A stretch of 64,000 nt of DNA from contig MGWH01000003.1 of the NCBI GenBank assembly GCA_001800905.1, forward strand, positions 62,001 through 126,000. The letters are read 5' to 3'. Of this stretch, positions 1 to 64,000 are shown in pieces. The stretch's first letter is position 1; each line of letters begins with the position of its first letter. The translations under genes were made by a program, and so were the position numbers. Origin of the DNA: Flavobacteria bacterium GWA2_35_26. GTDB taxonomy: Bacteria > Bacteroidota > Bacteroidia > Flavobacteriales > Flavobacteriaceae. The notes beneath the pieces are model-generated. The model was not told where the DNA came from. It ran no database searches and saw nothing but the letters and a program-made list of their open reading frames with translations.

Positions 1-321
1 GGATTGACTGTTGATGGCGCAAATGCAACTGCAATCCGTGAAATTGATGGCGGAAAAGAAACTTTAAGTGCATCTTTACCATTGGTTATTGGTAGCCAAA
101 AAGGATTAGTTGAAGAAAAAGACCTTCGTATTCCTAACATGAGAGGAATTATGACTGCTCGTACTAAAGTAATTAATGTGGTAGAACCAATTGCAGCGAA
201 TGTAAATTCAAAAGCAACTCAGTTTGAAAAACCAGCTGCTAAGTCAGCCGTAAAATTGGTTGCTGCCGATAACTTAGACGAGTTAATTCAATTATTACAC
301 AACGAAGCCAAAGTAATTTAA
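1..321 (+). CDS. etfB: Electron transfer flavoprotein beta subunit (C-terminal part, truncated by window start)
   Basis: Translation '...GLTVDGANATAIREIDGGKETLSASLPLVIGSQKGLVEEKDLRIPNMRGIMTARTK' is typical of EtfB; immediately precedes etfA. Confidence 0.9.
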   Translation, partial: GLTVDGANATAIREIDGGKETLSASLPLVIGSQKGLVEEKDLRIPNMRGIMTARTKVINVVEPIAANVNSKATQFEKPAAKSAVKLVAADNLDELIQLLHNEAKVI

Positions 322-333
322 AACCGTACCATC

Positions 334-1299
334 ATGTCTATATTAATATACGCTGAATCAGCAGAGGGAAAATTTAAAAAAGTAGCCTATGAATTGGCTT
401 CTTATGCAAAAAAAATAGCCGAAAGTCTCGGAACTTCAGTAACCGCGGTAACCATCAACGCTGCTGATGTTTCTGAATTAGGTAAATACGGAGTAGATAA
501 AGTCTTAAAAGTTAATAACGAAGCTGTAACAGGATTTTCAGCTAAAGCCTATTCCGATATAATCATACAAGCCGCTTTAAAAGAAGGAGCGAAAGTAGTT
601 GTACTTTCCTCAACTACTAATAGTATGTATTTATCTGGTTTGGTAGCAGTTGGTTTAAACGCGGGATTTGCTTCAAATGTAGTAGGACTTCCTGTAAGCA
701 CTAGTCCATTCCAAGTTAAACGTACCGCTTTTTCAAACAAAGCATTCAATATCACTGAAATTACCACCGATGTAAAAGTAATTGGCTTAGCCAAAAACTC
801 GTATGGGATTGTAGAAAGCAATAGTTCATTAACCCAAGAAGATTTTAATCCATCAATGGATGCTGCTGATTTTAATGTAAAAGTAACCGCTACAGAAAAA
901 AGTTCTGGAAAAGTTTCTATTGCAGATGCTGATATTGTTGTCTCTGGCGGACGTGGCTTAAAAGGACCTGAAAACTGGGGAATGATAGAAGAATTAGCTA
1001 GCGTTCTTGGTGCGGCTACCGCTTGTTCAAAACCTGTTTCTGATTTAGGTTGGAGACCTCACGGAGAACACGTGGGTCAAACTGGAAAACCAGTAGCAAC
1101 TAATCTATATATTGCAATTGGTGTTTCTGGTGCGATACAACATATTGCGGGAGTGAATTCATCTAAAGTAAAAGTAGTTATCAACAGCGATCCTGAAGCG
1201 CCTTTTTTCAAAGTGGCTGATTATGGGGTGGTTGGAGATGCTTTTGAAGTGGTTCCTCAACTAATTGAAAAATTAAAAGCATTCAAAGCACAACAGTAG
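334..1299 (+). CDS. etfA: Electron transfer flavoprotein alpha subunit
   Basis: C-terminal FAD-binding motif 'VSGGRGLKGPENWGMIEELASVLGAATACSKPVSDLGWRPHGEHVGQTGKPVATNLYIAIGVSGAIQH'. Confidence 0.96.
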   Translation: MSILIYAESAEGKFKKVAYELASYAKKIAESLGTSVTAVTINAADVSELGKYGVDKVLKVNNEAVTGFSAKAYSDIIIQAALKEGAKVVVLSSTTNSMYLSGLVAVGLNAGFASNVVGLPVSTSPFQVKRTAFSNKAFNITEITTDVKVIGLAKNSYGIVESNSSLTQEDFNPSMDAADFNVKVTATEKSSGKVSIADADIVVSGGRGLKGPENWGMIEELASVLGAATACSKPVSDLGWRPHGEHVGQTGKPVATNLYIAIGVSGAIQHIAGVNSSKVKVVINSDPEAPFFKVADYGVVGDAFEVVPQLIEKLKAFKAQQ

Positions 1300-1315
1300 T
1301 TTTAAATTAATTTAT

Positions 1316-1371
1316 AAAAAACTGCCTTAAAACAAGGATATTTATATCTTTGCGTTAAGGCAGTTTTTTTT
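1316..1371 (+). terminator. Long hairpin between etfA and the bifunctional nuclease gene (terminator-like, with a promoter-like box inside)
   Basis: AAAAAACTGCCTTAA (1316-1330) is exactly complementary to TTAAGGCAGTTTTTT (1355-1369); followed by a T tract. Confidence 0.75.
1345..1352 (+). promoter_or_regulatory. Putative Bacteroidota -7 box (TATCTTTG) inside the hairpin
   Basis: Matches TAnnTTTG; no convincing -33 TTTG at the usual spacing. Confidence 0.4.
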
Positions 1372-1402
1372 AAACCTACTCCAATTTTTTTATTTCAATT
1401 CA

Positions 1403-2023
1403 ATGAGTTTAGTTAAATTATCAATAAAAGGAATTTCATATAGCCAAACCCAAAACGGAGCTTATGCTTTGATTTTAAATGAGGTAGATGGCGATAAAAA
1501 ATTACCTATTGTTATTGGAGCATTCGAAGCGCAATCTATTGCAATTGCTTTAGAAAAAGAAATTAAACCTCCGCGTCCACTTACACATGATTTATTTAAG
1601 AATTTTGCTGAACGATTTGACATCACAGTAAAACAAGTAATTATACATAAATTAGTTGACGGAGTCTTTTATTCTAGCATCATTTGCGAAAGAGATAAAA
1701 TTGAAGAAATAATTGACGCTCGAACGTCTGATGCCATTGCTTTGGCTTTGCGATTTAATTCCCCAATATTTACTTATAAAAATATTTTAGACAAAGCTGG
1801 AATATTCTTAAACAATACCAATGAGCTGAATAAAGACGAAAATGATCTAGATAATATCCTTTCAAATCCAGACACTTTTGGTCAAGAAATTGAAAGTAAT
1901 CAATCCGGATCAACCTATACTTCAAAAACAATTCAAGAGTTAAATGAATTACTTGCAGAGGCAGTGGAAAACGAAGATTATGAAAAAGCCGCCAAAATAA
2001 GAGATGAAATTTCAAAAAGATAA
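1403..2023 (+). CDS. Bifunctional nuclease family protein (DUF151) with C-terminal UvrB/UvrC-like motif
   Basis: N-terminal 'LPIVIGAFEAQSIAIALEKEIKPPRPLTHDL', C-terminal 'ELNELLAEAVENEDYEKAAKIRDEISKR'. Confidence 0.85.
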   Translation: MSLVKLSIKGISYSQTQNGAYALILNEVDGDKKLPIVIGAFEAQSIAIALEKEIKPPRPLTHDLFKNFAERFDITVKQVIIHKLVDGVFYSSIICERDKIEEIIDARTSDAIALALRFNSPIFTYKNILDKAGIFLNNTNELNKDENDLDNILSNPDTFGQEIESNQSGSTYTSKTIQELNELLAEAVENEDYEKAAKIRDEISKR

Positions 2024-2040
2024 ATTAAAATAATAATACC

Positions 2041-3330
2041 ATGAAAATCAATACATTAATTATCACACTAGCTATTGGATTACAATCCATGGTTGGATTT
2101 TCACAAGACTACTATTTGCATTGTGGTAGCATTTTAGACGTTCAAACTGGAAAGGAAATTAAGATGGCAACCATAGTAGTTTCCAAAAATAAAATAACAA
2201 AAATCAGCGATGGATTTGTTGCTAAATCCAATGCAAATGACATTGAAGTCAATTTAAAAAATAAATTCATATTGCCTGGATTAATTGATTTACATGTGCA
2301 TCTTGAAAGTGAACAAAATCCAAAAAGTTATGCTTCAAAATACACAAGCAACGAAGCAGATGTTGCTTTTGAAGCGGCTCGTTTTGCAGAAACGACATTA
2401 TTAGCAGGTTTTACCACTGTTCGCGATTTAGGTGGTACAGGAGTTAATATATCATTACGAAATGCTATCAATAAAGGAATTGCAAAAGGGCCACGTGTTT
2501 ATACTGCAGGAAAATCAATTGCTTCTACAGGAGGACATGCCGATCCAACTAACGGTAGCAACCGCAAATTAATGGGTGATCCAGGACCACATGAAGGTGT
2601 TGTAAATTCTCCAGAAGACGGAGTAAAAGCGGTACGCGAAAGATACAAAGAAGGTGCCGATGTCATTAAAATCACAGCTACTGGTGGTGTTTTAAGTGTT
2701 GCTAAAAACGGGAAAAATCCTCAATTTTCAATTGAAGAAATCAAAGCCATCACCACAACTGCAAAAGACTACAATATGCTAACTGCAGCACACGCTCATG
2801 GTGATGAGGGAATGCAACGAGCTATCTTAGGAGGAATTAAAACTATAGAGCACGGCACTTTTATGAGCGAAGAAACTATGGAATTAATGAAAAAATACGA
2901 TGCGTATTTAGTTCCAACCATCACTGCTGGAAAAGAAGTAGCTATAAAAGCAGAAGTAGAAGGATTTTATCCAGAAATCATTGTACCTAAAGCCAAAGAA
3001 GTCGGCCCTCAAATACAATCTACTTTTGCAAAGGCATACAAAAAAGGAGTTAAAATTGCATTTGGAACCGATGCTGGAGTATACGATCATGGAAAAAATG
3101 GTAAAGAATTCGGTTATATGGTCGAAGCTGGAATGCCCGCTTTAGCCGCTATTCAATCAGCTACCTTAACAAACGCTATGCTTTTGGGTGTAGCTAACGA
3201 AATTGGGCAAATCAAACCTGCATTTTTTGCTGATATAATTGCAGTTGATGAAAATCCGTTAAACAATATTAAAACATTAGAACAAGTTCAATTTGTTATG
3301 AAGAATGGGGTGGTATATAAAAACCAATAA
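2041..3330 (+). CDS. Secreted amidohydrolase family protein (Xaa-Pro dipeptidase/imidazolonepropionase-like)
   Basis: Signal peptide, 'LPGLIDLHVHLE' metal-binding motif, 'AHAHGDEGMQRAILGGIKTIEHGT', 'AFGTDAGVYDHG'. Confidence 0.88.
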   Translation: MKINTLIITLAIGLQSMVGFSQDYYLHCGSILDVQTGKEIKMATIVVSKNKITKISDGFVAKSNANDIEVNLKNKFILPGLIDLHVHLESEQNPKSYASKYTSNEADVAFEAARFAETTLLAGFTTVRDLGGTGVNISLRNAINKGIAKGPRVYTAGKSIASTGGHADPTNGSNRKLMGDPGPHEGVVNSPEDGVKAVRERYKEGADVIKITATGGVLSVAKNGKNPQFSIEEIKAITTTAKDYNMLTAAHAHGDEGMQRAILGGIKTIEHGTFMSEETMELMKKYDAYLVPTITAGKEVAIKAEVEGFYPEIIVPKAKEVGPQIQSTFAKAYKKGVKIAFGTDAGVYDHGKNGKEFGYMVEAGMPALAAIQSATLTNAMLLGVANEIGQIKPAFFADIIAVDENPLNNIKTLEQVQFVMKNGVVYKNQ

Positions 3331-3369
3331 TACAAACTCATTACTTTACATTATTAAGAAAAAAGCAAT

Positions 3370-4194
3370 ATGAAACAATATTTAGATTTAGTGCAACATG
3401 TAATGGAGAATGGTTGTCAAAAAGGCGACCGAACTGGAACTGGAACCAAAAGTGTTTTTGGATACCAAATGCGTTTTGATTTAAACGAAGGTTTTCCAAT
3501 GGTTACAACCAAAAAATTGCACCTAAAGTCGATTATTTACGAATTGCTTTGGTTCTTAAAAGGCGACACTAATATTAAATACCTACAAGAAAACGGGGTG
3601 AAAATTTGGGACGAATGGGCCGATGCCAATGGTAATCTTGGACCTGTTTATGGGCACCAATGGCGCAATTGGAATAGCGAAGAAATTGACCAAATTTCGG
3701 ACTTGATTACCGAATTAAAGTCCAATCCAAATAGTAGACGTATGTTAGTATCTGCTTGGAATCCATCAGTACTTCCGGACACCAAAAAATCGTTTGAAGA
3801 AAATGTAGCTAACAATAAAGCAGCTTTGCCTCCATGTCACGCATTTTTTCAGTTTTATGTTGCGGATGGAAAATTATCGTGCCAATTATACCAACGCTCC
3901 GCTGATATATTCTTAGGTGTTCCATTTAATATCGCTTCTTATGCGTTACTTACTATGATGATAGCTCAAGTTTGTGATTTAGGTGTGGGTGAATTCATAC
4001 ATACTTTTGGTGACGCACACATTTACAACAACCACTTTGAACAACTAGAATTACAGTTGTCTAGAGAAACCAGACCGCTACCAAAAATGATTTTAAATCC
4101 AGCAATAAGAAATATATTTGATTTTGATTTTGATGATTTTACTTTAGAAGGTTATGATCCTCACCCTCCTATTAGAGGAAGTGTTGCAGTATAA
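3370..4194 (+). CDS. thyA: Thymidylate synthase
   Basis: '[16 protein letters not shown]', '[46 protein letters not shown]'. Confidence 0.97.
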
Positions 4195-4229
4195 AATTTC
4201 ACTATTTATAATACTTTAAGACTTCATTT

Positions 4230-4712
4230 ATGATTGTAATGATTGCTGCTGTTGCCGAAAACAATGCCTTAGGAAAAGACAATGAATTGGTGTGGCATTT
4301 ACCCAATGATTTTAAAAGATTCAAAGAATTAACTTCGGGTCATTACATTATAATGGGACGAAAAACATTTGAAAGTTTTCCAAAACCATTACCCAACAGA
4401 ACACATGTTGTCATCACAAGACAAGCCAATTACCAACCCGAAGGCTGTATTGTAACGCATAGCATTGAAGATGCCATAAAAATTTGTCCCGAAAATGAAG
4501 TAGTTTTTATCATTGGCGGAGGCGAAATCTACAAACAAGCCCTAGCTTTTTCAGATAAAATTGAAATTACAAAAGTGCATGGTCAATTTGAAGCCGATGC
4601 TTTTTTTCCTGAAATCAACGATATGGAATGGGAATTAGTGCAATCCGAATTTAATTCAAAAGACGAGAAACATCTTTACGATTACACCTATCAGACTTTT
4701 GTGAAAAAATAA
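4230..4712 (+). CDS. folA: Dihydrofolate reductase
   Basis: 'MIVMIAAVAENNALGKDNELVWHLPNDFKRFKELTSGHYIIMGRKTFESFPKPLPNRTHVVITR'. Confidence 0.96.
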   Translation: MIVMIAAVAENNALGKDNELVWHLPNDFKRFKELTSGHYIIMGRKTFESFPKPLPNRTHVVITRQANYQPEGCIVTHSIEDAIKICPENEVVFIIGGGEIYKQALAFSDKIEITKVHGQFEADAFFPEINDMEWELVQSEFNSKDEKHLYDYTYQTFVKK

Positions 4713-5096
4713 TATTTTTTCAATGTATTGGGAGAATGAAATGTCTTTTTGCCTTTTTTTGAACTGCCAAATACCACGAAGGCAGAACAATCGAATAAAT
4801 TTAAAGTTTCCAAAAACAAATTAATTCTTAAGAACGTGTTTTGCGCTTTGTTCAATACCTTATAAAAGTCATGAAACAAGACCAAAAGACGAAATATAAT
4901 TGGTTGCGCAAAATCCAACTAACTGATTTTCATTCATTAACTCCCAATTAAACATTGAAAAAGAAATCAAATTTCTTGGGGTAAAATTGGTCAATAAATA
5001 GACACCTGACAATACCCACTTTTAGTGATTTTTAAAGTTTTCCAAAGTCTTACAATATTGAACTGTATGGCAACTATTTAGTTCCTCGAGTTTACT

Positions 5097-5104
5097 TATA
5101 TTTG
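5097..5104 (+). promoter_or_regulatory. Putative -7 box TATATTTG upstream of ubiE
   Basis: Exact TAnnTTTG match 13 nt upstream of the preferred ATG. Confidence 0.5.
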
Positions 5105-5116
5105 TACAAACTAAAA

Positions 5117-5851
5117 ATGATGGCTGATAAAATCACTCCCTACAAAGATTCTTCACTAAGCAAAAAAGAGCAAGTAGCTCAAATGTTTGATACCATTTCT
5201 GGAAATTATGACAATCTAAATCGTGTGATTTCTTTTGGAATAGATGTAAAATGGCGCAAAAAAGTATTGCAAATGGTAGGGAAATCCAATCCTAAAACCA
5301 TTTTGGATATAGCAACAGGCACGGGTGATTTGGCTATTTTGATGGCACAAACAAAAGCAGATAAAATTATAGGATTAGATATTTCAGCTGGAATGTTAGA
5401 AGTGGGTGTTCAAAAAATTGCATCCAAAAACCTAACCAAAACCATCGAAATGGTACTTGGGGATTCTGAAAACATGCCTTTTGAAGATAATTATTTTGAC
5501 GCAATAACGGTTGCTTTTGGAGTACGTAACTTTGAAAATTTGGAAAAAGGATTGGCTGAAATTTTACGTGTATTAAAACCTAATGGTACATTTGTCATTC
5601 TAGAAACATCTGTCCCGGACAAAACTCCTTACAAACAAGGGTATCAATTGTACAGCAACCATATCCTTCCTTTAATTGGCAAACTATTTTCAAAAGACGA
5701 TGCTGCTTATGGCTATTTGTCAGAATCAGCTGCCGCTTTCCCTTATGGTGAGAAGTTAAACAATATTTTGAGAAAAATTGGGTTTATAGATGTGATAGCA
5801 TTACCTCAAACCTTTGGAGTAGCTACGATTTATTCTGCTTCTAAAAAATAA
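5117..5851 (+). CDS. ubiE: Bifunctional demethylmenaquinone/ubiquinone methyltransferase
   Basis: '[30 protein letters not shown]', '[15 protein letters not shown]', '[24 protein letters not shown]'. Start moved from TTG 5102 (inside the -7 box) to ATG 5117. Confidence 0.94.
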
Positions 5852-5852
5852 T

Positions 5853-6575
5853 ATGAAAAAAGCCGCTTTTGTTATTTTAATTGTTTTTACAACAAGTGTC
5901 AACGCTCAATTTACACAAAGTATATTTAGCAAAGACCCTGTAATTCATTTAGAGACATGGCAACAGCAACCTTTATATTTTGGATTTTTCCTTGGGTTGA
6001 ATTCCTATGATTTCAAATTCAAATACAAAGCCAATGTAAGCGAAGATATTCAAGTTCAAAAAACTACTGGTTTCAATGTTGGATTGGTAGCCGATTTGAG
6101 ATTGCATGAATATATCAATTTGCGCTTTGAACCAGGATTGTATTATACAAAGCGAATTTTAAATTATCCTGAAACCTATTTTATAACTCTTCCAAAAGAA
6201 TCTGATAAAATTAGAGAAGTAAATAGCACGTATATCCACTTTCCTTTATTATTAAAATTTTCGGCTTTGCGAACAGGCAACATTCGGCCTTATCTGCTTG
6301 GAGGCGTTTCTACCACATTAAATTTATCAAGCAACTCGAAATCGAAAGACGATAATTTAGAACAACTTTTTAGAGTAAAAGCTTGGAGTCCTAATTATGA
6401 ATTGGGTTTTGGTATTGATGTGTTTTCAGAATACTTTATTTTCTCACCTTCAATCAGAGGTGTTTTTGGGCTTAAAGACGAATTAATTCAAGATAAAGAT
6501 CCAGCAAGCCCGTGGACAAGTAACATTGAATCCATGCAAACAAGAGGATTGTTTATCAACTTTACTTTTCATTAA
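5853..6575 (+). CDS. porT: PorT/SprT-family type IX secretion outer membrane beta-barrel protein
   Basis: Signal peptide plus PorT-like barrel; position after ubiE and beside an RNA methyltransferase gene fits the porT/sprT context known from flavobacteria. Confidence 0.8.
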   Translation: MKKAAFVILIVFTTSVNAQFTQSIFSKDPVIHLETWQQQPLYFGFFLGLNSYDFKFKYKANVSEDIQVQKTTGFNVGLVADLRLHEYINLRFEPGLYYTKRILNYPETYFITLPKESDKIREVNSTYIHFPLLLKFSALRTGNIRPYLLGGVSTTLNLSSNSKSKDDNLEQLFRVKAWSPNYELGFGIDVFSEYFIFSPSIRGVFGLKDELIQDKDPASPWTSNIESMQTRGLFINFTFH

Positions 6576-6578
6576 AAT

Positions 6579-7310
6579 CTAAAGTGAAGCACGGCGAAAC
6601 TCACTTAAAACAATTGCAGTAGCGGTTGCTACATTTAGACTTTCTGTTTTTTGAAGGGTTCCAAAACGCGGAATTGTCAATCTATTTTTTATAATTTTCT
6701 CTATATCAGATGAGATTCCATTAGCCTCATTACCCATCACAATAATTCCTTCTTGAGGCAAGTTAGTGGTGTACATGTTCTCGCCATCCATAAATGTTCC
6801 GAAAACAGCTAGTTTACTCTTGGCAATAAAATCATATAAATCAACATAAGTTACATTCACACGGGCAATAGAACCCATCGTTGCCTGAACTACTTTTGGG
6901 TTATATACATCCACCGTTTCTTTGGAACAAATTAATTGTTGAATCCCAAACCAATCACACAAACGCAAGATGGTACCTAAATTTCCTGGGTCGCGAATAT
7001 CATCGAGAGCTACAATTAATCCCGATGAATTAATTGCCTTAACCTCAGACATTTTGAAAACTGCCAAGCAAGTATTTGGCGAAGCCAAAGCACTCATTTT
7101 CTTCAAATCGGCATCAGTTACAAGAGTTTTTAAATTACTGGTAACGGTTTCAAAATCAGTTTGAGTCGTATATAAATGCTCCAATTCAAAATGTGCAGCA
7201 AGCAATTCTTGAATCCCTTTGATTCCCTCAGCAATAAACAATTGATGCGTTTGTCGGTGTTTTTTTTGATGTAAACTGGATATAAGCTTTATTTGGTTTT
7301 TACTAACCAT
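6579..7310 (-). CDS. TrmH/SpoU-family RNA methyltransferase
   Basis: 'LIVALDDIRDPGNLGTILRLCDWFGI', 'GIIVMGNEANGIS', 'LTIPRFGTLQKTESLNVATATAIVLSEF'. Confidence 0.92.
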   Translation of the reverse strand: MVSKNQIKLISSLHQKKHRQTHQLFIAEGIKGIQELLAAHFELEHLYTTQTDFETVTSNLKTLVTDADLKKMSALASPNTCLAVFKMSEVKAINSSGLIVALDDIRDPGNLGTILRLCDWFGIQQLICSKETVDVYNPKVVQATMGSIARVNVTYVDLYDFIAKSKLAVFGTFMDGENMYTTNLPQEGIIVMGNEANGISSDIEKIIKNRLTIPRFGTLQKTESLNVATATAIVLSEFRRASL

Positions 7311-7346
7311 AAAAAAATGTACTTTTGAATTAAAATTTTAGAACCG

Positions 7347-9881
7347 TTGAAACATATTTTCACAAAAGTAACTGCATTTATTCTAATTGCAATATTTATT
7401 TCTGCTTGTAACGCTGTAAAAAGAGTTCCAAACGGTAAATTTTTGTTGACTAAAAACGAAATATTCGAGAATAACAAAGTGATTTCAGATGAAACTACGT
7501 TCAGCCAATTGTACCAAAAACCAAATAGTAAAATAGCTGGAATTCCGCTTTTTTTGACTTTCAATAATTGGGCAAAACCCAATATTGACTCGACTTTTCA
7601 AGCAATACAAAATCCAATTACTACAAATCCTACTGATAAACCGGTAAACCAAAAAGGAAAATCGTTCTGGCAAAATGGCATTTCTAATTTTTTAAAAAAA
7701 ATTGGCGAACCTCCGGTGATTTTCGATCCATTAAAAACGGACAAGTCGGTATTGCGTTTATCGTATTTATATTTTAATAAAGGTTTTTTTGACGTTAAAA
7801 TCAAATCTGTTTTTGATACGATTGGACTTAAAAAAGGCCGTGTCAATTATTATATAGAACCGGGAGTTGCTTACACAATTGATTCGGTATCTACTGAAAT
7901 AGCAACGGTAGTTTTAGATTCATTGTACCAATCAACCCAATCCAATTCCATTTTAAAACCGGGGAACCAATATAAAACTGAAGATTTTGAAAATGAAAAA
8001 AACAGAATCACAACTTTATTTCGAAACAGTGGCGCCTATGATTTCCAACCGAATAATGTTAGTTTTGATATTGACACTATTCAGAAAAAAAACAAAGCTA
8101 GCGTCCGATTAAAAATTGGAGATTACAATTATCAAAATCAAGATGTAACAGTTACTGAGCCATTCAAATTGTACAAAATAAGTGACGTTAGAATTTTTAC
8201 CGATTATTCTGCTGCTGATGCCAAAGCAACACTAACGGATAGCACCGAGTATAAGAATTTTAAATTGGTAAGCCGAAATAAACTCAAATACAAACCATTT
8301 GCCATTACCAATGCAGTTTTTATTACAAAAGGTGGGTATTTTTCAGATACTAAAACCAATTTAACTAGTCGGTATTTAAGTAATTTAAAAATCTTTAATT
8401 ACCCTTCTATTATTTACGAACAAGATAAAAGAGATAGTACAGCGCAATCTCTAATTGCAAAGATATATTTGACTCCAAAAAAGAAATACAACTTTGGACA
8501 GTCATTAGATGTAACCCATTCCAATATTCAAAATATAGGTATTAGTTTTAGCCCCTCCATTTCCATACGAAATGTTTTTAATGGGGCAGAAACATTAGAA
8601 TTTTCGGGCAGAGCCAATGTGGGATCATCAAAAGATTTTGCCAACCCAAATGATGTGTTTTTTAATGCATCTGAGTTAGGTGTGGATTTAAAACTGAATT
8701 TTCCAAGAATCGTAATGCCTTTTGCAACCGAGAAAATCATTCCGAAAAGTATGATTCCATCTACCTTAATTACAACTGGTTATTCCACGCAAAAAAATAT
8801 TGGGTTAGACAAAGAAAATTTCATAGGGTCTATCAATTACAACTGGACACCCAAAACAAACAGAACTGCACGATTTGACTTATTTAATGTTCAATTTGTA
8901 CGTAATTTAAATCCTAAAAACTACTATAATGTGTACACCTCTTCTTACGATGCGTTGAACACATTGGCAAAAAATCCATCGTATCAAATTGGCGCTAATT
9001 TCTATGATGCCGATGGTAACTTAACTATTGAAAACGGAACCAATCAATTTATAAATAGCATTTTAACTCAAGCTACACCAACTTCGGCGACTGATTATGC
9101 AACCGTAAAAAGTATTGCTGAACGACAATTTAGACTTACCGAAAATGATTTTATTTTAGCTACTAATTTTAGCTATTCTACCACTACTAAAAAAGACTTA
9201 GCCGATAGCGATTTTTATCTATTTAAAACCAAAATTGAATCTGCAGGTTCTATTCTTAGTTTGTTTGCCAATGCTACGAATTTGAATAAAAATACTTCCG
9301 GCCGTTTTGAACTATTCAATTTAGAATATTCAGAATATATAAAAACAGAATTTGATTTTGTAAAATATTGGGATTTATCAAGAGAAAAAGTAATTGCGGT
9401 ACGAAGCTTTTTCGGCATAGCGATTCCGTTTGGAAATTCTGATAATATTCCTTTTTCAAGAAGTTACTATTCAGGAGGTTCCAATGATAATAGAGGTTGG
9501 AATCCCTATCGTTTAGGTCCTGGAAGCACGGGAGGAATCAATGATTTCAATGAAGCAAACATGAAATTAACTGTTAGTGCTGAATTTCGATTTAAAATTT
9601 TAGGCAGTTTAAAAGGAGCTCTTTTTGCAGATGCAGGAAATATTTGGAATGTTCTTGACAGTACCGAAGATCCAAAAGCAACATTCAATGGATTAAAAGA
9701 TCTAGAAAACATAGCTCTTGGTACCGGTTTTGGACTACGCTATGATTTAAACTTTTTTGTGCTTCGCTTTGACTTAGGTTTTAAAACCTATAATCCTGCA
9801 CAAAACAAAGATCGAAGATGGCTTAAAGATTGTAATTTCGGGCAGTCCGTATTAAATTTTGGAATAAATTATCCGTTCTAA
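7347..9881 (+). CDS. tamL: BamA/TamA-family outer membrane lipoprotein (TamL-like)
   Basis: Lipoprotein signal 'ILIAIFISAC', POTRA-like region, C-terminal Omp85 barrel with 'YYSGGSNDNRGWNPYRLGPGS' and 'LGTGFGLRYDLNFFVLRFDLGFK'. Appears to use a TTG start. Confidence 0.85.
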   Translation: MKHIFTKVTAFILIAIFISACNAVKRVPNGKFLLTKNEIFENNKVISDETTFSQLYQKPNSKIAGIPLFLTFNNWAKPNIDSTFQAIQNPITTNPTDKPVNQKGKSFWQNGISNFLKKIGEPPVIFDPLKTDKSVLRLSYLYFNKGFFDVKIKSVFDTIGLKKGRVNYYIEPGVAYTIDSVSTEIATVVLDSLYQSTQSNSILKPGNQYKTEDFENEKNRITTLFRNSGAYDFQPNNVSFDIDTIQKKNKASVRLKIGDYNYQNQDVTVTEPFKLYKISDVRIFTDYSAADAKATLTDSTEYKNFKLVSRNKLKYKPFAITNAVFITKGGYFSDTKTNLTSRYLSNLKIFNYPSIIYEQDKRDSTAQSLIAKIYLTPKKKYNFGQSLDVTHSNIQNIGISFSPSISIRNVFNGAETLEFSGRANVGSSKDFANPNDVFFNASELGVDLKLNFPRIVMPFATEKIIPKSMIPSTLITTGYSTQKNIGLDKENFIGSINYNWTPKTNRTARFDLFNVQFVRNLNPKNYYNVYTSSYDALNTLAKNPSYQIGANFYDADGNLTIENGTNQFINSILTQATPTSATDYATVKSIAERQFRLTENDFILATNFSYSTTTKKDLADSDFYLFKTKIESAGSILSLFANATNLNKNTSGRFELFNLEYSEYIKTEFDFVKYWDLSREKVIAVRSFFGIAIPFGNSDNIPFSRSYYSGGSNDNRGWNPYRLGPGSTGGINDFNEANMKLTVSAEFRFKILGSLKGALFADAGNIWNVLDSTEDPKATFNGLKDLENIALGTGFGLRYDLNFFVLRFDLGFKTYNPAQNKDRRWLKDCNFGQSVLNFGINYPF

Positions 9882-9895
9882 TACTAATTAATTCT

Positions 9896-9903
9896 TATTT
9901 TTG
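9896..9903 (+). promoter_or_regulatory. Putative -7 box TATTTTTG upstream of fbaA
   Basis: Exact TAnnTTTG match. Confidence 0.4.
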
Positions 9904-9938
9904 CGAACTCAAACTAAAAACAACTAAAAACAATTACA

Positions 9939-11006
9939 ATGTCACACAACATCAAACCAGGAGTTGCAACTGGAGATCAAGTACAAGAGATCTTTAATTA
10001 TGCAAAAGAAAAAGGTTTTGCACTTCCTGCAGTTAACGTAACTGGATCAAGCACAATCAACGGAGTTATTGAAACAGCAGCCAAATTAAATGCGCCTGTT
10101 ATTATTCAATTTTCTAATGGTGGTGCTCAATTTAATGCTGGAAAAGGATTATCTAATGCAAGTGAAAAAGCAGCTATCGCTGGTGGAATTGCAGGAGCTC
10201 TTCATATCCATACTTTAGCAGAAGCTTACGGAGCAACTGTAATTTTACACACAGATCACTGTGCTAAAAAATTATTACCTTGGATTGACGGTTTATTGGA
10301 TGCCTCTGAAAAACATTTTGCTGCAACTGGAAAACCATTATTTTCTTCACACATGATTGACTTGTCAGAAGAGCCAATTGAAGAAAACATCGAAATCTGT
10401 AAAGAATATTTAGCTCGTATGAGCAAAATGGGAATGACATTAGAAATCGAATTAGGAATTACTGGTGGTGAAGAAGATGGTGTTGACAACTCTGATGTTG
10501 ATAGTTCAAAATTATACACTCAACCTGAAGAAGTAGCCTATGCTTACGAAGAATTATCAAAAGTAAGCCCTAAATTTACTATTGCTGCTGCTTTTGGAAA
10601 CGTACACGGAGTATACAAACCAGGTAACGTAAAATTAACTCCAAAAATCTTGAAAAACTCTCAAGACTTCGTTCAAAACAAATACAACACAGGAGCTAAT
10701 CCAGTTGATTTTGTTTTCCACGGTGGATCTGGTTCAACTTTAGAAGAAATTAGAGAGTCTATTGGTTATGGTGTTGTTAAAATGAACATCGATACTGATT
10801 TACAATTTGCATACACTGAAGGAATTCGTGATTATATGGTTAAAAACATTGACTATTTGAAAACACAAATTGGTAACCCAGAAGGTGCTGATGTTCCTAA
10901 CAAAAAATACTACGATCCAAGAAAATGGATTCGCGAAAGTGAAGTTACATTCAACACAAGATTAGAGCAAGCATTTGCTGACTTGAACAATGTAAACACT
11001 CTATAA
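9939..11006 (+). CDS. fbaA: Class II fructose-bisphosphate aldolase
   Basis: 'ALPAVNVTGSSTINGVIETAA', 'VILHTDHCAKKLLPWIDGLL', 'DFVFHGGSGSTLEEIRESIGYGVVKMNIDTDLQFA'. Confidence 0.97.
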   Translation: MSHNIKPGVATGDQVQEIFNYAKEKGFALPAVNVTGSSTINGVIETAAKLNAPVIIQFSNGGAQFNAGKGLSNASEKAAIAGGIAGALHIHTLAEAYGATVILHTDHCAKKLLPWIDGLLDASEKHFAATGKPLFSSHMIDLSEEPIEENIEICKEYLARMSKMGMTLEIELGITGGEEDGVDNSDVDSSKLYTQPEEVAYAYEELSKVSPKFTIAAAFGNVHGVYKPGNVKLTPKILKNSQDFVQNKYNTGANPVDFVFHGGSGSTLEEIRESIGYGVVKMNIDTDLQFAYTEGIRDYMVKNIDYLKTQIGNPEGADVPNKKYYDPRKWIRESEVTFNTRLEQAFADLNNVNTL

Positions 11007-11017
11007 TTAACCATTGA

Positions 11018-11047
11018 CCATTGACAATTCAATTGAATTGTCAATGG
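11018..11047. repeat. Perfect 30-nt palindrome in the fbaA-accD intergenic region
   Basis: CCATTGACAATTCAATTGAATTGTCAATGG equals its own reverse complement. Confidence 0.95.
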
Positions 11048-11066
11048 TTTATTATTTAGTACAACT

Positions 11067-11921
11067 ATGGCTTGGTTTAAAAGACACGAAAAAGGAATCA
11101 CTACTCCTACCGAAGACAAAATGGATGTTCCAAAAGGTCTATGGTACAAATCTCCAACAGGAAAAATTATTGATGCAGAGGAATTAGCACGTAACTTATA
11201 TGTGAGTCCTGAAGATGATTTCCACGTTAGAATTGGAAGTGAAACCTATTTCGAAATCTTATTTGACAATAATGAGTTTGTTGAATTGGATAAAAACATG
11301 ACATCTAAAGATTCATTGCATTTTGTTGACACCAAAAAATATTCAGACCGTCTTAAAGATGTTAGTTCAAAGACAAAATTGAATGATGCGGTTCGAACTG
11401 CTGTTGGAAAATCAAAAGGAAAAGATCTAGTAGTTTGTTGTATGGATTTTGCTTTTATTGGAGGTTCTATTGGAGGTGTTGTGGGAGAAAAAATCGTAAG
11501 AGGAATTGACCATGCAATCCAACACAAATTGCCTTTTGTAATGATTTCAAAGTCAGGGGGTGCTCGTATGATGGAAGCGGCGTTTTCACTAATGCAGTTA
11601 GCTAAAACTTCGGTAAAATTAGTACAATTAGCCGAAGCTAAATTACCTTACATCTCACTTTGTACTGATCCAACCACAGGTGGAACTACAGCTTCTTATG
11701 CCATGTTAGGAGATATTAATATTTCTGAGCCTGGAGCTTTAATTGGATTTGCAGGACCCCGTGTAGTTAGAGATACAACAGGAAAAGATTTGCCGGAAGG
11801 TTTTCAAACTGCTGAATTTCTATTAGAGCATGGTTTCTTAGATTTTATCACACCAAGAAAAGAACTAAAAGACAATATCAATTTATATATCGATTTGATT
11901 CAAAACAACGATATTCGATAG
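11067..11921 (+). CDS. accD: Acetyl-CoA carboxylase carboxyltransferase beta subunit
   Basis: '[32 protein letters not shown]', '[24 protein letters not shown]', '[32 protein letters not shown]'. Confidence 0.95.
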
Positions 11922-11943
11922 TCAATAAGATAGTTACAAAAAG

Positions 11944-11978
11944 AACCCCAAAAGGCAAATTGCTTTTTGGGGTTTTTT
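11944..11978 (+). terminator. Rho-independent terminator after accD
   Basis: AACCCCAAAAGGCAAATTGCTTTTTGGGGTTTTTT stem-loop and T tract. Confidence 0.85.
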
Positions 11979-11997
11979 ATATACTAAAAGTAATGAT

Positions 11998-13248
11998 TTA
12001 CATTCCTGTTCTTATCGCTTCTACTGGATCTAATTTAGAAGCTGTTATGGCTGGTAAAATACCTGAAATAAGTCCTATAATTGCTGCTAAACTAGTTCCT
12101 AGCAACACATTACTCATACTCAATACAAATTCAAAATCCATGGCTTTTGTTAATACAACTGATATTATCCAAACCAAAAGTAGCCCAACTGCACCTCCAA
12201 TAACTGAAAGGATCACGGCTTCAAATAAAAATTGAAACAAGATAAATCTATTTTTAGCTCCAAGTGATTTTTGGATTCCAATTAAATTGGTTCGCTCTTT
12301 AACCGAAACAAACATAATATTAGCAATCCCAAATCCACCAACTAACAATGAAAATCCACTAATGATCCATCCTACTACATTCATTTGACCTACAATTCCA
12401 TCAATCAAATCTGTAAATCCAGATAAAACATTGATAAAAAAGTTGTCTATTTCATCAGTTTTCATACCACGATAATTTCGCAATTTTTGAGTAAGTTCCG
12501 CTTTAAAAGCATCCATATCAACCCCTTTTTCTGGTTTTATTAGTATTACTGGAGTTAAGGCGTCATTGTTATCGCCATACATTCGTCTTAAAAAATTAAC
12601 AGGAATAAAAACCGAAGTATCGCTACTATCACCAAAAATTCCTGCACCTTGTTTTTTCAAAACGCCAATTACCGTAAACCGTTGACCATACAATCTAATG
12701 TTTTTACCAATGGGATTGGCTCCTTCAAAAAGACCCGATGCTATTTCATTTCCTAAAACAATAACGGCCGAGCCAGAATTAGATTCTGATTCATTGTAAA
12801 AACGACCTTCGTCAAATTCTAAACCTTCAATTTCGATAAACTCATGAGAAACAGGAACTACATTAATATCGCTCACTGAAGCCGATTGGTATTTTATCGA
12901 TTCTCTATTTACAAAAAATTGAAAAGCCATTTGGTTCACATTATTCATAGAACCTTTTAAATATTCGTATTCATCATATTTAACATTTGGAAATTGTTCT
13001 CTTTTCCATTGTGGAATTTCAGAGGGGCCAAAAGAAAAACGCATTAAATAAATGGTGTTTTTATCTAAACTACTCAAGTCTTTTTTAATTTTTCGATCCA
13101 GAGAATCTACTGCCGCAAGGACTGCAATAATTGAAAATATTCCAATTGTTACCCCTAATAATGAAAGTAAAGTCCTGAGTTTATTATTGCGCAATGCATT
13201 TAATGCAAACCTAAAACTCTCTTTTAATAATCGAAGATATACTAACAT
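11998..13248 (-). CDS. MacB-like ABC transporter permease
   Basis: 'NALRNNKLRTLLSLLGVTIGIFSIIAVLA', MacB periplasmic domain, 'GGFGIANIMFVSVKERTNLIGIQKSLGAKNRFILFQFLFEAVILS'. Confidence 0.92.
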   Translation of the reverse strand: MLVYLRLLKESFRFALNALRNNKLRTLLSLLGVTIGIFSIIAVLAAVDSLDRKIKKDLSSLDKNTIYLMRFSFGPSEIPQWKREQFPNVKYDEYEYLKGSMNNVNQMAFQFFVNRESIKYQSASVSDINVVPVSHEFIEIEGLEFDEGRFYNESESNSGSAVIVLGNEIASGLFEGANPIGKNIRLYGQRFTVIGVLKKQGAGIFGDSSDTSVFIPVNFLRRMYGDNNDALTPVILIKPEKGVDMDAFKAELTQKLRNYRGMKTDEIDNFFINVLSGFTDLIDGIVGQMNVVGWIISGFSLLVGGFGIANIMFVSVKERTNLIGIQKSLGAKNRFILFQFLFEAVILSVIGGAVGLLLVWIISVVLTKAMDFEFVLSMSNVLLGTSLAAIIGLISGILPAITASKLDPVEAIRTGM

Positions 13249-13383
13249 ACTTTTTTTCTTTTGTAACCATGTAAAATTCAGTAAATTTTATTCAAAAACC
13301 TAATATAAATTAGTTGGAAGATAAGTGTCTATATTTCTCAGAATGTTACAGCTTTAGATGGATATTTATAATCAAAAAAAAAC

Positions 13384-13391
13384 TATTTTTG
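13384..13391 (+). promoter_or_regulatory. Putative -7 box TATTTTTG upstream of purH
   Basis: Exact TAnnTTTG match about 24 nt upstream of the start. Confidence 0.4.
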
Positions 13392-13414
13392 CACTTTAAA
13401 TTTTTAACTACACA

Positions 13415-14941
13415 ATGAGCACAACTAAATCTATTCAATCTGCATTAATTTCAGTATTTTCAAAAGACGGTCTTGAACCAATTGTACGAAAATTGCATTC
13501 ACAAAATGTAACCCTTTACTCTACAGGTGGAACCGAAGATTTCATCAAAAACCTAGGCATTCCCGTAATTCCAGTTGAAGATGTAACTTCATATCCATCA
13601 ATCCTTGGTGGAAGAGTAAAAACATTACATCCAAAAGTGTTTGGAGGGATCTTAAACCGTCAAGACAATGAAAGTGATGTGCAACAAATGAAAGAATATG
13701 ATATTCCTCAGATTGATTTAGTTATTGTTGACTTGTATCCGTTTGAAAAAACAGTTGCTTCTGGTGCTAGTGAAGCTGACATCATTGAAAAAATTGATAT
13801 TGGTGGAATTTCATTGATTCGTGCCGCTGCCAAAAATTTCAAGGATACTGTTATTGTGGCTTCTGTTGATGATTACAGCTTGTTTTTAGATATGATTACT
13901 GCTCAAAATGGCGCTACAACATTGGAAGACAGAAAGCTTTTGGCAACCAAAGCTTTCCACGTTTCATCACATTACGATGGAGCTATCTTTAATTATTTCA
14001 ATACAGACGAAACTATTTATAAAGAAAGTATTGCCAACGGACAAGTATTGCGTTACGGAGAAAACCCACATCAAAAAGGATTTTTCTTTGGCGAATTTGA
14101 CAAAATGTTCAACAAAGTTCACGGAAAAGAGTTGTCTTATAACAACCTTCTTGATGTAGATGCTGCCGTAAATTTAATTGCTGAATTTAAAAATGACGGT
14201 CCTACATTTGCTATCCTAAAACACAATAATGCGTGTGGATTGGCCTCAAGAAAAACGATTAGTGAGGCTTACTTAGCAGCTTTAGCGTGTGATCCAACTT
14301 CTGCTTTTGGCGGAGTGCTAATTGCCAATACAAAAATTGATGTAGCCACTGCATCCGAAATCAACAAGTTGTTCTGCGAAGTAGTTATCGCACCCGCTTT
14401 TGATACAGAAGCCATCGCAATTTTAGAAGAAAAGAAAAACCGAATTATATTAGTTCAAAATGAAGTGGCTTTGCCACAAAGACAAGTTCGTACTTGCTTG
14501 AACGGAATTTTAGTTCAAGACAGAAATAACATTACCGATACCAAAGAAGATTTAAAAACCGTTACACTAACAGCTCCAACTGCTCAAGAAGTAGACGATT
14601 TAATTTTTGCATCTAAAGTGTGCAAAAACACAAAATCGAACACTATTGTTTTTGCTAAAAACGGCACACTTATCTCATCTGGAACAGGACAAACCTCTAG
14701 AGTTGATGCTTTAATGCAAGCAATTGACAAAGCCAATGCCTTTGGTTTTGACTTGAATGGAGCCTCTATGGCTAGTGATGCTTTCTTCCCATTTCCTGAC
14801 TGTGTGGAATTGGCTAAAAAAGCAGGAATCACAGCTGTAATTCAACCTGGTGGATCTATTAAAGATCAGTTAAGTATTGACTATTGTAATGAAAATAAAT
14901 TAGCAATGGTATTTACAGGAACACGTCATTTTAAACATTAA
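13415..14941 (+). CDS. purH: Bifunctional AICAR formyltransferase/IMP cyclohydrolase
   Basis: 'ALISVFSKDGLEPIVRKLHSQNVTLYSTGGTEDFIKNLGIPVIPVEDVTSYPSILGGRVKTLHPKVFGGIL', 'QPGGSIKDQLSIDYCNENKLAMVFTGTRHFKH'. Confidence 0.98.
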   Translation: MSTTKSIQSALISVFSKDGLEPIVRKLHSQNVTLYSTGGTEDFIKNLGIPVIPVEDVTSYPSILGGRVKTLHPKVFGGILNRQDNESDVQQMKEYDIPQIDLVIVDLYPFEKTVASGASEADIIEKIDIGGISLIRAAAKNFKDTVIVASVDDYSLFLDMITAQNGATTLEDRKLLATKAFHVSSHYDGAIFNYFNTDETIYKESIANGQVLRYGENPHQKGFFFGEFDKMFNKVHGKELSYNNLLDVDAAVNLIAEFKNDGPTFAILKHNNACGLASRKTISEAYLAALACDPTSAFGGVLIANTKIDVATASEINKLFCEVVIAPAFDTEAIAILEEKKNRIILVQNEVALPQRQVRTCLNGILVQDRNNITDTKEDLKTVTLTAPTAQEVDDLIFASKVCKNTKSNTIVFAKNGTLISSGTGQTSRVDALMQAIDKANAFGFDLNGASMASDAFFPFPDCVELAKKAGITAVIQPGGSIKDQLSIDYCNENKLAMVFTGTRHFKH

Positions 14942-14994
14942 TTTGTTTAACTTTGCTTGTTATTTAATTTTAAATTTAAAACCCAATTACGCTT

Positions 14995-16023
14995 ATGGGA
15001 TTTTTTGATTTCATGACCGAGGATATTGCAATCGACCTTGGTACCGCAAACACACTAATTATTCACAACGATAAAGTTGTTATAGATAGCCCTTCTATTG
15101 TAGCTAGAGATAGAATTTCTGGTAAAATCATTGCTGTTGGTAAAGAAGCCAACATGATGCAGGGTAAAACTCACGAAAACATAAAAACAATTCGTCCTCT
15201 TAAAGATGGAGTAATTGCTGATTTCGACGCTTCGGAGAAAATGATTAATATGTTTATTAAAAGTATTCCTGCGCTGAAAAAAAGAATGTTTACACCTGCT
15301 TTACGTATGGTGGTTTGTATTCCATCTGGTATTACCGAAGTGGAGATGAGAGCGGTAAAAGAATCCTGTGAAAGAGTAAATGGTAAAGAAGTATATTTGA
15401 TTCACGAACCTATGGCAGCAGCGATTGGTATTGGAATTGACATTATGCAACCAAAAGGAAATATGATTGTAGATATCGGTGGTGGTACTACTGAGATTGC
15501 CGTAATAGCTCTTGGCGGAATTGTTTGTGATAAATCGGTTAAAATTGCAGGGGATGTTTTTACAAATGACATCATTTATTACATGCGTACACAACACAAC
15601 TTATTTGTTGGAGAAAGTACAGCAGAGAAAATTAAAATTCAAATTGGAGCCGCTTTAGAAGATTTAGAAACTCCTCCAGAAGACATGTCAGTTCAAGGAC
15701 GTGATTTGTTAACTGGAAAACCTAAACAAGTAGAGGTTTCTCATCGTGAAATCGCAAAAGCTTTAGATAAATCTATCCAACGTATCGAAGATGCAATTAT
15801 GGAAACTTTATCTCAAACACCCCCAGAATTAGCAGCAGATATTTACAATACAGGAATCTATCTTGCAGGTGGAGGATCAATGTTGCGAGGTCTAGATAAA
15901 CGTATTTCTTTAAAAACTGATCTTCCGGTTTATATTGCTGAAGATCCTTTAAGAGCAGTAGTAAGAGGAACTGGTATGGCGCTTAAAAATATCAACAGAT
16001 TTAAAAGTATCTTGATTAAATAG
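14995..16023 (+). CDS. mreB: Rod shape-determining protein MreB
   Basis: 'DIAIDLGTANTLI', 'MIVDIGGGTTEIAVIALGGIV', 'GIYLAGGGSMLRGLDKRI'. Confidence 0.98.
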   Translation: MGFFDFMTEDIAIDLGTANTLIIHNDKVVIDSPSIVARDRISGKIIAVGKEANMMQGKTHENIKTIRPLKDGVIADFDASEKMINMFIKSIPALKKRMFTPALRMVVCIPSGITEVEMRAVKESCERVNGKEVYLIHEPMAAAIGIGIDIMQPKGNMIVDIGGGTTEIAVIALGGIVCDKSVKIAGDVFTNDIIYYMRTQHNLFVGESTAEKIKIQIGAALEDLETPPEDMSVQGRDLLTGKPKQVEVSHREIAKALDKSIQRIEDAIMETLSQTPPELAADIYNTGIYLAGGGSMLRGLDKRISLKTDLPVYIAEDPLRAVVRGTGMALKNINRFKSILIK

Positions 16024-16063
16024 TCTTTCTCAAAAAAGAAGTCATAAATAATACATTTATAAA

Positions 16064-16888
16064 ATGCAGCAAATATTTACTTTTATATTTAAAAACAGTA
16101 ATCGCTTACTGTTTTTGCTGCTTTTAGGTATTTCGTTATCACTTACAATTCAATCCCATTCATTTCATAGAAGTAAAGTGATTAGTTCTGCTAATTTCAT
16201 GAGTGGCGGTGTATATGAAAAACTGAGCGAATTTGATGAGTACTTGAATTTAAAATCTCAAAATGAAGCATTGGCTCAAGAAAATGCTGCATTAAAAAGT
16301 TTGTTATTCAACAAAAAAGATTCCACTGTAGTTGCCAAATTAGATAGTATCAAAGGAGTAAAACCTACTGATATTATTGTCTCTAAAGTAATTCACAATT
16401 CCTATAATGTTCACGAGAATTACCTTACTTTAAATTCGGGCGAACTCCAAGGAGTTAAACCTGATATGGGAGTAATCAATAGTTTAGGAATTGTTGGGAT
16501 TGTCGACAATACTTCACCGCGCTATGCAACTGTAATTAGTATTTTGAACAAAAAATCACAAATAAATGCTAAGGTTAAAAAATCAAATCACTTTGGTTCA
16601 TTGATTTGGAATGGGAAAAGCACAGGATTTGTACAATTGATTGATGTTCCAAGATTAGCTTCTGTGAGAAAAGGAGACACTATTGTAACTGGTGGCCAAT
16701 CGGTAATTTTCCCTGAAAACATCAACATTGGCACAATTGACAAAGTATATATTGATAATGAAACTAATTACTATACCCTAGATATTAAATTGTTCAATGA
16801 TATGACTAACCTAGGTCATGTGTATATAATTAAAGGAAAGGACAGACAAGAAATTATCAATCTAGAAAAACGAGAAGAAGATGAATAG
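16064..16888 (+). CDS. mreC: Rod shape-determining protein MreC
   Basis: N-terminal TM and coiled coil, 'LNSGELQGVKPDMGVINSLGIVGIVDNTSPRYATVISILN'. Confidence 0.94.
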   Translation: MQQIFTFIFKNSNRLLFLLLLGISLSLTIQSHSFHRSKVISSANFMSGGVYEKLSEFDEYLNLKSQNEALAQENAALKSLLFNKKDSTVVAKLDSIKGVKPTDIIVSKVIHNSYNVHENYLTLNSGELQGVKPDMGVINSLGIVGIVDNTSPRYATVISILNKKSQINAKVKKSNHFGSLIWNGKSTGFVQLIDVPRLASVRKGDTIVTGGQSVIFPENINIGTIDKVYIDNETNYYTLDIKLFNDMTNLGHVYIIKGKDRQEIINLEKREEDE

Positions 16889-17387
16889 TAGTTTATTTTT
16901 CAATCTTTTTAGATTTATTATATTACTTAGCCTACAAGTTATTGTGTTCAACAATATCAATTTGTTTGGTTTCATCAGTCCGTTCCCGTATATCTTGTTT
17001 ATCATTTTATATCCGGTAAATGGAAATAAATCGGGTTTATTAGTAGCTAGTTTTCTTTTGGGAATTATCCTAGATATGTTTAGCAACTCCGGAGGAATTC
17101 ATACCACAGCCAGTTTACTACTTGCTTATTTTAGACCCTCCATTTTTAAATTTGCTTTTGGTGTAAGTTACGAATACCAAACCATTAAACTAAATGATAC
17201 ACTAACTCCTGAACGTTTTTCATTTCTATTAGTTGCTGTAGTACTGCATCATTTAGTCTTATTTATTTTTGAAGCATTCCAATTCAGTCTGCTATGGGAT
17301 ATTTTAATTCGGACACTGCTTAGCAGCATTGTTACACTTATTATTTGTATCATTATTATCTACTTAATTAAGCCAAATAAGCGATGA
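16881..17387 (+). CDS. mreD: Rod shape-determining protein MreD
   Basis: Multi-TM protein between mreC and mrdA, overlapping both. Confidence 0.9.
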   Translation: MNSSLFFNLFRFIILLSLQVIVFNNINLFGFISPFPYILFIILYPVNGNKSGLLVASFLLGIILDMFSNSGGIHTTASLLLAYFRPSIFKFAFGVSYEYQTIKLNDTLTPERFSFLLVAVVLHHLVLFIFEAFQFSLLWDILIRTLLSSIVTLIICIIIIYLIKPNKR

Positions 17388-19333
17388 GAAAAGTATTGCT
17401 GCCTTCCTTAATCATTATTGCAGCATCCTTGCTGGTACTACGCATTTTTTATCTTCAAGTTATTGATGATTCATTCAAACTGAAATCAGATAACAACGCT
17501 ATTAAAATAAAATACGACTATCCCGAAAGAGGTTATATATATGATCGAAACGGAAAATTATTAGTTTCTAATCAAGCTTCTTATGATATCATGGTCATAC
17601 CACGTGAGATCAATAAATTAGACACAATAGAATTTTGTGCACTTCTTAATATTACTAAAGAAGACTTTATTAAAAAAATTGAAAAAGCCACGATCTATAG
17701 TCCAAGATTACCTTCAGTGTTCTTAACGCAATTAAACAAAATCGAATTTGCTGCTTTCCAAGAAAAAATTCGAAAATATGAAGGTTTTTATTTTCAAAAG
17801 CGTTCGCTACGCGATTATGAAGTGAACTATGGCGCAAATATTTTTGGCTTTATCACTCAGGTTAATGAAAATTTAATCGCTAAAAATCCGTACTACAATA
17901 GCGGAGATTTAATTGGAAAACAAGGGGTTGAAGAAAGTTACGAAGAAATATTACGTGGAATTAAAGGCGTAAAATACATTCAAAAGGACAAATACAATAG
18001 AGAAATTGGTTCTTTCAAAGAAGGAAAATACGATACTATTGCCGTGCAAGGAGAAGACATCAATCTAAGTATTGATGCTGAAATTCAGAAATACGGTGAA
18101 GAATTAATGATTAATAAACGCGGTGGAATTGTAGCTATCGAACCCAAAACGGGTGAAATATTAGCCTTGGTTACGGCTCCATCCTATGATCCTTCGATAT
18201 TAGTAGGTAGACAACGTTCTAAAAATTATACTCAATTATACCGCGATTCTATTGCTAAACCATTGTATGACAGAGGCCTTTTGGCTGAATACCCTCCTGG
18301 CTCTCCATTTAAAATTCTGACTGGTTTAGTGGCATTGCAAGAAGGCGTAATTAACGAACAAACTAGTGTAGCCTGTAATCATGGGTTCAGCTATGCCAGA
18401 GGTCGATTTATGAGATGTCACTGTCATGGTGGAATGTTGCAATTGCACAGAGGAATTTACGAATCTTGTAATGCGTTTTTCGGGACTTCCTACATGAAAA
18501 CTATTAATAAATATGTCAAACCAGGCTACGCGGTTGATGTATGGAGTAATCACGTTAAAAGTTTTGGACTTGGACAATTTATGGGTTATGATTTGCCAAC
18601 AGGTCGAAAAGGAAATATCCCCGATTCAAAAACATACAAACGAATTTATCCAAATGGTGGCTGGAGAAGTACTGCTATTGTATCCAATGCTATTGGCCAA
18701 GGTGAAGTTTTGATGACGCCAATCCAATTGGCCAATATGATGGCTACTATTGCCAATAAAGGATACTATTACACGCCTCATATCATTAAGAAAATAGAAG
18801 GTAAACCTATTGATAAAAAATTTACAACTAAACACGTAACCACAATAAATAAGAAATATTTCAAACCAATTATTGACGGATTATTTGATGTGTACAATTT
18901 AGGAACAGCTTACCATCTAAAAGTAGAAGGAATTGATATTTGTGGAAAAACGGGTACCGCTGAAAATTTTGCTAAAATTGGAGGAGTAAGAACTCAACTC
19001 GAAGATCACTCGATATTTGTAGCCTTTGCTCCTAAAAATAATCCTAAAATTGCCATAGCCGTAATGGTGGAAAATGGAGGTTATGGCGCAACCATAGCAG
19101 GTCCAATTGCCAGTTTAATGATTGAAAAATACCTAAGGAAAAAAATTACAAGAACTGACTTAGAGACGAGAATACTAAGCAAAAGCTTACAAGGGCAGTA
19201 TGCTAAATTGGGAGGACTTTCAGAAACTGTAAAAAGAGAAATGAGAAAACAAGACTCCATTGTTCAAAGTAAAACCAATCCCTCAAAAATTAATAAAGAC
19301 ACGGTTAAATCTATTAAAAAAGTTACACGTTAA
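17384..19333 (+). CDS. mrdA: Penicillin-binding protein 2
   Basis: 'PERGYIYDRNGKLLVSNQASYDIMVIPREI', 'GGIVAIEPKTGEILALVTAPSYDP', 'DICGKTGTAEN' KTGT motif. Confidence 0.96.
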   Translation: MRKVLLPSLIIIAASLLVLRIFYLQVIDDSFKLKSDNNAIKIKYDYPERGYIYDRNGKLLVSNQASYDIMVIPREINKLDTIEFCALLNITKEDFIKKIEKATIYSPRLPSVFLTQLNKIEFAAFQEKIRKYEGFYFQKRSLRDYEVNYGANIFGFITQVNENLIAKNPYYNSGDLIGKQGVEESYEEILRGIKGVKYIQKDKYNREIGSFKEGKYDTIAVQGEDINLSIDAEIQKYGEELMINKRGGIVAIEPKTGEILALVTAPSYDPSILVGRQRSKNYTQLYRDSIAKPLYDRGLLAEYPPGSPFKILTGLVALQEGVINEQTSVACNHGFSYARGRFMRCHCHGGMLQLHRGIYESCNAFFGTSYMKTINKYVKPGYAVDVWSNHVKSFGLGQFMGYDLPTGRKGNIPDSKTYKRIYPNGGWRSTAIVSNAIGQGEVLMTPIQLANMMATIANKGYYYTPHIIKKIEGKPIDKKFTTKHVTTINKKYFKPIIDGLFDVYNLGTAYHLKVEGIDICGKTGTAENFAKIGGVRTQLEDHSIFVAFAPKNNPKIAIAVMVENGGYGATIAGPIASLMIEKYLRKKITRTDLETRILSKSLQGQYAKLGGLSETVKREMRKQDSIVQSKTNPSKINKDTVKSIKKVTR

Positions 19334-19335
19334 GA

Positions 19336-20571
19336 ATGAAAAATCAAAGTATAACTAATAATATTGACTGGAGTTCCGTAGTAATTTATGGCCTACTTGT
19401 CTTACTAGGATGGTTGAATATTTATTCTTCTTCATTATCTTCTATGGAAGGTACTTCTGAAAAGCAATTTTTATTTATCGCACTCACCATCCCACTAATA
19501 TTTATCGTTCTATTTGTAGACGGAAAGTTTTATGAAAAATACGCCTCCATTATTTATGGAATTTCTTTACTATCACTAATTGGGCTTTTTGCTTTTGGAA
19601 AAACAATTGCTGGGCAACGATGCTGGTATGGATTTGGTAGTTTTACCTTACAACCCTCAGAATTTGCAAAAGCAGCAACCGCTTTGGCTTTAGCCAAATA
19701 TTTAAGTGACACACAGATTAATCTTTCATTCACCAATAGGCAAATTCAAGCTTTAGCCATTGTGTTTTTACCCGTATTATTAATATTACCTCAGCCCGAT
19801 CCAGGAAGCGCATTAATTTACAGTGCTTTCTTTTTAGTTCTATACCGCGAAGGTTTGCCTTCTTGGTACATTTGGACAGGTTTTTCAGCTATTCTACTAT
19901 TTGTCCTCTCCTTACTTTTACAACCGCAATACGTAATTCTGTTGGCCTTATTGGTGATTGTAATTGTACATATAAAATCCCGTTTAGCTGATCGAAATAT
20001 AGTGCTTAGTGCTATTTTATTCGCATTAATTTCTGGATTCGTATTGTCTGTAAATTATGTGTTTACGAATGTATTCAAACAACACCATAGAGATCGTTTC
20101 AATATTTTATTAGGTAAAACAGTCGATATGAAAGGTATTGGGTATAATACCAATCAATCTGAAATCGCTATTGGTTCTGGCGGATTTTTTGGAAAAGGTT
20201 TCCTTGAAGGAACCCAAACCAAAGGTGGTTTTGTCCCAGAGCAACATACCGATTATATTTTCACAACAGTAGGTGAAGAATGGGGATTTTTAGGTTCATT
20301 AGTGGTTATTGCGCTATTTGTAACCTTGTTACTGCGTATAATTTACCTTGCCGAAAGACAAAAAACTAAATTCAGCCGTGTTTATGGCTATTGTGTAGCC
20401 GGAATCTTATTCATCCACTTTTTTGTTAATATTGCTATGGTAGTAGGTATTTTTCCAACAATTGGTGTGCCTCTACCCTTCTTTTCATATGGAGGATCCG
20501 GCTTATGGGGATTCACGATTTTACTATTTATCTTCTTAAAAATGGATGCCAATAAAGTGAATGAATGGTAA
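19336..20571 (+). CDS. rodA: Rod shape-determining protein RodA (SEDS family)
   Basis: 'LQPSEFAKAATALALAKYLS', 'QPDPGSALIY', 'FVPEQHTDYIFTTVGEEWGFLGS', 'PFFSYGGSGLWGFTILL'. Confidence 0.96.
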   Translation: MKNQSITNNIDWSSVVIYGLLVLLGWLNIYSSSLSSMEGTSEKQFLFIALTIPLIFIVLFVDGKFYEKYASIIYGISLLSLIGLFAFGKTIAGQRCWYGFGSFTLQPSEFAKAATALALAKYLSDTQINLSFTNRQIQALAIVFLPVLLILPQPDPGSALIYSAFFLVLYREGLPSWYIWTGFSAILLFVLSLLLQPQYVILLALLVIVIVHIKSRLADRNIVLSAILFALISGFVLSVNYVFTNVFKQHHRDRFNILLGKTVDMKGIGYNTNQSEIAIGSGGFFGKGFLEGTQTKGGFVPEQHTDYIFTTVGEEWGFLGSLVVIALFVTLLLRIIYLAERQKTKFSRVYGYCVAGILFIHFFVNIAMVVGIFPTIGVPLPFFSYGGSGLWGFTILLFIFLKMDANKVNEW

Positions 20572-20590
20572 TTTACTTCGAATACTATAC

Positions 20591-20624
20591 AAAAAAAACG
20601 CCTCCAAATAGAGGCGTTTTTTTT
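20591..20624. terminator. Bidirectional terminator between convergent rodA and prc
   Basis: AAAAAAAACGCCTC CAAATA GAGGCGTTTTTTTT. Confidence 0.92.
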
Positions 20625-20639
20625 GTAGTATGAACTGAT

Positions 20640-22904
20640 TTACGATTTAACTAAAGGATTCGTTTTTAGTTTAGGCGTTATCGGTTTTTTAATCACTTTT
20701 TTGGTTTGTAAATCTTCCAAAACATTTAACGCTTCTTCTACATAAATATCTTTAGCTAATTGCTCGTGCCAACGTTCCCTTTTCTCTTTTAGTGTGGCAT
20801 CTTTACTCATTGCTTCCATTTCATAAGGCAATGATTTGAAACTAAAACTATTTTTATAATTCTGTAAGGGTTTGTATTTTTTAGCTTTTTCTTCAATTTG
20901 CTTTTGAGCCATTTTGAATTTTTCTATGTTCAAGCTGTATTCATAATCGTTACTACGACTATCAATCCATTTTGCATTATCTTCTACCAATTGGAACTGT
21001 TGATTTTGTGCAATCCTGTTTTTGCTATTAGCAATAGCTTGATTGAAATTTTTAGAATTATTCCAAAGAGCATACTGAGCAGGATCGATTTTATCCCAAG
21101 GCATCGCATTGTGCATATCTCTTTCACCCATTTTTAAATACGCATAACGATCCGGCATCACCACATCGCTACTTACTCCTTCTAATTGAGTCGAACCCCC
21201 ATTAATTCTATAAAATTTTTGAGTAGTAGTTTTCAAGGCGCCTAAATCACCAACCGAACTACTTCGCACAAATTGGTTCAAATCAATTACATTTTGTACT
21301 GTTCCCTTACCATAGGTTTGTTTGCTTCCAATAATGATTCCGCGTTTGTAATCTTGAATGGCAGCAGCCAATATTTCAGAAGCCGAAGCAGAAAAACTAT
21401 TGACCATGATAACCAACGGACCATCCCACTCTATTTTTTTATCACGATCGTATAACACTTCTTTTCTTTTACCCGCAGATTTAATTTGGACAATTGGTCC
21501 CTCTTCAATAAATAAACCTGCAATATCAACTACTGTTGAAAGGGAACCACCACCATCATCACGAACATCCAATGCGATACCACTTACGCCTTCTTTTTTC
21601 AATCTGGCTACTTCTAAAGCGATATCTTTTCCAGCATCTCTACCCTCTCGATTTTCAAAATCTATGTAGAACTTCGGCAAATAAATAACTCCATATTTTA
21701 GTCCATTTTTCTCGACAATACTGGATTTAGCATAGGTTTCTTCAATTTCAACAATATCTCTAATAATTGAAATTACTTTGATAGTTCCGTCAACTTTCTT
21801 AACTGTTAATCGTACTTCAGTTCCTTTAGTTCCTTTGATTTTCTTCACCACATCATCCAAACGCATTCCGACTACATCAATTGGCTCTTGATTCCCTTGA
21901 GCTACTTTTATAACAATATCTCCTGCTTCCAATTGTTTCCCTCTCCATGCTGGTCCTCCAGAAATCAATTCCGAGATCTCCGTATAATCATTTTTCTTTT
22001 GCAAACGCGCGCCAATACCCTCTAGTTTACCACTCATACTTACATCAAAACGCTCTTTTTCTTCAGCTGCCAAATAATTAGTATGCGGATCAAAACGACC
22101 CGTAACCGAATTCAAATACACAGAAAAATAGTCATTTCTTGTCAAATCTTTAATAAAACCAAAATATTCATCTAATGATTTTAAAGAACTTTCTCTGGTC
22201 TCTTTTTCTAATTCTTCAAAAGTCTTGATCTTTACTTTTTCAGTTAAAGCCGCCTTTTTAGTATCGGTGATTGTTTCTTGTAAACCGTTATCTACATTTA
22301 AAGGTGCAGTTGCTTCCTTCAAGTCTTTGTCAATTTTGCCGTTACTCTCTTGTATCTCCAAACGATCTACTAAAGAAGATAAGGTAGATAATTTGATTTG
22401 CTTGCGCCATCTTTCGTTAAGTTCCGTTGTGTTTTTAGCATACGGCATTTTTTCGTAATCCGTATTAAAAGATTCATCCACTTTATAATCAAACGGTTTA
22501 TCCAAAACGGACTTATAAATGGACTTGCTTTCATCTATACGTTGCATCAAACGGGTATAAGTCAAATCAAAAAACGTCAAATCTTTATTCAACAATTGAT
22601 CGTCCAATTCCAATTCGTACTTGGAAAACTCATCGATATCGGCTTGCAAAAAGAATCTTTTGGATGGATCTAAAGCTTCGATATAATCTTTGTAAACGCC
22701 TTTTGAAAATTCGTCATCCATTGTTGCTGGATTGTAATGTCCTTTTTCTAAAACAAAAGTCAATAACTCAATCAGCAACTTATCTTTCTCTGGATCAGAA
22801 GTTGTAGTAAAATTAGATTTAAAAGCGAGTAAGGATAAGGATACAAAGGTGACTACTAATAGTAGTTTATAATTTCTTTTCATAAAGTTCATAATGGTAT
22901 TCAT
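20640..22904 (-). CDS. prc: Carboxy-terminal processing (tail-specific) peptidase, S41 family
   Basis: PDZ region, catalytic 'MVNSFSASASEILAAAIQDYKRGIIIGSKQTYGKGTVQ'; C-terminal DUF3340-like region. Confidence 0.94.
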   Translation of the reverse strand: MNTIMNFMKRNYKLLLVVTFVSLSLLAFKSNFTTTSDPEKDKLLIELLTFVLEKGHYNPATMDDEFSKGVYKDYIEALDPSKRFFLQADIDEFSKYELELDDQLLNKDLTFFDLTYTRLMQRIDESKSIYKSVLDKPFDYKVDESFNTDYEKMPYAKNTTELNERWRKQIKLSTLSSLVDRLEIQESNGKIDKDLKEATAPLNVDNGLQETITDTKKAALTEKVKIKTFEELEKETRESSLKSLDEYFGFIKDLTRNDYFSVYLNSVTGRFDPHTNYLAAEEKERFDVSMSGKLEGIGARLQKKNDYTEISELISGGPAWRGKQLEAGDIVIKVAQGNQEPIDVVGMRLDDVVKKIKGTKGTEVRLTVKKVDGTIKVISIIRDIVEIEETYAKSSIVEKNGLKYGVIYLPKFYIDFENREGRDAGKDIALEVARLKKEGVSGIALDVRDDGGGSLSTVVDIAGLFIEEGPIVQIKSAGKRKEVLYDRDKKIEWDGPLVIMVNSFSASASEILAAAIQDYKRGIIIGSKQTYGKGTVQNVIDLNQFVRSSSVGDLGALKTTTQKFYRINGGSTQLEGVSSDVVMPDRYAYLKMGERDMHNAMPWDKIDPAQYALWNNSKNFNQAIANSKNRIAQNQQFQLVEDNAKWIDSRSNDYEYSLNIEKFKMAQKQIEEKAKKYKPLQNYKNSFSFKSLPYEMEAMSKDATLKEKRERWHEQLAKDIYVEEALNVLEDLQTKKVIKKPITPKLKTNPLVKS

Positions 22905-23088
22905 CCAGTTTTTTGTCTAAATTACAGCAAAAGTTATTTCAACAATGATACGGTGTACTTAATTTTTTGTTAAAGATATAAAATTGTTCTTTTTGGCAAA
23001 GATTAAATGGACTAAGTTGGGATATTTTGTTTTTCTTTGTTCCTAATTTTGGATACAATTTATAGCTAACACTAATTATAAAACCCTT

Positions 23089-23364
23089 TTGAAAAATAAA
23101 ATAGAAGTACTACTTGGATTTATTATTGGAATAATCACCAGCGTTTTTGGTTGTTTTTTATTTATTCTGTTATTTACGAAATTTACATTTTTTGCCGGAA
23201 TTGAATTAATGCAAGCAGAAGGTAAATTGGGTAAAATTATCACATTGGGTACCGTATTGGATTTAGGTGTTTTTTGGACGCTATTAAAATTAAATAAAGA
23301 ATTTATGGCACGCGGTGTAATTTTGGCGGTGATACTACTTACATTAATTACCGTGTTGATTTAA
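23089..23364 (+). CDS. Small two-TM membrane protein upstream of lpxB (apparent TTG start)
   Basis: 91-aa ORF with two hydrophobic segments, 22 nt before lpxB. Confidence 0.7.
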   Translation: MKNKIEVLLGFIIGIITSVFGCFLFILLFTKFTFFAGIELMQAEGKLGKIITLGTVLDLGVFWTLLKLNKEFMARGVILAVILLTLITVLI

Positions 23365-23386
23365 CATAGCACAATAGCTCGTTACA

Positions 23387-24499
23387 ATGAAATATTACAT
23401 TATTGCAGGAGAAGCCTCGGGAGATTTACACGGAGCTAATATAATGAAAGCCTTATACCAAGAAGATCCAACAGCCGAGATTCGTTTTTGGGGTGGCGAC
23501 TTAATGCAATCTGTTGGCGGCACTTTGGTAAAACATTACAAAGAACTTGCTTTCATGGGTTTTATTGAAGTGGTATTCAATCTAAAAACCATTTTAAATA
23601 ATATCAAAATTGCCAAAAAAGACATTCTTGAATTCCAACCGGATGTCATCATTTTTATTGATTATCCAGGATTTAATTTGCGCATTGCCAAATGGGCAAA
23701 AACCTTGAACATCAAAACCCACTATTATATATCACCTCAAATTTGGGCTTGGAAAGAAAACAGAATCACTGACATCAAACGTGATGTGGACCAGATGTAT
23801 GTGATTTTGCCTTTTGAAAAAGCATTTTACGAAAACAAACATCACTATCCTGTACATTTTGTTGGACATCCTTTAATTGATGCCATTCACAACCAACCCA
23901 AAGTCGACAATGCTATTTTTAGAAAAGAAAATCAATTAAACGACCAACCCATTATTGCTATTTTACCGGGTAGCCGAAAACAAGAAATTACCAAAATGCT
24001 CTCTGTTATGTTGAGTGTTGTCAAAGATTTTCCGGACTACCAATTTGTGATTGCGGGTGCGCCAAGTCAGGATTTTTCTTTTTATGAAAAATTCATAACC
24101 AATGACAATATTAAATTCATCTCGAATAAAACGTATTCCTTATTGCAAATTGCCACAGCCGCTTTAGTAACCTCTGGAACAGCTACTTTAGAAACAGCAC
24201 TTTTTAAAGTTCCCGAAGTCGTGTGCTACAAAGGAAGTTGGGTTTCGTACCAAATTGCCAAACGCATCATTACCTTAAAATACATTTCGTTAGTAAACCT
24301 TATCATGGATAAAGAAGTCGTAACCGAATTAATTCAAGACGACTGCACTACAGTTCGCATCAAAGAAGAATTAGCTAAAATTCTGGACCAACATCATCGT
24401 GACCAGCTAATTGACCAATATGACCAATTAGAACAGCAATTGGGAGGTATTGGTGCCAGTCAAAAAACGGCGCAGTTAATTGTAGCAAGTTTAAAGTAA
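23387..24499 (+). CDS. lpxB: Lipid-A-disaccharide synthase
   Basis: 'MKYYIIAGEASGDLHGANIMKAL', 'FIDYPGFNLRIAKWAK', 'YYISPQIWAWKENR', 'LPGSRKQEI'. Confidence 0.97.
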   Translation: MKYYIIAGEASGDLHGANIMKALYQEDPTAEIRFWGGDLMQSVGGTLVKHYKELAFMGFIEVVFNLKTILNNIKIAKKDILEFQPDVIIFIDYPGFNLRIAKWAKTLNIKTHYYISPQIWAWKENRITDIKRDVDQMYVILPFEKAFYENKHHYPVHFVGHPLIDAIHNQPKVDNAIFRKENQLNDQPIIAILPGSRKQEITKMLSVMLSVVKDFPDYQFVIAGAPSQDFSFYEKFITNDNIKFISNKTYSLLQIATAALVTSGTATLETALFKVPEVVCYKGSWVSYQIAKRIITLKYISLVNLIMDKEVVTELIQDDCTTVRIKEELAKILDQHHRDQLIDQYDQLEQQLGGIGASQKTAQLIVASLK

Positions 24500-24516
24500 T
24501 TATAAATTGTAAATCC

Positions 24517-24556
24517 ATAAAGCTTCCTATCTTTTGAAGACAGGAAGCTTTATTAT
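24517..24556 (+). terminator. Terminator after lpxB
   Basis: ATAAAGCTTCCT / AGGAAGCTTTAT inverted repeat followed by TATTTTAA. Confidence 0.75.
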
Positions 24557-24596
24557 TTTAACACCTCTCGTTTGTAAATTTTTGTATTTTAGTACA

Positions 24597-26633
24597 ATGA
24601 AAGTTTTGCAATTCCCCCTAGCAAGAGTTACATTGGTTTTTAGCATCGGTATTGTTATAGCCTATTTGGTGCAACCGAGTCCCATTCTTGTATTCTCGTC
24701 CTTATTTATAGCTGCCTTGTTTTCAGGTGTCGCTTATTTTTGGTCTACCCAAAAACCCCTTCACAATCGTTATTTTGGTCTAACTATTTTCGTACTTGCC
24801 TTTGCTATTGGTATGAGTACTCAAACGATTCACACAGACTCTTATCAAAAAAATCATTTTACTCAACTTCCGAACATTTTTGAGCAACAGCATACCTTTA
24901 CCATTGTCCTAAAAGAAAAATTAAAAAGTACTGCAATTAATCAAAGGTATGTAGCTTTAGTTAACCAAATTGACACAGCTAAATGCTCCGGAAAAATAGT
25001 GTTCAACATTAATAAAGACAGTTTACATAATTCATTTATCATTGGTAACCGACTTCAAATTCAAGGGAGTTTATATCCCAACATGATACCTAAAAATCCA
25101 TTTCAATTTGATTATGGTACTTATTTAAAAAACAAACAAATCTACGGGCAGCTCTATGCCGATGCGACTCAAATCAAAGTAAGTTTTCAAATTGAAAAAG
25201 ATATCTGGTTTTATGCAGCTCAAATTCGGAATTCCATCATTGACAATTTAAAGAAAGATGGCTTCAACACTACAGAATTGAATGTAGCTCTAGCCTTACT
25301 TCTAGGTCAACAACAAGACATTGACCCCGACATTATTCAAGATTATCAATATGCTGGAGCAGTGCACATTTTGTCTGTTTCAGGCTTGCACATTGGATTC
25401 ATTTTATTATTTGTCACTTTTATTCTGAAACCTATACCCAACAACAAAAAAGGTTCTTTGTTAAAGTTGATTGTCATATTGTGTTCGCTTTGGTTGTTTG
25501 GAATAGTAGCAGGTTTAGCACCTTCGGTAGTACGATCTGTGACGATGTTTTCATTTGTAGCCATAGGACAACACCTTCGTAGAAGTGTTAATATGTACCA
25601 CACTTTATTAGTCTCCATTTTACTTATTTTATTAGTACAACCAGAGTTTCTATTTGATGTGGGATTTCAATTAAGTTATTTGGCGCTATTTTTTATTTTG
25701 TGGTTACATCCACTATTATCTCGTCTGTGGGAGCCAAAAAACAAAATCTCAAAATACATCTGGGAGATACTCAGTGTTTCATTTGCCGCTCAAATTGGCA
25801 CCCTCCCTTTGAGTTTGTATTATTTTTATCAATTTCCGGGTCTGTTTTTTATAACCAATTTGGTTATCATTCCCCTAACAGGGTTCATCATGGGTTTAGG
25901 AGTAGTAGTGATGGTATTAGCTTATGTTGACCTATGTCCTTACTTCTTATCTAAAACACTAGAATGGAGTTTATTTGTAATTGACAAAATCATCCATACC
26001 ATTGCATCTTTTGAACAATTTATTTTTAAAGATATTCCGTTTACGATGGCCTTTCTGTTGAGTATTTATGCAGTAATTATTGCTGTGATTTTTTGGTTTA
26101 AAAAGCCACTCCCACAACGCTTGATAGCAGTATTACTTTCTGTAATTGGCTTACAAATTGCATTTTTATGCAACAAATGGTCAACAGAGCACCAACAAGA
26201 ATGGATTGTATTCAATTCGAAAAAAACCACTTTAATTGCCGAACGTAATGGCAAAGCGGTTACGCTTTATGCGAATGATAGTTTACTTAAAATTGGCACA
26301 AAGAACTTCACTCTTAATAACTATTTAATGGGAAATTTTAGTCATTTGGCTGCAGCCAAAAAAATTAAAAACACTGCATTTTTTAAAGGCTATACCATTC
26401 TTATTTTGGATAGCACGGGAATATATCCTAAACAGCAACAAGCAGATATCTTAGTTCTTACTCAATCGCCTAAAGTAAACTTAGAACGACTTATTCAAAG
26501 TTCACATCCTAAAGCCATTGTTGCTGATGCTTCCAATTATAAATCCTTTCAAGAAAGATGGAAAGCTAGTTGCTTAAAAACAAAAATCCCTTTTCACTCC
26601 ACAAGCGAAAAGGGATATTATGTATTGAATTAA
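24597..26633 (+). CDS. comEC: ComEC/Rec2-family competence protein
   Basis: Multi-TM protein with 'AGAVHILSVSGLHIGFI', 'GLAPSVVRSVTMF', 'FDVGFQLSYLALFFILWLHPLL'. Start taken at ATG 24597 because the ORF-track start at 24534 lies inside the upstream terminator. Confidence 0.9.
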   Translation: MKVLQFPLARVTLVFSIGIVIAYLVQPSPILVFSSLFIAALFSGVAYFWSTQKPLHNRYFGLTIFVLAFAIGMSTQTIHTDSYQKNHFTQLPNIFEQQHTFTIVLKEKLKSTAINQRYVALVNQIDTAKCSGKIVFNINKDSLHNSFIIGNRLQIQGSLYPNMIPKNPFQFDYGTYLKNKQIYGQLYADATQIKVSFQIEKDIWFYAAQIRNSIIDNLKKDGFNTTELNVALALLLGQQQDIDPDIIQDYQYAGAVHILSVSGLHIGFILLFVTFILKPIPNNKKGSLLKLIVILCSLWLFGIVAGLAPSVVRSVTMFSFVAIGQHLRRSVNMYHTLLVSILLILLVQPEFLFDVGFQLSYLALFFILWLHPLLSRLWEPKNKISKYIWEILSVSFAAQIGTLPLSLYYFYQFPGLFFITNLVIIPLTGFIMGLGVVVMVLAYVDLCPYFLSKTLEWSLFVIDKIIHTIASFEQFIFKDIPFTMAFLLSIYAVIIAVIFWFKKPLPQRLIAVLLSVIGLQIAFLCNKWSTEHQQEWIVFNSKKTTLIAERNGKAVTLYANDSLLKIGTKNFTLNNYLMGNFSHLAAAKKIKNTAFFKGYTILILDSTGIYPKQQQADILVLTQSPKVNLERLIQSSHPKAIVADASNYKSFQERWKASCLKTKIPFHSTSEKGYYVLN

Positions 26634-26638
26634 ATCCT

Positions 26639-27100
26639 TTATTTTTTCTTTAAAATACCATTAGCAACGCCCAACCAAGCAGAAGGTCCTCCTGAAACAT
26701 ATCCGGTATTTCCTAAAGATTTAAAATTGATTTTTCCTTTGGTCTCTGTAACCGTAGCAAAATGAACAGTTGGATAACCTTGGATTGCGAAAATTTGTTG
26801 CAACTGACTATTTTGTTGTTTGATTTCATTAGTCTGAGGTTTACTTCTTGGATAATCCAATTCAACTAATACCACATTTTGTTTTGCCCAACTAGCAAAC
26901 TCTGGTGTTTTCAAAACTTCTTTTTGCAAACGAATACACCAACCACACCAGTCACTACCTGTAAAAAATAACAACATTGGTTTTTTAGTTTTCTTAGAAA
27001 CTTCAATAGCTTTATTGACATTAGTTTCCCAATACAATTCTTGTGCTTGTAAGGAAACTGTTCCCAAAACAAATACGAAAGCGATAATTATTTTTTTCAT
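26639..27100 (-). CDS. Exported thioredoxin-family protein
   Basis: Signal peptide, 'KPMLLFFTGSDWCGWCIRLQKEV' with CGWC active site. Confidence 0.9.
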   Translation of the reverse strand: MKKIIIAFVFVLGTVSLQAQELYWETNVNKAIEVSKKTKKPMLLFFTGSDWCGWCIRLQKEVLKTPEFASWAKQNVVLVELDYPRSKPQTNEIKQQNSQLQQIFAIQGYPTVHFATVTETKGKINFKSLGNTGYVSGGPSAWLGVANGILKKK

Positions 27101-27139
27101 GTTCTAGATGATTTTGATTACAAAAATACTATATTTTAT

Positions 27140-28885
27140 TTAGCGTACACCATGCATTAATTTTTTAATAACTGGAGACATTACTAACGAAATAAAAGCA
27201 ACCGAAAGAGATACAATTGCGAGCATCCAAAAGAAATAGCTCAAGCCTTTCTCATCGGCAATTTTATCAATATTTTCTCCGAATTTAGCGGCTCCTTTCA
27301 TTCCTATGGCAACTGCTAAATACCAAATTCCAAACATCATTCCAATCATCCTAGCAGGTACCAATTTACTTACATAAGACAAACCTACAGGGGAAATACA
27401 TAACTCTGCCATGGTGATGAATAGATATACTAAAATCAGATAAATCATACTTACAGAAGCTGTCTTTGCTCCTGGCACAATTCCGTCAGATCCAATAGCA
27501 ACACAAATCATTCCGATAGCTAAAAATGACATTCCAATAGCGTATTTCATATTAGCCGAAGGGTTGTATTTGCTCTCCCACCATTTGGAAAATAAAGGCG
27601 CCAGTGTAATTATATAAAGTGAATTTAAAGACGCAAACCATGAGGCAGGCACTTCTAATGTTTCGCCAGAAAATTGATCGTTTAACATCCAAAAAGCAAT
27701 ACCCCAAATGATAACAAAACTTATGGATAAAATTATGTTAGCCATAGCATATTTAGCAAAAGTTTGCTTGAATAATAAGAATAAAACCCAAGTAATAATT
27801 CCTAATGGAACTAGAGTAATCGCAGCATTTACTATCATGAAAATAATCCCTGCATTTCCTTCGAGAATTCTATTGGTATAATCGTTAGCGAAAATGGTTA
27901 AAGTACCCGGAGACTGCTCAAAAATAGCCCAAAAGAAAATGGTCAAGAATGCAAAAAAAGTAACCGCTAACATTTTCTCTTTCGTGATTTGAGAATAAGT
28001 CAACAATCGATAGATTAACAGAAATAAAAATAAAAGTACTGCCAATAGAATGGTAAAATTGTTACCCGTTAAACCCATTACTTCAAAATTGAATAGATCT
28101 ACACCTCCGCTGGTAATAATTTTTGCTGGTTCAAAAATAATCCATACCAAACCTAGCAGGGTCATAAAACCAATTAAACCTAATTGCCAAACTGGAAAAG
28201 GATTTAATTTATCATTATTTTCATCAGTTAAAGCAACTTCTTTTTTAACCGGCTTTAAACCGATATCACCAAAAATATTTCTAGAAAGCCAAAATTGAAT
28301 TAATCCAAAAAGCATAAAAATTCCAGCCAAACCAAATCCCCAATTCCAACCCACTTGTTCACCTAAATAGCCACACAAAACAATTCCGAAAAAGGCTCCT
28401 GAATTAACTCCCATGTAAAAAATGGTATAAGCACCATCTTTTTTCTCTGGACGGTCTTTGTACATTTCTGAAACAATTGAAGCCATATTGGGTTTGAAAA
28501 ATCCATTCCCAAAAACTAACAAAATTAGCCCTGAATATATAAAAAATGGCGACTCTAAAGCCATTGAGCCGTGACCTAAAGTCATTAATAAAGCTCCAAC
28601 AACTACCGCCCAACGATATCCTATAATTTTATCAGCAAAATAACCTCCAAGCATGGTGGATAAATATACTAAACCAACATACGATCCGAAAATTGCCATG
28701 GCTTGTTCTCTAGTCCAATCCCAACCACCATTGGCAACTGTAGAAGTAAAAAACATTACTAGTAAAGCACGCATTCCATAAAAAGAAAAACGTTCCCACA
28801 TTTCGGTAAAAAACAAAACGAAAAGTCCCGCAGGATGTCCTAAAACCGTACTCTTAAAAAACTGATCTGTTGAATTCTCTTTCAT
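27140..28885 (-). CDS. POT-family peptide MFS transporter
   Basis: 'GHPAGLFVLFFTEMWERFSFYGMRALLVMFF', 'FFKPNMASIVSEMY', 'AYTIFYMGVNSGAFFG'. Confidence 0.95.
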   Translation of the reverse strand: MKENSTDQFFKSTVLGHPAGLFVLFFTEMWERFSFYGMRALLVMFFTSTVANGGWDWTREQAMAIFGSYVGLVYLSTMLGGYFADKIIGYRWAVVVGALLMTLGHGSMALESPFFIYSGLILLVFGNGFFKPNMASIVSEMYKDRPEKKDGAYTIFYMGVNSGAFFGIVLCGYLGEQVGWNWGFGLAGIFMLFGLIQFWLSRNIFGDIGLKPVKKEVALTDENNDKLNPFPVWQLGLIGFMTLLGLVWIIFEPAKIITSGGVDLFNFEVMGLTGNNFTILLAVLLFLFLLIYRLLTYSQITKEKMLAVTFFAFLTIFFWAIFEQSPGTLTIFANDYTNRILEGNAGIIFMIVNAAITLVPLGIITWVLFLLFKQTFAKYAMANIILSISFVIIWGIAFWMLNDQFSGETLEVPASWFASLNSLYIITLAPLFSKWWESKYNPSANMKYAIGMSFLAIGMICVAIGSDGIVPGAKTASVSMIYLILVYLFITMAELCISPVGLSYVSKLVPARMIGMMFGIWYLAVAIGMKGAAKFGENIDKIADEKGLSYFFWMLAIVSLSVAFISLVMSPVIKKLMHGVR

Positions 28886-28889
28886 ACTA

Positions 28890-30434
28890 TTAGTTGTTTA
28901 ATTCTTTATCAACGCCATGCATTAATTTCTTGATTACTGGAGATAAAACTAACAAAAGTAATCCGAACCCAATGCCAGTGTAAAAAAGATATTCGAATAA
29001 CTTCAAATAACTTTGTTTGGCTAAATTTAAATCAGGAGCCGTACCATTAGAAGTATCAATTGAAGCAATATTTGCCAAAACCCCTGCAATAAATTCGGAA
29101 CTCGCGGTTGCTAAAAACCACACCCCCATCATAAATCCAACAATTTTTACTGGAGAAAGTTTTGTTACTGCAGATAAACCTACTGGTGACAAACTCAACT
29201 CGCCACAGGTATGTAACAAATAGGTTAGGATTAACCAAAACGCAGCTACTTTTCCAGACTCTGAAACATTAATTCCCATAACTAACGATCCGAAACCTAA
29301 GCCTACTAATAATAAGGCAATAGCAAATTTTACAGCGGTATTTGGATTGTATTTTCCTAATTTAACCCATAACCATGCAAAAACAGGCGCTAATAGAATG
29401 ATAAACAAAGCATTAAAACTTAAAAATTGGCCTGCGGTCAGTTCAAAACCTAACACATTTCTATCCAATATTCGATCTGCAAATAAATTCAACGAAGTAT
29501 AGGCTTGTTCAAATAAAGCCCAAAAAACTATTGTGAAGACGATTAAAATGGTCAATGCAATTAGTTGATCTCTCTCTTTACCTGAAAGCTGGGTAGCTGC
29601 AAAATAAACAATATATAAAAAGGAAAAACCACCCGCAATTTTCAATATCCAAGATACTGCTTCATGGCTTTGTACCATTTGCCAAAAGAAAAAGGCCGAT
29701 AAGGCACTCGCACCATAAATTAACCATTCATTTTTGATTCCGAAAGAAGTCTTTGCTAGTAATTCTGGAACAAGAGATTCTCCTTTTCCTTCCAGAAAAC
29801 GTTTCCCGGAAATAAATGTGATCAATCCCAAAAACATTCCAACTCCAGCTGCGGCAAAACCATAACTCCAACCATAATTCTCTCCTAACCAAGCGCAAAT
29901 AATTGTAGCAAAGAAAGAACCCAAATTAATTCCCATATAAAAAATAGTAAATCCAGAATCTCTTCGAGCGTCTCCTTTAACATATAACTCACCTACTAAA
30001 GATGAAATATTAGCTTTCAAAAAACCAACACCAACGATAATAAATGACAATGAAAAATAAAAAACTTGTAATGCAAAATTATCCCTAACAATTTCGCCAG
30101 TCATGGATTGTGTAGCCGCATTTCCCTCATAAGCCATTCCTAAATGACCCAAGACTAACATTATCCCACCAAAAATAATTGCTTTTCTAAACCCTAAATA
30201 TTTATCTGCGATAAAACCGCCAATTACCGGAACTGCATATACTAAAGCGGCATAACTCCCAATCAATAAGTTTCCTGAATCATCGGAAAAAAGATGGTAC
30301 TTAGTTAGATAAAAAATTAATAAGGCCTTCATTCCGTAGAATGAAAAACGCTCCCACATTTCCGTAAAGAATAAAATAAATAACCCTTTTGGATGACCAA
30401 AAATAGTTTCTTGTTGCAGGCTTGTATTTGTCAT
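28890..30434 (-). CDS. POT-family peptide MFS transporter (second paralogue)
   Basis: 'GHPKGLFILFFTEMWERFSFYGMKALLIFYL', 'GFTIFYMGINLGSFF'. Confidence 0.95.
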   Translation of the reverse strand: MTNTSLQQETIFGHPKGLFILFFTEMWERFSFYGMKALLIFYLTKYHLFSDDSGNLLIGSYAALVYAVPVIGGFIADKYLGFRKAIIFGGIMLVLGHLGMAYEGNAATQSMTGEIVRDNFALQVFYFSLSFIIVGVGFLKANISSLVGELYVKGDARRDSGFTIFYMGINLGSFFATIICAWLGENYGWSYGFAAAGVGMFLGLITFISGKRFLEGKGESLVPELLAKTSFGIKNEWLIYGASALSAFFFWQMVQSHEAVSWILKIAGGFSFLYIVYFAATQLSGKERDQLIALTILIVFTIVFWALFEQAYTSLNLFADRILDRNVLGFELTAGQFLSFNALFIILLAPVFAWLWVKLGKYNPNTAVKFAIALLLVGLGFGSLVMGINVSESGKVAAFWLILTYLLHTCGELSLSPVGLSAVTKLSPVKIVGFMMGVWFLATASSEFIAGVLANIASIDTSNGTAPDLNLAKQSYLKLFEYLFYTGIGFGLLLLVLSPVIKKLMHGVDKELNN

Positions 30435-30435
30435 A

Positions 30436-32607
30436 TTATAAATTTTCTTTGATGAAATTAGTCATTTTTGTGTATAACTGTATTCTTGTTTTACCACCAT
30501 AAATACCATGGTTTTTATCTGGATAAATTTCAGAATCAAATTGTTTATTCGCTTGAATCAATGCTTCTATCATTTGCATCGAATTTTGAACATGCACATT
30601 ATCATCTCCCGAACCATGAATCAATAAGTATTTGCCTTTCAATTTATTCACGTGGTTGATTGGTGAATTCTCATCATAACCAGTTGCGTTTTCCTGAGGA
30701 GTTTGCATATAACGCTCGGTATAAATACTGTCATAAAAACGCCAATTAGTTACCGGAGCTACTGCAATAGCCATTTTAAAGACATCTGCCCCTTTCAAAA
30801 TACAATTAGACGCCATGAAACCTCCATAACTCCAACCCCAAATTCCGATTCTATTTTTATCTACATAAGGATAATTGCCTATCACTTTAGCCGCATCGAT
30901 TTGATCTTCTACTTCGTATTTACCCAATTCTTTTTGAGTTACTTTTTTGAAGGCAGCCCCTTTAAAACCAGTTCCACGTCCATCAACGCAAGCCACAATA
31001 TATCCTTGTTGCGCTAACATTTGGAACCAATAATCATCCGATCCGTTCCAATCGTTATTCACTTGTTGCGAACCTGGGCCTGAATATTGGTACATAAAAA
31101 CAGGGTATTTTTTGTTAGGGTCAAAATCTTTTGGTTTCAAAATCCATGCATTCAACTCGTTTCCTTTAGCTGTTTTTAAAACAAAGAATTCTTTCGCTGG
31201 TAAATCGTACCCTTTTAATTTGGTAGCCAATGCCTCGTTATTTTCAATTACTTGAACTTGAGCTCCTTTTTTAGCTTCATTCAAGGTGTAAGTTGTTGGT
31301 TGAGTAGCACTAGAGAAAGTCGTAATAAAATATTGGAAATTCGGACTAAAAGTAGCCGCGTTAGTCCCGGTAGATTTTGACAAACGTACTTTGTTTTTTC
31401 CATTTAAGTTGATGCTATATACATCTCTATTGATAGACCCATTTTCAACAGATTGGTAAAAAACCGTATTGTTTTTTTCGTCAAAACCATAATAATTGGT
31501 CACTTCCCAATTGCCTTTGGTTACTTGATTTTTTAATTTTCCGGTTTTATCATACAAGTAAATGTGATTGAAACCATCTTTTTCACTGGTCCAAATAAAG
31601 CTATTGTCTATTAAGAATGTTAAGTTATCTGTTACATCAATGTACGCTTTGTCTTTTTCGTTCAGCGCTACTTTGGTAGCTCCTGAATTACCATCTATAA
31701 ACAAAAGATCCAAATTGTCTTGATGGCGATTCAATACCTGAGCTGAAAGCACATTCGCCTCATTCGTCCATTTCATTCTAGCAATATAAAAATCAGTATA
31801 CTGAGATAGGTTTACATTCTGAGTTCCTTTGGAAGCGATATCGTAAATGTGTAATGAAACTTCTGAATTTTTCTCCCCTGCTTTTGGATATTTAAACGTT
31901 TCCACTGTTGGATACAAATCCTTTTTAAACATAGACATCGAGAATTCAGGAACTTGACTTTCGTCAAAACGAATATAGGCTACTTTTTTACTGTCTTTAC
32001 TCCAATCAAAAGCGCGTACAAACGCAAATTCTTCTTCATACACCCAGTCGGTGATTCCGTTAATCACACTGTTCTTTTTCCCATCGGAAGTGATGGCTGT
32101 AATTTGTTTGCTAGCGATATCGAATACGTACAAATTATTATCTCTTGCAAAGGCAATCTTTTTACCATCTGGCGAAAAAGTAGGCTCTTGTAATTGGAAG
32201 TCGAATACTTTGGATACTTTTTTGGTAGTTGTATCGTACAAATAATAATCCGCCGTGAACGAGTGACGGAAAATTTGATTGGTATTATTCGCAATCAAAA
32301 TTGACTTTTCATCAGGTGAAAAAGTATAACTATCTATTCCGTCAGCTAATACTATATGATTTTTTGTATCAATCAGGGTAGTTACTTTTTTCAAGGTAGC
32401 AAAATCAAATAAGTCGATTTGCATAGTTCTCGAAGCAGCATCATAATTCAATACGGTATATTGATTGGTGTTCTTCATGGACTGTAATTCGTCCATTCCT
32501 TTGGCTCTAAAAGCCCCAGAATAAATATCTTCTACAGTAATTTTTTGTTGTCCAAAAAGGGATATTGTGCATAGAAAAAACAGCACAAAGGATACGTTTA
32601 ATTTCAT
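30436..32607 (-). CDS. Dipeptidyl peptidase IV (S9 family prolyl oligopeptidase)
   Basis: DPPIV beta-propeller; catalytic 'IGIWGWSYGGFMASNCIL', 'LLIHGSGDDNVHVQNSMQMIEAL', 'YPDKNHGIYGG'. Confidence 0.96.
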   Translation of the reverse strand: MKLNVSFVLFFLCTISLFGQQKITVEDIYSGAFRAKGMDELQSMKNTNQYTVLNYDAASRTMQIDLFDFATLKKVTTLIDTKNHIVLADGIDSYTFSPDEKSILIANNTNQIFRHSFTADYYLYDTTTKKVSKVFDFQLQEPTFSPDGKKIAFARDNNLYVFDIASKQITAITSDGKKNSVINGITDWVYEEEFAFVRAFDWSKDSKKVAYIRFDESQVPEFSMSMFKKDLYPTVETFKYPKAGEKNSEVSLHIYDIASKGTQNVNLSQYTDFYIARMKWTNEANVLSAQVLNRHQDNLDLLFIDGNSGATKVALNEKDKAYIDVTDNLTFLIDNSFIWTSEKDGFNHIYLYDKTGKLKNQVTKGNWEVTNYYGFDEKNNTVFYQSVENGSINRDVYSINLNGKNKVRLSKSTGTNAATFSPNFQYFITTFSSATQPTTYTLNEAKKGAQVQVIENNEALATKLKGYDLPAKEFFVLKTAKGNELNAWILKPKDFDPNKKYPVFMYQYSGPGSQQVNNDWNGSDDYWFQMLAQQGYIVACVDGRGTGFKGAAFKKVTQKELGKYEVEDQIDAAKVIGNYPYVDKNRIGIWGWSYGGFMASNCILKGADVFKMAIAVAPVTNWRFYDSIYTERYMQTPQENATGYDENSPINHVNKLKGKYLLIHGSGDDNVHVQNSMQMIEALIQANKQFDSEIYPDKNHGIYGGKTRIQLYTKMTNFIKENL

Positions 32608-32748
32608 AGTTTTAATTTGGTTTTAACAGCCCCCAATTTTAGTGAAAATTTTACAATAATTTCACATTTGAGTTGTTAAATGTTATGGTAAATCTAGTAG
32701 TTGTATTTATTGTCGGTCTAGCAATACTATAGAAAAGGTCGAAAAGTG

Positions 32749-32756
32749 TATCTTTG
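32749..32756 (+). promoter_or_regulatory. Putative -7 box TATCTTTG upstream of HMG-CoA reductase gene
   Basis: Exact TAnnTTTG match 28 nt before ATG 32784. Confidence 0.45.
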
Positions 32757-32783
32757 TAACTGAATTATTATAATCGATTGAGA

Positions 32784-34100
32784 ATGAACCAAGCCGTAAG
32801 TGGATTTTCGAAATTATCCAAGGAAGAAAAAATAGCCTGGATTGCAAAAACTTATTTTTCTACTCCTGAAAATGCAATTCAATTATTGAAAAATTATTGG
32901 AATACCGATGAAAAAATTCAAAAACTACACGACGAGTTCATTGAAAATACGATTTCTAATTTCTACATCCCTTTGGGTGTAGCACCCAATTTTTTGATCA
33001 ACGGAAAATACAAAACCATTCCGATGGCCATCGAAGAAAGTTCGGTGGTTGCTGCCGCTTCCAAAGCGGCTAAATTTTGGTCCACACGTGGCGGATTTAC
33101 AACCCGAGTGATCAACACTGAAAAAATTGGACAAGTCCATTTTATTTTTAATGGAGCAAATGAAAAACTGAATACTTTCTTTTCGAAAATCAAGAATGAT
33201 TTGTTTACAGAAACCGAGAGCATTACCAAAAACATGCAAGCTCGCGGTGGTGGAATTCTGGATATTGTTCTTAAAGACAAAACCGATGTCATTCCGAATT
33301 ACTATCAACTTCATGTGAGTTTTGAAACCAAGGATAGTATGGGAGCCAATTTCATCAACTCTTGTTTGGAGCAGTTTGCCAAAACCTTGAAAGAAAAAGC
33401 TAGCCAAGACAACGACTTCTCGGAAACTGAAAAAGACATCCAAATTGTCATGAGCATTTTGTCTAATTATGTTCCTAATTGTATAGTGCGCGCCGAAGTA
33501 TCTTGTCCTATCGCCGACTTAAAAGAAAAACACATACCAAATCCGCAGGAGTTTGCAGAGAAATTTGTACAAGCCGTTCGCATTGCCGAAGTTGAGCCTT
33601 TCCGTGCAGTAACGCACAATAAAGGAATTATGAATGGGGTTGATGCCGTTGTTTTAGCAACCGGAAATGACTTTAGAGCGGTTGAAGCTGGAGTTCATGC
33701 TTACGCAGCACACAACGGTCAATATTCTAGTTTATCTCATGCCAAAATTGAGAATGGTATTTTTAGTTTTTGGATGGAAATTCCTTTGGCTTTGGGAACT
33801 GTAGGCGGATTGACTTCGTTACACCCTTTGGTAAAACTAGCCTTGGAAATGTTGGAAAAACCATCTGCCCAAGAGTTAATGCAAATTGTAGCTGTAGCGG
33901 GCTTAGCCCAAAACTTTGCTGCCTTGCGATCGTTGACCACAACAGGAATTCAGGATGGACATATGAAAATGCACTTGAATAATATTTTGAACCAATTTGA
34001 CGCAACTGAAGACGAACGTATTGCAGTTCGAAATCATTTCAAAAATCAAACGGTTTCACATAGCGCTGTGGTTGATTTGATGAACCAATTGAGAAACTAA
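32784..34100 (+). CDS. mvaA: Hydroxymethylglutaryl-CoA reductase (class II-like)
   Basis: 'YIPLGVAPNFLINGKYKTIPMAIEESSVVAAASKAAKFWSTRGGF', 'NKGIMNGVDAVVLATGNDFRAVEAGVHAYA', 'LALGTVGGLTSLHP'. Confidence 0.93.
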   Translation: MNQAVSGFSKLSKEEKIAWIAKTYFSTPENAIQLLKNYWNTDEKIQKLHDEFIENTISNFYIPLGVAPNFLINGKYKTIPMAIEESSVVAAASKAAKFWSTRGGFTTRVINTEKIGQVHFIFNGANEKLNTFFSKIKNDLFTETESITKNMQARGGGILDIVLKDKTDVIPNYYQLHVSFETKDSMGANFINSCLEQFAKTLKEKASQDNDFSETEKDIQIVMSILSNYVPNCIVRAEVSCPIADLKEKHIPNPQEFAEKFVQAVRIAEVEPFRAVTHNKGIMNGVDAVVLATGNDFRAVEAGVHAYAAHNGQYSSLSHAKIENGIFSFWMEIPLALGTVGGLTSLHPLVKLALEMLEKPSAQELMQIVAVAGLAQNFAALRSLTTTGIQDGHMKMHLNNILNQFDATEDERIAVRNHFKNQTVSHSAVVDLMNQLRN

Positions 34101-34106
34101 ATTAGA

Positions 34107-35021
34107 ATGCAACAGACTTTCTACAGTAACGGCAAATTGTTAATCACAGGGGAATACCTCATTTTGGACGGTGCCAAAGGATTGGCTTTGCCTACCAAAA
34201 TGGGACAAAATCTAATTGTAGAATCCACGAACACTGAAACAATTCATTGGAAAAGCTATGATGCAGATGGAAGTATTTGGTTTGAAGAAATTCTTTCGTT
34301 TGACGAAATTACAGCAACAAATTCCATTGCTCCCGAATCAGTCAAAGGTACTCTAATTAGAATTTTACAAGTGGCCAATGGAATGAATCCTGATTTGTTA
34401 ACTAATTCAAATGGATTTGTTATTACTACTCAATTGAGCTTTCCGAGAAATTGGGGATTGGGCACCTCGTCCACATTAATTAATAATATTGCGCAATGGT
34501 TTCAAATCGATGCGTTTGAATTACTCCATCAAAGTTTTGGCGGCAGCGGTTATGATATAGCTTGTGCGCAAAACAATACTCCTATTACCTACTCTATTGT
34601 AAATGGAAGTCCCAAGATAGAACAACTAACTTTCGAGCCGGAATTCGCTAAAAACATGTACTTTGTATATTTAAACCAAAAACGCAATAGTAAATCGGCC
34701 ATAGCAGAATATCATTCTAACAAAACTGCGCAATTATCAGAACATATTGAGGCAATCAATGCACTCACAAATGATTGTATAGATGCAAAAGATTTTGGAT
34801 GCTTCACTCGTATAATAGATCAACACGAAATCCTTTTAAGTACAATATTAAAAACCGAAACTGTAAAAGCCGCTTTATTCCCTGACTTTGAAGGCACTAT
34901 AAAAAGTTTAGGCGCTTGGGGAGGTGATTTTGTTTTAGTCGTTTCAAAAGAAAACCCTAGTTCTTATTTTATTGGCAAAGGATACGAAACAGTGATTCCG
35001 TATGGCGAAATGATTTTGTGA
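34107..35021 (+). CDS. GHMP kinase (mevalonate-kinase-like, GYDIA family)
   Basis: 'GKLLITGEYLILDGAKGLALPTKMGQ', 'FPRNWGLGTSSTLINNIAQW', 'HQSFGGSGYDIACAQ'. Confidence 0.88.
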   Translation: MQQTFYSNGKLLITGEYLILDGAKGLALPTKMGQNLIVESTNTETIHWKSYDADGSIWFEEILSFDEITATNSIAPESVKGTLIRILQVANGMNPDLLTNSNGFVITTQLSFPRNWGLGTSSTLINNIAQWFQIDAFELLHQSFGGSGYDIACAQNNTPITYSIVNGSPKIEQLTFEPEFAKNMYFVYLNQKRNSKSAIAEYHSNKTAQLSEHIEAINALTNDCIDAKDFGCFTRIIDQHEILLSTILKTETVKAALFPDFEGTIKSLGAWGGDFVLVVSKENPSSYFIGKGYETVIPYGEMIL

Positions 35022-35048
35022 TACTCATTCCATTTAGTATATAAAACA

Positions 35049-35077
35049 AAAAAGCCAAGACAATGTCTTGGCTTTTT
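35049..35077. terminator. Bidirectional terminator between convergent GHMP kinase and foldase genes
   Basis: AAAAAGCCAAGACA...TGTCTTGGCTTTTT. Confidence 0.9.
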
Positions 35078-35097
35078 ATATATCTATTTTTTACTAC

Positions 35098-37194
35098 TTA
35101 GTAGTTGAACTTACTTCTATTGTCTTCAATAGTAGCATTGGCTTTCAAAGCAGGAAGAATTCTACCCGCATCATTTGCCGTTTGTTGTTTTAATTTAGCT
35201 ACGTAAGCTGTATGGTTTTTCAATGCCGGTGCTTTTACAGTGCTTACATTTTTTACAACATAAACTCCAGTAACCCCTTCAATTGGTGCAGATACTTTAT
35301 TAGCTGTTAAAGCAAATGCAGTTCCTACTACTTTTGGTTCTGCTCCTACTAAACCAAACACTGGATTTTCCATTGTGATATTTGCTGCTTGTTCTACTTT
35401 AGCGCCTGCTGCTTTAGCAATTGCTTCTAATGAAGAACCAGTCATTTTTGCTTTGATTAACTCTGCTTTTTTCTTGTTTTTAAGAATTGGTTCCACATAA
35501 GCTCTTGCTTGAGCAACTGGAACAAGTCCTGAGTCATCAATTGATTTTACTCTAGCAATTACGTGACCAATATTAGCCAACTCAAAACGTTTAATGGCAC
35601 CTACTTTAGAATCGTCTTCAAAAGCCCATCTGATGATCGCTCTTTGGTTACCTAAAGAGGCGAAGTTTTCTTCCATTCCTGTAACAGTTACTGGCGAAGC
35701 CACTGTCAATTTCATGTCTTTAGCCAATTTAGCGAAATCTTTATTAGCAGCATCCATTTCAAACTGAGTTGCCTGTGTAAAGATTTTATCAGAAGTAACT
35801 TCAGATGCTTCGATTTTTTGAGCTACAGTAGCTAAACGGATACCATCTTGTTTGTCAGTAACTTTGATAATGTGAAATCCAAAAGGAGTTTCTACCAAAC
35901 CAACTTTTCCAATCGCATTTCCAAAAACGAAATCATTGAATGGTTTTACCATTTCATTTGGACCAAAATAACCTAAATCACCTCCTTGTTGAGCAGAAGA
36001 ATCATCCGAGTTAGAAAACGCTAACATCATGAAACTATCAGGATTGGTATTCACTTGAGCTAAGATAGCTTGTGCTTTTGCCAACGCTTGTTCTTTAGTT
36101 CTTTTTTCTCTTTTATTTGGCACTTGAGTACCTTCATAGCTGATTAAGATGTGACTCGCTTTTACATTCACATTGGCTCTTGTACCAAATGATTTAGAAA
36201 TACAGTAGTAATTTCCAAATTTATAAGGACCGTAAATTGCTCCTGGAGCTAAGTTGAACAATTGATCCGCATCAGTAGCTGGTAAACTTTTCTTAGCAAT
36301 ATAAGTGGAATCATAAGGAACATCTGAATTAGAATTCACGAAATCAATTGCATTTACAGCATTTCTAAAACCTGCTACAGTATCATTTTTAGCAGTTTTT
36401 GCGTTGTAAACCACTGATCCAGATAATAATGCTGTAATTTTTGCTTTCACATCTGCTTCATCTTGTGCAGAGGCTTTGTCCTCTAGCAAAACATACTCGA
36501 TTTCTCTAGATTGGTCTGCTTTGTATTTCTTTTCGTTTTTCTTCATGAAATCCACAATCTCAGCATCAGTAACTTTTACTTGACTGTCTTTGATAGTAGA
36601 ATATAAACCAGCAACGTAAGCAAAATTCACTTTGTTTGCTTCCATTTCGTATTTCAATTTTCCTTCTGCTTCAGTTGTGTACAAAGCTGCTTTTACTAAG
36701 GTATTGTACATTTGAAATTTAGCATTCAATTCAGCCGATTTCTCTCTTTCTTGTAAAAATTGAGCTTGCTCCGGATTTGCTTTGAAATATTCTTTGAATT
36801 TAGCCAAATCAAATAACCCGGCTGCATTTAAAAACATTGGATTACTTCCAATATTTTGATCTGCTTTCAATACTTCAATAAGGTGTTTCTCTCCAGCTCT
36901 TAAACCTAATTTATCGAACTCTGAAGTCAATAAGGCAATAGAAACTTCTTGATCCCAAACTTGATTTGCAGCTTGAGTAGAAGTAATTCCTTGACCACTT
37001 TTTTCTACATTACTTACTTTAACTCGAAAGTCTTCAAACGTAATATCCTTGTCATTAACAGTTCCTACATCTTTTGAATCTTGTCCAATACCACCTTTAC
37101 CAATCAAATCTTGAATGATAAATGCAAATAAAGCAAGTGCAATTGCACCAATTAATAATGCGGAACGTTTTCTAATTTTTGCTAAAACTGCCAT
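35098..37194 (-). CDS. Membrane-anchored SurA/PpiD-type peptidylprolyl isomerase
   Basis: N-terminal TM 'RSALLIGAIALALFAFIIQDLIG', parvulin domain 'VKASHILISYEG...GGDLGYFGPNEMVKPFNDFVFGNAIGKVGLVETPFGFHIIKVTD'. Start set at the internal Met 'MAVLAKIRKRSALLIG'. Confidence 0.93.
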   Translation of the reverse strand: MAVLAKIRKRSALLIGAIALALFAFIIQDLIGKGGIGQDSKDVGTVNDKDITFEDFRVKVSNVEKSGQGITSTQAANQVWDQEVSIALLTSEFDKLGLRAGEKHLIEVLKADQNIGSNPMFLNAAGLFDLAKFKEYFKANPEQAQFLQEREKSAELNAKFQMYNTLVKAALYTTEAEGKLKYEMEANKVNFAYVAGLYSTIKDSQVKVTDAEIVDFMKKNEKKYKADQSREIEYVLLEDKASAQDEADVKAKITALLSGSVVYNAKTAKNDTVAGFRNAVNAIDFVNSNSDVPYDSTYIAKKSLPATDADQLFNLAPGAIYGPYKFGNYYCISKSFGTRANVNVKASHILISYEGTQVPNKREKRTKEQALAKAQAILAQVNTNPDSFMMLAFSNSDDSSAQQGGDLGYFGPNEMVKPFNDFVFGNAIGKVGLVETPFGFHIIKVTDKQDGIRLATVAQKIEASEVTSDKIFTQATQFEMDAANKDFAKLAKDMKLTVASPVTVTGMEENFASLGNQRAIIRWAFEDDSKVGAIKRFELANIGHVIARVKSIDDSGLVPVAQARAYVEPILKNKKKAELIKAKMTGSSLEAIAKAAGAKVEQAANITMENPVFGLVGAEPKVVGTAFALTANKVSAPIEGVTGVYVVKNVSTVKAPALKNHTAYVAKLKQQTANDAGRILPALKANATIEDNRSKFNY

Positions 37195-37341
37195 TTTTAT
37201 TGTAATTAATTTTATATTCAGTTTGCGAAAATACAATTATCTAATTAATAATTATACTAGTAGCGTTTTATTTTGAAAGTTTTTTCGAATTTCTAAAAAA
37301 AAACAATCCACTAGTTCTATTTTCGGCTATTGTTCTTGTAT

Positions 37342-37545
37342 TTATTGTTCGGTTCTATTGTTTTTTCGGGCTTCAAATCGTTTCGCATAGCGTAATCTAA
37401 ATCCAAATAAAAAAATGGCTACTGCTGCGAAAAGCAAAGTTAATTGCGAATTTTCGGCAGGATTATTCCAATTTATAACCGAATCAATTATCAAATAGAT
37501 TCCTAAAATTAGGTACAAATAAGGGGTGTATTTAAGATACATCAT
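37342..37545 (-). CDS. Small two-TM membrane protein of unknown function
   Basis: 67-aa ORF with two hydrophobic helices and a basic C-terminus, 12 nt downstream of lptC in the same strand. Confidence 0.65.
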   Translation of the reverse strand: MMYLKYTPYLYLILGIYLIIDSVINWNNPAENSQLTLLFAAVAIFLFGFRLRYAKRFEARKNNRTEQ

Positions 37546-37557
37546 AAGAGTTAGGTA

Positions 37558-38127
37558 TTAGTCGGCAGAATCTACTTCGCCAGTTATTCTTTGTGAATTT
37601 ATTACTTTAAAATCTTTACTGAAATCAATTCCTTGGCCATTAGAAACACCTTTTGGGGAGCTGAATTTGTATTTACGCTCCGTAAAAAACCAAGCGTTTT
37701 TTTGATCGTAATACAATTGTTGGGTTTCAAGTATTTGACCGTCGTCAGAAACGATTTTCACTTTATCTTGCAAATCAATGATTCCAGTTTGTTTATACGA
37801 AATGGCATAATTGGAAGTCACTACTGTTTTCTTTGCGTTTTTATCAAATAAGGTAACGTGGATTCCTTTTGGGAATTCAGTAAACGGAAAATCGACTACT
37901 GCATAATCCAACATTTTCTTACTTACTAAAATTCCAGTAATTCTTCCAGAATCAGTATATTTTAAATGTACTTCATCTGCATTATTGCTGGGAACAAAAT
38001 CGGAGAAGTTGTCTTTTTGTATGTCTTTAAGATTGCTTTCACATCCCACAAGTATTCCTATTACAAAAAACACAACGAGAAAGTTGCACCTTTTTTTATT
38101 GGAGAATACTTTGATTCGATCTAACAC
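37558..38127 (-). CDS. lptC: LPS export ABC transporter periplasmic protein LptC
   Basis: 'VGCESNLKDIQ', 'YTDSGRITGILVSKKMLDYA...FPKGIHVTLFDKNAKKTVVTSNYAISYKQTGIIDLQDKVKIVSDDGQILETQQLYYDQKNAWFFTERKY'. Confidence 0.88.
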   Translation of the reverse strand: MLDRIKVFSNKKRCNFLVVFFVIGILVGCESNLKDIQKDNFSDFVPSNNADEVHLKYTDSGRITGILVSKKMLDYAVVDFPFTEFPKGIHVTLFDKNAKKTVVTSNYAISYKQTGIIDLQDKVKIVSDDGQILETQQLYYDQKNAWFFTERKYKFSSPKGVSNGQGIDFSKDFKVINSQRITGEVDSAD

Positions 38128-38147
38128 AATAAAAAGAAATTAAATAG

Positions 38148-39398
38148 TTAGTTGAATTTTCTTTTTTCAAACCATTTGTCGTTTAAAGACAAACTTAAAC
38201 TGAAATTAGCATAATTCTCTTGCACTAAATTCGAGGTAGTAGTCCCTTTTTTTCCTAACTCAAATCCAAGATTTACATTAGAAAAAGAACCCGTAACTGG
38301 AAAACCAACTCCTAAAGTTAAACCTACATCATTAATGAATTGTGAATTAACTACTAAACCCGTTTTTTCAAATTTAAGACCTCCTCTATACACTAATCGT
38401 TTAGTGTAAGTTGTAAAAGAATTATAATTAGGGATAAAATAACCTCCTAAACTAATTTTTTGATATTTTTCGAATGAAACATTAGAGAATGAATTGTAAG
38501 TGTTTCTCCATTGACCCGCATCTCTTGTACTAAATTGCGCACCCAGCAACCATTTTTTAGATTCGCCAAAACCAAGTCCAAAAGTTAGTTTACTAGGAGT
38601 AATTATAGATCCCGTTTCAACCACATCATCAGCAGCATCTACAACCGATGTATTGAAATCACCATCAATTAATACTGTAGCTATATTACTAGTATTATCT
38701 GAAGTTAAAGTGTTTTCTAATGAATAATTCAGACTAGTATACAAATTCAATTTAGTGCTGATTTTTGACTGATACATCAATCCTGCATTAAAATTAAAAC
38801 CCGATAAAACAGCGCTATTCATTTCGCGGGTTCCAACAGGAATTGTCGACAAAAATTCTAAACTTGATGTTTCTATCTTTCCAAAGTTATAATGCATATC
38901 TGCCCCTAAACTTAACGAAGGTGTAATTTTATAACCAACACCTATGAATACTTTATTTAAACCTCCTGTACCATTAAATCGTCTACTATTTTGACTTACA
39001 TCCGTTGCAATTGATTCTACTTTATAACCTACAGATGAATACGGTATCAATCCAAAACCAAATCCTAATTTGCCCATTGGCAAACCAACTGCTAGATAAT
39101 CTAAAGTGGATCTTTGGGTGCTTGCCGATTGAGTTGATGATTTAAGTTTATTTGTAGCATAAGTTCCACCAACTGACAAAACAGTCAATTTAAGATTGGC
39201 AAAACTTGCAGGGTTATCTAAATTAAGATGGATACTATCTTGCTCTACACCAATTCCTGCCATAGCTCGCATTTCAGCAGTCCCTTTATATCTTACATCT
39301 CCAATTCCAAAATAAGAATACGGTGAAGATGTACCTTCTTGTGCAAAAGATACTAGTGAAAACAACAAATAACCGCTTAGTATAAATTTTTTAATCAT
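38148..39398 (-). CDS. Outer membrane beta-barrel protein of unknown function (FadL-like fold possible)
   Basis: Signal peptide, 'GTSSPYSYFGIGDVRYKGTAEMRAMAGIGVEQDSIHLNLDNPASFANL', alternating beta strands. Confidence 0.8.
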   Translation of the reverse strand: MIKKFILSGYLLFSLVSFAQEGTSSPYSYFGIGDVRYKGTAEMRAMAGIGVEQDSIHLNLDNPASFANLKLTVLSVGGTYATNKLKSSTQSASTQRSTLDYLAVGLPMGKLGFGFGLIPYSSVGYKVESIATDVSQNSRRFNGTGGLNKVFIGVGYKITPSLSLGADMHYNFGKIETSSLEFLSTIPVGTREMNSAVLSGFNFNAGLMYQSKISTKLNLYTSLNYSLENTLTSDNTSNIATVLIDGDFNTSVVDAADDVVETGSIITPSKLTFGLGFGESKKWLLGAQFSTRDAGQWRNTYNSFSNVSFEKYQKISLGGYFIPNYNSFTTYTKRLVYRGGLKFEKTGLVVNSQFINDVGLTLGVGFPVTGSFSNVNLGFELGKKGTTTSNLVQENYANFSLSLSLNDKWFEKRKFN

Positions 39399-40125
39399 TT
39401 TTGATTTTATATTGAAAGGTTTGATTCAAACTCTCTAAAAGAAAATTTGAATTGGCAAATATGGTATTTTTTAATCGTTTAGCCAAAAATTCTGCGTCTC
39501 CGCCCGTTAAAATTATGATAAAATTTGGGTAGCGGGTTCGGTATTCTTCAATGAAGCCATCTATTTCGTGAGCCAATCCATTGACTACACCAGAGTGAAT
39601 AGAATTAGCCGTTGAATTTCCTATAAAATAATCCGGGCATTCCGAATCTAAAAGGGGTAGCGCAGCGGTATAATTATGAAGTGATTGGTATCGCAAACGC
39701 AATCCAGGAGAAATTGCACCACCTAAATATACGTCATCTTGACTAATGAAATCGTAGGTAACACAAGTACCGGCATCAATAACTAACCTATTTTGATTTG
39801 GATAACGCAAGGTAGCTCCAGTTGCCAAAACCATCCGATCAATTCCTAAAGTATTCGGTGTAGCATAGGCATTCAAAAAAGGAAATGCATCAGAGTGGGA
39901 TACGAAATGGATAGTAATCCTATTGGAAAATGCTAAAAAGTCATTTTTGTCAAAATTCCCCACATTGGCTACTACCAAATCGGAAGTGTTGGGGTATTTT
40001 AATAAAATACTTTCAATTGCATTTTGCATTGCTCTTGGCTCAGTATGAAATTGCTCAATTAAGGTATCGTTCTCAAAAACAGCACCTTTAATTCGGGTAT
40101 TCCCAACATCAATAGTTAGAATCAT
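39391..40125 (-). CDS. coaX: Type III pantothenate kinase
   Basis: 'MILTIDVGNTRIKGAVFEND', 'TLGIDRMVLATGA', 'LVIDAGTCVTYDFI', 'YLGGAISPGLRLRYQSLH'. Confidence 0.95.
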   Translation of the reverse strand: MILTIDVGNTRIKGAVFENDTLIEQFHTEPRAMQNAIESILLKYPNTSDLVVANVGNFDKNDFLAFSNRITIHFVSHSDAFPFLNAYATPNTLGIDRMVLATGATLRYPNQNRLVIDAGTCVTYDFISQDDVYLGGAISPGLRLRYQSLHNYTAALPLLDSECPDYFIGNSTANSIHSGVVNGLAHEIDGFIEEYRTRYPNFIIILTGGDAEFLAKRLKNTIFANSNFLLESLNQTFQYKIKND

Positions 40126-40177
40126 ATTGTTTTATTTAACCCCGCGAAGGTACGAATTGATTTTTTTTAATATTTGT

Positions 40178-40208
40178 TTTGGATAAATTAAAAATGGTTC
40201 TATATTTG
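40178..40208 (+). promoter_or_regulatory. Bacteroidota-type promoter of tRNA-Phe (TTTG ... TATATTTG)
   Basis: TTTG at 40178-40181, 19-nt spacer, TATATTTG at 40201-40208, 15 nt before the tRNA. Confidence 0.75.
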
Positions 40209-40223
40209 CACCCGCATTAGCAA

Positions 40224-40296
40224 GGTACCTTAGCTCAGATGGTAGAGCAATGGACTGAAAATCCATGTGTCCCTGGTTCGATCCCTGGAGGTACCA
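40224..40296 (+). tRNA. tRNA-Phe (anticodon GAA)
   Basis: 7-bp acceptor GGTACCT/AGGTACC, anticodon arm ATGGA-CTGAAAA-TCCAT, T-arm loop GGTTCGATCC; no genome-encoded CCA. Confidence 0.97.
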
Positions 40297-40300
40297 CGAA

Positions 40301-40326
40301 ACCCACTCAAACGAGTGGGTTTTTTG
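40301..40326 (+). terminator. Terminator after tRNA-Phe
   Basis: ACCCACTC AAAC GAGTGGGT TTTTTG. Confidence 0.92.
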
Positions 40327-40505
40327 TTTTTATACCTTTAGCAAAATTATGTATAGCTCAATATGCTATCCTAGTACTTATACGTAGCTTCATTTAATTT
40401 TACCTTATTCAATTTTTAGATTTCCCTAGCAATCATTCACTATTTTTCCAATAAATATAAAGAATTTGTAATTTTTATTGAATTTTATTGTGTATTTACA
40501 TTACG

Positions 40506-40513
40506 TATATTTG
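40506..40513 (+). promoter_or_regulatory. Putative -7 box TATATTTG upstream of the zinc-ribbon/HTH gene
   Basis: Exact TAnnTTTG match; lies inside the ORF-track N-terminal extension and favours ATG 40547. Confidence 0.55.
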
Positions 40514-40546
40514 CTAATTTATTATATTTATGCAAAATTTATATAT

Positions 40547-40966
40547 ATGGAAATTTTAAGCTGTCCGAAATGCCAAAATAATCAGATCATTAAAAGCGGT
40601 ATAATCAACAACAAACAAAGGTATTTATGTAAAAAATGTAACTATTTTTTTACGGTAAACAAAATAGGTAAAAAGATAGACGATTACTATGTTACCAAAG
40701 CATTACAATTGTATTTAGAAGGATTGAGTTTTCGCGAAATTGAACGTATTATCGGGGTGTCACACGTTACCATTAGTAATTGGGTGAAAAGTTTTAACAT
40801 CAAAAAACCATCTCAAACCAACTACCATCCTACTTATAAGATCTTTAATCATTTAGAACTGGTAGAATACCTAAAAAACAAAGAATTACTTTCTGGAGCT
40901 GGGATGATAATTACGGAACTTGGAGACAAATTTATGCTTATAAAATGGGAGCGTTTTAAAGATTAA
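40547..40966 (+). CDS. IS1-InsA-like zinc-ribbon plus HTH protein without a transposase catalytic domain (putative domesticated DNA-binding regulator)
   Basis: 'CPKCQNNQIIKSGIINNKQRYLCKKCNYFF' (CxxC...CxxC) then HTH 'LYLEGLSFREIERIIGVSHVTISNWVKSF'; 139 aa, no DDE domain. Confidence 0.8.
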   Translation: MEILSCPKCQNNQIIKSGIINNKQRYLCKKCNYFFTVNKIGKKIDDYYVTKALQLYLEGLSFREIERIIGVSHVTISNWVKSFNIKKPSQTNYHPTYKIFNHLELVEYLKNKELLSGAGMIITELGDKFMLIKWERFKD

Positions 40967-41074
40967 CTATAGTAGTTTACATAAAAGTATATAATAATTT
41001 TTTTTATTCCAAAAATAAATCAATTTGGCAGTGTGAAAACTAACCCTTTTACTAACCAAACCAAAAAAATTATT

Positions 41075-42355
41075 ATGAAAAAACGTTATTTACTCCTTTT
41101 AGCTGCTGTAGCTTCTTTTAAAGGATATTCACAAACACCAGCCGCACCTGCGCCTGTAGCAAATGACTACAGTATCACTTGGTACGGATTTGTAAGAACT
41201 GATTATATGTGGGACACCCGAAAATCAGCTCAAGTAAGAGAAGACCATTTGAATTTATACCCTTTAGATAAATCAATAAATGCAGGTGACGGGAAAGATG
41301 CTAACGCTGTTGGACAATCTAACTTTTTATCTGTTGTTTCACGTTTAGGAGTGAAAATGAAAGGACCAGATGTGTGGGGTGCTAAAGTAAGTGGAACCCT
41401 TGAAGGTGATTTCTTTGGAAACTTTGAAAATGCTTCAACAAGCACAACTACTGTAGGTTTATTGAGACTACGTCATGCCTACGCACAATTAGATTGGAAA
41501 AAAACTTCCTTAACAATGGGACAAACTTGGTACCCAACTTTTATTCCTGAAGTATTTCCTGGCGTAGCTAATTTTAGTACCGGAATTATGTTCAACCCTT
41601 TTGGATGGGCTTCTCAGGTTAAATTAAAACAAAACTTAAGCAAAGACCTTTCGATTAGTTTTACTGCGTATAAAGAACGTGAGTTTACTACTTCGGGACC
41701 TGGAACACAAAATTCGGCTTCTATTAACTCAGCTATTCCATCAATTAATACCCAATTACAATACAAAGGAAAAAATGTATTTATGGGAGCTGGTGTCGAA
41801 GTTAAATCGCTACAACCAAGAACCGATAACGGCTTAACTGGAACTGCTAAGAAAAATACCACTGAAAAAGCGAATAGTACTACTATTTTTGGATACGGAA
41901 AATACACTAACGACAATATCACAATTAAAGCCTATGGAATTTCAGGTGGCAATTTATTCAACATGGTAATGCTAGGAGGATACATTGGTTCAACTGCAAA
42001 TGGAATCGAATCGTATGAAGCGACTAAAACGTCTGCTTTTTGGATAGACATTGCAAGTAATGGTAAATCAGTGGCTCCTGGAATTTTCTTCGGAAGATCA
42101 CAAAACAATGGAGCTGACAAAGCTGGAACGGTGGCTTACGGAAGAGGAATTGGGGTAAATGGAGCTAGAATGGTAGATAATGTTTGGAGACTTTCTGGAC
42201 GTATCGACTTCAAGAAAAACAAATTTAGAATTTCTCCAGAGTTGGAATTAACTTCAGCTGATTGGGGAGCTTCTGATTCGTATGGAAAAGCAACCGGTGC
42301 TTTAACTAACGTAAGCAACTTTAGAACAATGGTATCTTGTGTATACACATTTTAA
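41075..42355 (+). CDS. DcaP-like outer membrane porin
   Basis: Signal peptide, 'YSITWYGFVRTDYMWDTRKS', 'KVSGTLEGDFFGNFENASTSTTTVGLLRLRHAYAQLDWKKTSLTMGQTWYPTFIPEVFPGVANFSTG'; ends in an aromatic residue (VYTF). Confidence 0.78.
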   Translation: MKKRYLLLLAAVASFKGYSQTPAAPAPVANDYSITWYGFVRTDYMWDTRKSAQVREDHLNLYPLDKSINAGDGKDANAVGQSNFLSVVSRLGVKMKGPDVWGAKVSGTLEGDFFGNFENASTSTTTVGLLRLRHAYAQLDWKKTSLTMGQTWYPTFIPEVFPGVANFSTGIMFNPFGWASQVKLKQNLSKDLSISFTAYKEREFTTSGPGTQNSASINSAIPSINTQLQYKGKNVFMGAGVEVKSLQPRTDNGLTGTAKKNTTEKANSTTIFGYGKYTNDNITIKAYGISGGNLFNMVMLGGYIGSTANGIESYEATKTSAFWIDIASNGKSVAPGIFFGRSQNNGADKAGTVAYGRGIGVNGARMVDNVWRLSGRIDFKKNKFRISPELELTSADWGASDSYGKATGALTNVSNFRTMVSCVYTF

Positions 42356-42391
42356 TAACAATTAATTAACCAAACCAAAAACAATTACATT

Positions 42392-43960
42392 ATGAATGAA
42401 AACAAAAAAAGCTCCTTATGGACCGTAATTGGAGCGTCTTCAGTAGGTACCATGATCGAATGGTATGATTTTTACATCTTTGGTAGTTTAGCTACTATTA
42501 TTTCAACCAAATTTTTCCCTTCAGACAATCCAACTGCTGCCTTCTTATCTACTTTGGCAACATTTGCTGCAGGTTTTGTTGTGCGTCCTTTTGGAGCCTT
42601 ATTCTTTGGTCGTCTAGGCGATTTAATTGGACGTAAATATACGTTCATGGTTACTTTAGTGTTAATGGGTGGAGCTACTTTCTTAATAGGATGTATCCCA
42701 AGTTATGAGTCAATTGGATTCTTAGCACCAACCTTAGTATTAATTTTACGTTTGCTTCAAGGTCTTGCTCTTGGTGGGGAATACGGTGGTGCTGCGACTT
42801 ATGTAGCTGAACATGCCGGACCAGGTCAAAGAGGATATTGGACTTCTTGGATTCAAACTACAGCTACAATTGGTTTATTTGTTTCTCTTATGGTAATCAT
42901 GGCTACAAAAAGCGCTATGTCCAAAGAAGCATTTGAAGATTGGGGATGGAGAGTTCCGTTTTGGGTATCTATCTTAATGATTCTAGTTTCTTACTTAATT
43001 CGTAAAAACATGAGCGAGTCTCCTGAATTTGCAAAAGTAAAAGCAGAAGGAAAAACTTCTAAAAACCCATTAAAAGAAAGTTTTGGAAACAAATTGAACT
43101 TCAAATTTGTATTGTTAGCTTTATTTGGAATCGTAATGGGTCAAGGTGTAGTTTGGTACACTGGACAATTTTACGCTATGAGTTTTATTGAAAAAGTAAT
43201 GGGTCTTTCTGATCAAGTGGGAGACATTATGATGTATGCTATTTTAATGGCTACGCCTTTCTTCGTATTCTTTGGATGGATTTCTGATAAAATTGGTAGA
43301 AAATGGTTAATGCTTGCTGGTATTTTGATTGCCGTTATTGCCTACAGACCTATTTATAGAGCGATGTATGAAACAACAAGCATCAAAAACAAAACTGAAA
43401 TCGAAGCTAAAACAGTAGTTCTTGCTGAGACAAAAGAAAATAAAGCTAAAGCACTAGATTCAGTGTATACTACCACTAAAGAATTTACAGATGGAGCGAC
43501 TTGGAAAGAAGTAAAAACTGTAACTTTAGAAAATGGTGTAGCTAAAATTGGTGATGACGGAAAACCAAAAGTAGAAGTTAAGAAAACAATGGTGGTAAAT
43601 GAATCAGACAAATGGACTTTAGTTTGGTTAGTTTTCATTCAAATCTTCTTAGTGACTGTAGTTTACGGACCAACAGCGGCTTTCTTAGTAGAGTTGTTCC
43701 CTGCAAAAATTCGTTATACTTCGATGTCTTTACCGTACCACATTGGTAACGGAATCTTTGGAGGATTGCTTCCTGCAGTAGCTACTTCATTAGTAGCAGC
43801 AGCAACCAAAGCAAACGATGCAGCAGCAGAAGCTGGTCAAGCAGTTGCAGTAGCTGAACCGTATTTGCAAGGACTTTGGTACCCAATTATTATTGGAGCC
43901 ATCTGTTTCATTATCGGAGCTATTTATGTAGATGGTAAAAGTACCTCTCACAAACACTAA
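42392..43960 (+). CDS. MFS transporter, metabolite:H+ symporter (MHS)-like, with a large periplasmic insertion
   Basis: 'VGTMIEWYDFYIFGSLATIISTKFFP', 'FGALFFGRLGDLIGRKYTFMVTLVLMGGATFLIG', 'RLLQGLALGGEYGGAATYVAEHA'. Confidence 0.92.
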   Translation: MNENKKSSLWTVIGASSVGTMIEWYDFYIFGSLATIISTKFFPSDNPTAAFLSTLATFAAGFVVRPFGALFFGRLGDLIGRKYTFMVTLVLMGGATFLIGCIPSYESIGFLAPTLVLILRLLQGLALGGEYGGAATYVAEHAGPGQRGYWTSWIQTTATIGLFVSLMVIMATKSAMSKEAFEDWGWRVPFWVSILMILVSYLIRKNMSESPEFAKVKAEGKTSKNPLKESFGNKLNFKFVLLALFGIVMGQGVVWYTGQFYAMSFIEKVMGLSDQVGDIMMYAILMATPFFVFFGWISDKIGRKWLMLAGILIAVIAYRPIYRAMYETTSIKNKTEIEAKTVVLAETKENKAKALDSVYTTTKEFTDGATWKEVKTVTLENGVAKIGDDGKPKVEVKKTMVVNESDKWTLVWLVFIQIFLVTVVYGPTAAFLVELFPAKIRYTSMSLPYHIGNGIFGGLLPAVATSLVAAATKANDAAAEAGQAVAVAEPYLQGLWYPIIIGAICFIIGAIYVDGKSTSHKH

Positions 43961-43992
43961 TTAGCTTAATTTAAATTTTAAAAAACATCATT

Positions 43993-44214
43993 ATGAACGC
44001 AATAAAAAAATTATTAGGGATTGTGTGGATCGGTTTAGGTCTTGCAGCTGGATATTATCTATTGATTAACCAAGCTATTCCAAAATTTGAGTCAGGAAAA
44101 CCAGAAGATATGATTCCTGCAATTATTTACACTTTTATTCTTGCACCAATTATCGTGGGTGGTTTAGGTATCTTTGGATACTACTCACTTACAGGAGAAT
44201 TTAGCGATAAATAA
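43993..44214 (+). CDS. Small two-TM membrane protein following the MFS transporter (DUF6814-like)
   Basis: 73 aa, 'AIKKLLGIVWIGLGLAAGYYLLINQAIPKFESGKPEDMIPAIIYTFILAPIIVGGLGIFGYYSLTGEF'. Confidence 0.8.
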   Translation: MNAIKKLLGIVWIGLGLAAGYYLLINQAIPKFESGKPEDMIPAIIYTFILAPIIVGGLGIFGYYSLTGEFSDK

Positions 44215-44348
44215 TTCATTTTACTAATTTTAAATATGCAATCGCTGTCAATAACTGGCAGCGTTTGTATATTTTTAAAACAACGAATTCCTCATAACAA
44301 TTCGTATATTACTATGATCAAATTCGAAAATAAAGTATAGCACAATTT

Positions 44349-44543
44349 ATGAAAAAAAGACACGAACAAAAGCTGGTTATTCTTTCAATGCTAATGGTAT
44401 TAGCGTTGAACATGCCGCTATTGTTATTGTTTGATAGTGCTGAACCTTTTTTAGGTTTTCCAATTGTATACATCTATATATTTTCGGCTTGGTTGTTTTC
44501 TATTGGCACCACCTACTTAATCATCAAGAGATATTATGAATAG
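44349..44543 (+). CDS. Small two-TM membrane protein overlapping the SSS-histidine kinase gene
   Basis: 64 aa, two hydrophobic helices; 8-nt overlap with the kinase start. Confidence 0.75.
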   Translation: MKKRHEQKLVILSMLMVLALNMPLLLLFDSAEPFLGFPIVYIYIFSAWLFSIGTTYLIIKRYYE

Positions 44544-47241
44544 TGTAGGCCTTTTAATTATTTTAGTATTGTATATGCTAATCCTTTTTTACATTGCCTA
44601 CTGGGCAGAAAAAAGAGGGCATTCCAGATGGACTAATAATCCCTACATTTATTCTCTTTCGTTAGCGGTTTACTGTACCGCTTGGACGTATTACGGAAGT
44701 ATTGGCGTAGCAGCTAATTCCGGTTTAAGTTATTTGCCTATTTATTTAGGTCCCATAATTATCATTCCTACTTGGATGATTATTTTAAAAAAAATCATTC
44801 GAATTTCAAGAGTAAATAAAATTTCTAGTATTGCTGATTTCATTTCGTTGAGATACGGCAATGATAGATTCTTAGGCGCCTTAGTTACCATTGTGTGTAT
44901 CTTTGGTATTGTGCCTTATATTGCTTTGCAACTAAAGTCCATTTCGGACACTTTTCATATTGTTACCAAAACCGAATCCAGTCCTAACATTTTTTATGAC
45001 ACCACCACCTATGCTTGTATTGCGCTAGCCCTATTTGCTTCTTATTACGGAACTCGCTATGTCGATGCTTCTGAAAAAAGACGTGGTATTGTAACTGCTG
45101 TTGCATTGGAATCAATTCTAAAATTGGTATTCTTTTTAATTATTGGAATCTATGTTACCTACTTTGTATTTGATGGATTCGATGACATATATATTAAAGC
45201 TTCGGTGTTAGAAAATTTCGACAAAAAAAATTCCATCGGAGGTTTGACAGGTGCTATCAATTGGTTTTTTCTTTGCATCCTGTCCATGTTTGCTATATTT
45301 CTTTTGCCAAGACAATTCCATACTGCAATTGTAGAAAACAACAAAGAAACGCACCTTAAAACAGCCATGTGGTTGTTCCCATTGTACTTGTTGTTGTTTA
45401 ATATTTTTGTTTTTCCAATCGCTTGGGGAGGCAATATTTTATTTGAAGGGAAAGGATTGAATTCAGACACTTATTCCTTATTGATTCCGCAATTTTTCAA
45501 TAATAATATACTTACGGTTTTAGTATTTCTTGGCGGATTTTCAGCGGCAATTTCGATGATTATTGTTTCTTCAATTGCCTTAGCAACTATGCTTAGTAAT
45601 AACTTATTAATTCCATACGGATTTGTAGGAAGGTTGCGAAACAAATCACAAGAAAAAAACAATAACCGAATCGTAAGAAGTAGAAAGATTGGTATCTTTT
45701 TACTCATTATTTTATCTTATGCAATTTACAAAATTTTCATCTTAGATTACTCTCTTGTATCTATCGGACTGGTTTCTTTTGTGGTGATTGCCCAATTAGC
45801 CCCTGCCTTTTTTGGAGCGATATTTTGGAGAAGAGGTTCCAACAAAGGAGCGATTACAGGTATTATTATCGGCTTTTTAATTTGTTGTTATACTTTATTA
45901 GCTCCATATGCATTAGGTATTACCAATTCAACCAGTCTGTTCTTCAAAGAAGGCCCCTGGGGAATCGAATTATTGAAACCGTTTCAGCTATTTGGATTGG
46001 ATTATTTAGATCCTATTCCGCATGCATTATTTTGGAGTTTATTCTTCAATACAATCGGATTTGCTGCTGTTTCTGTAAGTTTCAAAGGCAATTATAGAGA
46101 GCGTAATTATGCCGAAATGTTTGTTGATATTGATAAATACATTACCAATCACGAAGACGCATTTGTTTGGAAAGGAACGGCGTACGTGTCAGATATAGAA
46201 AAAGTGTTACAACGATTCCTTGGGGAAGAAAGAACCAAACGCGCCTTATCTATTTTCAATTTAAAATACAATATTGACAAAAATGTAGCAACAGCAGATG
46301 CGCGTTTTATAAAGTTTGCCGAAAATTTATTGACGGGTCATATTGGTACGGCTTCTGCCAAAATCTTGATCGCCAGTGTAGTGAAAGAAGACGAAATTAG
46401 TTTACCCGAAGTGTTACGAATTTTAGAAGAATCGAAAGAAAATATCATCATCAATAAGAAGCTAACCGACACTTCAAACGAATTGCAAAAAATATCAGAG
46501 CAATTAAAAGTCGCCAATGAAGAGCTGGTTAAAAAAGACATTCAAAAAGACGAATTTTTAGATACGGTTACCCACGAGTTGCGTACGCCGATAACTGCTA
46601 TTAGAGCCGCAAGTGAAATTTTGCATGACGATGAAGAGGTGCCTTTTGAAGTGCGCAAACAATTCTTGCAAAACATCATTTCAGAATCGGATCGTTTGAA
46701 TCGTTTGATCGATAAAATCTTGGATTTAGAAAAATTTGAAACAGGAAAACAGAAGATCTATCTCTCCAGAAATAATATTGCATTAACAGTAGAAAAAACA
46801 TTAGAATCAGTTAAACAACTGATTGCAAATAAAAAAATACAAGTAGAATTTGAAGATGCTGGAAAAGAGATCAGAGCATTTTATGATGAAGAACGTATCA
46901 TTCAAGTAGTTCACAATTTGCTATCCAATGCGATCAAATTTTCAGCTGTAACTGACGGATTAATAAGCATTCATATTACAGAAAACGAATCTAATGTTGC
47001 CGTCACGATTCACAATAATGGCAAAGGAATCAAAAGTGAAGATTTTGAAGCCATCTTTGATAAATTCTATCAATCGAGAAATCAAAATGTCAAAAAACCA
47101 ATTGGTAGCGGACTAGGATTAGCCATTTGCAAACAAATTATTGAACATCACAAAGGCGCAATTTGGGCCGAAAACAATGTCAAAGAAGGAGCCACTTTTG
47201 TCTTCACATTACCCAACTACAATACAACCGAAAACAACTAA
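44536..47241 (+). CDS. Sodium:solute symporter (SLC5)-STAC-histidine kinase, CbrA/CrbS type
   Basis: About 12 N-terminal TMs with SSS motifs, STAC-like linker 'RRFLGEERTKRALSIFNL', HisKA 'FLDTVTHELRTPITAIRAASEIL', HATPase 'NLLSNAIKFS', 'GSGLGLAICKQIIEHHKG'. Confidence 0.93.
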   Translation: MNSVGLLIILVLYMLILFYIAYWAEKRGHSRWTNNPYIYSLSLAVYCTAWTYYGSIGVAANSGLSYLPIYLGPIIIIPTWMIILKKIIRISRVNKISSIADFISLRYGNDRFLGALVTIVCIFGIVPYIALQLKSISDTFHIVTKTESSPNIFYDTTTYACIALALFASYYGTRYVDASEKRRGIVTAVALESILKLVFFLIIGIYVTYFVFDGFDDIYIKASVLENFDKKNSIGGLTGAINWFFLCILSMFAIFLLPRQFHTAIVENNKETHLKTAMWLFPLYLLLFNIFVFPIAWGGNILFEGKGLNSDTYSLLIPQFFNNNILTVLVFLGGFSAAISMIIVSSIALATMLSNNLLIPYGFVGRLRNKSQEKNNNRIVRSRKIGIFLLIILSYAIYKIFILDYSLVSIGLVSFVVIAQLAPAFFGAIFWRRGSNKGAITGIIIGFLICCYTLLAPYALGITNSTSLFFKEGPWGIELLKPFQLFGLDYLDPIPHALFWSLFFNTIGFAAVSVSFKGNYRERNYAEMFVDIDKYITNHEDAFVWKGTAYVSDIEKVLQRFLGEERTKRALSIFNLKYNIDKNVATADARFIKFAENLLTGHIGTASAKILIASVVKEDEISLPEVLRILEESKENIIINKKLTDTSNELQKISEQLKVANEELVKKDIQKDEFLDTVTHELRTPITAIRAASEILHDDEEVPFEVRKQFLQNIISESDRLNRLIDKILDLEKFETGKQKIYLSRNNIALTVEKTLESVKQLIANKKIQVEFEDAGKEIRAFYDEERIIQVVHNLLSNAIKFSAVTDGLISIHITENESNVAVTIHNNGKGIKSEDFEAIFDKFYQSRNQNVKKPIGSGLGLAICKQIIEHHKGAIWAENNVKEGATFVFTLPNYNTTENN

Positions 47242-47242
47242 G

Positions 47243-47611
47243 ATGATGAAAAAGATACTAATCGTAGATGACGAGCCGAACATCGTAATGGCGTTAGAAT
47301 ACACTTTCAAAAAAAATAATTTTGAAGTATTCATTGCACGTGATGGACAAGAAGCATTGGAAATTTTAGAAAAACAATTACCTGATGTCATCATTCTTGA
47401 TGTGATGATGCCAATGGTTGACGGATATGCCACCTTAGAAGAAATTAAAAAAGACGAACGTTTAGCGCATTGCAAAGTGATTTTTCTTTCGGCAAAAAAC
47501 AAAGAAAGTGATATTGAAAAAGGGATGAATTTAGGAGCTAATTTATATGTCGTCAAGCCTTTTTCTGCTAAAAAATTAGTAGAACAAGTACATGAATTGA
47601 TCGAAAATTAG
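47243..47611 (+). CDS. Receiver-only response regulator
   Basis: 'KKILIVDDEPNIVMALEYTF', 'VIILDVMMPMVDGYATLEEIK', 'FLSAKNKESDIEKGMNLGANLYVVKPFSAKKL'; ends right after the receiver domain (122 aa). Confidence 0.93.
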   Translation: MMKKILIVDDEPNIVMALEYTFKKNNFEVFIARDGQEALEILEKQLPDVIILDVMMPMVDGYATLEEIKKDERLAHCKVIFLSAKNKESDIEKGMNLGANLYVVKPFSAKKLVEQVHELIEN

Positions 47612-47637
47612 ACCCATTTTATTACAGAATAATCACC

Positions 47638-49536
47638 ATGAATTACAAAGATACCTATACCGCAAGTACTGAAAATCCAGAAGCATTCTGGAAAGATCAA
47701 GCCGACGCAATAAGTTGGTTTACAAAACCTGAATCCATTTTATCTTCGGATGAAAATGGATATCCGCTTTGGTATAAAGACGGCAAATTAAACGTATGTT
47801 ATTTAGCATTAGACAAACACATTGAAGATGGTTATGGCGATGAAATCGCTTTAATTTATGATTCGCCTGTAACACAAACTACTAAAAAATACACCTTCTT
47901 AGAAGTAAAAACCGAAGTGGCTAAACTCGCTGGAGGAATGCAATCTTTGGGTTTAAAAAAAGGCGATACCACCGTTATTTATATGCCGATGATTCCGCAA
48001 GCGGCCTTTGCAATGTTGGCTTGTGCGCGAATTGGCGTTACGCATTCGGTAGTTTTTGGAGGATTTGCTCCTCACGAATTAGCAATCCGAATTGACGATT
48101 GCAAACCAAGAGCGATTATTACAGCCTCATCGGGAATTGAAATTGACCGATTGATTGCTTACAAACCTTTAGTTGACGAAGCGATTCAATTGGCCGAGCA
48201 CAAACCTAAAAAAGTGATTATCCTCAACAGAAAATTAGGAGCAAAAGTACCATTCAAAAAATACGATGTAGATTATGATGCATTAGTTTATGGATCTGAA
48301 GAAGCCGAATGTGTGCCATTAAATTCTACTCATCCTTTGTATGTATTATATACTTCGGGAACTACTGGTAAACCAAAAGGGATCGTACGTGATTCGGGTG
48401 GTTATGCAACTGCGCTAAAATATTCCATGCAAAACGTGTACAACGCCAAACCAGGTGAAGTATTTTGGGCGGCATCAGATGTGGGCTGGGTTGTAGGGCA
48501 CAGTTATATTGTATATGGACCACTAATTAATAGAAATACGACCATAATTTTCGAAGGAAAACCAATCAAAACTCCGGATGCCAGTACTTTCTGGAGAATG
48601 ATTGAAGAACATAAAGTAAGCGTGATGTTTACGGCTCCAACAGCGATTCGCGCGATCAAAAAAGAAGATCCAAACGGAGAATTTATCAAAAAATACGATT
48701 TGAGTTCGTTAAAAATTCAATTCTTAGCAGGGGAACGTTGTGATGTAGCCACACTCGAATGGTACCAAGAACATATTCCTGTTCCGGCAATTGACCATTG
48801 GTGGCAAACCGAAACAGGTTGGCCAATCGTTGCCAATATGATGGGAATAGAATATTTGCCTATCAAACCGGGATCTGTTGGAAAAGCAGTTCCAGGATAC
48901 GATATTCGAATTTTTAGTGAAAACGGAACTGAAGTTGGCCCCAACGAAGAAGGTTACGTGGTAATTAAATTACCATTGCCTCCAGGAACCTTATTGGATT
49001 TATGGAAAGACAACCCGAGATTCAAAGCGGGTTATTTAGAAAAATTCCCAGGTTATTATTTTTCAGGTGATGGAGGTTTCAAAGATGACGATGAATATAT
49101 TTTTATAACCGGTCGTGTTGATGACGTAATCAATGTAGCGGGTCACCGCCTTTCTACCGCTGAAATGGAAGAAATTGTAGCATCGCATTCGTCAGTGGCA
49201 GAATGTGCCGTTATTGGAATACACGATGAATTGAAAGGACAAACTCCTTTGGCCTTGGTGGTTATCAAACACGGAGAAGACATCGAACATTTCCAATTGG
49301 AACAAGAAATTGTAAAATTAGTTCGCCAACAAATTGGCGCGGTTGCTTCCTTACGTAATGTGGTTATTGTGCACCGTTTGCCAAAAACGCGCTCCGGAAA
49401 AATTCTACGCAAACTAATGCGAAGCATTACTGACGGAGAAGACTATCAAATTCCATCTACTATCGATGATGAGGCGATTGTGGGTGAAATCATCGAGGTG
49501 TTGAAAAAATATAAAATTGGAAGTTATAGCAAATAA
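47638..49536 (+). CDS. Acyl-CoA synthetase, propionyl-CoA synthetase (PrpE/ACSS3)-like
   Basis: 'DAISWFTKPESILSSDENGYPLWYKDGKLNVCYLALDKHIEDG', 'LYTSGTTGKPKGIVRDSGGYATALKYSMQNVY', 'HRLPKTRSGKILRKLMRSI'. Confidence 0.87.
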   Translation: MNYKDTYTASTENPEAFWKDQADAISWFTKPESILSSDENGYPLWYKDGKLNVCYLALDKHIEDGYGDEIALIYDSPVTQTTKKYTFLEVKTEVAKLAGGMQSLGLKKGDTTVIYMPMIPQAAFAMLACARIGVTHSVVFGGFAPHELAIRIDDCKPRAIITASSGIEIDRLIAYKPLVDEAIQLAEHKPKKVIILNRKLGAKVPFKKYDVDYDALVYGSEEAECVPLNSTHPLYVLYTSGTTGKPKGIVRDSGGYATALKYSMQNVYNAKPGEVFWAASDVGWVVGHSYIVYGPLINRNTTIIFEGKPIKTPDASTFWRMIEEHKVSVMFTAPTAIRAIKKEDPNGEFIKKYDLSSLKIQFLAGERCDVATLEWYQEHIPVPAIDHWWQTETGWPIVANMMGIEYLPIKPGSVGKAVPGYDIRIFSENGTEVGPNEEGYVVIKLPLPPGTLLDLWKDNPRFKAGYLEKFPGYYFSGDGGFKDDDEYIFITGRVDDVINVAGHRLSTAEMEEIVASHSSVAECAVIGIHDELKGQTPLALVVIKHGEDIEHFQLEQEIVKLVRQQIGAVASLRNVVIVHRLPKTRSGKILRKLMRSITDGEDYQIPSTIDDEAIVGEIIEVLKKYKIGSYSK

Positions 49537-49572
49537 TAATAAACAGAATTAGAACATATAAATTAGAATACC

Positions 49573-51480
49573 ATGAGTTATTATAAAATTGAAAATCTAG
49601 AAGAATATTTCAAACATTACAAAAAATCAATTCGTGAACCTAAAAAATTCTGGGACCGAATTGCCTCTGAAAACTTTACTTGGTACCAAGAATGGGACAA
49701 CGTAATTGATTTCAATATGGCCGAAGCCGAAATTAAATGGTTTACCAATGCCAAAGTGAATATTACAAAAAACTGTATCGACAGACACCTTGCTAAAAGA
49801 GGCGAAAAAACAGCGATCATTTTTGAACCGAATGATCCAAAAGAAGAGGCACTCCATATTACGTACAATGAATTGTATGAACGAGTCTCAAAAATGGCGA
49901 ATGTACTGCGTGAGCAAGGCGTCAAAAAAGGAGATCGCGTCTGCATCTATCTACCAATGATACCTGAATTAGCCGTTTCGCTATTGGCCTGTGCTAGAAT
50001 TGGAGCCATTCACTCGGTCGTTTTTGCTGGATTTTCTGCATCGGCAGTAGCTTCAAGAATCAATGATTGCGAATGTAAAATGGTCATCACTTCCGATGGA
50101 AGTTACCGCGGTAACAAAGCGATTGATTTAAAAGGCATTGTAGACGAAGCGCTAGAAAAATGTCCAACAGTTGAAAAAGTTTTGGTTGCCAAAAGAACCA
50201 ACACCAACGTCAATATGAAAGCCGGCCGTGACCAATGGTTACAACCCCTTTTAGACGATGCAATGAACACCAACGTTGCCGAAATTATGGATGCTGAAGA
50301 TCCATTATTTATCCTTTATACTTCAGGTTCTACAGGAAAACCAAAAGGAATGGTACATACAACCGCTGGATATATGGTGTATACTGCTTACACTTTTAAA
50401 AATGTATTTAGCTACGAAGAGAATGATATTTTCTGGTGTACTGCCGATATTGGTTGGATTACAGGTCACTCGTACATTCTGTACGGACCATTATTGAACG
50501 GAGCAACTACCGTAATTTTTGAAGGAGTTCCTTCGTATCCTGACTTCAGTCGCTTCTGGGAAGTAATCGAAAAACACCAAGTTACTCAATTCTATACAGC
50601 ACCAACAGCTATTCGTGCATTGGCTAAAGAAAGCATTGAATACGTTCAAAAATACCCTTTACAATCGTTAAAAGTTATTGGTTCGGTAGGTGAGCCAATC
50701 AACGAAGAAGCTTGGCACTGGTACAATGATCACGTTGGAGGAAAAAGATGTCCAGTTGTTGACACTTGGTGGCAAACCGAAACAGGTGGCATCATGATCT
50801 CTCCTTTGGCATTTGTAACACCAACAAAACCAACCTATGCTTCCCTTCCTCTACCTGGTATTCAACCGGTTTTAATGGATGAAAAACGCAACGAAATTGA
50901 AGGCAATCAAGTAACTGGAAGTTTGTGTATCAAATTCCCTTGGCCGAGTATTGCCAGAACCATCTGGGGCGATCACCAACGCTACAAAGAAACTTATTTT
51001 AGTGCTTTCCCTGGTAAATATTTTACGGGTGACGGAGCCTTACGTGACGAAGTAGGATACTATAGAATTACGGGGCGTGTAGATGATGTGGTAATTGTTT
51101 CAGGACATAATTTAGGAACTGCACCAATTGAAGACGCGATTAATGAGCACCCCGCAGTAGCTGAATCAGCGATTGTAGGATTCCCTCACGATATCAAAGG
51201 AAATGCGTTATACGGATTTGTAATCTTAAAAGAATCTGGTGAATACCGCGACCGTGAAAACTTAAGCAAAGAGATTAACCAACATATTTCAGACCACATT
51301 GGGCCTATTGCCAAATTGGATAAAATCCAATTCGTATCCGGTTTACCAAAAACGAGATCTGGAAAAATCATGCGTAGAATCTTGCGTAAAATTGCAGAAG
51401 GCGACTTCTCTAATTTTGGAGACATTACCACTTTATTAAATCCAGAAATTGTGGATGAAATTAAAGATGGCAAAATTTAG
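49573..51480 (+). CDS. acs: Acetyl-CoA synthetase
   Basis: 'WFTNAKVNITKNCIDRHLAKRGEKTAIIFEPND', 'LYTSGSTGKPKGMVHTTAGYMVYTAYTFKNVF', 'DTWWQTETGGIMISPL', 'GLPKTRSGKIMRRILRKIA'. Confidence 0.95.
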   Translation: MSYYKIENLEEYFKHYKKSIREPKKFWDRIASENFTWYQEWDNVIDFNMAEAEIKWFTNAKVNITKNCIDRHLAKRGEKTAIIFEPNDPKEEALHITYNELYERVSKMANVLREQGVKKGDRVCIYLPMIPELAVSLLACARIGAIHSVVFAGFSASAVASRINDCECKMVITSDGSYRGNKAIDLKGIVDEALEKCPTVEKVLVAKRTNTNVNMKAGRDQWLQPLLDDAMNTNVAEIMDAEDPLFILYTSGSTGKPKGMVHTTAGYMVYTAYTFKNVFSYEENDIFWCTADIGWITGHSYILYGPLLNGATTVIFEGVPSYPDFSRFWEVIEKHQVTQFYTAPTAIRALAKESIEYVQKYPLQSLKVIGSVGEPINEEAWHWYNDHVGGKRCPVVDTWWQTETGGIMISPLAFVTPTKPTYASLPLPGIQPVLMDEKRNEIEGNQVTGSLCIKFPWPSIARTIWGDHQRYKETYFSAFPGKYFTGDGALRDEVGYYRITGRVDDVVIVSGHNLGTAPIEDAINEHPAVAESAIVGFPHDIKGNALYGFVILKESGEYRDRENLSKEINQHISDHIGPIAKLDKIQFVSGLPKTRSGKIMRRILRKIAEGDFSNFGDITTLLNPEIVDEIKDGKI

Positions 51481-51510
51481 TTTTTAGTTAATGTGTTAAT
51501 TGTAGTTAAA

Positions 51511-51544
51511 AAAAGCTACTCCTTTCGGGGAGTAGCTTTTTTGT
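51511..51544. terminator. Bidirectional terminator between convergent acs and the FN3 lipoprotein gene
   Basis: AAAAGCTACTCC TTTC GGGGAGTAGCTTTT. Confidence 0.92.
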
Positions 51545-51564
51545 TATTTATAATGTATGGTTCT

Positions 51565-52269
51565 CTAATTGGTTCTGAAGTTCCAAACTTGTCCAGTTGT
51601 TGCACCACCTTTATTGTCTTTAACTACAATTCTCCAGTAATATTGAGTAGCAGCCTGAAGTGAAGTGGCCTCGTATGTAGGAGTAGTTCTATTTTGTGCG
51701 ACTTTTTCTGTTGGAGGATTCACGGTTCCAAAATACACATCATAAGTCAGCACATCTGAAGCATCAACATCAGAAGCAAACCATTTTAAGGTAGCTGAAA
51801 CACCACTAATTGTAGTGTTAGTCTCTGGTTGGATTATCTCTGGTAAAAAAGGCAAATGATTGGCTACAGCCAAACCTTCAGTATAAAAACTAAAAGTTCC
51901 TGAATAAGCACTTGACGCATTTTTACTATCGATCGCTTTTACTCTCCAATAATAGGCTTTGCCTTTGTCTAAAGTAACGGCTTGAGTTCTAGATGATACT
52001 TCACTTGTACTTACAATTTGGCTAAACTGATTGTCTGTCGCAATTTGTAATTGGTATACTATTGGGTTATTTTCGGCATCTGTTGACGCGCCCCATTCAA
52101 AAGTAACTACGTTATTAATACACAACAAACTATTTGTTGGTGCGACTAAGCTTGGAACAGAGGGTGCCGTATTTGCAGGTTCTGGTGTTGGAGTAGCTCC
52201 ATCAGAACCACCACCTCCACAAGAGATAAACAAAAAGGCCATACTTACTAAATATATACTAGTTTTCAT
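51565..52269 (-). CDS. Fibronectin type III domain lipoprotein
   Basis: Lipobox 'LFISCGGGGSDG'; two FN3-like repeats ending in 'KAYYWRVKAIDSKNASSAYSG' and 'TQYYWRIVVKDNKGGATTG'. Confidence 0.85.
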   Translation of the reverse strand: MKTSIYLVSMAFLFISCGGGGSDGATPTPEPANTAPSVPSLVAPTNSLLCINNVVTFEWGASTDAENNPIVYQLQIATDNQFSQIVSTSEVSSRTQAVTLDKGKAYYWRVKAIDSKNASSAYSGTFSFYTEGLAVANHLPFLPEIIQPETNTTISGVSATLKWFASDVDASDVLTYDVYFGTVNPPTEKVAQNRTTPTYEATSLQAATQYYWRIVVKDNKGGATTGQVWNFRTN

Positions 52270-52271
52270 GT

Positions 52272-55200
52272 TTATTCTTTTACTATAGTTAAACTTACTG
52301 GAGTGCCTAAATGTACTTTTGCAAAATACACTCCAGCCGATTCTTTTTCTAAATTCAGTTGTACTTTTCCATTCGAAACAGCATACATCCCTTTTGAAAT
52401 TAACTGCCCATTCAAATTATACAATTCAATCGCAATTTCTGTTTTGAGTGTTGGTGTGGCAATTTCAATTATTCCATGAGTTGGATTAGGATAAGCTGCA
52501 AAACCACTTAATGGATCCATTATGCTAGTGGCATAAATGCCCTCACAAGTTTTTGCCGTTTTTATCTCTAGATAATCGCCTTGTTTAACTGGTAAAGAAA
52601 AATTAGTAGCCGAAGTTTCAAATTGAGGCAACCCATTAACAAATACTTCAAAAGGGGCTGTTCCTTCGATTATTTGCACTGAGGCAATATTAGAAGATAC
52701 TGATGATTTACCCGTTAATGATGATCCTTTGGTAATGGTTACACTATAACACTGTTCAAAGGCTTTACCCGGAATAGAAATACAAACAGGATATACACCA
52801 GGGGTAAGATTAGAAATCGTTAAACTATTATTGGTAAAATTATAATTGGTACCGTTTATGGTTGCTACATAAGCATAGGTTTGAGCAGCATTGATTACAA
52901 TTTGTCCATTGTTTTTATTGGCACAAGTCTCCGCTCTAGATTCAATACTAAAATTATCAGCAGGTAAGGCAAAAGGCGCATTCGCCCCAAAAGCCTGTTT
53001 GTTTCCGTAAATTTTAAACTGACCTGGTAAAACGGTTATAGGATCATTTACATTGACCACATTCAAACTTGAATTGTCCATTAAATTAAACCATTCTCCA
53101 GCATATGGAAATCCTGTGGGAACACTTTTGCTAGTAACATCAAAATTAGCAACAATAACTACATCTTTTAAACTTGTTGATGCAAGTGCTGCATCGGTAA
53201 TTTTAATAGTCTGTACTAATGAACTAGCATTGGTTATGGTTGCAGTCCCAGAAAATACAGCTTCTTCTGTTTTTAAGCGAATCATTTTAGCCCAATCCGA
53301 GTAAATTTTAAATCTATTGGCATTGGCTAACCAATTATTGGTCCATTGAATTTGGGGTTTTGTATCTAATTTACAATCGCCTGTTGCTGTATCCGTTTGT
53401 GAATTAATAGTTCCGTTATTACAGGTAAAAATTGAATCGTCATAGCCTAATTCTCCAAAATGCCAAATCATTTTTGGTCCAGGAACCAATAAAGAGACAG
53501 CTCCAATAGCCGACATTCTAGATAGAGCTGTGTTCAACGTTTTAACATTATGAGCCGTATTTGCTGAATTTCCAAACTGCAAGTTTTTATACATCAATCG
53601 TTCTTCATCATGGCTTTCGGCATATCCCATCAATCGATGATTCGTAAATCCTCTACTAGCACTGTTCATTCTAGCAATGTTAGCCGTATAACCCATAGAA
53701 AGTTCATTGTATTCAGAGGTCATTTTTCCCCACAACATAACTCCTTTACTTGGTGTTTCCGAAATTCTATAATTAGCCCATTCTTTCTCCTCAGCATCGG
53801 TTCCTAAATGTTCAAAAATTACATAATGAGTTGGATCTAAACTCCAAGAATAATCAGCATAGGTTTTTAAAAGTGCTACACGATCCGCTCTATAACCATT
53901 AGTACAATTGTCATCACCAGCAGTACATTCTTGTGTAAATCCTTTGGTCAAATCCCAACGGAATCCATCAATTTTGAATTCTTCAATCCAATGTTTTACC
54001 ACACGTTTTGTATAGTTTTGAGTTCGTGATTGCTGATGATTAAAATCTTCCCCTACACTATAACTGTGTTTTGCAACTGTATTGAAATAGGGATTTTCAG
54101 TCGATGGGCTTCCCCAGCCGTCACCATCTGGATCATTCATCCACATTCTGAGCATCGGATTTCTTCCAAAGGCATGATTCAAAGCCACATCTAAAATAAC
54201 AGCAATCCCATTTTGATGGCATTTGTCAATCAATTCTTTTAACTTGTCTGAACTTCCATAAAATTTATCCAAAGCCATATGATAAGCGGTGTTGTATCCC
54301 CAACTCTCATTGCCTTCAAACTCCATGACAGGCATCAATTGTATCGCATTAATTTTAAGGTTTTTAAAATAATCTAATTTATCAATTACCGCTTGATAGC
54401 TTCTCCTAGCATCAAAATCACGAACCAACAATTCATACACCACTAATTTTTCCTTAGCTGGTTTAACAAAATTGGTAGTCGCCGAACTCCAAGCGTAGGG
54501 AGTTTGTCCAGTTTGTAAAACGGTTACTTCACGCTCTTGTCCTGTTGGATAAGCTGGTAAATTTGGATAAGATGCAGCAGGAATAGTTGGATCATCGTAA
54601 GGAGATAAAACTAAAGTCGAATACGGATCGGCTGTTTTTACCATGGCTGGCGTTCCAGCAATTGGCGTAGCATCTACAACCCAATATTGATAGGTATAAT
54701 TTGTTCCTGAAGTTAAACCGGTCAATTCCAACCAGAATTTTCCAGATGTTGCGTCTTTTTTCATGGCAAACGCGCTAGTAGGCTGCCAATTATTAAAACT
54801 TCCTGCCACGTATACAAAATCTTTTAAAGGAGCGTCCAATACCAAAGTTGCTTTTGTAGGATCTGTGGAATTATAATTAATTCCGTCAACTAAATTAGAG
54901 GGCATTGCTTGCTCATTGGCACCCGGATTAACAATTACTGAAAACTTTTTGGTAATGGTGGTTGTACCTTGAAGGACTACCAATTCATAATTCTGATTGC
55001 TCGTAATATTGGATTGTGTGTAAGTATAACTTGAAGTCGAACTGTTGGTATTAATACTCACTCCATTCGATTTCAAATTATAACTTGCATTTCCATTCGT
55101 ATTAGTAGCTGTAATTGTAAAATTAGAACCCGAATTCAAAATCGTTGCACTGTTTTGAATTGGCGCTGTTAGATTTACCTGAAAAGAACCCACCTCAACT

Positions 55201-55610
55201 AAAATATCTTGGGATTTTTTATCGCCTGTCCCGTCTTTAGCTTTTATCAAAAAACCAATTTTTCCAATTCCTGTCGTATTATAATAAGTAGTTGGTGTAA
55301 AGGTCTTAGTGTAGGTGTCGTTAGCTTGATTGTAAGTAAACTTACTTGCTTCGTCAGAGTTGTTCCAAGTACCATTTAATGGTGTGCCTTTTTGATTAAC
55401 CCCGCCAAGGTCAAAAGCCCAAGCCCACATATACAAAGCATTCCCAGTTACACCCCAAGTAGTCTCATTAATACTACTTCCGTTAATAGTTACAGTAATT
55501 GATGTGGTTTCCTCAAAGGCAGCAGGACTTACACTATAAGTAGCGGTTTGCTGCTGGGCAAATGAAGTAAAACCCAGAAGAAATAAAAAAGTTAGTAGAA
55601 TTTTTTTCAT
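52272..55610 (-). CDS. GH13 alpha-amylase family protein with T9SS type A C-terminal sorting domain
   Basis: GH13 motifs 'DVALNHAFG', 'GFRWDLTKG', 'IFEHLG', 'AESHDEERL'; N-terminal starch-binding-like modules; C-terminal 'FAAYPNPTHGIIEIATP...LYNLNGQLISKG...SAGVYFAKV'. Confidence 0.94.
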   Translation of the reverse strand: MKKILLTFLFLLGFTSFAQQQTATYSVSPAAFEETTSITVTINGSSINETTWGVTGNALYMWAWAFDLGGVNQKGTPLNGTWNNSDEASKFTYNQANDTYTKTFTPTTYYNTTGIGKIGFLIKAKDGTGDKKSQDILVEVGSFQVNLTAPIQNSATILNSGSNFTITATNTNGNASYNLKSNGVSINTNSSTSSYTYTQSNITSNQNYELVVLQGTTTITKKFSVIVNPGANEQAMPSNLVDGINYNSTDPTKATLVLDAPLKDFVYVAGSFNNWQPTSAFAMKKDATSGKFWLELTGLTSGTNYTYQYWVVDATPIAGTPAMVKTADPYSTLVLSPYDDPTIPAASYPNLPAYPTGQEREVTVLQTGQTPYAWSSATTNFVKPAKEKLVVYELLVRDFDARRSYQAVIDKLDYFKNLKINAIQLMPVMEFEGNESWGYNTAYHMALDKFYGSSDKLKELIDKCHQNGIAVILDVALNHAFGRNPMLRMWMNDPDGDGWGSPSTENPYFNTVAKHSYSVGEDFNHQQSRTQNYTKRVVKHWIEEFKIDGFRWDLTKGFTQECTAGDDNCTNGYRADRVALLKTYADYSWSLDPTHYVIFEHLGTDAEEKEWANYRISETPSKGVMLWGKMTSEYNELSMGYTANIARMNSASRGFTNHRLMGYAESHDEERLMYKNLQFGNSANTAHNVKTLNTALSRMSAIGAVSLLVPGPKMIWHFGELGYDDSIFTCNNGTINSQTDTATGDCKLDTKPQIQWTNNWLANANRFKIYSDWAKMIRLKTEEAVFSGTATITNASSLVQTIKITDAALASTSLKDVVIVANFDVTSKSVPTGFPYAGEWFNLMDNSSLNVVNVNDPITVLPGQFKIYGNKQAFGANAPFALPADNFSIESRAETCANKNNGQIVINAAQTYAYVATINGTNYNFTNNSLTISNLTPGVYPVCISIPGKAFEQCYSVTITKGSSLTGKSSVSSNIASVQIIEGTAPFEVFVNGLPQFETSATNFSLPVKQGDYLEIKTAKTCEGIYATSIMDPLSGFAAYPNPTHGIIEIATPTLKTEIAIELYNLNGQLISKGMYAVSNGKVQLNLEKESAGVYFAKVHLGTPVSLTIVKE

Positions 55611-55641
55611 TATTGTATTGTTGGTTGGTTAGTTAAAACAA

Positions 55642-55676
55642 AAAAAGCACTTAATTATACAAATTAAGTGCTTTTT
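55642..55676 (-). terminator. Hairpin between the susE-like and amylase genes
   Basis: AAAAAGCACTTAATT ATACA AATTAAGTGCTTTTT. Confidence 0.8.
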
Positions 55677-55691
55677 ATTACATACTACAGT

Positions 55692-56849
55692 TTATTGTGG
55701 CATTAATCGGATGTTGTAGTTAGCAGAGTTTCTGATATCTAAAACAACTTTATAAGTACCTGCAGTTGGCACTTTCATATTACCACCTCCAAGTTTGATT
55801 TTATATTGACCACCCGTGGTTGTGTCTTCAGCATTTCCTGAAAGCGTTCCCATTTTAACTGACCAATCGTCTTTCAAACGAATTAAGAATTCGTCCTTAG
55901 CCAAAGTCAAAGTGATCGTGTACATTTGGTAATATGGAGAACTTGGATTCGTATCAAATGTCATAGGAGTTCCATTACCCCAACCGTTTGGAGTAGCAGC
56001 GCCAATAATTGACACTTGTCTTTTATCCATTGTATAAGCACCTGTATTCCAATTTATATTAAAGAAATAAGTACCTGCTCCAGCTGAAGGTTTAATGTTA
56101 CTAGAAGTTCCTAATTGTCCAGAAAAAGCACCTGAACCGTTAGATTCTCCTTTATCTCCTGACCAAGATGGCACTGGAGTAAATTTGAATTCTGGAGTCG
56201 CTTCGTTCATCCAAACAAAACCTTCATATACACCATTATTTCCAGCAGAGAACAATTTAGCTACACTTGGACTATCTGGTGACCAGTTGTTACCATATCC
56301 ACTAGCCCCTTGGTAATTTCCAGGAACATATAATCTAGCAAACTCATCAAAAGTATCAAAAGCAGTAGCTGTAATTGTGATTTCATTTGAAACAACATCA
56401 TAAGCCGCAACCGTAGAAGATGATTGGTTTATTGGGCTACCTACCACACGAACTTTATAAGCTTGTGAAGTACCAATTGCTCCACCAGCCCCTAATAGCG
56501 CGGCATTCAATTGTCTATTTGTAATTGCTTTTGATAAATCAATAGCTGTATTTACATTATAATCTCCCAATGGAAATGTTCCAGGTGCATTAAAATTTCC
56601 TGTGCTTTTGATAACTTGCAACGTATATCTTGCTGCAGCAGAATATCCAAAAGTAGAAGAAGTCCACTTCACTGTAAAGGCAGTTGCAGAAGCAGTAGAA
56701 GCTGATAAAGCATAAGTACCACCTGTTGGCGCAGAAAGAACAATAGCATCTCCTTTTGCAGCAACTGGATCTAAAAGATCATCTGAACAAGAAACTAAAC
56801 TTGATAGTATTCCTGCTACTAAAATTAAACTTAAATATATTTTTTTCAT
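55692..56849 (-). CDS. SusE/SusF-like starch-binding outer membrane lipoprotein
   Basis: Lipobox 'LSSLVSCSDDLLDP', SusE N-terminal domain 'FTVKWTSSTFGYSAAARYTLQV', C-terminal CBM-like repeats. Start set at MKKIYLSL. Confidence 0.88.
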   Translation of the reverse strand: MKKIYLSLILVAGILSSLVSCSDDLLDPVAAKGDAIVLSAPTGGTYALSASTASATAFTVKWTSSTFGYSAAARYTLQVIKSTGNFNAPGTFPLGDYNVNTAIDLSKAITNRQLNAALLGAGGAIGTSQAYKVRVVGSPINQSSSTVAAYDVVSNEITITATAFDTFDEFARLYVPGNYQGASGYGNNWSPDSPSVAKLFSAGNNGVYEGFVWMNEATPEFKFTPVPSWSGDKGESNGSGAFSGQLGTSSNIKPSAGAGTYFFNINWNTGAYTMDKRQVSIIGAATPNGWGNGTPMTFDTNPSSPYYQMYTITLTLAKDEFLIRLKDDWSVKMGTLSGNAEDTTTGGQYKIKLGGGNMKVPTAGTYKVVLDIRNSANYNIRLMPQ

Positions 56850-56866
56850 AATTATTAATTTATTTT

Positions 56867-56896
56867 CCAATGGTCAAAACAATTTTTGACCATTGG
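56867..56896. repeat. Inverted repeat between susD-like and susE-like genes
   Basis: CCAATGGTCAAAA (56867-56879) / TTTTGACCATTGG (56884-56896), perfect 13-bp arms, T-rich on both flanks. Confidence 0.85.
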
Positions 56897-56908
56897 ATTT
56901 TTTAAACA

Positions 56909-58513
56909 TTAATATCCTGTATTTTGAGTCAAGTTAGAATTGGTATTCAATTCAGTTTGAGGAATTGGGTACACATTGAATTTAGCATCAATACTAGCTC
57001 CATTCAAAGCATTTCCTTTCCACTGCCATAATTTAGCACTTCCAGCAAATTTATTAGCACGGATCAAATCTTGTCTTCTGTGACCTTCCCAGTATAACTC
57101 TCTAGCTCTTTCGTCCAATATAAAATCTGGAGTAATGTCTGAATCATTTGCAACAGCAGCTGCTCCAGCACGAGTTCTTAATGCATTAACATAACCTCTA
57201 GCCACTGATTTAGATGCAGAAGCCACATTGTTAGCTGCTAACTCTGCATACATTAAATAAGCATCCGCCAATCTAAATAATGGGAAATCCGTATCTGTGT
57301 GAGTTAAATTACTTCCATTAGCTCCAGCAGAGGTTTTGTTAGAGAATTTTTTAACTTTCAAACCACCATTTCCAAAGAAATCAGAAACAGTATTAATTGT
57401 CAGAGTTGAAGTTGATCCAGCATCAAACATCGCTCTTCTATCAGTTGTACCTGTTAAATCAGAGAATACGTTTGCAAACTCTTTACGAGCGGCTAAACCA
57501 TACCAACCACCATCAACACCAACTTCAGTATTCCAACCACCAGTTGCAGCATGAATAATGAATGTAGTTCCTCCCCAAGTTTTAGTGTTTACTCCACTAA
57601 AACGAATTGGGAAAATGATTTCAGATTGAACAGCAGTTCTATCATTATCAGCCATAAACAAGTTGCTGTAAGGAACATTAGCAATAGTATAAGCAGATCC
57701 AATTACTGAATTTACAGCAGCAAGAGCTTCAGCATCTTTACTTGTTCCTAAATATACTTTAGCATTCAAATACAATTTAGCTAATAACATTTTAGCCGCT
57801 ACTTTGTCTACTCTTCCGTATTCGTTAGTTCTAGCATCTTTTAAATCCGCATCAATAGCATTCAATTCTTTAACTAAAAAGTCAAAAACAAACGCTCTGT
57901 CTTTTTCAACTGGTTTAGTTCCCACTAAATCTGCATCAGTAGCGAATGCTACTTTTCCGAACAAATCGATACCATGATAGTAAGATAATGCTCTCAAGAA
58001 ACGCACCTCAGCTCTATACGTTTTTACTTCTGCTTTCACTGCATCACTTACTCCTCTTGAAGCTAGTTTTTCGTCAGTAGTAGCACGCAAAAATTCGTTA
58101 GATAATCCTACTTGGTAAAATACTCTTGCATAAAACGCTTTCACAAAACGGTTGTCTGCGTTCCAAGTGTGATTGTTTAATTCTGGCAAAGTTGGATCTC
58201 CCCATGAAACCATAGCTTCATCAGTAGGCAACTCTTGTAATTGCCAATATCCTCTTAAATATTGACCAAAACCTTCGTCAATACCTTGAATATCTGCACT
58301 TCCATCAGGTCCATTTTGACCTGTAACTGCTAAACCTGCATAGATTTTAGCTAGAAATTGTTTGTAAGAACTTGGGTCTTTGTAGAATGCTTCTGATGTA
58401 AAATCATCATCATCTTTTGGAGACACATTCATATCATTGGTACATGATACAAAAAATGCAATTAATCCAAGAAATACAAATAATTTAAAATTAATTGATT
58501 TTATCTTTTTCAT
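56909..58513 (-). CDS. RagB/SusD family nutrient uptake outer membrane lipoprotein
   Basis: Lipobox 'FVSCTNDMNVSP', TPR-like SusD fold, 'DFILDERARELYWEGHRRQDLIRANKF'. Confidence 0.95.
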   Translation of the reverse strand: MKKIKSINFKLFVFLGLIAFFVSCTNDMNVSPKDDDDFTSEAFYKDPSSYKQFLAKIYAGLAVTGQNGPDGSADIQGIDEGFGQYLRGYWQLQELPTDEAMVSWGDPTLPELNNHTWNADNRFVKAFYARVFYQVGLSNEFLRATTDEKLASRGVSDAVKAEVKTYRAEVRFLRALSYYHGIDLFGKVAFATDADLVGTKPVEKDRAFVFDFLVKELNAIDADLKDARTNEYGRVDKVAAKMLLAKLYLNAKVYLGTSKDAEALAAVNSVIGSAYTIANVPYSNLFMADNDRTAVQSEIIFPIRFSGVNTKTWGGTTFIIHAATGGWNTEVGVDGGWYGLAARKEFANVFSDLTGTTDRRAMFDAGSTSTLTINTVSDFFGNGGLKVKKFSNKTSAGANGSNLTHTDTDFPLFRLADAYLMYAELAANNVASASKSVARGYVNALRTRAGAAAVANDSDITPDFILDERARELYWEGHRRQDLIRANKFAGSAKLWQWKGNALNGASIDAKFNVYPIPQTELNTNSNLTQNTGY

Positions 58514-58524
58514 AATAGTATATA

Positions 58525-61443
58525 TTAAAAATTATAGTTTAATCCGAATAAGAACATTCTTGCACGTGGATAAATTGTACTATCTATACCTCCAAAAACT
58601 TCAGGATCCATTCCTTTGTATTTAGAAATTGTCATTACGTTTTGAACTCCAGAGTACAAACGTAAAGAGGATGATTGAACATTAAATGGCGCTTCAATTA
58701 AGTATCCAATTGTTACGTTGTCTAATTTTAACCAAGACGCATCTTTAACGTAGTAATCAGATTCTGCTCTTTTTTGAGTAAACAAGGTGTTGTCAAAATC
58801 AACAGTAGTATTGTTGATAGCGTTAACATTGTTATCAGAGATACTTTGAGATAAGAAACTTCTACTAGCATTTACATTATCATAAATATAGTTTCCTAAA
58901 CTTGTTCTCCAAGCCATTGAGAAATCCCATTTTTTGTAATTGTAGTTGGTCATGAATCCCATTGTGATATCAGCATTTGGTTTTTTAAACGCATGTTTAT
59001 CAAGAGATGTGATTTGACCATCCCCATTTCTATCTACATAAACCCCTTCTAATGGTTTTCCAGCAGCATCATATACTTGCTCATACAACCAGAAAGTATT
59101 TGGAGCTAAGCGTTCTTGGTGAATTTGTGAATACACATCCAAACCAACTGAACCTTGGAAAAAATCTAATCCTCCTAAATCTTTAATTTTGATATCATTG
59201 TAAGCAATATTGTAGTTAAAGTTCAAAGATGAATTAGCTGTTTCAATGGCTTTGTAATTAATGTTTAATTCAGCTCCTTTAGAAGTTAATGAACCAATGT
59301 TTTGGAAACCAGCAGTTCTAAAGTTCTGTAATGAACCTTCTGGTACATAAGCAATCAAATCGTTTGAAGTTTTACTATACACATCTAACGAACCAGTTAC
59401 TTTATCATTAAATAATCCGAAATCTAAACCAGCATTTACAGTTGTAGTTTCTTCCCATTTCAAGTTAGCATTGTATCCTTCAGGACGACCCAATTGGTAG
59501 AATTGACTTCCAAATTGGTACGTTGCGCCAGAAGTTAGTGCACTTAAATTATATCTTTGGAAATAGTCATAGGCTGCTCCTCCAATATCTTGTTGTCCAG
59601 TAACTCCCCATCCTAAACGCAATTTCAATTCAGAAACTGTTTTAGAATTTTTCAAGAATTCTTCGCTAGACACTTTCCAAGCAAAAGCTGCTCCAGGGAA
59701 GTTACCCCAACGGTTTAACTCAGAAAATCTTGAAGAACCGTCACGTCTAAAGTTAAGTGTAAGTAAGTATTTTTCACTTAAATCTACGTTCAATCTAGAA
59801 TAATACGCTTGTAAATTTACACCTGGACTTGTTACAACATCTGGTTTTTGTTCAGCAGCTGGCAATAAAGTGTTGGTTGAATAATAGCTTTCTGAATCAA
59901 AGTTTTGATACGAATAACCTGCTGTTAAATCCACTTTTACTTTGCCAAATTTTTTGTTGTAATTCAAATAACCATCTAACAATGTATTTGTTGAGTTACC
60001 CCATGTGTTTTGGTTGTATCCTAATTTTCCAGCGTTATAAAGTCCAGCTCTAGAATTAGCACTTGTGAAGTTGGTACCTGTCCCTTCAACTCTGTCATAC
60101 CCTAAATTAGCCACCGCTTTGATATCTTCAAAGAAATGCAATTTATATTCTGTTTGAATATTTCCGTAAAGACGAGTGCTTTTCCCTTGATTGTTTTTTT
60201 GTTGCAATAAAGCTACAGGGTTAGCTGCTCCATAAACAGTATAGTTATTAGGAGAATTTAATGTAAAACTTTCTTTGTAACCACCAAATGGTGAATTAGC
60301 ATCGTAGTTTACATAGGTTGGATTGAATGAAATAGCTGAACCAATAGCCCCTTCATCAGCATATCTGTTTTTTTCAGTAGCATAGTTAGCATTCACTTCA
60401 AATTTCAAGTGATTGTCTAAAAATGAAGGCGTCATAGACAAAGCAATGGTATTTCTTTTGAAAGAAGAAGTTTCTAAAACTCCATCAATATTAGTTTTCC
60501 CAACAGATAATCTCGTAGGAATTACTTTCAAGAAATTACCTCTTAAAGACAAATCATTTGAAAATGTAATACCATTACGGTAAATTTCATCTTGCCAATC
60601 AGTGCTTCCAGTTCCTAACAAACCTACTCTTGAAGGTACGTATGTAGTAATAATATTTCTAAACTCATCAGCAGAGTATACGTCTACTTTTTTAGCTACT
60701 GTATTCAATGTAGTTAATGAGTTAAACGAAACTTTCACACCGTCTTGTTTGGTTCCTTTTTTAGTTTTGATCAATACTACACCATTCGATCCACGAGAAC
60801 CGTAGATAGCTGTAGCCGAAGCATCTTTCAAAATAGAGAACGATTCAATGTCATTTGGGTTGATTGAAGACAATCCGTTATTAACTGGTAAACCGTCGAT
60901 AACCACCAAAGGATCATTAGATGCTCCTAAAGAAGCTCCTCCTCTGATTCGGATTGCAGCACCATCTCCAGGACGACCACCTTGAGTTACCACAACACCT
61001 GCTACTCTACCATTCAGTAAGTTTTCAGTATTTGTAATAGCTCCTTTGTTGAAATCTTTTGCCGTAATTACCGCAACTGATCCTGTCGCATCTTTCTTTT
61101 TAACAGACCCGTAACCTACTTGAACTACTACTTCTTGAAGTTGATTTTCAGCCTCTTGAAGTTTTACCGTTAGGTTAGCTTGATTTGAATAGGTAATGGT
61201 TTGACCTTTGTATCCTACAAATGAGAATACCACAGCATCACCTTGTTTAATTTTTGACAATTTAAATTTACCGTCAAAATCAGTAGTAACACTTTGTTGC
61301 GCTCCTTTTACTACCACATTTACACCTGGAATTGGTTGATTTGATTTAGCATCAACAACAACACCATTAAATGAACTCTGAGCCAACAAACTTGCTGGTA
61401 AGAGTAGTAATAAAACTAACAACTTTTTGTAAATTGTTTTCAT
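58525..61443 (-). CDS. SusC/RagA family TonB-linked outer membrane protein
   Basis: 'SSFNGVVVDAKSNQPIPGVNVVVKGAQQSVTTDFDGKFKLS', 'VVQVGYGSVKKKDATGSVAVI', 'IRIRGGASLGASNDPLVVIDGLPVN', 'SATAIYGSRGSNGVVLIKTKKG'. Confidence 0.96.
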   Translation of the reverse strand: MKTIYKKLLVLLLLLPASLLAQSSFNGVVVDAKSNQPIPGVNVVVKGAQQSVTTDFDGKFKLSKIKQGDAVVFSFVGYKGQTITYSNQANLTVKLQEAENQLQEVVVQVGYGSVKKKDATGSVAVITAKDFNKGAITNTENLLNGRVAGVVVTQGGRPGDGAAIRIRGGASLGASNDPLVVIDGLPVNNGLSSINPNDIESFSILKDASATAIYGSRGSNGVVLIKTKKGTKQDGVKVSFNSLTTLNTVAKKVDVYSADEFRNIITTYVPSRVGLLGTGSTDWQDEIYRNGITFSNDLSLRGNFLKVIPTRLSVGKTNIDGVLETSSFKRNTIALSMTPSFLDNHLKFEVNANYATEKNRYADEGAIGSAISFNPTYVNYDANSPFGGYKESFTLNSPNNYTVYGAANPVALLQQKNNQGKSTRLYGNIQTEYKLHFFEDIKAVANLGYDRVEGTGTNFTSANSRAGLYNAGKLGYNQNTWGNSTNTLLDGYLNYNKKFGKVKVDLTAGYSYQNFDSESYYSTNTLLPAAEQKPDVVTSPGVNLQAYYSRLNVDLSEKYLLTLNFRRDGSSRFSELNRWGNFPGAAFAWKVSSEEFLKNSKTVSELKLRLGWGVTGQQDIGGAAYDYFQRYNLSALTSGATYQFGSQFYQLGRPEGYNANLKWEETTTVNAGLDFGLFNDKVTGSLDVYSKTSNDLIAYVPEGSLQNFRTAGFQNIGSLTSKGAELNINYKAIETANSSLNFNYNIAYNDIKIKDLGGLDFFQGSVGLDVYSQIHQERLAPNTFWLYEQVYDAAGKPLEGVYVDRNGDGQITSLDKHAFKKPNADITMGFMTNYNYKKWDFSMAWRTSLGNYIYDNVNASRSFLSQSISDNNVNAINNTTVDFDNTLFTQKRAESDYYVKDASWLKLDNVTIGYLIEAPFNVQSSSLRLYSGVQNVMTISKYKGMDPEVFGGIDSTIYPRARMFLFGLNYNF

Positions 61444-61520
61444 ACTTGTTTGTTTAAATTAATTGAATTTTGGTTTACTTTAATAAACTTTTACATTACT
61501 TCGAATAACAAACATACTAA

Positions 61521-61569
61521 AACGATAACGATTTCGAAAATACGAAAACGATTTCTTTTTACGAAAACG
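61521..61569. promoter_or_regulatory. Repeats in the divergent susC-lacI region, candidate LacI-family operators
   Basis: AACGATTTC at 61527-61535 and 61547-61555 (20-nt period); TACGAAAACG at 61541-61550 and 61560-61569. Confidence 0.6.
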
Positions 61570-61612
61570 TGATAGTGTTGAAAAGTTTACACTGTCTCTA
61601 ATTAATATCGGG

Positions 61613-61620
61613 TATTTTTG
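61613..61620 (+). promoter_or_regulatory. Putative -7 box TATTTTTG upstream of the lacI-family gene
   Basis: Exact TAnnTTTG match. Confidence 0.4.
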
Positions 61621-61676
61621 CAATTGAAATAATTTAACAATACTTTTATTGACAATAACTATTTCGCCCTACTAAT

Positions 61677-62702
61677 ATGAAAAGAAAAGTCACGCTAAAA
61701 CAAATTGCAAAGGAACTTGACGTTTCTATTTCTACTGTTTCTAAATCATTGAGAAACAGTCACGAAATTGGTGAAGAAACCCGATTAAAAGTTCAAGCTT
61801 TTGCCAAATTATACCACTACAAACCCAATAATATTGCACTTAGTTTAAAGAATAGAAAAACGAAAACCATCGGTATTATTATTCCCGAAATCGTGCATTA
61901 TTTCTTTTCTACTGTAATTAATGGAATTGAACATGTAGCTAATGAAAATGGCTATAGTGTGGTCATTTGTTTGTCTGACGATTCGTTCGACAAAGAAGTA
62001 CTGAATATGGAAATGCTTGCCAATGGAAGTATTGATGGTTTCATTATGTCCTTGTCTAAAGAAACGCAATACAAAGGTGACTTTCATCATATTACAGAGG
62101 TGATTAGTCAGGGTATGCCTGTAGTCATGTTTGACCGAGTTACAAATGACATACTTTGTGACAAAGTAATCATTGACGATCAAACTGCTGCCTACGAAGC
62201 GGTTCAAAGTTTGATCGATAAAGGAAAAAGAAAAATAGCTTTAATAACAACAGTTGATTATGTGAGTGTTGGTAAACTTAGAACAGACGGTTATACCAAA
62301 GCACTATTAGACAATGACATCCCTTTTGATGAAAATTTAATTATTAAAATTGAAGATGTTGATACCTGCGAAATAACCATAAGTAAATTACTTGAAGACA
62401 AAGCCATTGACGCCATTTTTGCAGTAAATGAACTATTTGCTGTAACCATTATAAAAATGGCAAATAAACTGGGAATTCAAGTACCTAATGATCTATCCGT
62501 TATTGCCTTTACGGACGGAATTATTTCAAAATATTCTACCCCAACCATCACAACTGTAAGTCAAAACGGAAAAAAAATGGGGGCAAAAGCCGCTAAAATA
62601 CTCATCAAGCGATTAGAGGCTGATGATTATAATGAAGGGGAAGAAAATTATGTAACCGAAGTAATTTCTACTCACCTGATCGAAAGAGAATCTACAAATT
62701 AG
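61677..62702 (+). CDS. LacI-family transcriptional regulator (maltose/starch PUL regulator candidate)
   Basis: N-terminal HTH 'VTLKQIAKELDVSISTVSKSLRNSHEIGEETRLKVQAFAKLYHYKPNNIALSLKNRKTKTIGIIIPEI'. Confidence 0.94.
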   Translation: MKRKVTLKQIAKELDVSISTVSKSLRNSHEIGEETRLKVQAFAKLYHYKPNNIALSLKNRKTKTIGIIIPEIVHYFFSTVINGIEHVANENGYSVVICLSDDSFDKEVLNMEMLANGSIDGFIMSLSKETQYKGDFHHITEVISQGMPVVMFDRVTNDILCDKVIIDDQTAAYEAVQSLIDKGKRKIALITTVDYVSVGKLRTDGYTKALLDNDIPFDENLIIKIEDVDTCEITISKLLEDKAIDAIFAVNELFAVTIIKMANKLGIQVPNDLSVIAFTDGIISKYSTPTITTVSQNGKKMGAKAAKILIKRLEADDYNEGEENYVTEVISTHLIERESTN

Positions 62703-62796
62703 AACAGATTTGTTAATTCATTCATTACTACAACCTTGTAGTACATTTTTTTGAGTTAAAAATAAAGTTTTGAAATAAAAGTAATCGAGATTTATC

Positions 62797-62804
62797 TATA
62801 TTTG
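62797..62804 (+). promoter_or_regulatory. Putative -7 box TATATTTG upstream of the MFS transporter
   Basis: Exact TAnnTTTG match; TTTG at 62769-62772 is a possible -33 element with a longish 24-nt spacer. Confidence 0.5.
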
Positions 62805-62893
62805 GACCATCAAAGCTTTTACTTTTACTTCGAAAATTTCAGTTAAGTTTTGATAAGCATAGCGCTTATCGTATTAATTTAAACATTACGATA

Positions 62894-64000
62894 ATGGAAA
62901 AGCGTAAATTAAGTACCACCGAAATCTGGACAATGAGTTTTGGATTTTTGGGGATACAAATGGGATTTGCATTGCAAAATGCTAATGCAAGCCGAATTCT
63001 TCAAATTTTTGGTGCCGATGTGCACGAACTCTCCTGGTTTTGGATTATTGCACCCTTGATGGGTTTAATTGTGCAACCAATAATTGGTTACTACAGCGAT
63101 AAAACTTGGGGGCGATTTGGAAGAAGAAAACCATTTTTCTTTGCAGGTGCCATATTAGCTTCTATTGGATTAATCTTAATGCCTCAAGCCGAAATTTTTA
63201 TTGCTGTACTTCCTGCTCTATGGGTGGGTGCGGGTATGTTAATGATCATGGATGCCTCGTTCAACATTGCCATGGAACCTTTCAGAGCTTTAGTAGGCGA
63301 CAACCTAAGAACAGATCAAAGAACTGCCGGATTTAGTGTACAAACGGCCTTAATAGGATTTGGAGCAGTTATTGGATCTTTACTTCCCTATACTTTAACC
63401 AATTATTTTGGCGTATCCAATAAAAACGAAGATGGCGGTGTGCCCTACAATTTAATCTTATCCTTTATCATTGGTGCTATCGTATTAGTAGGATCCGTAA
63501 TGATTTCTATTTTTAGTACCAAAGAATATTCTCCTGAAGAATTGGCTCAATTTGCTGATGAAAAACCGGAATCGGACAAAGAATCAAGTATTTTTGATTT
63601 AATTGACGATTTCAAAAAAATGCCTTCTACGATGAGACAATTGGCATTTGTACAGTTCTTCTCATGGTTTGGACTATTTGGTATGTGGGTATTTACTACT
63701 CCAGCCATTGCGCATCATATTTATGGATTACCTATTAATGACAATTCAAGCGATGTCTATCAAACCGCAGGGGAATGGGTAGGTGTATTATTTGGAGTCT
63801 ATAACTTAGTTTCAACATTTTATGCTTTTGCTTTGCCTTATATAGCCAAACAAATTGGAAGAAAATCAACTCACGCAATCTCATTAACAATTGGTGGTCT
63901 TGGGTTAATATCAATGTATTTTATGCCAAATGAAAATTGGTTAATTCTTTCCATGATCGCAGTAGGAATTGCTTGGGCAAGTATTTTATCTATGCCATTT
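62894..64000 (+). CDS. MFS transporter of the SLC45/maltose-transporter type (truncated by window end)
   Basis: Open frame from ATG 62894 to the end: 'MEKRKLSTTEIWTMSFGFLGIQMGFALQNANASRILQIFGADVHELSWFWIIAPLMGLIVQPIIGYYSDKTWGRFGRRKPFFFAGAI'. Missing from the ORF track because no stop is reached. Confidence 0.9.
   Translation, partial: MEKRKLSTTEIWTMSFGFLGIQMGFALQNANASRILQIFGADVHELSWFWIIAPLMGLIVQPIIGYYSDKTWGRFGRRKPFFFAGAILASIGLILMPQAEIFIAVLPALWVGAGMLMIMDASFNIAMEPFRALVGDNLRTDQRTAGFSVQTALIGFGAVIGSLLPYTLTNYFGVSNKNEDGGVPYNLILSFIIGAIVLVGSVMISIFSTKEYSPEELAQFADEKPESDKESSIFDLIDDFKKMPSTMRQLAFVQFFSWFGLFGMWVFTTPAIAHHIYGLPINDNSSDVYQTAGEWVGVLFGVYNLVSTFYAFALPYIAKQIGRKSTHAISLTIGGLGLISMYFMPNENWLILSMIAVGIAWASILSMPF

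Follow-up and report, generated by a model that had tools for sequence, protein, structure and literature searches.

The response regulator gene that directly follows a symporter-type histidine kinase gene in the 64,000-nucleotide stretch of DNA analysed here (the window) encodes only 122 aa, and this raises the question of how a signal received by the kinase could reach DNA. The genome is 2.1 Mb in size and 99.5% complete, and its nearest relatives are Flavobacterium. The original prediction was that the DNA-binding step comes from elsewhere, with a zinc-ribbon/helix-turn-helix (HTH) protein encoded at the start of the same cluster as a candidate. The genes of the cluster and two operator-like elements are listed in Table 1 in the order in which they occur.

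Table 1 Coordinates of the features of the cluster, counted from the first nucleotide of the window.
Feature	Position	Strand	Basis
Tandem operator-like element TGCTAATTTATTATAT / TGCAAAATTTATATAT, directly before HTH start codon	40512..40546	+	Gibbs motif, PWM, tandem count
Zinc-ribbon and helix-turn-helix protein, 139 aa; proposed output partner of receiver	40547..40966	+	Pfam/NCBIfam matches, co-occurrence, C-domain conservation
Inverted, degenerate copy of the element, directly after HTH stop, before porin/transporter genes	40966..40993	-	CTATA-N5-TTTACA...TATATA conserved in relatives
Outer-membrane porin-like protein	41078..42355	+	Conserved cluster position; no Pfam match
MFS metabolite/H+ symporter	42392..43960	+	Pfam Sugar_tr/MFS_1; TIGR00883 below cut-off
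DUF6814 small membrane protein, after MFS gene	43993..44214	+	PF20664, E 4e-28
64-aa hydrophobic ORF overlapping kinase start	44349..44541	+	Precedes kinase in 93/103 loci; position and size CbrX-like
SSS/SLC5-type sensor histidine kinase, 901 aa	44536..47241	+	Pfam HisKA/HATPase_c; residues 6-458 match CbrA structure 10ED, E 3.3e-57
Stand-alone receiver, no output domain, 122 aa	47243..47611	+	Pfam, ORF borders, orthologue lengths, residue alignment
acs1, acyl-CoA synthetase, nearest propionate/acetate--CoA ligases	47638..49536	+	Profile scores
acs2, acetate--CoA ligase AcsA	49573..51480	+	TIGR02188, 957 bits vs cut-off 725

That the regulator ends just past its receiver domain, as originally claimed, was confirmed by Pfam analysis, the borders of the open reading frame and the lengths of orthologues. 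Response_reg is the sole Pfam domain over the cut-off (residues 5-116, E 3.9e-31), and the reading frame extends from an ATG at 47243 to a TAG at 47609-47611. As the kinase gene stops at 47241, one base ahead of this ATG, and acs1 starts at 47638 after a gap of 26 bp, there is no space for a lost or frameshifted output domain. Intact orthologues adjoining the kinase are 118-131 aa long with a mode of 120-122 aa, and this equal length, together with the short distance to the next gene, ruled out truncation or frameshift of the gene. Receiver-only neighbours of the kinase were found in every relative examined, belonging to the Flavobacteriaceae, to other Bacteroidia families and to four families of other Bacteroidota classes; because the receiver-only length is shared by orthologues in several classes, the absence of the output domain is old and conserved. 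In an alignment of 108 orthologues the acidic pair D9/D10, the phospho-acceptor D53 and K105 are all 100% conserved, and the protein thus has the complete receiver, the catalytic residues and the lack of an output domain that define a single-domain response regulator. Judged from these sequences, the missing output domain is a real, ancient and conserved property of the receiver and no artefact.

A full-length CrbR-like DNA-binding response regulator encoded elsewhere could be the true partner of the kinase, with the small receiver as an accessory. The 12 receiver domains encoded in the genome compare with about eight sensor kinases, and orphan regulators exist, one of LuxR type (G000 C2:456637-457267), two of LytTR type and one NtrC-like, so that the inventory alone would allow a distant partner. 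We consider a distant partner very improbable, as almost all loci that carry the kinase, throughout the phylum, have the receiver as its neighbouring gene, as the catalytic residues of the receiver are invariant, and as the operator-like element found at acs promoters (see below) goes with the HTH protein. A second stand-alone receiver (118 aa) is encoded in the same genome, flanked by genes for a soluble kinase and for an AraC-type response regulator in convergent orientation (G000 C2:459530-463366, L136), perhaps representing another split-output arrangement.

The kinase is composed of a symporter domain, a linker, HisKA and HATPase_c, with no PAS match and no receiver. Although its Pfam SSF match falls just below the cut-off (22.2 vs 22.8 bits), the HisKA and HATPase_c domains and the match to structure 10ED identify it as a fusion between an SLC5/SSS symporter domain and a histidine kinase. 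A STAC domain was sought in the conserved linker (residues about 545-668), which had no convincing Pfam match and matched no STAC structure in PDB profile comparisons. A search across loci for an ORF matching both kinase and receiver found none, the kinase ending after HATPase_c.

The best profile scores of acs1 were with propionate--CoA ligase models and lie below their cut-offs, and acetate as the substrate or signal of the system is the most likely assignment from the cluster neighbours. Single ORFs of 1272-1288 aa at the usual place of acs1 and acs2 (L120:7462-11281, with coordinates following the direction of the kinase or HTH gene; L198, L199 and L276) are apparently natural fusions of two acyl-CoA synthetases. 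The transporter varies in relatives, being an MFS protein, a DUF485-like protein with an ActP-like symporter, or SatP (Gpr1_Fun34_YaaH), a member of an acetate-type permease family, while the HTH, kinase, receiver and acs genes are retained where the transporter is exchanged. SatP stands in for the porin/MFS pair between the HTH and kinase genes in L079-L081, where acs1 is absent.

Of 200 Flavobacterium genomes, 73 have the kinase, 71 have the HTH orthologue and 70 have both (70/73). The three genomes with the kinase only include two contig-edge loci (G151, G280) and G301, where broken HTH pieces lie directly ahead of a kinase without its symporter part (L132) in what looks like one joint deletion; the sole case of HTH without kinase, G281, ends at a contig edge. 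The HTH protein likewise accompanies the full-length kinase in 13/13 cases among 121 Flavobacteriaceae genomes, and the kinase in 76/76 cases in a second family, that of G480. Co-occurrence of the HTH protein with the kinase-receiver system is therefore near complete in three genome samples, though Fisher values for it overstate independence because the genomes are related. As acs2 is present in 196/200 Flavobacterium genomes, the HTH gene tracks the kinase and not the enzyme. In other Bacteroidota classes (L203, L209, L212, L216) there is no HTH gene, and the gene after that of the receiver encodes a protein that has no Pfam match, looks PAS/kinase-like by eye and is fused in L212 to a DnaQ-like exonuclease domain; this protein is a possible different output partner.

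The HTH protein consists of a part resembling the N-terminal DNA-binding part of the IS1 transposase InsA and a C-terminal beta-alpha-beta-beta domain ending ..GAGMIITELGDKFMLIKWERFKD. Pfam and NCBIfam matches were obtained to the InsA zinc ribbon, to HTH_23 and to IS1 transposase (E 3.1e-22, below the family cut-off), the zinc ribbon and HTH aligning to NF033558 over residues 6-113. Besides this lower score, it differs from InsA in being fixed in the cluster, in having a conserved C-terminal domain of its own and in lacking a transposase partner. The gene is not part of a mobile IS1 element with a catalytic InsB/DDE domain, and its synteny is fixed in about 100 genomes. An AlphaFold model used to seek a fold match for the C-terminal domain was of moderate confidence (pLDDT 72.6), and as a Foldseek comparison with the PDB gave nothing at E<=0.001, the best matches being Lrp-like with a TM of about 0.28, no fold is claimed. 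No fusion of a receiver with this HTH protein (Rosetta stone) was found in relatives. It is very probable that the HTH protein is the DNA-binding regulator of this cluster.

The C-terminal ..ITELGDKFMLIKWERF domain hardly varies as long as a receiver is present. In 100 receiver-bearing HTH sequences the last 20 residues surpass the DNA-binding part in conservation, with mean leave-out identities of 0.82 vs 0.70 in the kinase-bearing ones, and F137 is invariant. Eight genomes have the HTH gene without kinase and receiver, and a genome-wide search confirmed that a receiver orthologue is absent from all eight. In these, F137 is found in 0/8 and R136 in 1/8, but all eight retain the zinc cysteines and the core residues of the HTH. 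Five further genomes have lost the kinase and keep the receiver gene beside the transporter and acs, full-length in G778, G779, G811 and G829 and decaying in G797, and in 5/5 of these the C-terminal domain is kept. Its decay in every receiver-less genome and survival in every kinase-less, receiver-bearing one constitute strong but not conclusive sequence evidence that the C-terminal domain tracks the receiver, not the kinase.

A tree of acs2 implies a minimum of three losses of the receiver and eight of the kinase. The C-terminal RF is absent at every receiver loss and the motif is kept where the receiver gene stayed, the three (perhaps four) independent receiver losses being too few for a significant sign test. 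A C-terminal remnant of the kinase is read into the receiver ORF in L264 (G811), with the rest of the kinase gone, and L263 has a decaying receiver; the genomes that keep a receiver may have lost the kinase only recently, which leaves room for a time lag. A simple lag is argued against by L268, where the motif disappeared on a branch of only 0.032, and by rows that lack the kinase but have a receiver and that retained the motif on branches of up to 0.13.

These losses also bear on the possibility that the HTH protein regulates the cluster alone, for example through a ligand at its C-terminal domain, with the kinase and receiver acting elsewhere or post-translationally and co-occurrence reflecting inheritance as a unit. 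The HTH gene does persist beside the transporter and/or acs in L150, L224, L225, L260, L265 and L267, which have neither kinase nor receiver, and the operator-like element before it is kept in L224, L267 and L268, so that the protein can work without the pair. Regulation by the HTH protein alone is nevertheless unlikely, since its C-terminal domain decays once the receiver is gone even though the transporter and/or acs remain, and since it stays with the kinase even when the type of transporter is swapped.

An unsupervised Gibbs search of the regions ahead of the HTH gene in 43 diverse representative loci disclosed the motif TGCTAAATTANTATAT in 42 of them; relative to the start codon its usual position is -38, with a repeat at -17. 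The copies in the window, at 40512-40527 and 40531-40546, are the two best PWM matches in the 64 kb, and the tandem consensus has one match in the window vs 0 expected from shuffles. An exact inverted copy, GCTAA-N5-TATAG, follows the HTH stop codon in several distant, GC-richer loci (L208, L277, L200). The element also occurs upstream of 40/47 acs genes of HTH-bearing Flavobacterium loci that have a gap of at least 80 bp of their own before them, invariably inverted and at a distance of 80-122 bp, but upstream of 0/19 acs2 genes of HTH-less Flavobacterium. It is found at 1/55 acs genes directly following the receiver or acs1, and strict matches in HTH-less outgroup clusters number 2 in 211 kb. 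Strict sites upstream of acs are mainly confined to Flavobacterium and are mostly missing in other families.

The sharing of the element and its distribution at acs genes link the HTH protein to the acs and transporter promoters, and indicate that the predicted operator gives the missing DNA-binding link from the HTH protein to acs. The element might instead be a mere promoter element, and its TATA-rich part could belong to a promoter, but it is absent from acs genes of HTH-less congeners. The canonical Bacteroidetes promoter pattern TTG-N17-21-TANNTTTG was sought in the intergenic stretches and was rare. A second acetyl-CoA synthetase, 90% identical to acs2, is encoded elsewhere in the genome (G000 C6:229676-231580), and the 100 bp ahead of its start contain a loose operator copy, GTTAAAATAGTATAG (L378), which suggests that this gene may be controlled in trans.

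The shared operator and the dependence of the C-terminal domain on the receiver are both left unexplained if the receiver is a phosphate sink, or acts directly on the kinase, transporter or synthetases with no transcriptional control. Single-domain regulators can work via protein contact, for instance on a phosphoglycosyl transferase (PMC12802240), and the loci of other Bacteroidota classes, where a different gene, Pfam-less or exonuclease-fused, follows the receiver in place of any HTH protein, would suit such a role. For the present cluster we give it little credence.

We prefer to read the cluster as a system for sensing and taking up a carboxylate, most likely acetate, in which the response regulator is split. 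Its symporter-type kinase would sense the substrate and phosphorylate the stand-alone receiver, and the phospho-receiver would act on the InsA-like zinc-ribbon/HTH protein via its C-terminal domain, altering its activity at the GCTAA-N5-TATA operators. The tandem sites ahead of its own start codon would mediate autoregulation, and the sites before the transporter operon would be further targets. The site 80-122 bp upstream of self-promoted acs genes would be in an activator-like place, while acs1 and acs2 of the window, which follow the receiver closely, would be read through. At the level of sequence the model draws on the genes, the catalytic residues, the conserved linkage, the operator distribution and the loss of the C-terminal domain with that of the receiver; its predicted parts are the nature of the signal (acetate), the phosphotransfer, the contact between receiver and HTH protein, and the sign of control, and control of acs transcription by acetate is a candidate function suggested by linkage and operator distribution. 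As a whole, from substrate to the sites at HTH, transporter and acs, the scheme is probably correct. The original candidate for the DNA-binding step thus gained support from co-occurrence, the shared operator-like element and the tracking of the receiver by the C-terminal domain.

It also seems fairly likely, if somewhat less so than the scheme itself, that an SLC5 kinase acquired a detached, receiver-controlled output by recruitment of what was once the DNA-binding module of an IS1-type transposase, an output that has its own operator and a receiver-dependent C-terminal domain. If the model is true, Bacteroidota run the same acetate logic as known systems with the output detached from the receiver, via a domesticated transposase module. 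The named residues (R136, F137), the operator sequence and the natural series of losses make the route of a stand-alone receiver to DNA directly testable, and provide a means of predicting the acetate and carboxylate regulons of Flavobacterium and related families.

A literature search found no published description of this Bacteroidota arrangement; the characterised SLC5-kinase systems that it retrieved come from Proteobacteria and have a DNA-binding response regulator as their last component. CbrB of Pseudomonas is such a full-length DNA-binding regulator. The CbrXA-CbrB system (PMC6591292, PMC13022988, PDB 10ED) resembles the present cluster in its symporter-type kinase and the small overlapping upstream ORF, CbrX. 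Translation of CbrX is coupled to that of CbrA (PMC6591292), and the protein is packed against the CbrA symporter domain (PMC13022988). The substrate of CbrA, however, is histidine, unlike the likely acetate here. Single-domain response regulators acting by protein contact (PMC12802240, PMC8995066) share with the receiver the lack of an output domain and, as proposed for it, action through another protein, the target in this case being a cluster-encoded DNA-binding protein with its own operator.

The closest parallel is the CrbS/CrbR (MxtR/ErdR) acetate system of Vibrio, Pseudomonas and Sinorhizobium (PMC5436829, PMC5715377, PMC9100948), in which an SLC5-type histidine kinase is likewise found beside a response regulator and linked to acetyl-CoA synthetase genes. 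The original comparison with CrbR partners of CrbS as carrying a LuxR-type DNA-binding domain was fair, as the characterised CrbR and RpuR are of LuxR type (PMC9100948; for the CrbS/R and RpuS/R regulators see also PMC5436829). CrbS is a hybrid kinase with a PAS domain and its own C-terminal receiver, whereas the kinase described here has neither a PAS match nor a receiver, and in place of the LuxR-type output of CrbR there is a receiver-only regulator paired with a separate HTH protein. Because both the LuxR-type output and the hybrid kinase are missing, the cluster was not assigned to CrbS/R; it would work like CrbS/R, yet is a separate variant of the SLC5-kinase type of two-component system.
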